Assembly (NCBI GenBank): GCA_019752975.1
Contig: JAIELM010000296.1
Location: forward strand, 1-16,149
From: Undibacterium sp.
GTDB lineage: Bacteria; Pseudomonadota; Gammaproteobacteria; Burkholderiales; Burkholderiaceae_D
DNA: 16,149 nucleotides
Direction of reading: 5' to 3'
The notes under the pieces are model-generated. The model was not told the DNA's origin. It worked only from the letters and a program-made list of their open reading frames with translations, and did not search any database. Shown in pieces: positions 1 through 16,149 of this stretch. Numbering within the stretch: position 1 is the stretch's first letter; each line of letters begins with the position of its first letter. A program made the position numbers and the translations under genes.

Positions 1-100
1 TTTGTGGTTGCAACTTACGAAACGAGTCAATGATGGCCGGCTTAATTAGCGCATTCATCATTGCCATATTGAGTAAAGAAAGCTCAGTTTTATGTGTCAT
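1..100 (-). CDS. kdpB: Potassium-transporting ATPase ATP-binding subunit KdpB, N-terminal fragment
   Basis: Only the first 33 codons are inside the window; the gene runs off the left edge. The visible peptide begins MTHKTELSLLNMAMMNALIK and continues with a PAIIDSFRKLQPQ stretch. This resembles the cytoplasmic N-terminus of KdpB, where a PALLDAFRKLDPR-like segment precedes the first membrane helix. KdpB is the P-type ATPase subunit that hydrolyses ATP to drive K+ uptake through KdpA at the inner membrane. The start codon lies one base beyond the kdpA stop, with a GGTG-like ribosome site inside the kdpA 3' end, so the two are probably translationally coupled. Identification rests on this short match and on its position after kdpA; none of the catalytic motifs (DKTGT and others) are in view. 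Confidence 0.9.
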   Translation of the reverse strand, partial: MTHKTELSLLNMAMMNALIKPAIIDSFRKLQPQ

Positions 101-101
101 G

Positions 102-1904
102 TTATTTCACCACACTTAAATGTTCAACAATCGGCCCCAAGGCGAGCGCCGGAATATAAGTTAAGGCACCAATAATTAATACCGTACCCAGTAACAGGCT
201 GGCAAATAAGATGCCATGGGTAGGTAAAGAACCTGAAGTGGTTGCCAAACGTTTTTTTGCCGCCATAGAACCCGCAATCGCCAAGACGGGAATAATGATC
301 CAGAAACGACCAAACCACATCCCGACTGCCAAAGCAATATTGAAAAAGGGCGTATTGGTAGAAACTCCCGCAAAGGCACTGCCATTGTTATTCGCAGCCG
401 AACTAAAGGCATATAGGATTTCCGAAAATCCGTGCGCCGCAGGATTTGAAATTCCCGCTTTACCAGCCGCGATAGAGACCGTGAGTGCAGTACCAGACAA
501 TACTAACAATGGACCGATCAAAATCGCAATCGAGACCATCTTCATATCGAAGGCTTCGATTTTTTTACCTAAATATTCAGGGGTGCGACCGATCATTAAT
601 CCAGCAATGAACACCGCCATCATCGCGAAGATCAACATCCCATACAGCCCTGATCCGACTCCACCAAATACCACTTCACCTAACTGCATTAAGATTAGGG
701 GTACTAAGCCACCTAAGGCAGTAAAAGAGTCGTGCATGGCATTGACTGCACCGCATGAAGCCGCCGTGGTAATTGTGGCGAACATTGCAGAGGCTGCGAT
801 ACCGAAACGTGTCTCTTTACCCTCCATATTGCCGCCAGCTTGCATCATAGTTGCAGCATGATCCAGAGCTAAATTTTGCGCCATAGGGTTGACTTGTTGT
901 TCCGCACTCATCGCGCAATAAGCAAAGACCACAAACAAAATCGTCATCACCGATAACATCACCCAACCCTGACGCGGATCGCCCACCATTCGACCGAATG
1001 TGATGCATAGTGCTGCAGGGATCAGGAAAATCGCAATCATCTGTAAGAAATTAGAAAGTGGCGTCGGATTTTCAAATGGATGAGCGGAATTGGCATTGAA
1101 AAATCCACCACCATTGGTTCCCAGCATCTTAATCGCTTCTTGTGAAGCAACCGGCCCCATAGGAATCACCTGTGTGCTCGTCACCTGTGCTTCATCAATC
1201 GACTTGCCCGCTGCGTCCAACACCGGCGCACTATTGATATCCAATTTGGGCGCACTGTAATGCTGCATTTGTATGGTAGTCACGGTTTTATAGGCATCGA
1301 AATTTTGAATGACACCTTGACTCATCAAAGCAAACGCAAGGACCAATGAGAGAGGTAATAAAACATATAAAGTAGCCCGTGTTGCATCCACCCAAAAATT
1401 ACCTATCGTAGTCGCCGTATGGCGTGCAAAACCACGAATCAAAGCGATCACCACCACCAAACCAGTTGCAGCAGAAAAGAAATTTTGTACGCTTAAACCC
1501 AACATTTGTGTCAAATAACTCAAGGAGGATTCACCGCTATAGGCCTGCCAATTGGTATTGGTGACGAAACTAATCGCCGTATTGAATGAAGAATCCGCAG
1601 ACAACTCAGAAAAACCTTGCGGATTCAAAGAAAACGAGGCTTGCCAACGCTGTAAAAAATAAAGCACCAACACTCCTAAGGCATTAAAAGCGATGAGGGC
1701 GTACGCATATCTTTTCCACGACATTTCGCTATGTGCATTAATGCCAGCGAGACGATAAAATCCTTTTTCTATGGGCTGAAAAATGCGAGAAAGAACGGTA
1801 ACTTCGCCCTGCATTACGCGAGAAATATAAATACCTAGTGGTAGCGCCAACAAAAATAAAATCAGCAAATAAAATGCGATTTGAAAAAAACTAGAATGAT
1901 TCAT
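102..1904 (-). CDS. kdpA: Potassium-transporting ATPase potassium-binding subunit KdpA
   Basis: This 600-residue polytopic inner-membrane protein is the K+-selective channel-like subunit of the KdpFABC pump. All four pore-loop regions are visible: SFVTNTNWQAYSGE near residues 112-125, GTNGGGFFNAN at 262-272 followed by SAHPFENPTPLSNF, AASCGAVNAMHDSFTALGG near 381-399, and SSAANNNGSAFAG at 501-513. About ten hydrophobic helices surround them. The length is normal or slightly long for the family (about 560-600). The ATG is preceded by a GGAGG ribosome site seven bases upstream, inside kdpF, and the kdpF stop overlaps this start as TAATG. KdpF precedes it and KdpB follows. Expression is expected to respond to K+ limitation through KdpD/KdpE, which are not in the window; a KdpE-like box lies at 2169-2188. 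No disruption is seen. Confidence 0.98.
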   Translation of the reverse strand: MNHSSFFQIAFYLLILFLLALPLGIYISRVMQGEVTVLSRIFQPIEKGFYRLAGINAHSEMSWKRYAYALIAFNALGVLVLYFLQRWQASFSLNPQGFSELSADSSFNTAISFVTNTNWQAYSGESSLSYLTQMLGLSVQNFFSAATGLVVVIALIRGFARHTATTIGNFWVDATRATLYVLLPLSLVLAFALMSQGVIQNFDAYKTVTTIQMQHYSAPKLDINSAPVLDAAGKSIDEAQVTSTQVIPMGPVASQEAIKMLGTNGGGFFNANSAHPFENPTPLSNFLQMIAIFLIPAALCITFGRMVGDPRQGWVMLSVMTILFVVFAYCAMSAEQQVNPMAQNLALDHAATMMQAGGNMEGKETRFGIAASAMFATITTAASCGAVNAMHDSFTALGGLVPLILMQLGEVVFGGVGSGLYGMLIFAMMAVFIAGLMIGRTPEYLGKKIEAFDMKMVSIAILIGPLLVLSGTALTVSIAAGKAGISNPAAHGFSEILYAFSSAANNNGSAFAGVSTNTPFFNIALAVGMWFGRFWIIIPVLAIAGSMAAKKRLATTSGSLPTHGILFASLLLGTVLIIGALTYIPALALGPIVEHLSVVK

Positions 1905-1993
1905 TAGAATGCCTCCGGTTTACATAGGGCATAAACTAAATAAATGAATATTAGTACGGCCATTACTGCGGCGATAATTAGGCTTGCGCTCAT
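1904..1993 (-). CDS. kdpF: KdpF small membrane subunit of the Kdp pump
   Basis: This is a 29-residue single-span peptide that starts MSASLIIAAVMAVLIFIYLV and ends YALCKPEAF. Length, hydrophobic helix and the C-terminal K/R-P-E/D-x-F pattern fit KdpF, which sits in the membrane against KdpA and stabilises the KdpFABC complex. An AGGAG ribosome site is seven bases before the ATG. Its ATGA start overlaps the stop of the 33-residue reading frame before it, and its TAATG end overlaps the kdpA start, so it lies in a tightly coupled operon. It is short enough to be missed by ordinary gene callers. Confidence 0.92.
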   Translation of the reverse strand: MSASLIIAAVMAVLIFIYLVYALCKPEAF

Positions 1994-2091
1994 TTAGCGT
2001 CTCCTAAAACTCGGCTTTGAGGAATGCCCCTAATTAAAGCGAGGGACAAACCTAGAAATGAAAGGAACAAAGTCAAATAAATAAAATCCAT
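1990..2091 (-). CDS. 33-residue membrane microprotein preceding kdpF
   Basis: A 33-codon frame encodes MDFIYLTLFLSFLGLSLALI followed by RGIPQSRVLGDAK: one hydrophobic helix with a short basic tail. A GGAG ribosome site six bases before this ATG favours it over the in-frame ATG at 2103 or the longer frame starting at 2199. Its TGA overlaps the kdpF ATG by four bases (ATGA), the usual sign of translational coupling. I recall small single-span reading frames of this style before kdpF in other proteobacterial kdp operons, but I know of no assigned function. It could be an extra accessory peptide of the Kdp complex or a leader that tunes kdpF translation. Membrane location is inferred from composition. 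Confidence 0.65.
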   Translation of the reverse strand: MDFIYLTLFLSFLGLSLALIRGIPQSRVLGDAK

Positions 2092-2168
2092 ACTATTCTC
2101 CATGCGGTAAGTGACTACGCTAGACGATAAACAAATACGGGTAAAGATGTTGTATAGCTTGGTATTGA

Positions 2169-2188
2169 GGGTGTAAAAAAGGTGTAAA
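2169..2188 (-). promoter_or_regulatory. Putative KdpE operator of the kdp operon
   Basis: Read on the minus strand this is TTTACACC-TTT-TTTACACC-C, two TTTACACC direct repeats at an 11-base period, as expected for a tandem OmpR-family dimer site. It lies 78-97 bases upstream of the first codon of the kdp operon. The E. coli KdpE site, as I recall it, contains TTTATACTTTTTTTACACCC, which differs at only two of 20 positions. Assignment to KdpE is therefore well motivated, although the reference site is quoted from memory. I could not place the -35 and -10 elements with confidence in the following A/T-rich stretch. Confidence 0.7.
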
Positions 2189-2413
2189 CGTGGCCTCATT
2201 CCATCACTAAAGTCCTAGGCATCACAAGATGCATTGTCGACTAATCGTGGGCAGAAAAGCGCAGTACCGCTCTTCGCTTCTGTGACTACATAATGTCGAT
2301 CGCGTTTGCCCAAGACTGGCTGAAAGCGCAGCGTTTTCCGTACTACTACGCCGCGCTTATTTCATCTGCCCAGCTGTCATACCGACTGGGAAATGAGGCA
2401 CAGAAAACATCTA
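2189..2413. other. Gene-free stretch between the kdp operon and the porin gene
   Basis: No recognisable gene lies here. The segment is richer in G+C than its flanks. It contains an uninterrupted plus-strand frame at 2293-2430 (45 codons from ATG, running into the 3' end of the porin gene on the opposite strand), but no ribosome site and no family resemblance support it. Because the porin gene ends here and the kdp promoter begins at its left side, the segment should hold the porin transcript end; I see no strong hairpin with a T tract. Confidence 0.4.
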
Positions 2414-3196
2414 TTAAAAGGTCCGAGTGACAGTCAATATCAGACTAGACTTACCTAATTGTTGCGCCCGGACTGGCGAGGTGTAAAAAGCTTTTTTTGC
2501 GTTCGTCGATACGGCTGCTAAGGACACTTGCCACTCGTGGAGTTCTTTGAACGTCTTAGTGACACCGATTTTATAGTCTGCATAGCTCGCTAAATTCGCA
2601 TTGATACCGGTCACTTTTTGATAACCTGCATGCAAATTCAAATGAAAATCAGCCATGATTTCAAGATTGGAACTCAACTCCAAATAGCTACTAGACCGAC
2701 TAGCAACAATCCCAAACAACGGCGTCAAGGCGTGCGAATATTTCAGCGTGGTGGAACCGTAAGCTAGTTGTCCGTAGGCTTCCAAAGTATTGCCATTTTT
2801 CATCCCTGCTTTGTCAAGGTGATTATTTAAATACAGGTAGGCCAAGACACCAATGTCATAACTTATATCGACAGTCAAGCTTCCTTTTTTTCCCGCGGAC
2901 ACGTCCCATTCCAGCGGCGTACTGCCAGCGCTTGGAGTGTCTTTAATCCACGAAATAGTAGATAACCAAGTCCCTGAATATAAGCCAGAGATATCCTGAT
3001 TCAGATCAGCTCCGCCTTGGAGTGCTGGTTGTAAGCGTGTTTGGGAAATGCCACGATAGCGATAATCGCTGGTGAGACTGAGGTTGTAGCTACTGCTGAT
3101 GGCGTCCGATTTTACTTCTTGTGCCATTGCGGCTGGTGCAAAAACGGATAAAAATAGAGTACCTGTAAGAGCAAAAATAAGCTTAGTTTTTTTCAC
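2414..3196 (-). CDS. TorF-family putative outer-membrane porin
   Basis: The product is about 260 residues with a classic signal peptide (MKKTKLIFALTGTLFLSVFA, then PAAMA before QEV). The mature chain shows alternating hydrophobic strands and ends in TRTF, the C-terminal phenylalanine typical of beta-barrels inserted by BamA. The segment NLSLTSDYRYRGISQTRLQP is the family hallmark of the TIGR02001/TorF-like group, whose transported substrate is unknown. Start choice: the ATG at 3202 has its GGAG only one base away, whereas the in-frame GTG at 3196 has GGAG at seven bases and gives the typical MKK opening, so I prefer GTG; the ATG would add two residues. A KdpE-like box lies upstream (3259-3278), which suggests control together with the adjacent potassium pump. 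Family assignment is firm; function is inferred. Confidence 0.85.
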   Translation of the reverse strand: MKKTKLIFALTGTLFLSVFAPAAMAQEVKSDAISSSYNLSLTSDYRYRGISQTRLQPALQGGADLNQDISGLYSGTWLSTISWIKDTPSAGSTPLEWDVSAGKKGSLTVDISYDIGVLAYLYLNNHLDKAGMKNGNTLEAYGQLAYGSTTLKYSHALTPLFGIVASRSSSYLELSSNLEIMADFHLNLHAGYQKVTGINANLASYADYKIGVTKTFKELHEWQVSLAAVSTNAKKAFYTSPVRAQQLGKSSLILTVTRTF

Positions 3197-3258
3197 GACC
3201 ATTCTCCAAAATGCGCCTCACAAAAATAGCGAGGCCGCGTGCAAAAGGATAGAGAATC

Positions 3259-3278
3259 GGGTGTAAAAACTGGGTAAA
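3259..3278 (-). promoter_or_regulatory. KdpE-like operator upstream of the porin gene
   Basis: Read on the minus strand this is TTTACCCAGTTTTTACACCC. It matches the box before the kdp operon at 17 of 20 positions and keeps the two half-sites at the same 11-base period (TTTACCC and TTTACACC). It lies 63-82 bases upstream of the preferred porin start, a distance like that of the kdp copy. Both boxes have the same orientation relative to the gene they precede. I infer binding by the same OmpR-family regulator, most simply KdpE. Confidence 0.55.
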
Positions 3279-3328
3279 AAATTGAGGTGTTCGAGTATCA
3301 AAAGCGTAAATTTTTTTGGTCTCTTTAC

Positions 3329-4033
3329 CTATCTATAGCGGAATCCAAACATGCTCTGAATCTCGCCGAGACAAGACCAGGTAAGTTTATTAATTTCCTT
3401 TTCAGAGTCTAGTCGATTCTGTTCTATCTGGACTTTGGCAAACTCTGATTTGATGAGCGGGCGCCATAGTTCGTCGATTTCTCTATTTAAGTTATTTTTT
3501 GCTTCTCCGGTGGGAGCGTATATTGGCTTACCGCCAAAGCGCTTTTCCATCAGTTCACTTAATATGAATTTGATGGTGGGAAGGTTGACTTGATATAGTT
3601 TGACATGTTGCATTTCGTGCTCGAGTATGGTGTTGTAGGTACACCCGTCCTTTACGAATTCACTCCCGATAAATACTTCTATCGGTTCATAAATCAGTTT
3701 GATATTGATTTGTGCGGCAAAACATTCACCTTTGCTAGGAAGGTCTTGCCAGACGTTTCCATCAAAATCAATGACCGTCTTGGAGCGCAAGGAGGTCAGG
3801 CCGACCACAAAGTCGCCGGCTAAATTACTATTACTTTTACGGTTTAAGGTGTGACTGGTGTATTGATTGTTGACTGTGTAGCCCGCTTCATCGGTTTGGA
3901 TATTAACGACCGTTTTTTCGTTTTGTTTCTCACATCGATTGAGGGTGTTTTCCTTGTTCGGTGTCTGAGAAAATACGTTGGCACTCATAAGAAAACTGAT
4001 CGGCAGCAAGGCTGTGATTAATGTTTTTTTCAT
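3329..4033 (-). CDS. Secreted hypothetical protein with an HExxH metal-site motif
   Basis: I do not recognise a named family. The 234-residue product has a signal peptide (MKKTLITALLPISFLMSANV, then FSQ) and a mature part with cysteines near residues 34, 104, 131 and 221, which could pair in the periplasm. The stretch ILEHEMQHVKLYQ (HEMQH near residues 139-143) is the zinc-protease consensus HExxH, so a periplasmic metallopeptidase-like fold is possible; I cannot place a third zinc ligand securely. The C-terminal part is helical and charged. Start choice: a GAGGTG ribosome site stands six bases before the ATG at 4033, whereas an in-frame GTG at 4042 overlaps that site and is unlikely. A 7-base inverted repeat (4057-4074) lies just upstream. 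Neighbours give no functional clue. Confidence 0.7.
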   Translation of the reverse strand: MKKTLITALLPISFLMSANVFSQTPNKENTLNRCEKQNEKTVVNIQTDEAGYTVNNQYTSHTLNRKSNSNLAGDFVVGLTSLRSKTVIDFDGNVWQDLPSKGECFAAQINIKLIYEPIEVFIGSEFVKDGCTYNTILEHEMQHVKLYQVNLPTIKFILSELMEKRFGGKPIYAPTGEAKNNLNREIDELWRPLIKSEFAKVQIEQNRLDSEKEINKLTWSCLGEIQSMFGFRYR

Positions 4034-4056
4034 TATTTTCACCTCATAAGTAATAT

Positions 4057-4074
4057 CTAGATCCTAAGATCTAG
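4057..4074. repeat. Perfect inverted repeat upstream of the HExxH gene
   Basis: CTAGATC-CTAA-GATCTAG is a 7-base perfect stem with a 4-base loop. It lies 24-41 bases upstream of the ATG of the HExxH protein gene, just ahead of its ribosome site. It could be a hairpin in the 5' untranslated region or a symmetric protein-binding site. There is no T tract on either strand, so it is not an intrinsic terminator. Confidence 0.45.
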
Positions 4075-4173
4075 GAGCATTCGTCCGGAGAATCTAAGTT
4101 TGAGTTGCGGGCATTGATATTCAAACGCTAGTAGCAGACTCATGTGATGAGCCCTAAAGCGTGAGCACCGATC

Positions 4174-4944
4174 CTACATCTGTTTAAATAAGTGAACAAA
4201 ACTACGGCTGACCTCTAACTTCTCTGTTAAGCCTTTAATTTGCACCAAATGCCGACCGCGCATATCGCGTACCACACCCGAAATTGCCTTGGAGTTGACT
4301 AGCGTAGAGCGATGGATTTGCCAAAATAAATGCGGGTCGAGTTCTTCGGCAAGGTCTCGTACTGGTTTTCTGATGAGTGCTTCGTAAGTGGCGGTTTGTA
4401 CTCGAGTATATTTTTCGTCAGATTGGAAAAAGAGAATATCTTCCACTGGAATTAAGCGTAATTCCTGACCGATAGAGGCTTGTATCCATTGCAGATAATT
4501 GGGTTTACTTGCAATCCCCAGTTGCTTGGCCAATTGTGCCAGCATATTACTCATATCATTTGGTTCGGTAGCGCTGTGGAGTCGTTCTTTTAGGCGTTCT
4601 ACTGTGCGGCTCAAACGTTCAACGTCAGCGGGTTTAAGAACATAATCAACCGCACCCTGATCAAATGCTTCAACAGCATATTGGTCATACGCCGTAATGA
4701 AAACAATGTGTGGAATTTTGCCCTCGCTGTTGCCGATGGCTCTTGCGGCTTCTAGTCCCGTTTTAGCAGGCATACGTATGTCTAAGAAAGCCAAATCAGG
4801 TTGATGTTCGGCGACCATCTGTATCGCTTCTTCTCCGTTTTTGGCTTCAGCAATTATGTTCAGTTCTGGCCAAACTTGTTCTAGGCGGGAGCGCAATTGA
4901 TCGCGCATTAGTCTTTCGTCGTCAGCAATAATGGCGGTGGGCAT
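4174..4944 (-). CDS. LytTR-family response regulator (LytR/AlgR type)
   Basis: The 256-residue protein has an N-terminal receiver domain (about 1-125) with acidic residues D8, D9, phospho-acceptor D55 in LAFLDIRMP, T84 in VFITAYD and K104 in YVLKPAD. A linker leads to a C-terminal LytTR DNA-binding domain (about 150-256), seen in LIPVEDILFFQSDEKYTRV, IRKPVRDL, LFWQIHRSTLVN and the closing LEVSRSFVHLFKQM. All key phosphorylation residues are present, so it should be an active transcription regulator that binds direct repeats. An AAGGA ribosome site precedes the ATG. It follows the LytS-type kinase gene by 61 bases on the same strand, and the two form a two-component system. The stimulus and targets are unknown; a candidate target is the 12-base repeat upstream of the kinase gene. 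Confidence 0.95.
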   Translation of the reverse strand: MPTAIIADDERLMRDQLRSRLEQVWPELNIIAEAKNGEEAIQMVAEHQPDLAFLDIRMPAKTGLEAARAIGNSEGKIPHIVFITAYDQYAVEAFDQGAVDYVLKPADVERLSRTVERLKERLHSATEPNDMSNMLAQLAKQLGIASKPNYLQWIQASIGQELRLIPVEDILFFQSDEKYTRVQTATYEALIRKPVRDLAEELDPHLFWQIHRSTLVNSKAISGVVRDMRGRHLVQIKGLTEKLEVSRSFVHLFKQM

Positions 4945-4992
4945 GTGAATTTTCCTTTATATTATTTAGCGTTTTTGTGGCGCTCTTTTTGC

Positions 4993-5014
4993 ACTTATTT
5001 TGCACTTATTTTGC
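4993..5014. repeat. 11-base tandem duplication across the kinase stop codon
   Basis: The 11-mer ACTTATTTTGC occurs twice back to back, with a partial third unit (TTTTTGC) just to the left. On the minus strand the repeat is GCAAAATAAGT, so the TAA stop of the histidine kinase lies inside it and is duplicated downstream in another frame. It looks like a replication-slippage duplication in the gap between kinase and regulator genes. No function is evident. Confidence 0.6.
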
Positions 5015-6325
5015 AATTTCGTAAGGTATCTCTATCATAACGCAGACACCGCTTGGTTGGTTCGCGGTTATGATCATTTGCCCACTATTTTTGTAGATGA
5101 GTTTGAGTCTTTCTCGTATGTTTTGTAAGCCTAGGCCGGTACCGTTGCTCTTAACTGCACCAAATCCTAAACCGTCGTCTTTGACACTCACGCGTAATTT
5201 ATCCTCGAAAAGTTCAGCTCTAAATTGCAAGGTGCCACCTTCCGCCTTCACTTCCAAGCCGTGCTTAATTGAATTTTCAACTAAGGATTGCAGCATCATT
5301 GGTGGGAAACTGGCATTGCGTAAACCCTCAGGCATAATGAAGTCTATGTTGAGTCTTTCTTCCATGCGCATCTTGAGCAATTCAAGATAGGATTTCACCA
5401 TATCTGCTTCGCGCCCCAAATTAGTTCTGGGTGCATTTTCTCGAATTTGTGGTAATACCGCGCGCAAGTAGGTGATCAAACTTCTTTGCATTGCTGCTGC
5501 CCGTGGCGGATTTGTTTCGATCAGGTATTCTACAGAGGCTAAGGTATTGAATAAAAAATGCGGTTCTACTTGCGCTTGCATCATTTGCATTTGCGCTTCT
5601 GAGACTTGTCTTAAGAGTGCTTCACGTTCGGCTGCGGCACTAGCGACTCTGGCTTTTTCATCCGCTCTTACTTTGCCTCCCATCAGCGCTTTCATTCCAA
5701 ATAATCCAAAGATTAACAGGAGAACAAAGTTTTGGAACCAACGTGAGGATTCTATTCTCTCATCATCATAGGCATCGACAGCCGCATCGGTGGCCGCTTT
5801 TTTCATTTCTGCTTTAAGTTCTTTGGCCCATTTTTTGGGTAAGTTGATGCGAACTTCGTTTTCACCATAGGTGACCACTGCCGCGGGATTGGGTTTGCTG
5901 GTGGTGTCCTTTGAGATTCCCGCATCGGTAGGCGAGGGGTTATCATTGACTTCCTTTAGGCCATCGGCATTGATTTCTATATGGGTGTTGTTATGGGACT
6001 TGGGTGTGTCAGGTTCTTCTGGTGTTTTAATGCTTATCCCAGTGTCGTCTATCTCAATTTTTGGATCTTTATTCTTAGCACTAGCGGCTTGTTTTTGTTG
6101 TTTAGCACTGACTACTTGACGCGTTTTTTGTGTGTTGAAGTTGTCCGAAGATGAGAAGGTCTTTTGTAAAATATCTGCCGAAACCATTAGTAGGACAGCA
6201 AATAGAAAAAATTTCCACCACGATAATTTACTGACCCAAGTGGCTGTGCGGTCAAAGGCAATATTGAGCGCATTAAAAATTTTGCGCGCGTTGATTTGCA
6301 TCATTTCTAGGGTTTTCGGATCCAT
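5006..6325 (-). CDS. LytS-type sensor histidine kinase
   Basis: The 439-residue protein has two membrane segments, about 36-52 (WWKFFLFAVLLMVSADI) and 197-215 (FQNFVLLLIFGLFG). They enclose about 145 charged, low-complexity residues expected in the periplasm. A short coiled linker (about 218-250, rich in Ala, Glu and Gln) leads to the His_kinase domain with H256 in QVEPHFLFNTL. A GHKL ATPase domain follows, with the N box LVENSIKHG (N351), DDGLGFG near 383-389 and GTGLGL near 395-400. All catalytic boxes are intact. It should phosphorylate the LytTR regulator encoded 61 bases downstream. The sensor region has three short strand-like segments (IEIDDTGISI, IEINADGLKE, VRINLP) but no domain I recognise. 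The ribosome site before the ATG is weak (GAGAAC), so a start at M8 or M9 is possible. Confidence 0.92.
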   Translation of the reverse strand: MDPKTLEMMQINARKIFNALNIAFDRTATWVSKLSWWKFFLFAVLLMVSADILQKTFSSSDNFNTQKTRQVVSAKQQKQAASAKNKDPKIEIDDTGISIKTPEEPDTPKSHNNTHIEINADGLKEVNDNPSPTDAGISKDTTSKPNPAAVVTYGENEVRINLPKKWAKELKAEMKKAATDAAVDAYDDERIESSRWFQNFVLLLIFGLFGMKALMGGKVRADEKARVASAAAEREALLRQVSEAQMQMMQAQVEPHFLFNTLASVEYLIETNPPRAAAMQRSLITYLRAVLPQIRENAPRTNLGREADMVKSYLELLKMRMEERLNIDFIMPEGLRNASFPPMMLQSLVENSIKHGLEVKAEGGTLQFRAELFEDKLRVSVKDDGLGFGAVKSNGTGLGLQNIRERLKLIYKNSGQMIITANQPSGVCVMIEIPYEIAK

Positions 6326-6385
6326 AAACTACTGTTCTCATGTAAAGGCAACCCGGGGCGAAAAAACCCCTAGGTTTTGGAAATT

Positions 6386-6419
6386 CAACTGTAAATACAA
6401 CTGTAAATACAACTGTAAG
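6386..6419 (-). promoter_or_regulatory. Triple 12-base direct repeat, possible LytTR binding site
   Basis: The 12-mer CAACTGTAAATA occurs twice in full and a third time in part, at exact 12-base intervals. On the minus strand each copy presents ACAGTT, which fits the (T/A)(A/C)(C/A)GTT core described for LytTR regulators such as AgrA. It lies 61-94 bases upstream of the kinase start, a suitable place for autoregulation. Caveat: classical LytTR sites have two 9-base repeats about 21-22 bases apart, whereas these copies are 12 (outer pair 24) apart, so a plain short tandem duplication is the alternative. Confidence 0.4.
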
Positions 6420-6493
6420 TGAAATCGGGTGGAATAGGGGACGATTTGCGACGTAGCGCAAAAACGCGGGTATAGGATGAATTCAATTTGGAA

Positions 6494-8752
6494 TTATTGT
6501 AGACAATCGCTAGAATTTTGTGCCAACCACAGGCGTAAATCTTCCCTGGTCTGTGGTCTAGCGTAGAAATAACCCTGCGCTAGATGACATCCAAAGCCCA
6601 TTAAAATTTGCGCTTGATGTTCGGTTTCTACACCTTCCGCGATGACTTTGATATTCAGGCTTTGACTTAATTGCACGATCATTTTGGCGATGTTGCCTTC
6701 GCCAGATTGTTCGCTGATCTCATTGACAAACGCGCGATCAATCTTAAGTTTGTCCACGTTGAGTTTTTGTAAGTGACTTAATGAAGAAAAACCAGTGCCG
6801 AAGTCGTCGATGGAAATGTGTATTCCTAGTTGCTTAATATGATGTAGAGTTTGAATCAATAGATCGGGATCGGTCATTGCCATCGATTCGGTGATTTCCA
6901 ATTCCAAAGCATGTGCTGGTGCTTTCGTGTCTTCCAATGCCCTTTCTAAACTGTGTATAAATAATGGGTGGGAAAACTGCGCTTGTGACACATTAACGGC
7001 CATACGAAACCCGGTAAAGCCGAGGCTGTGTAAGTGCACTAGTTCGTAGCAGGCACTTCTTAATACCCATGCGCCAATATCGACAATCAAGCCTGAATAT
7101 TCGGCAATTGGAATGAACTGATCCGGTGAGATATATGTTCCTTCTTCGGTTTTCCAGCGCAGTAAGGCTTCGGCGCCGACCGCAAACTTGGTGTTCATAT
7201 CCACTTGTGGCTGATACACGACAAACAGTCGTTCATTTTCAAACGCTGCCCTTAAAGCGTGCATCATACGGACCCGTTCGCGGATCTCGACCCCCATGCC
7301 TATCGTGAAATAACTGTACGAGGAGCGTTGATTTGCCTTGGCGCGTTTGAGCGCGATATTGGTATCTTTGAGCGCATCCGAGCTTCCGCCATCGTATTTT
7401 TCTAGGCGAATTAAGCCTATGGTGGAGGACAATTGTACGTCTTGATTGTCAACCTTAAAGGGAAGATGAAAAATATGCAGAATGATGTTAGGTTCGACTA
7501 TATCTTCATTGCCTAGTAACGCGAAAGTGTCACCGCCGACTCGAGCCAAGTGACAACTACTGCCAAAATGATCTAATAAGCGTTTGGCGACTACGCAGAG
7601 TAAAAGGTCGCCAAATTGATGTCCCAGAGCGTCATTGGTTTCCGCGAAATGATCAATGTCGATGAGTGAGAGTACACTCATTTCCTTTAACGGTGAGAGT
7701 AGAGTTTCGCTTAATGTTTGTAATAGTTTAAGACGATTGGCAAGTCCGGTAAGCGGATCAAAATAGGCATATTGATGCAGTCTAGAAGTGAGCATGACAT
7801 TATCAAGACCAACCGAAATATTGCTACAAAATACTTCCAGTAGACGTATGTCCATCTCACTGATTATTTGGCTAGTCTGCAAAAATACCGACAGATTTTG
7901 GTACACAGTATTTTCAAAATGTAGCGCGACGCTGTTGCGACGATAAACATTTTTACCTGAAGAAATGGACTCGGCGAGTACCTCAAGTGTCTCTGCTTTG
8001 TTCACTTGATCTACGGTCTTTTCTAGTTGCGACAGGTAGGCATTGCTGGCCGCGATAATCTGAAAGGTTTCAAGCTTGGCTGACTTTTCCATGCCATCGG
8101 TCTGACTGCAAACAAAGCCCTCAACTTTTCTTCCTAATAGTGCGGCTAATTTTTGCAATGCACCGCTGGCAAAATTATGCAATCCTTTTTGTGCCATCAA
8201 CTCCGTGCTGGCATTGGCAATGAGTTCTAAACCTCTTTGATTGGCGCTGATAGAACAAATCTGTTCGTATGATCTGATCGAGGAGGTGACCGTGGTATAG
8301 AGTTTGGTGCGGGTGAGTTCGGATTTGGTCTTATAGTCGTTGATGTCAAAATCACGAATGGCATCGATTTCCGGAGCATAGCCTGGTTGACCCGTGCGCA
8401 AAATAATACGCACGTCTCGTAGATTTAAATCGTTTCTTATGTAATTGACGAGAGTGAGTCCGGCGTCTTCCTGTTCCATAACCACATCGAGCAAGATCAC
8501 CGCGACCTCGGTTTCCACGGTCAATAACTGACGTGCCTCAGTAGCTGAGTAGGCATGTAAAAAACTCAAAGGACGATTCTGAATTTCTAAATTGCCCAAG
8601 GCGAACATGGTCGCGGAATGCACATCGGGATCGTCGTCCACGATCATAATGCGCCATTTGGCAGCAGTCTCGTTTTGAAAAAATGCATCTTCCCTATTTA
8701 CTTCATCTTGGAAGACTAAGGCATCATCATTTGTTTGATTTGCTTTGCTCAT
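6494..8752 (-). CDS. Response regulator with DUF3369, degenerate GGDEF and EAL domains (c-di-GMP phosphodiesterase)
   Basis: This 752-residue soluble protein has four parts. A receiver (about 33-160) has D39/D40, phospho-acceptor D89 in LLDVVM, T120 and K141. A DUF3369 domain (about 165-325) follows. The GGDEF domain (about 328-490) has the signature changed to GGDTF (406-410), so cyclase activity is doubtful although LIDIDHF and the overall fold remain. The EAL domain (about 503-745) keeps EALLRW, N587 in NVS, ELEITES, DDFGTGFSS, KLKIDR, AEGVET and QGYFYARP, the residues needed for metal binding and c-di-GMP hydrolysis. It is therefore probably a phosphodiesterase controlled by phosphorylation, with the GGDEF part perhaps a GTP-sensing module. 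No signal or membrane segment is seen. The partner kinase is unknown: a LytS-type kinase lies downstream but normally pairs with its own LytTR regulator. A TATACT -10-like hexamer near 8842 may belong to its promoter. Confidence 0.94.
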   Translation of the reverse strand: MSKANQTNDDALVFQDEVNREDAFFQNETAAKWRIMIVDDDPDVHSATMFALGNLEIQNRPLSFLHAYSATEARQLLTVETEVAVILLDVVMEQEDAGLTLVNYIRNDLNLRDVRIILRTGQPGYAPEIDAIRDFDINDYKTKSELTRTKLYTTVTSSIRSYEQICSISANQRGLELIANASTELMAQKGLHNFASGALQKLAALLGRKVEGFVCSQTDGMEKSAKLETFQIIAASNAYLSQLEKTVDQVNKAETLEVLAESISSGKNVYRRNSVALHFENTVYQNLSVFLQTSQIISEMDIRLLEVFCSNISVGLDNVMLTSRLHQYAYFDPLTGLANRLKLLQTLSETLLSPLKEMSVLSLIDIDHFAETNDALGHQFGDLLLCVVAKRLLDHFGSSCHLARVGGDTFALLGNEDIVEPNIILHIFHLPFKVDNQDVQLSSTIGLIRLEKYDGGSSDALKDTNIALKRAKANQRSSYSYFTIGMGVEIRERVRMMHALRAAFENERLFVVYQPQVDMNTKFAVGAEALLRWKTEEGTYISPDQFIPIAEYSGLIVDIGAWVLRSACYELVHLHSLGFTGFRMAVNVSQAQFSHPLFIHSLERALEDTKAPAHALELEITESMAMTDPDLLIQTLHHIKQLGIHISIDDFGTGFSSLSHLQKLNVDKLKIDRAFVNEISEQSGEGNIAKMIVQLSQSLNIKVIAEGVETEHQAQILMGFGCHLAQGYFYARPQTREDLRLWLAQNSSDCLQ

Positions 8753-9012
8753 CTGCTCTAAGGCTCCAAAGGAGATTTGGTGATTGGTGGCGCTTTGACA
8801 AATCGGTTCTTTAGCTCAGGTCGTTTTTCGCTCTCATAGCAGTATAAAACAAGAACCGCGAATAAAACTGTTGGTTTACTGAAAATGTTCGCATTTAATT
8901 TATTTTTTAGGTGGTTTCGATCACAGATGTGCGCGGTTTGCTTTTAGCCGAGACGCAAAATCTTCGTCAAGACTGATAAAATGACTCAAACTTTAACCAA
9001 ATTGCGAAAACT

Positions 9013-10098
9013 ATGTCTGGAAATACTTTAGGTACTTTGTTCACTGTCACCACTTTTGGTGAATCTCACGGTCCTGCTATCGGTTGCGTTGTGGATGGTT
9101 GTCCGCCTGGATTGATACTTTGTGAGGCGGATATTCAGCCAGAACTTGATCGCAGACGGCCAGGTACTTCCCGTCATGTTACTCAAAGGCAGGAGCTCGA
9201 CAAAGTAGAGATTTTATCTGGAGTATATGAGGGTAAGACGACAGGGACGCCGATCGCTCTCATGATCAGAAATGAAGATCAAAGGAGTAAAGATTACGGA
9301 AATATTGTTGATAGTTTTCGTCCTGGACATGCTGATTATACCTATTGGAATAAATATGGAATCCGTGATCCACGTGGTGGCGGTCGTTCGTCAGCGCGTT
9401 TAACTGCTCCAGCAGTAGCGGCGGGGGCGATTGCAAAAAAGTGGTTGTTTCAAAAGTATGGAACAACTTTTTGTGGTGGTATGCGTCAGTTGGGGAATAT
9501 CGCTATTCCTTTCGTTTCGTGGGATCACACTTCGGAGAATCCTTTTTTTGCGCCGTCCAATGATCCGGTTTTGCTTGCTCAACTGGAGGCATATATGGAT
9601 CAGTTGCGTAAAGATGGAGATTCTATCGGCGCGCGAATCGATGTTATGGCGCGCAATGTTCCTGTGGGATTGGGCGAACCAATATATGATAAATTGGATG
9701 CGGAAATTGCCTACGTCATGATGGGGATTAATGCGGTAAAAGGAGTGGAAATTGGCGCTGGTTTTCATTGTGTGACTCAACGCGGTTCAGAGCACGGTGA
9801 TGAAATGAATTCTCAAGAATTTCTAAGTAATCATGCCGGTGGAATTCTTGGTGGGATTTCGACAGGTCAAGATATCAGCGTTTCTATGGCGATCAAACCT
9901 ACCTCGTCGATACGTATCCCGCGCAACTCTATTGATACGGCTGGCAATCCTGTTAGGGTGGAAACCTTCGGTAGACATGATCCTTGTGTCGGCATACGTG
10001 CCACACCGATTGCAGAAGCGATGTTAGCCCTAGTTTTGATGGATCACGCCTTAAGACATAGGGCGCAGTGCGGGGATGTGCGACCTCCCAAAGAGTGA
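9013..10098 (+). CDS. aroC: Chorismate synthase
   Basis: The enzyme converts 5-enolpyruvylshikimate-3-phosphate to chorismate, the last step of the shikimate pathway, using reduced FMN in the cytoplasm. The 361-residue length equals the enterobacterial enzyme. Signatures are [17 protein letters not shown] with H19, RRRPGTSR near 48-54, [20 protein letters not shown] (H106) followed by [18 protein letters not shown], and the C-terminal [20 protein letters not shown]. It is complete and undamaged. No good Shine-Dalgarno sequence stands before the ATG (GCGAAAACT precedes it). It is transcribed away from the EAL protein gene across a 260-base divergent gap in which I found no strong operator. Downstream is a long non-coding stretch, so it is probably not in one operon with leuC. 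Confidence 0.98.
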
Positions 10099-10107
10099 AA
10101 ATTCACT
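10094..10107 (+). repeat. Small hairpin overlapping the aroC stop codon
   Basis: AGTGAA-AA-TTCACT is a 6-base perfect stem whose left arm includes the TGA stop of aroC. No T tract follows, so it is not a standard terminator. It may simply protect the transcript 3' end or be chance. Confidence 0.3.
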
Positions 10108-10208
10108 GCGAGAAGGTCAAAGACATTGGGCGTCGAGGCGTGGAGAAAAACATTCATCCTCTTCTCCGAACTCTGCGCTAATGGTGCCGAACTTGGCGAC
10201 GGTGATTG

Positions 10209-10224
10209 ATCGCTTAAAAGCGAT
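10209..10224 (+). terminator. Weak candidate terminator hairpin downstream of aroC
   Basis: ATCGCTT-AA-AAGCGAT forms a perfect 7-base stem (or six pairs with a TAAA loop) 111 bases after aroC, followed only by TTT. It is the best hairpin in the first part of the gap, but the short T tract makes intrinsic termination doubtful. Confidence 0.3.
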
Positions 10225-10378
10225 TTCATATGTGGTTGATGATTTGATTTGACGAAAATATAGCTTGTTGACCCTGTGCATCGTCCTAGTCAGAAAGTCG
10301 AAAAAAACCAGTCTCGTCTTCGTCCTATCACGGCTGCTCGCTTGAATCTGATTTTTTTATCGCTGATATTGCGGGTTG

Positions 10379-10426
10379 CATAGCGGCGAAAAATCTTAGG
10401 ATTAAGGGGACTATTCAGCCGCTATG
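10379..10426. repeat. Inverted repeat CATAGCGGC / GCCGCTATG
   Basis: A perfect 9-base inverted repeat occupies 10379-10387 and 10418-10426, separated by 30 bases. Its right arm overlaps the left outer arm of the larger nested element (10407-10561), so the two structures would compete in a transcript. Confidence 0.5.
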
Positions 10427-10561
10427 ATAATTCATCAAAAAACGAAAACCCCTCAACGCCGAGACGCCGAGGCGCGCAGAGGTTTTCTCCGATTTTCTCC
10501 GCGTCTCCGCGCCTCAGCGTTGAGGGGTTTTGACTTTTTCTCATAGTGACTGAACAGCCAC
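10407..10561. repeat. Nested inverted-repeat element between aroC and leuC
   Basis: Outer arms at 10407-10427 and 10541-10561 match in inverted orientation at 16 of 21 positions (shared core TTCAG-N3-CTATGA). Inside them, a perfect 15-base inverted repeat, AAAACCCCTCAACGC at 10445-10459 and its complement at 10517-10531, opens into an imperfect G+C-rich stem built of GAGACGC/GAGGCGC-like units around TTTTCTCC. The 155-base design, non-coding and palindromic, resembles a MITE or REP/BIME-type dispersed repeat; units of the CGCCGAGACGC type are, as I recall, widespread in environmental bacterial genomes. I see no transposase gene and no unambiguous target-site duplication. A possibly decayed relative lies at 10130-10178 (GGCGTCGAGGCGTGGAGAA and a GGAGAA/TTCTCC stem). 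As RNA it would fold strongly and could end transcription leaving aroC. The remainder of the 565-base gap shows no gene. Confidence 0.7.
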
Positions 10562-10603
10562 TGTTTAACAACCTTAAATTCCTGTAAATTCATCGGTATT
10601 GCG

Positions 10604-10623
10604 ATGCACAATTGTGGCATAAT
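10604..10623 (+). promoter_or_regulatory. Candidate leuC promoter with overlapping palindrome
   Basis: TGG-CATAAT at 10615-10623 fits an extended -10 element and would start transcription about 35-45 bases before leuC. It overlaps a perfect 10-base palindrome, CACAATTGTG (10607-10616), which sits in the near-palindrome ATGC-ACAATTGT-GGCAT (10604-10620). A symmetric site over the -10 region would suit a repressor or a LysR-type regulator. No convincing -35 hexamer is seen 16-18 bases upstream, so this remains tentative. Confidence 0.4.
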
Positions 10624-10675
10624 CAAGAGCTAAATTGAAATTTCAAGCTCGCATATCTACAAAATGGCACAAACG

Positions 10676-12091
10676 ATGGCAAAAACACTTTACGATAAAC
10701 TTTGGGAATCCCATGTGGTTCACACCGAGCAAGATGGTACGGCGCTGATTTATATCGACCGGCATTTGCTACATGAAGTGACCAGCCCGCAGGCTTTTGA
10801 AGGTTTGCAATTGGCAGGACGCAAGCCTTGGCGAAGCTCGGCAAATCTTGTGGTTGCCGATCATAATGTACCGACCACTGATCGTAAAAATGGTATAGCC
10901 GATCCCATCTCGCGCCTGCAAGTAGAAACACTTGATGCCAACGCCAAGTATTTTGGCTTGACCTACTTTGGCATGAATGATTTGCGTCAAGGTATTGTGC
11001 ATGTAATAGGGCCGGAGCAAGGTGCCACTTTGCCTGGTATGACCGTGGTCTGTGGTGACTCCCATACCTCGACCCATGGCGCCTTCGGTTGCTTGGCACA
11101 TGGTATTGGTACATCCGAGGTGGAGCACGTTTTAGCTACCCAAACACTGATCGCAAAAAAATCCAAAACCATGCTCATTGAAGTGAATGGTAGGATACCC
11201 TTGGGTGTTACAGCCAAAGATATCGTGCTGGCGATCATTGGGCAAATTGGCACTGCGGGTGGCACAGGTTACGCAATTGAATTTGCTGGAACTGCGATAC
11301 AGAGCCTCTCTATGGAAGGCCGTATGACGGTTTGTAATATGGCGATAGAGGCTGGAGCCAGAGCCGGTATGATCTCGGTCGATCAAACCACGATTGATTA
11401 TGTGAAGAATCGCCCTTACTCACCGATTGGCGAGGCTTGGGACGCGGCGGTAAGGTATTGGGAAACTTTACATAGTGATGCGGAAGCTAAATTTGATGCT
11501 GTGGTGAAGTTGCAGTGTGAGCAGATTAAGCCGCAAGTGACTTGGGGAACCTCACCTGAAATGGTGGTGGCGATCGATGGTCAAGTCCCAAATCCAGCCG
11601 AGGAGCCCGATGCAGTTAAACGTGATGCCATCGTCAAAGCTTTGGCGTATATGGATTTGCAAGCCAATACCTTGATTTCAGAGATACAAATTGATAAGGT
11701 GTTTATTGGCTCTTGCACTAATTCACGCATAGAAGATTTGCGTGCGGCGGCGAGTGTTGTTGCAGGCAGAAAAAAAGCAGCTAACGTTAAGTTGGCGATG
11801 GTGGTGCCGGGTTCAGGTTTGGTTAAAGCGCAAGCTGAAATAGAAGGCTTAGATCAAATATTTATCTCGGCAGGTTTTGAATGGCGTGAGCCCGGTTGTT
11901 CCATGTGTTTGGCCATGAATGCAGATAAGTTGGAACCCGGTGAGCGCTGCGCCTCTACCTCGAACCGTAATTTTGAAGGTCGCCAGGGGCAGGGTGGACG
12001 TACTCATTTGGTTTCACCCGCGATGGCTGCGGCAGCGGGAATTGCAGGACATTTTGTGGATATACGCGAAGTCGAGCTTCTAGCGTGTTAA
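10676..12091 (+). CDS. leuC: 3-isopropylmalate dehydratase large subunit
   Basis: LeuC pairs with LeuD to isomerise 2-isopropylmalate to 3-isopropylmalate in leucine synthesis, using a [4Fe-4S] cluster of the aconitase type. Cluster ligands are visible as Cys347 in [10 protein letters not shown] and Cys408/Cys411 in [31 protein letters not shown] and [10 protein letters not shown] are further signatures. From the ATG at 10676 the protein has 471 residues and opens [10 protein letters not shown], as most LeuC proteins do. An in-frame ATG at 10664 would add MAQT. Neither has a good Shine-Dalgarno sequence, so homology decides. It heads a leuC, lipoprotein, leuD, leuB, asd series. leuA is not in the window. 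Confidence 0.97.
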
Positions 12092-12117
12092 GTCAAATTT
12101 TATAGCAAGGATACGCA

Positions 12118-12240
12118 ATGAAAAAAATACTCTCTCTCTTGGTTGTTTTAGGTATCTTGAGCGCTTGTAATACCATACAAGGCGTCGGAAAAGATGTGAA
12201 AAAAGTTGGCGAAGCCGTCGAAAACGCAGGGAAAAAATAG
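12118..12240 (+). CDS. Entericidin-like small lipoprotein
   Basis: The 40-residue product opens [21 protein letters not shown] is a lipobox for signal peptidase II, so the mature form would be a lipid-anchored peptide of about 24 residues: [20 protein letters not shown] and a final AGKK. The G-x-G-x-D-x-x-x-x-G-x-A-x-E pattern is typical of the EcnA/EcnB entericidin family, amphipathic envelope lipoproteins linked in E. coli to stress-phase lysis and its antidote. An AAGGA ribosome site lies before the ATG. It sits 26 bases after leuC and its stop is one base from the leuD start, so it would be co-transcribed and perhaps coupled with leucine synthesis genes, with no obvious metabolic reason. 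Family assignment is good; the toxin or antidote role is not shown. Confidence 0.85.
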
Positions 12241-12241
12241 C

Positions 12242-12886
12242 ATGGAAAAATTTGGATTGTTAGATGGTTTGGTTGCCCCCTTAGATAGAGCTAATGTGGA
12301 TACTGACGCCATTATTCCTAAACAGTTTTTGAAGTCTATACAAAGAACTGGTTTTGGCCCGAATTTGTTTGACGAGTGGCGCTATTTGGATCACGGTGAG
12401 CCAGGTATGGATAACAGCCAGCGCCCCCTAAATCCTGATTTTGTGTTAAACCAAACATCGTATCAAGGTGCGGAAGTGCTATTGACGCGCAAAAATTTCG
12501 GCTGTGGTTCATCGCGTGAACATGCTCCTTGGGCACTGGGGCAATATGGATTTCGCGCCATTATCGCACCGAGTTTTGCCGATATTTTCTTTAATAACTG
12601 TTTTAAGAATGGGCTATTGCCTATCGTGTTGAGTGAAGAAGAAGTTGATGCCTTATTCAGCGCGGTAAACCAGCAAGGTGGCCTACGTCTACAAATTGAT
12701 TTGGTAGCACAAACCGTGCGTATGCAAGATGGAAAATCCTATTCTTTTGACATAGATGGGTTTCGAAAACATTGTTTAATAAACGGATTAGACGATATCG
12801 ATTTGACTTTGCAACACGCGGAAAAAATTCGTGTATTTGAAGAAAAACATATTGCAGCGCAGCCCTGGTTGACCGCGGCGATCTAA
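12242..12886 (+). CDS. leuD: 3-isopropylmalate dehydratase small subunit
   Basis: LeuD provides the swivelling domain of isopropylmalate isomerase and completes the active site with LeuC. The 214-residue product opens [20 protein letters not shown] and contains [13 protein letters not shown], the phosphate- and substrate-binding segment [13 protein letters not shown] (87-99) and [17 protein letters not shown]. Length is normal for the family. The ATG at 12242 is chosen because it matches LeuD N-termini and stands one base after the stop of the lipoprotein gene, with AGGG ten bases upstream. A TTG at 12206 would extend the frame by 12 residues into the lipoprotein gene without any family support. 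Confidence 0.97.
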
Positions 12887-12895
12887 TTGTAAAGA

Positions 12896-12983
12896 GAGAG
12901 AAAATCTCTCGATATTGAGGTTCAGAGTGCAAGAGGATAAAAGGAGGGAGTACTCCATTTGTCTTTGCGTAGTTACTAAATGG
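12896..12983 (+). other. Structured spacer between leuD and leuB
   Basis: The 113-base gap holds three symmetric elements: a 6-base stem GAGAGA-AAA-TCTCTC (12896-12910), the perfect palindrome GGAGTACTCC (12947-12956), and CCATTT/AAATGG (12955-12960 and 12978-12983) with a 17-base loop. None carries a T tract, so read-through into leuB is expected. The hairpins may be RNA-processing or stability elements, or the palindrome may be a protein site. Confidence 0.35.
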
Positions 12984-12999
12984 ATTTGAAGAAAAACGC

Positions 13000-14070
13000 A
13001 TGAAAATAGCAATCTTACCCGGTGATGGCATAGGCCCAGAAATCGTAGAGCAAGCCGTTAAAGTTTTAAACGCTTTAGACGAACAATTTGAAATGGAATG
13101 TGCTCCGGTTGGTGGAGCTGGTTACGAGGCCAGTGGTCATCCCTTACCTGAAGCGACTTTGAAGCTTGCTAAAGAAGCTGATGCGGTGTTATTTGGTTCT
13201 GTAGGCGATTGGAAGTACGATAGTTTAGAGCGCCAGTTAAGGCCAGAGCAAGCGATTTTGGGACTGCGTAAAAACCTCAATTTGTTCGCCAATTTCCGAC
13301 CTGCGATTTTGTATCCCGAATTGTCAGGGGCTTCTAGCCTAAAACCTGAAGTGGTTTCTGGTTTAGATATTTTGATTATTCGCGAATTGACAGGCGATAT
13401 TTACTTTGGTCAACCGCGCGGAGTGCGCGTCTGCCCTGACGGACCATTTAAAGGTCAGCAAGAGGGTTTTGATACTATGCGCTATGCAGAAGGTGAAGTG
13501 CGGCGTATTGCGCATGTGGCGTTTCAAGCTGCGCAAAAGCGTAGCCAGCGTTTGACCAGTGTCGACAAGGCCAATGTACTGGAAACTTTCCAATTTTGGA
13601 AAGACATCGTCATTGATGTGCATAAAGAATATCCGGACGTGGCTTTGGATCATATGTACGTCGACAACGCTGCCATGCAATTGGTGCGTGCACCGAAAAA
13701 ATTTGACGTCATCGTTACTGGCAATATGTTTGGCGATATCTTATCGGATGCGGCGGCGATGCTTACCGGATCTATAGGGATGTTGCCGTCAGCGTCGTTA
13801 GACGCGAACAATAAGGGCTTGTATGAGCCTTCGCATGGTTCTGCACCTGATATTGCTGGCAAAGGTATTGCCAATCCATTAGCCACGATTTTGTCCGCGG
13901 CGATGATGTTACGTTTTTCTTTAGCTAAGCCTGAGCAAGCCGATAGAATAGAAAATGCAGTGAAAAAAGTACTGGCACAGGGTCTGCGTACGCCAGATAT
14001 TTATGAAGACGGTTGTACTAAAGTTGGTACGGTGGAGATGGGCAATGCGGTTGTCGCGGCCTTAGCTTAG
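13000..14070 (+). CDS. leuB: 3-isopropylmalate dehydrogenase
   Basis: LeuB oxidises and decarboxylates 3-isopropylmalate with NAD+ to 2-ketoisocaproate, the step after LeuCD. The 356-residue protein shows the N-terminal [10 protein letters not shown], substrate loop [11 protein letters not shown] (81-91), Tyr135 in DIYFGQPRG, Lys190 in TSVDKANVL, metal-binding aspartates D222, D246 and D250 (VDNAAMQL and NMFGDILSD), and the NAD-binding [14 protein letters not shown] near 280-293. It is complete. The ribosome site is a modest GAAG ahead of the ATG. It follows leuD by 113 structured bases and precedes asd by 47 bases, so it is probably in the same transcript. Confidence 0.98.
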
Positions 14071-14117
14071 TGCCGTGTAATAATGCTGGGTAATTCAGTG
14101 AAATAAGGGACGAAAAA

Positions 14118-15242
14118 ATGAAATTAGTAGGCTTGGTAGGTTGGCGTGGGATGGTTGGTTCGGTTCTGATGCAACGTATGTCAGACGAAGGTGATTTTGA
14201 TCATATTGAACCGGTGTTTTTTTCAACTTCGAATACCGGTGGCGCAGCGCCAGCGATGGCCAAGAATGAAAAAACCTTAAAAGACGCCAATGATATTGCA
14301 GAATTAAAGAAGTGCGACATTATCATTACCTGCCAAGGTGGCGACTACACGAATGACATTTTTCCGCAATTGCGTGCGGCTGGATGGAATGGATTTTGGA
14401 TCGATGCTGCATCCAGTTTGCGGATGGAGAACGATGCCATCATCGTTCTCGATCCAGTCAATCTAGAAGTCATTAAATCCGCCTTGTCACGTGGCGTTAA
14501 AAACTACATCGGTGGCAATTGCACGGTTTCGTGTATGTTGATGGGATTAGGCGGTTTATTTAATCACGGCTTGGTCGAATGGATGTCGTCCATGACTTAC
14601 CAAGCCGCTTCCGGTGGTGGTGCGCAACATATGCGTGAACTTTTGACTCAGTTCGGTAGTATTAATGCTGAAGTCAAGGCTTTGTTAGACAATCCTGCCG
14701 CTGCGATTCTCGAAATTGATCGTAAAGTACTTGCCAAGCAACATGCGTTGACGGCCGACGAAACCAAGCAATTTGGCGTGCCCTTGGCTGGTAGTTTGAT
14801 TCCGTGGATAGATAAGGATATGCACAACGGCGTGTCTAAAGAAGAATGGAAAGCTGGTGCAGAGACCAACAAAATTTTAGGTTTGGGCGAACAATTTGGC
14901 ACTACTCCAATTGCCGTTGATGGCCTTTGCGTGCGTATAGGCGCCATGCGTTGCCATTCACAAGCTTTGACCATTAAATTAAAGCGCGACGTGCCTTTGG
15001 ACGAAATCAACGACATCATCGCGCAGAATAATCAATGGGTTAAAGTTATTCCTAATACCCGTGAAGATTCCGTTAGAGACCTCACTCCCGCAGCAGTCAC
15101 TGGCAGCTTAAATATTCCGGTGGGACGTTTGCGTAAAATGCAAATGGGGGGCGAGTATCTGTCGGCCTTTACCGTTGGCGATCAACTGTTATGGGGGGCA
15201 GCAGAACCCTTACGTCGTATGTTAAGAATTTTGATCGATTAA
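14118..15242 (+). CDS. asd: Aspartate-semialdehyde dehydrogenase
   Basis: Asd reduces aspartyl phosphate to aspartate semialdehyde with NADPH, feeding lysine/diaminopimelate, threonine and methionine synthesis. The 374-residue protein is of the proteobacterial E. coli type: [13 protein letters not shown] is the NADP-binding loop, Cys135 in GGNCTVSCM is the catalytic nucleophile (same number as in E. coli), Gln162 is in YQAASGGG, and R273 and H280 are in [12 protein letters not shown] with the family's seven-residue spacing. It has an AAGGGA ribosome site. It follows leuB by 47 bases and is ended by a strong terminator, so it is the last gene of this transcript; fimV follows separately. Confidence 0.98.
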
Positions 15243-15267
15243 ATCAACTTTCAAATATGACTTTACT

Positions 15268-15298
15268 AAAAGGAATAGCTGGCTATTCCTTTTTTTTT
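15268..15298 (+). terminator. Strong rho-independent terminator after asd
   Basis: A stem of up to 12 pairs (AAAAGGAATAGC with GCTATTCCTTTT, loop TG or wider) is followed at once by a run of nine T residues. It lies 26 bases after the asd stop and should end the leu-asd transcript. Confidence 0.93.
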
Positions 15299-15505
15299 GT
15301 CATTTGTTGGAAAAAATCTTTTTTTTGAATTTTTCAGTGAAATTGTCTAGCAGTAACAACGGATTTTCCGTTAAAGTGTTATTTTGCATCTTAATGTATT
15401 GTCCATATCTAGAAATCACGTTAAGCTTGCGCGATAAGTTGGCTAATGTTATCGTGGTTCAACATGCCATCCGTTTGCTTAATTTCAGGGGAAATGTTCT
15501 ATAAA

Positions 15506-16149
15506 ATGCATAACTATAAACGCCTGTCCATGAATATTTTAGGACGTCAAGTGCTCAACGCCGCGGTCGTCTCCTCTTTATTGGTTTTTTCAAACGCCTA
15601 TGCCACTGGTTTAGGTAAGATTACGGTGCTCTCTTCTTTAGGCCAGCCTTTAAAAGCTGAGATAGAAATTACGGCGCCTAATAAAGAAGAGATGAATTCT
15701 TTGATTCCCAAGATTGCTTCGGTAGAGGCTTTTCGTCAGGCCAATATCGAATTTAATCCGGCCTTGCTGTCACTGCATTTCGCCATCGAACAACGTGGTA
15801 GTGCGTATGTGGTGAAGGTGACGTCGAGTCAAGCGATGAATGAGCCCTATGTGGATTTTTTGCTTGAAATGACGGCGGGAAGTGGCAAGATGGTGCGCGA
15901 ATATACCATTTTATTAGACCCAGCAGAGTTGGCGACTACTCAGCCAGCGCAAATAAGTAATGGTAATTCCAGCCTTAATAATGGAAATAAATCCAAGCCT
16001 GTAGCAGTTAAGTCATCGACAAATGTAACTCCGGCGGATCCTGCAGGACAGCCGGAAGCGAGTGGCGCAAGTCATTCAATACCAAAAAAAAACCCGTCTA
16101 GAGCTTCGACTCCTGTTAAATCTGAGTTGGCAGTTAAGCCAAGTAAGCT
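15506..16149 (+). CDS. fimV: FimV-family polar/pilus assembly protein, N-terminal fragment
   Basis: The frame is open to the right edge (214 codons seen). A signal peptide (LNAAVVSSLLVFSNAYA) is followed by TGLGKITVLSSLGQPLKAEI, the hallmark of the FimV N-terminal periplasmic region, and by a domain ending near EYTILLDPAEL. After that the sequence turns into Ser/Asn/Pro/Lys-rich linker. FimV proteins are inner-membrane, peptidoglycan-linked polar hubs needed for type IV pilus secretin assembly and twitching; the LysM motif and transmembrane segment would lie beyond the window. The start is uncertain: in-frame ATGs are at 15494, 15506 and 15530. AGGGG at 15487-15491 is too near the first and rather far from the second. 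The 200 bases between the asd terminator and this gene are A/T-rich and probably carry its promoter and leader. Confidence 0.93.
   Translation, partial: MHNYKRLSMNILGRQVLNAAVVSSLLVFSNAYATGLGKITVLSSLGQPLKAEIEITAPNKEEMNSLIPKIASVEAFRQANIEFNPALLSLHFAIEQRGSAYVVKVTSSQAMNEPYVDFLLEMTAGSGKMVREYTILLDPAELATTQPAQISNGNSSLNNGNKSKPVAVKSSTNVTPADPAGQPEASGASHSIPKKNPSRASTPVKSELAVKPSK

Follow-up and report, generated by a model that had tools for sequence, protein, structure and literature searches.

The window analysed here, a stretch of 16,149 nucleotides from Undibacterium sp., is one complete contig (G000:C9) of a 3.25-Mb assembly that is distributed over 575 contigs and is 73% complete. Its first part holds genes of the Kdp potassium pump, all on the minus strand: the 5′ end of kdpB, truncated at the border of the contig (1-100; assigned from position and sequence only), kdpA (102-1904; TIGR00680, 762.6 bits), a small ORF of 29 amino acids whose stop overlaps the kdpA start (1904-1993), which from its position is presumably kdpF, and a small hydrophobic ORF of 33 amino acids (1990-2091) situated between the kdp promoter boxes and the kdpF-like ORF. 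These are followed, on the same strand, by a gene for a putative porin of the TorF family (2414-3202), preceded by boxes resembling those of the kdp promoter. Further upstream of the porin, positions 3329-4042 (minus strand) encode a protein of 237 amino acids that looks secreted by eye and for which neither Pfam nor NCBIfam gave a family at E ≤ 0.001. The adjoining locus at 4174-6325 (minus strand) comprises a His_kinase-type sensor and a LytTR-type response regulator; the best NCBIfam match of the latter, BtsR, scores 147.9 bits, where the cut-off is 246.

The initial annotation had called the porin TorF-like, an assignment upheld by profile scores above both curated cut-offs, those of TIGR02001 and PF09694 (Gcw_chp), with 161.5 bits against a cut-off of 47.15 for the former and coverage of profile positions 2-244 of 244. 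Its closest named relatives belong to Undibacterium. The N-terminus carries a segment that resembles a signal peptide as judged by eye, and an AlphaFold2 model with a mean pLDDT of 88.2 has 12 strands, in keeping with a predicted outer-membrane β-barrel. The residues predicted to face inward bear a net negative charge, giving an acidic lumen; a difference in lumen charge between kdp-linked and unlinked TorF porins was expected and was not found, the acidic lumen occurring equally in both. No substrate is given for the family in the TIGR02001 and PF09694 libraries, which describe it as "putative porin" and of "unknown function", and the subset to which the window protein belongs is set apart by its tie to kdp through position and KdpE-type sites. 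A profile search of PDB sequences with the window porin returned no porin at E ≤ 1, and the likeness of its model to the 12-stranded porins KdgM and NanC is one of fold only. KdgM and NanC pass acidic sugars, whereas the predicted lumen of the window porin is net negative; on the basis of the model, passage of K+ is plausible.

The main KdpE-type box of the kdp promoter, TTTACACCTTTTTTACACCC, lies at 2169-2188 (minus strand; 29.5 bits), and the corresponding box of the porin, TTTACCCAGTTTTTACACCC, at 3259-3278 (minus strand), 56 bp from the porin start codon. Alignment bears out the earlier statement that the two are identical at 17 of 20 positions and share a half-site period, which is 11 bp, as well as an orientation, both boxes being located upstream of, and pointing to, minus-strand genes (the porin and kdpF/kdpA, respectively). 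The porin box reads TTTACC-CAGTT-TTTACA, with TTTA intact in both half-sites, and two TTTA-headed half-sites with an 11-bp period are the definition of a KdpE site in the available part of PMC3264566. The sites were scored with a matrix derived from 24 kdp boxes of the genus. A consensus of window-type boxes served as its seed, and its training was confined to kdp promoters, with the genome of the window and every porin site excluded. By this matrix the porin box, at 19.2 bits, is outscored in the window only by the kdp box. The order is the same (23.0 and 28.9 bits) with a second matrix, built on the 14 non-genus kdp boxes above 17 with the genus matrix; of these 14, the box of G317 hardly differs from the porin box of the window.

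It had also been argued that two such matches would be hard to explain by chance and should be few in the genome. Even with 3 mismatches allowed, the window contains only these two sites, and a pair of matches arose in none of 200 dinucleotide shuffles. In the incomplete assembly, a search with a pattern merged from both boxes, allowing up to 3 mismatches and matching the two boxes themselves with 0 mismatches by construction, retrieved only two further sites with 3 mismatches each, which makes a chance origin unlikely; the reversed pattern, used as a control, gave 7 matches at up to 3 mismatches. When the porin upstream region was shuffled, 1 of 300 shuffles reached the score of the box. A search for a sigma-70 promoter after the porin box gave 2 matches compared with 2.4 in shuffles, that is, no excess.

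Each main box is accompanied, at a distance of exactly 32 bp, by a weaker partner that was overlooked in the initial annotation and is detected by the matrix from the kdp boxes of other genomes. The porin partner, TTTACGCTTTTGATACTCGA (3291-3310, minus strand; 8.7 bits), lies 32 bp further upstream, the main box being the start-codon-proximal member of the pair, and its second half-site is devoid of TTTA. The kdp partner, TATACAACATCTTTACCCGT (2137-2156, minus strand; 10.0 bits), lies 32 bp nearer the gene and has TATA in its first half-site, each partner of the window thus having one poor half-site. In relatives, among promoters whose main box reaches 10 bits, a partner of at least 5 bits is present at +32 in 63 of 79 kdp promoters (mean over 122 offsets, +32 included, 0.52) and in 16 of 23 stand-alone porin promoters, 9 at +32 and 7 at −32 (mean over offsets 0.14). 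The exact 32-bp spacing at both loci and in relatives indicates that, as far as predicted sites can tell, the layout of the kdp promoter, and more than a single motif, recurs in front of the porin.

The distribution of sites among related porins was examined in two sets of genomes. In the first set, porins were divided into stand-alone linked porins, located before kdpF or on the other strand, in-operon porins, located after kdpC or kdpE, and unlinked porins, located on another contig or more than 30 kb away, a class in which contig breaks may hide links. A site of at least 10 bits precedes 10 of the 11 stand-alone linked porins, the eleventh (G005) having a weak one of 7.7 bits that was reached by 6 of 300 shuffles; it precedes 0 of 24 in-operon porins, none of which exceeds 2.0 bits, and 1 of 63 unlinked TorF porins, which are 65 fetched sequences minus two with too little upstream DNA and represent part of all unlinked matches. 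Fisher tests of the stand-alone class against the other two give 6e-8 and 1.7e-10, values that overstate the case because related genomes are treated as independent and are not. The sole unlinked porin with a good site (L137, genome G195; 15.5 bits, 0 of 200 shuffles) has no 32-bp partner.

The second set consists of named genomes, mostly Oxalobacteraceae, from which 12 of 80 named loci that repeat genomes of the first set were removed, as they also were from the counts of site clusters and of 32-bp pairing. Here, a site of at least 10 bits within 350 bp was found for 13 of 25 stand-alone porins, 0 of 19 in-operon porins and 0 of 24 unlinked porins (Fisher tests, 1.2e-4 and 2.9e-5, again with related genomes treated as independent), and a site of at least 13 bits within 1.3 kb for 18 of the 25. 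For 7 of the other 12 stand-alone porins, a site of at least 13 bits within this 1.3 kb precedes an X1 or parA-like gene that itself lies before the porin on the same strand. Of the remaining five, L167, L183 and L209 lack a good site over that distance, the site of L206 reaches no more than 11.3 bits, and L225 is truncated by its contig. Retention of the box before orthologous porins, which the initial annotation had taken as a check, is thus seen for most stand-alone porins (10 of 11 and 13 of 25). The contrast between classes is an additional test, not foreseen there, that was also passed: judged from predicted sites, porins that would need a promoter of their own mostly carry the site, and it is absent from those to which transcription from the kdp promoter can extend. 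In kdp loci outside the genus, the genus matrix finds a kdp box of at least 15 bits in 16 of 26, and since it finds none in the other 10, a missing site outside the genus tells little.

At a threshold of at least 13 bits, a scan of both strands of 96 kdp loci, 1.83 Mb in total and with the 24 training promoters included, gives 127 site clusters. They are situated in front of kdp (80), a porin (17), X1 (19), dapA-like genes (5) or parA-like genes (2), with the other 4 elsewhere. The 27 unlinked loci contain 1 such site in 872,830 positions. Sites of 16-19 bits outside the assigned gene classes were noted at L106:6366 (minus strand), L114:9820 (plus strand) and L210:13243 (plus strand).

The clusters before X1, dapA-like and parA-like genes point to additional candidate targets. 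A cluster of X1, DapA-like and ParA-like genes is located near kdp and the porin at L208:11996-14122 (minus strand) with KdpE-type sites in front, and the same cluster is present in L079, L083, L170, L171, L174, L176-L180, L182, L185, L189-L191, L196, L197, L199, L213, L222, L225 and L227. X1 is a small protein of about 105-147 amino acids, for which no Pfam family was above cut-off in the three proteins tested. A partner that scores about 5 bits or higher at the 32-bp distance accompanies 13 of 16 sites tested before X1, dapA-like and parA-like genes, and from these sites the cluster is likely to comprise further KdpE targets in Oxalobacteraceae. In the genome of the window, the X1 gene was not found, which proves nothing because the assembly is 73% complete, and a parA-like match is weak and broken by stops. 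In another locus, a KdpE-type site of 21 bits (L094:15311-15330, plus strand) lies between kdpE and a downstream gene for a PtsN-like EIIA protein, which matches PF00359 and does not reach the cut-off of TIGR01419. PtsN acts on KdpD in E. coli.

The neighbourhood of porin and kdp in relatives, which the initial annotation had proposed as a check, recurs in the genus, in the rest of the order and beyond. Within the genus (36 genomes), a TorF porin lies within 10 kb of kdpA in 22 of 25 genomes with a substantial kdpA, the exceptions being G015 and G035, which have no linked porin, and G022, which is cut by contig ends; G018, with a kdpA fragment, is uncounted. Elsewhere in the order, TorF porins were searched for in 86 of 97 kdp-positive genomes (11 were omitted) and found in 43, in 13 of which they lie within 10 kb of kdpA. 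Outside the order, 80 of 92 kdp-positive genomes were searched (those omitted being ten of family f58, G549 and G415), and 10 of the 46 with TorF porins have one within 10 kb. For a genome of 4 Mb, the probability that a given porin falls within 10 kb of kdp by chance may be put at about half a percent. The arrangements include porin-kdpFABC, kdpABC-porin-kdpDE, kdpFABCDE-porin and kdpAB-porin-kdpCDE. Outside the order, the operons of G545 and G472 begin with the porin, and a TTTA-7-TTTA site stands in front of it. Among 14 control genomes, TorF was matched only in Caulobacter vibrioides, and kdpA was matched in E. coli.

In a quick tree of 99 porins, in which G046 and several others are long-branched and the linked porin of G031 is absent owing to the length filter, at least 12 changes between the linked and unlinked states are needed, 7 of them forced by supported branches. 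The association with kdp therefore arose or was lost several times, and simple vertical inheritance of one synteny block as the whole story is ruled out by these changes. Several unusual loci were also observed: the porin gene lies between kdpB and kdpC in L258 and L260 (G603, G505), the kdp order is shuffled to kdpA-C-B in G126 and G163 and to kdpB-A-C in G521 (loci L105, L107 and L264), and G006 has two overlapping kdp copies (L071, L072), possibly from two organisms, because its assembly contamination is 9%.

The genome encodes a candidate regulator for these sites. A KdpE-like gene (G000:C175:484-1146), with 76% identity to the KdpE of a relative, adjoins a gene for a KdpD-like kinase (G000:C175:1182-3899; 72% to the KdpD of a relative). 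The best PDB match of the regulator is KdpE (4kny), and it scores 301.5 bits with NF007820, below the curated cut-off of 325 and with this as its best family by about 107 bits, so the label rests on the best match and the kdpD neighbour and not on the cut-off. The equivalents of R193, R200 and T215, residues important for DNA binding in E. coli KdpE according to the available part of PMC3264566, are conserved in the alignment provided that the chain numbering is offset by 2, a shift that suits all three. In the same portion of that source, paired base changes in TTTA abolish binding by the DNA-binding domain of E. coli KdpE.

Rare paired sites, their conservation before most stand-alone linked porins, and the linkage with kdp together argue that the porin is very probably a member of the KdpDE potassium-limitation regulon. 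The initial proposal of shared KdpE control of the porin and the K+ pump thereby gains support at the sequence level, from the few matches in the genome, the box before most stand-alone orthologues and the recurrent synteny; and with related pores in or beside the pump genes of many bacteria, the shared paired sites suggest that the pore is probably switched on at K+ shortage. The further step of that proposal, to a route for K+ through the outer membrane, gained no such support, the predicted acidic lumen being shared by linked and unlinked TorF porins. In the mechanism proposed, low K+ or falling turgor would lead KdpD to phosphorylate KdpE, which would bind the tandem pair of direct repeats (TTTAcNc-N4-TTTACACC), spaced at 32 bp, in front of the porin just as in front of kdpFABC. 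Loaded on two sites in helical phase, KdpE would activate the promoter of the porin's own transcription unit, separately from that of kdpFABC, and pump and pore would rise together. The 12-stranded porin would then raise the permeability of the outer membrane, most likely for K+ and other cations, so that the high-affinity pump would not be starved at the outer membrane. The sites, their pairing, conservation and linkage, and the KdpE-like regulator are features of the DNA, from which we infer binding, activation and cation passage. For this reading as a whole, comprising membership of the KdpDE regulon, activation by KdpE through the paired sites and increased permeability most likely for K+ and other cations, a probability of roughly 0.8 appears appropriate.

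An alternative that retains a sizeable minority of the probability is that the porin is regulated by KdpE for general envelope or osmotic adjustment under K+ limitation, or for another solute, and not for K+ entry. Against it stands the repeated occurrence of the porin in or beside the kdp operon, in several arrangements and in several porin lineages, a placement which suggests a function close to the pump, as well as the predicted acidic lumen, which would be unlike the needs of an anion porin. It is improbable that a regulator of the OmpR/PhoB family other than KdpE binds both boxes: the family recognises direct repeats, according to the available part of PMC3264566, and the genome holds many response regulators, but in half-sites and spacing the boxes correspond to the KdpE site of E. 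coli described there (TTTATA, 5 bp, TTTACA), and they track kdp loci, as the single site in the unlinked loci indicates. Slightly less probable still is that the pair before the porin belongs to the kdp promoter, as an upstream element or a duplicated relic, and does not drive the porin. This idea gains some appeal from the closeness of the two pairs, which share a strand and fall within 1.2 kb, and from the difference of the main boxes at only 3 of 20 positions; however, linked porins placed elsewhere than upstream of kdp also have a site before them, as in G200 (opposite strand, 26.8 bits) and L169 (convergent, 13.7 bits), and no site precedes the in-operon porins examined. Finally, a chance T-rich match, conceivable in that A/T-rich sites can arise randomly and that the assembly has two 3-mismatch matches and seven to the reversed pattern, is ruled out for practical purposes by the rarity of the box in the window and assembly, the shuffles (including the 1 of 300 for the porin upstream region), the matrix ranking, the recurrence of sites before most orthologous stand-alone porins and the partner at the 32-bp spacing typical of kdp.

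The preferred reading, a KdpE-activated porin that serves cation entry, resembles the KdpDE-kdpFABC system of E. coli in its KdpE and in the direct-repeat half-sites (TTTATA, 5 bp, TTTACA) with an 11-bp period upstream of kdp, as given in the available part of PMC3264566. It differs in that one 23-bp binding element is reported there, whereas pairs 32 bp apart are found here, and in that the direct KdpE targets of E. coli listed in the accessible text of PMC7657598 are kdp together with adeP, uxaA and uxaC, with no porin among them, whereas KdpE-type sites here precede a TorF porin. No description of a link between TorF porins and kdp was found in the literature searched, a search with subscription journals mostly outside its scope, nor in the available parts of PMC7657598, PMC3264566, PMC12117332, PMC13303613 and PMC5382811. 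A known regulon and a known porin family are involved, and their combination appears to be undescribed.

A broader proposal, to which nearly even odds may be given, is that TorF-like porins have been repeatedly recruited across Pseudomonadota as an outer-membrane component of Kdp, that is, as a KdpE-induced, cation-preferring channel feeding the pump, and that the KdpE regulon of Oxalobacteraceae extends to the cluster of the small unknown protein and the DapA-like and ParA-like proteins behind sites of the same kind, mostly paired at 32 bp. The crossing of the outer membrane by K+ at scarcity is usually taken as passive and unregulated. In E. coli, the KdpE regulon is reported, in the available part of PMC7657598, as little more than its own pump. 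A porin family without an assigned substrate and tied to kdp would offer a direct test of both passive K+ entry and the pump-only view of the KdpE regulon. The tie to kdp suggests a signal to which a large unnamed porin family may respond, as well as a KdpE regulon that is broader in bacteria other than E. coli.
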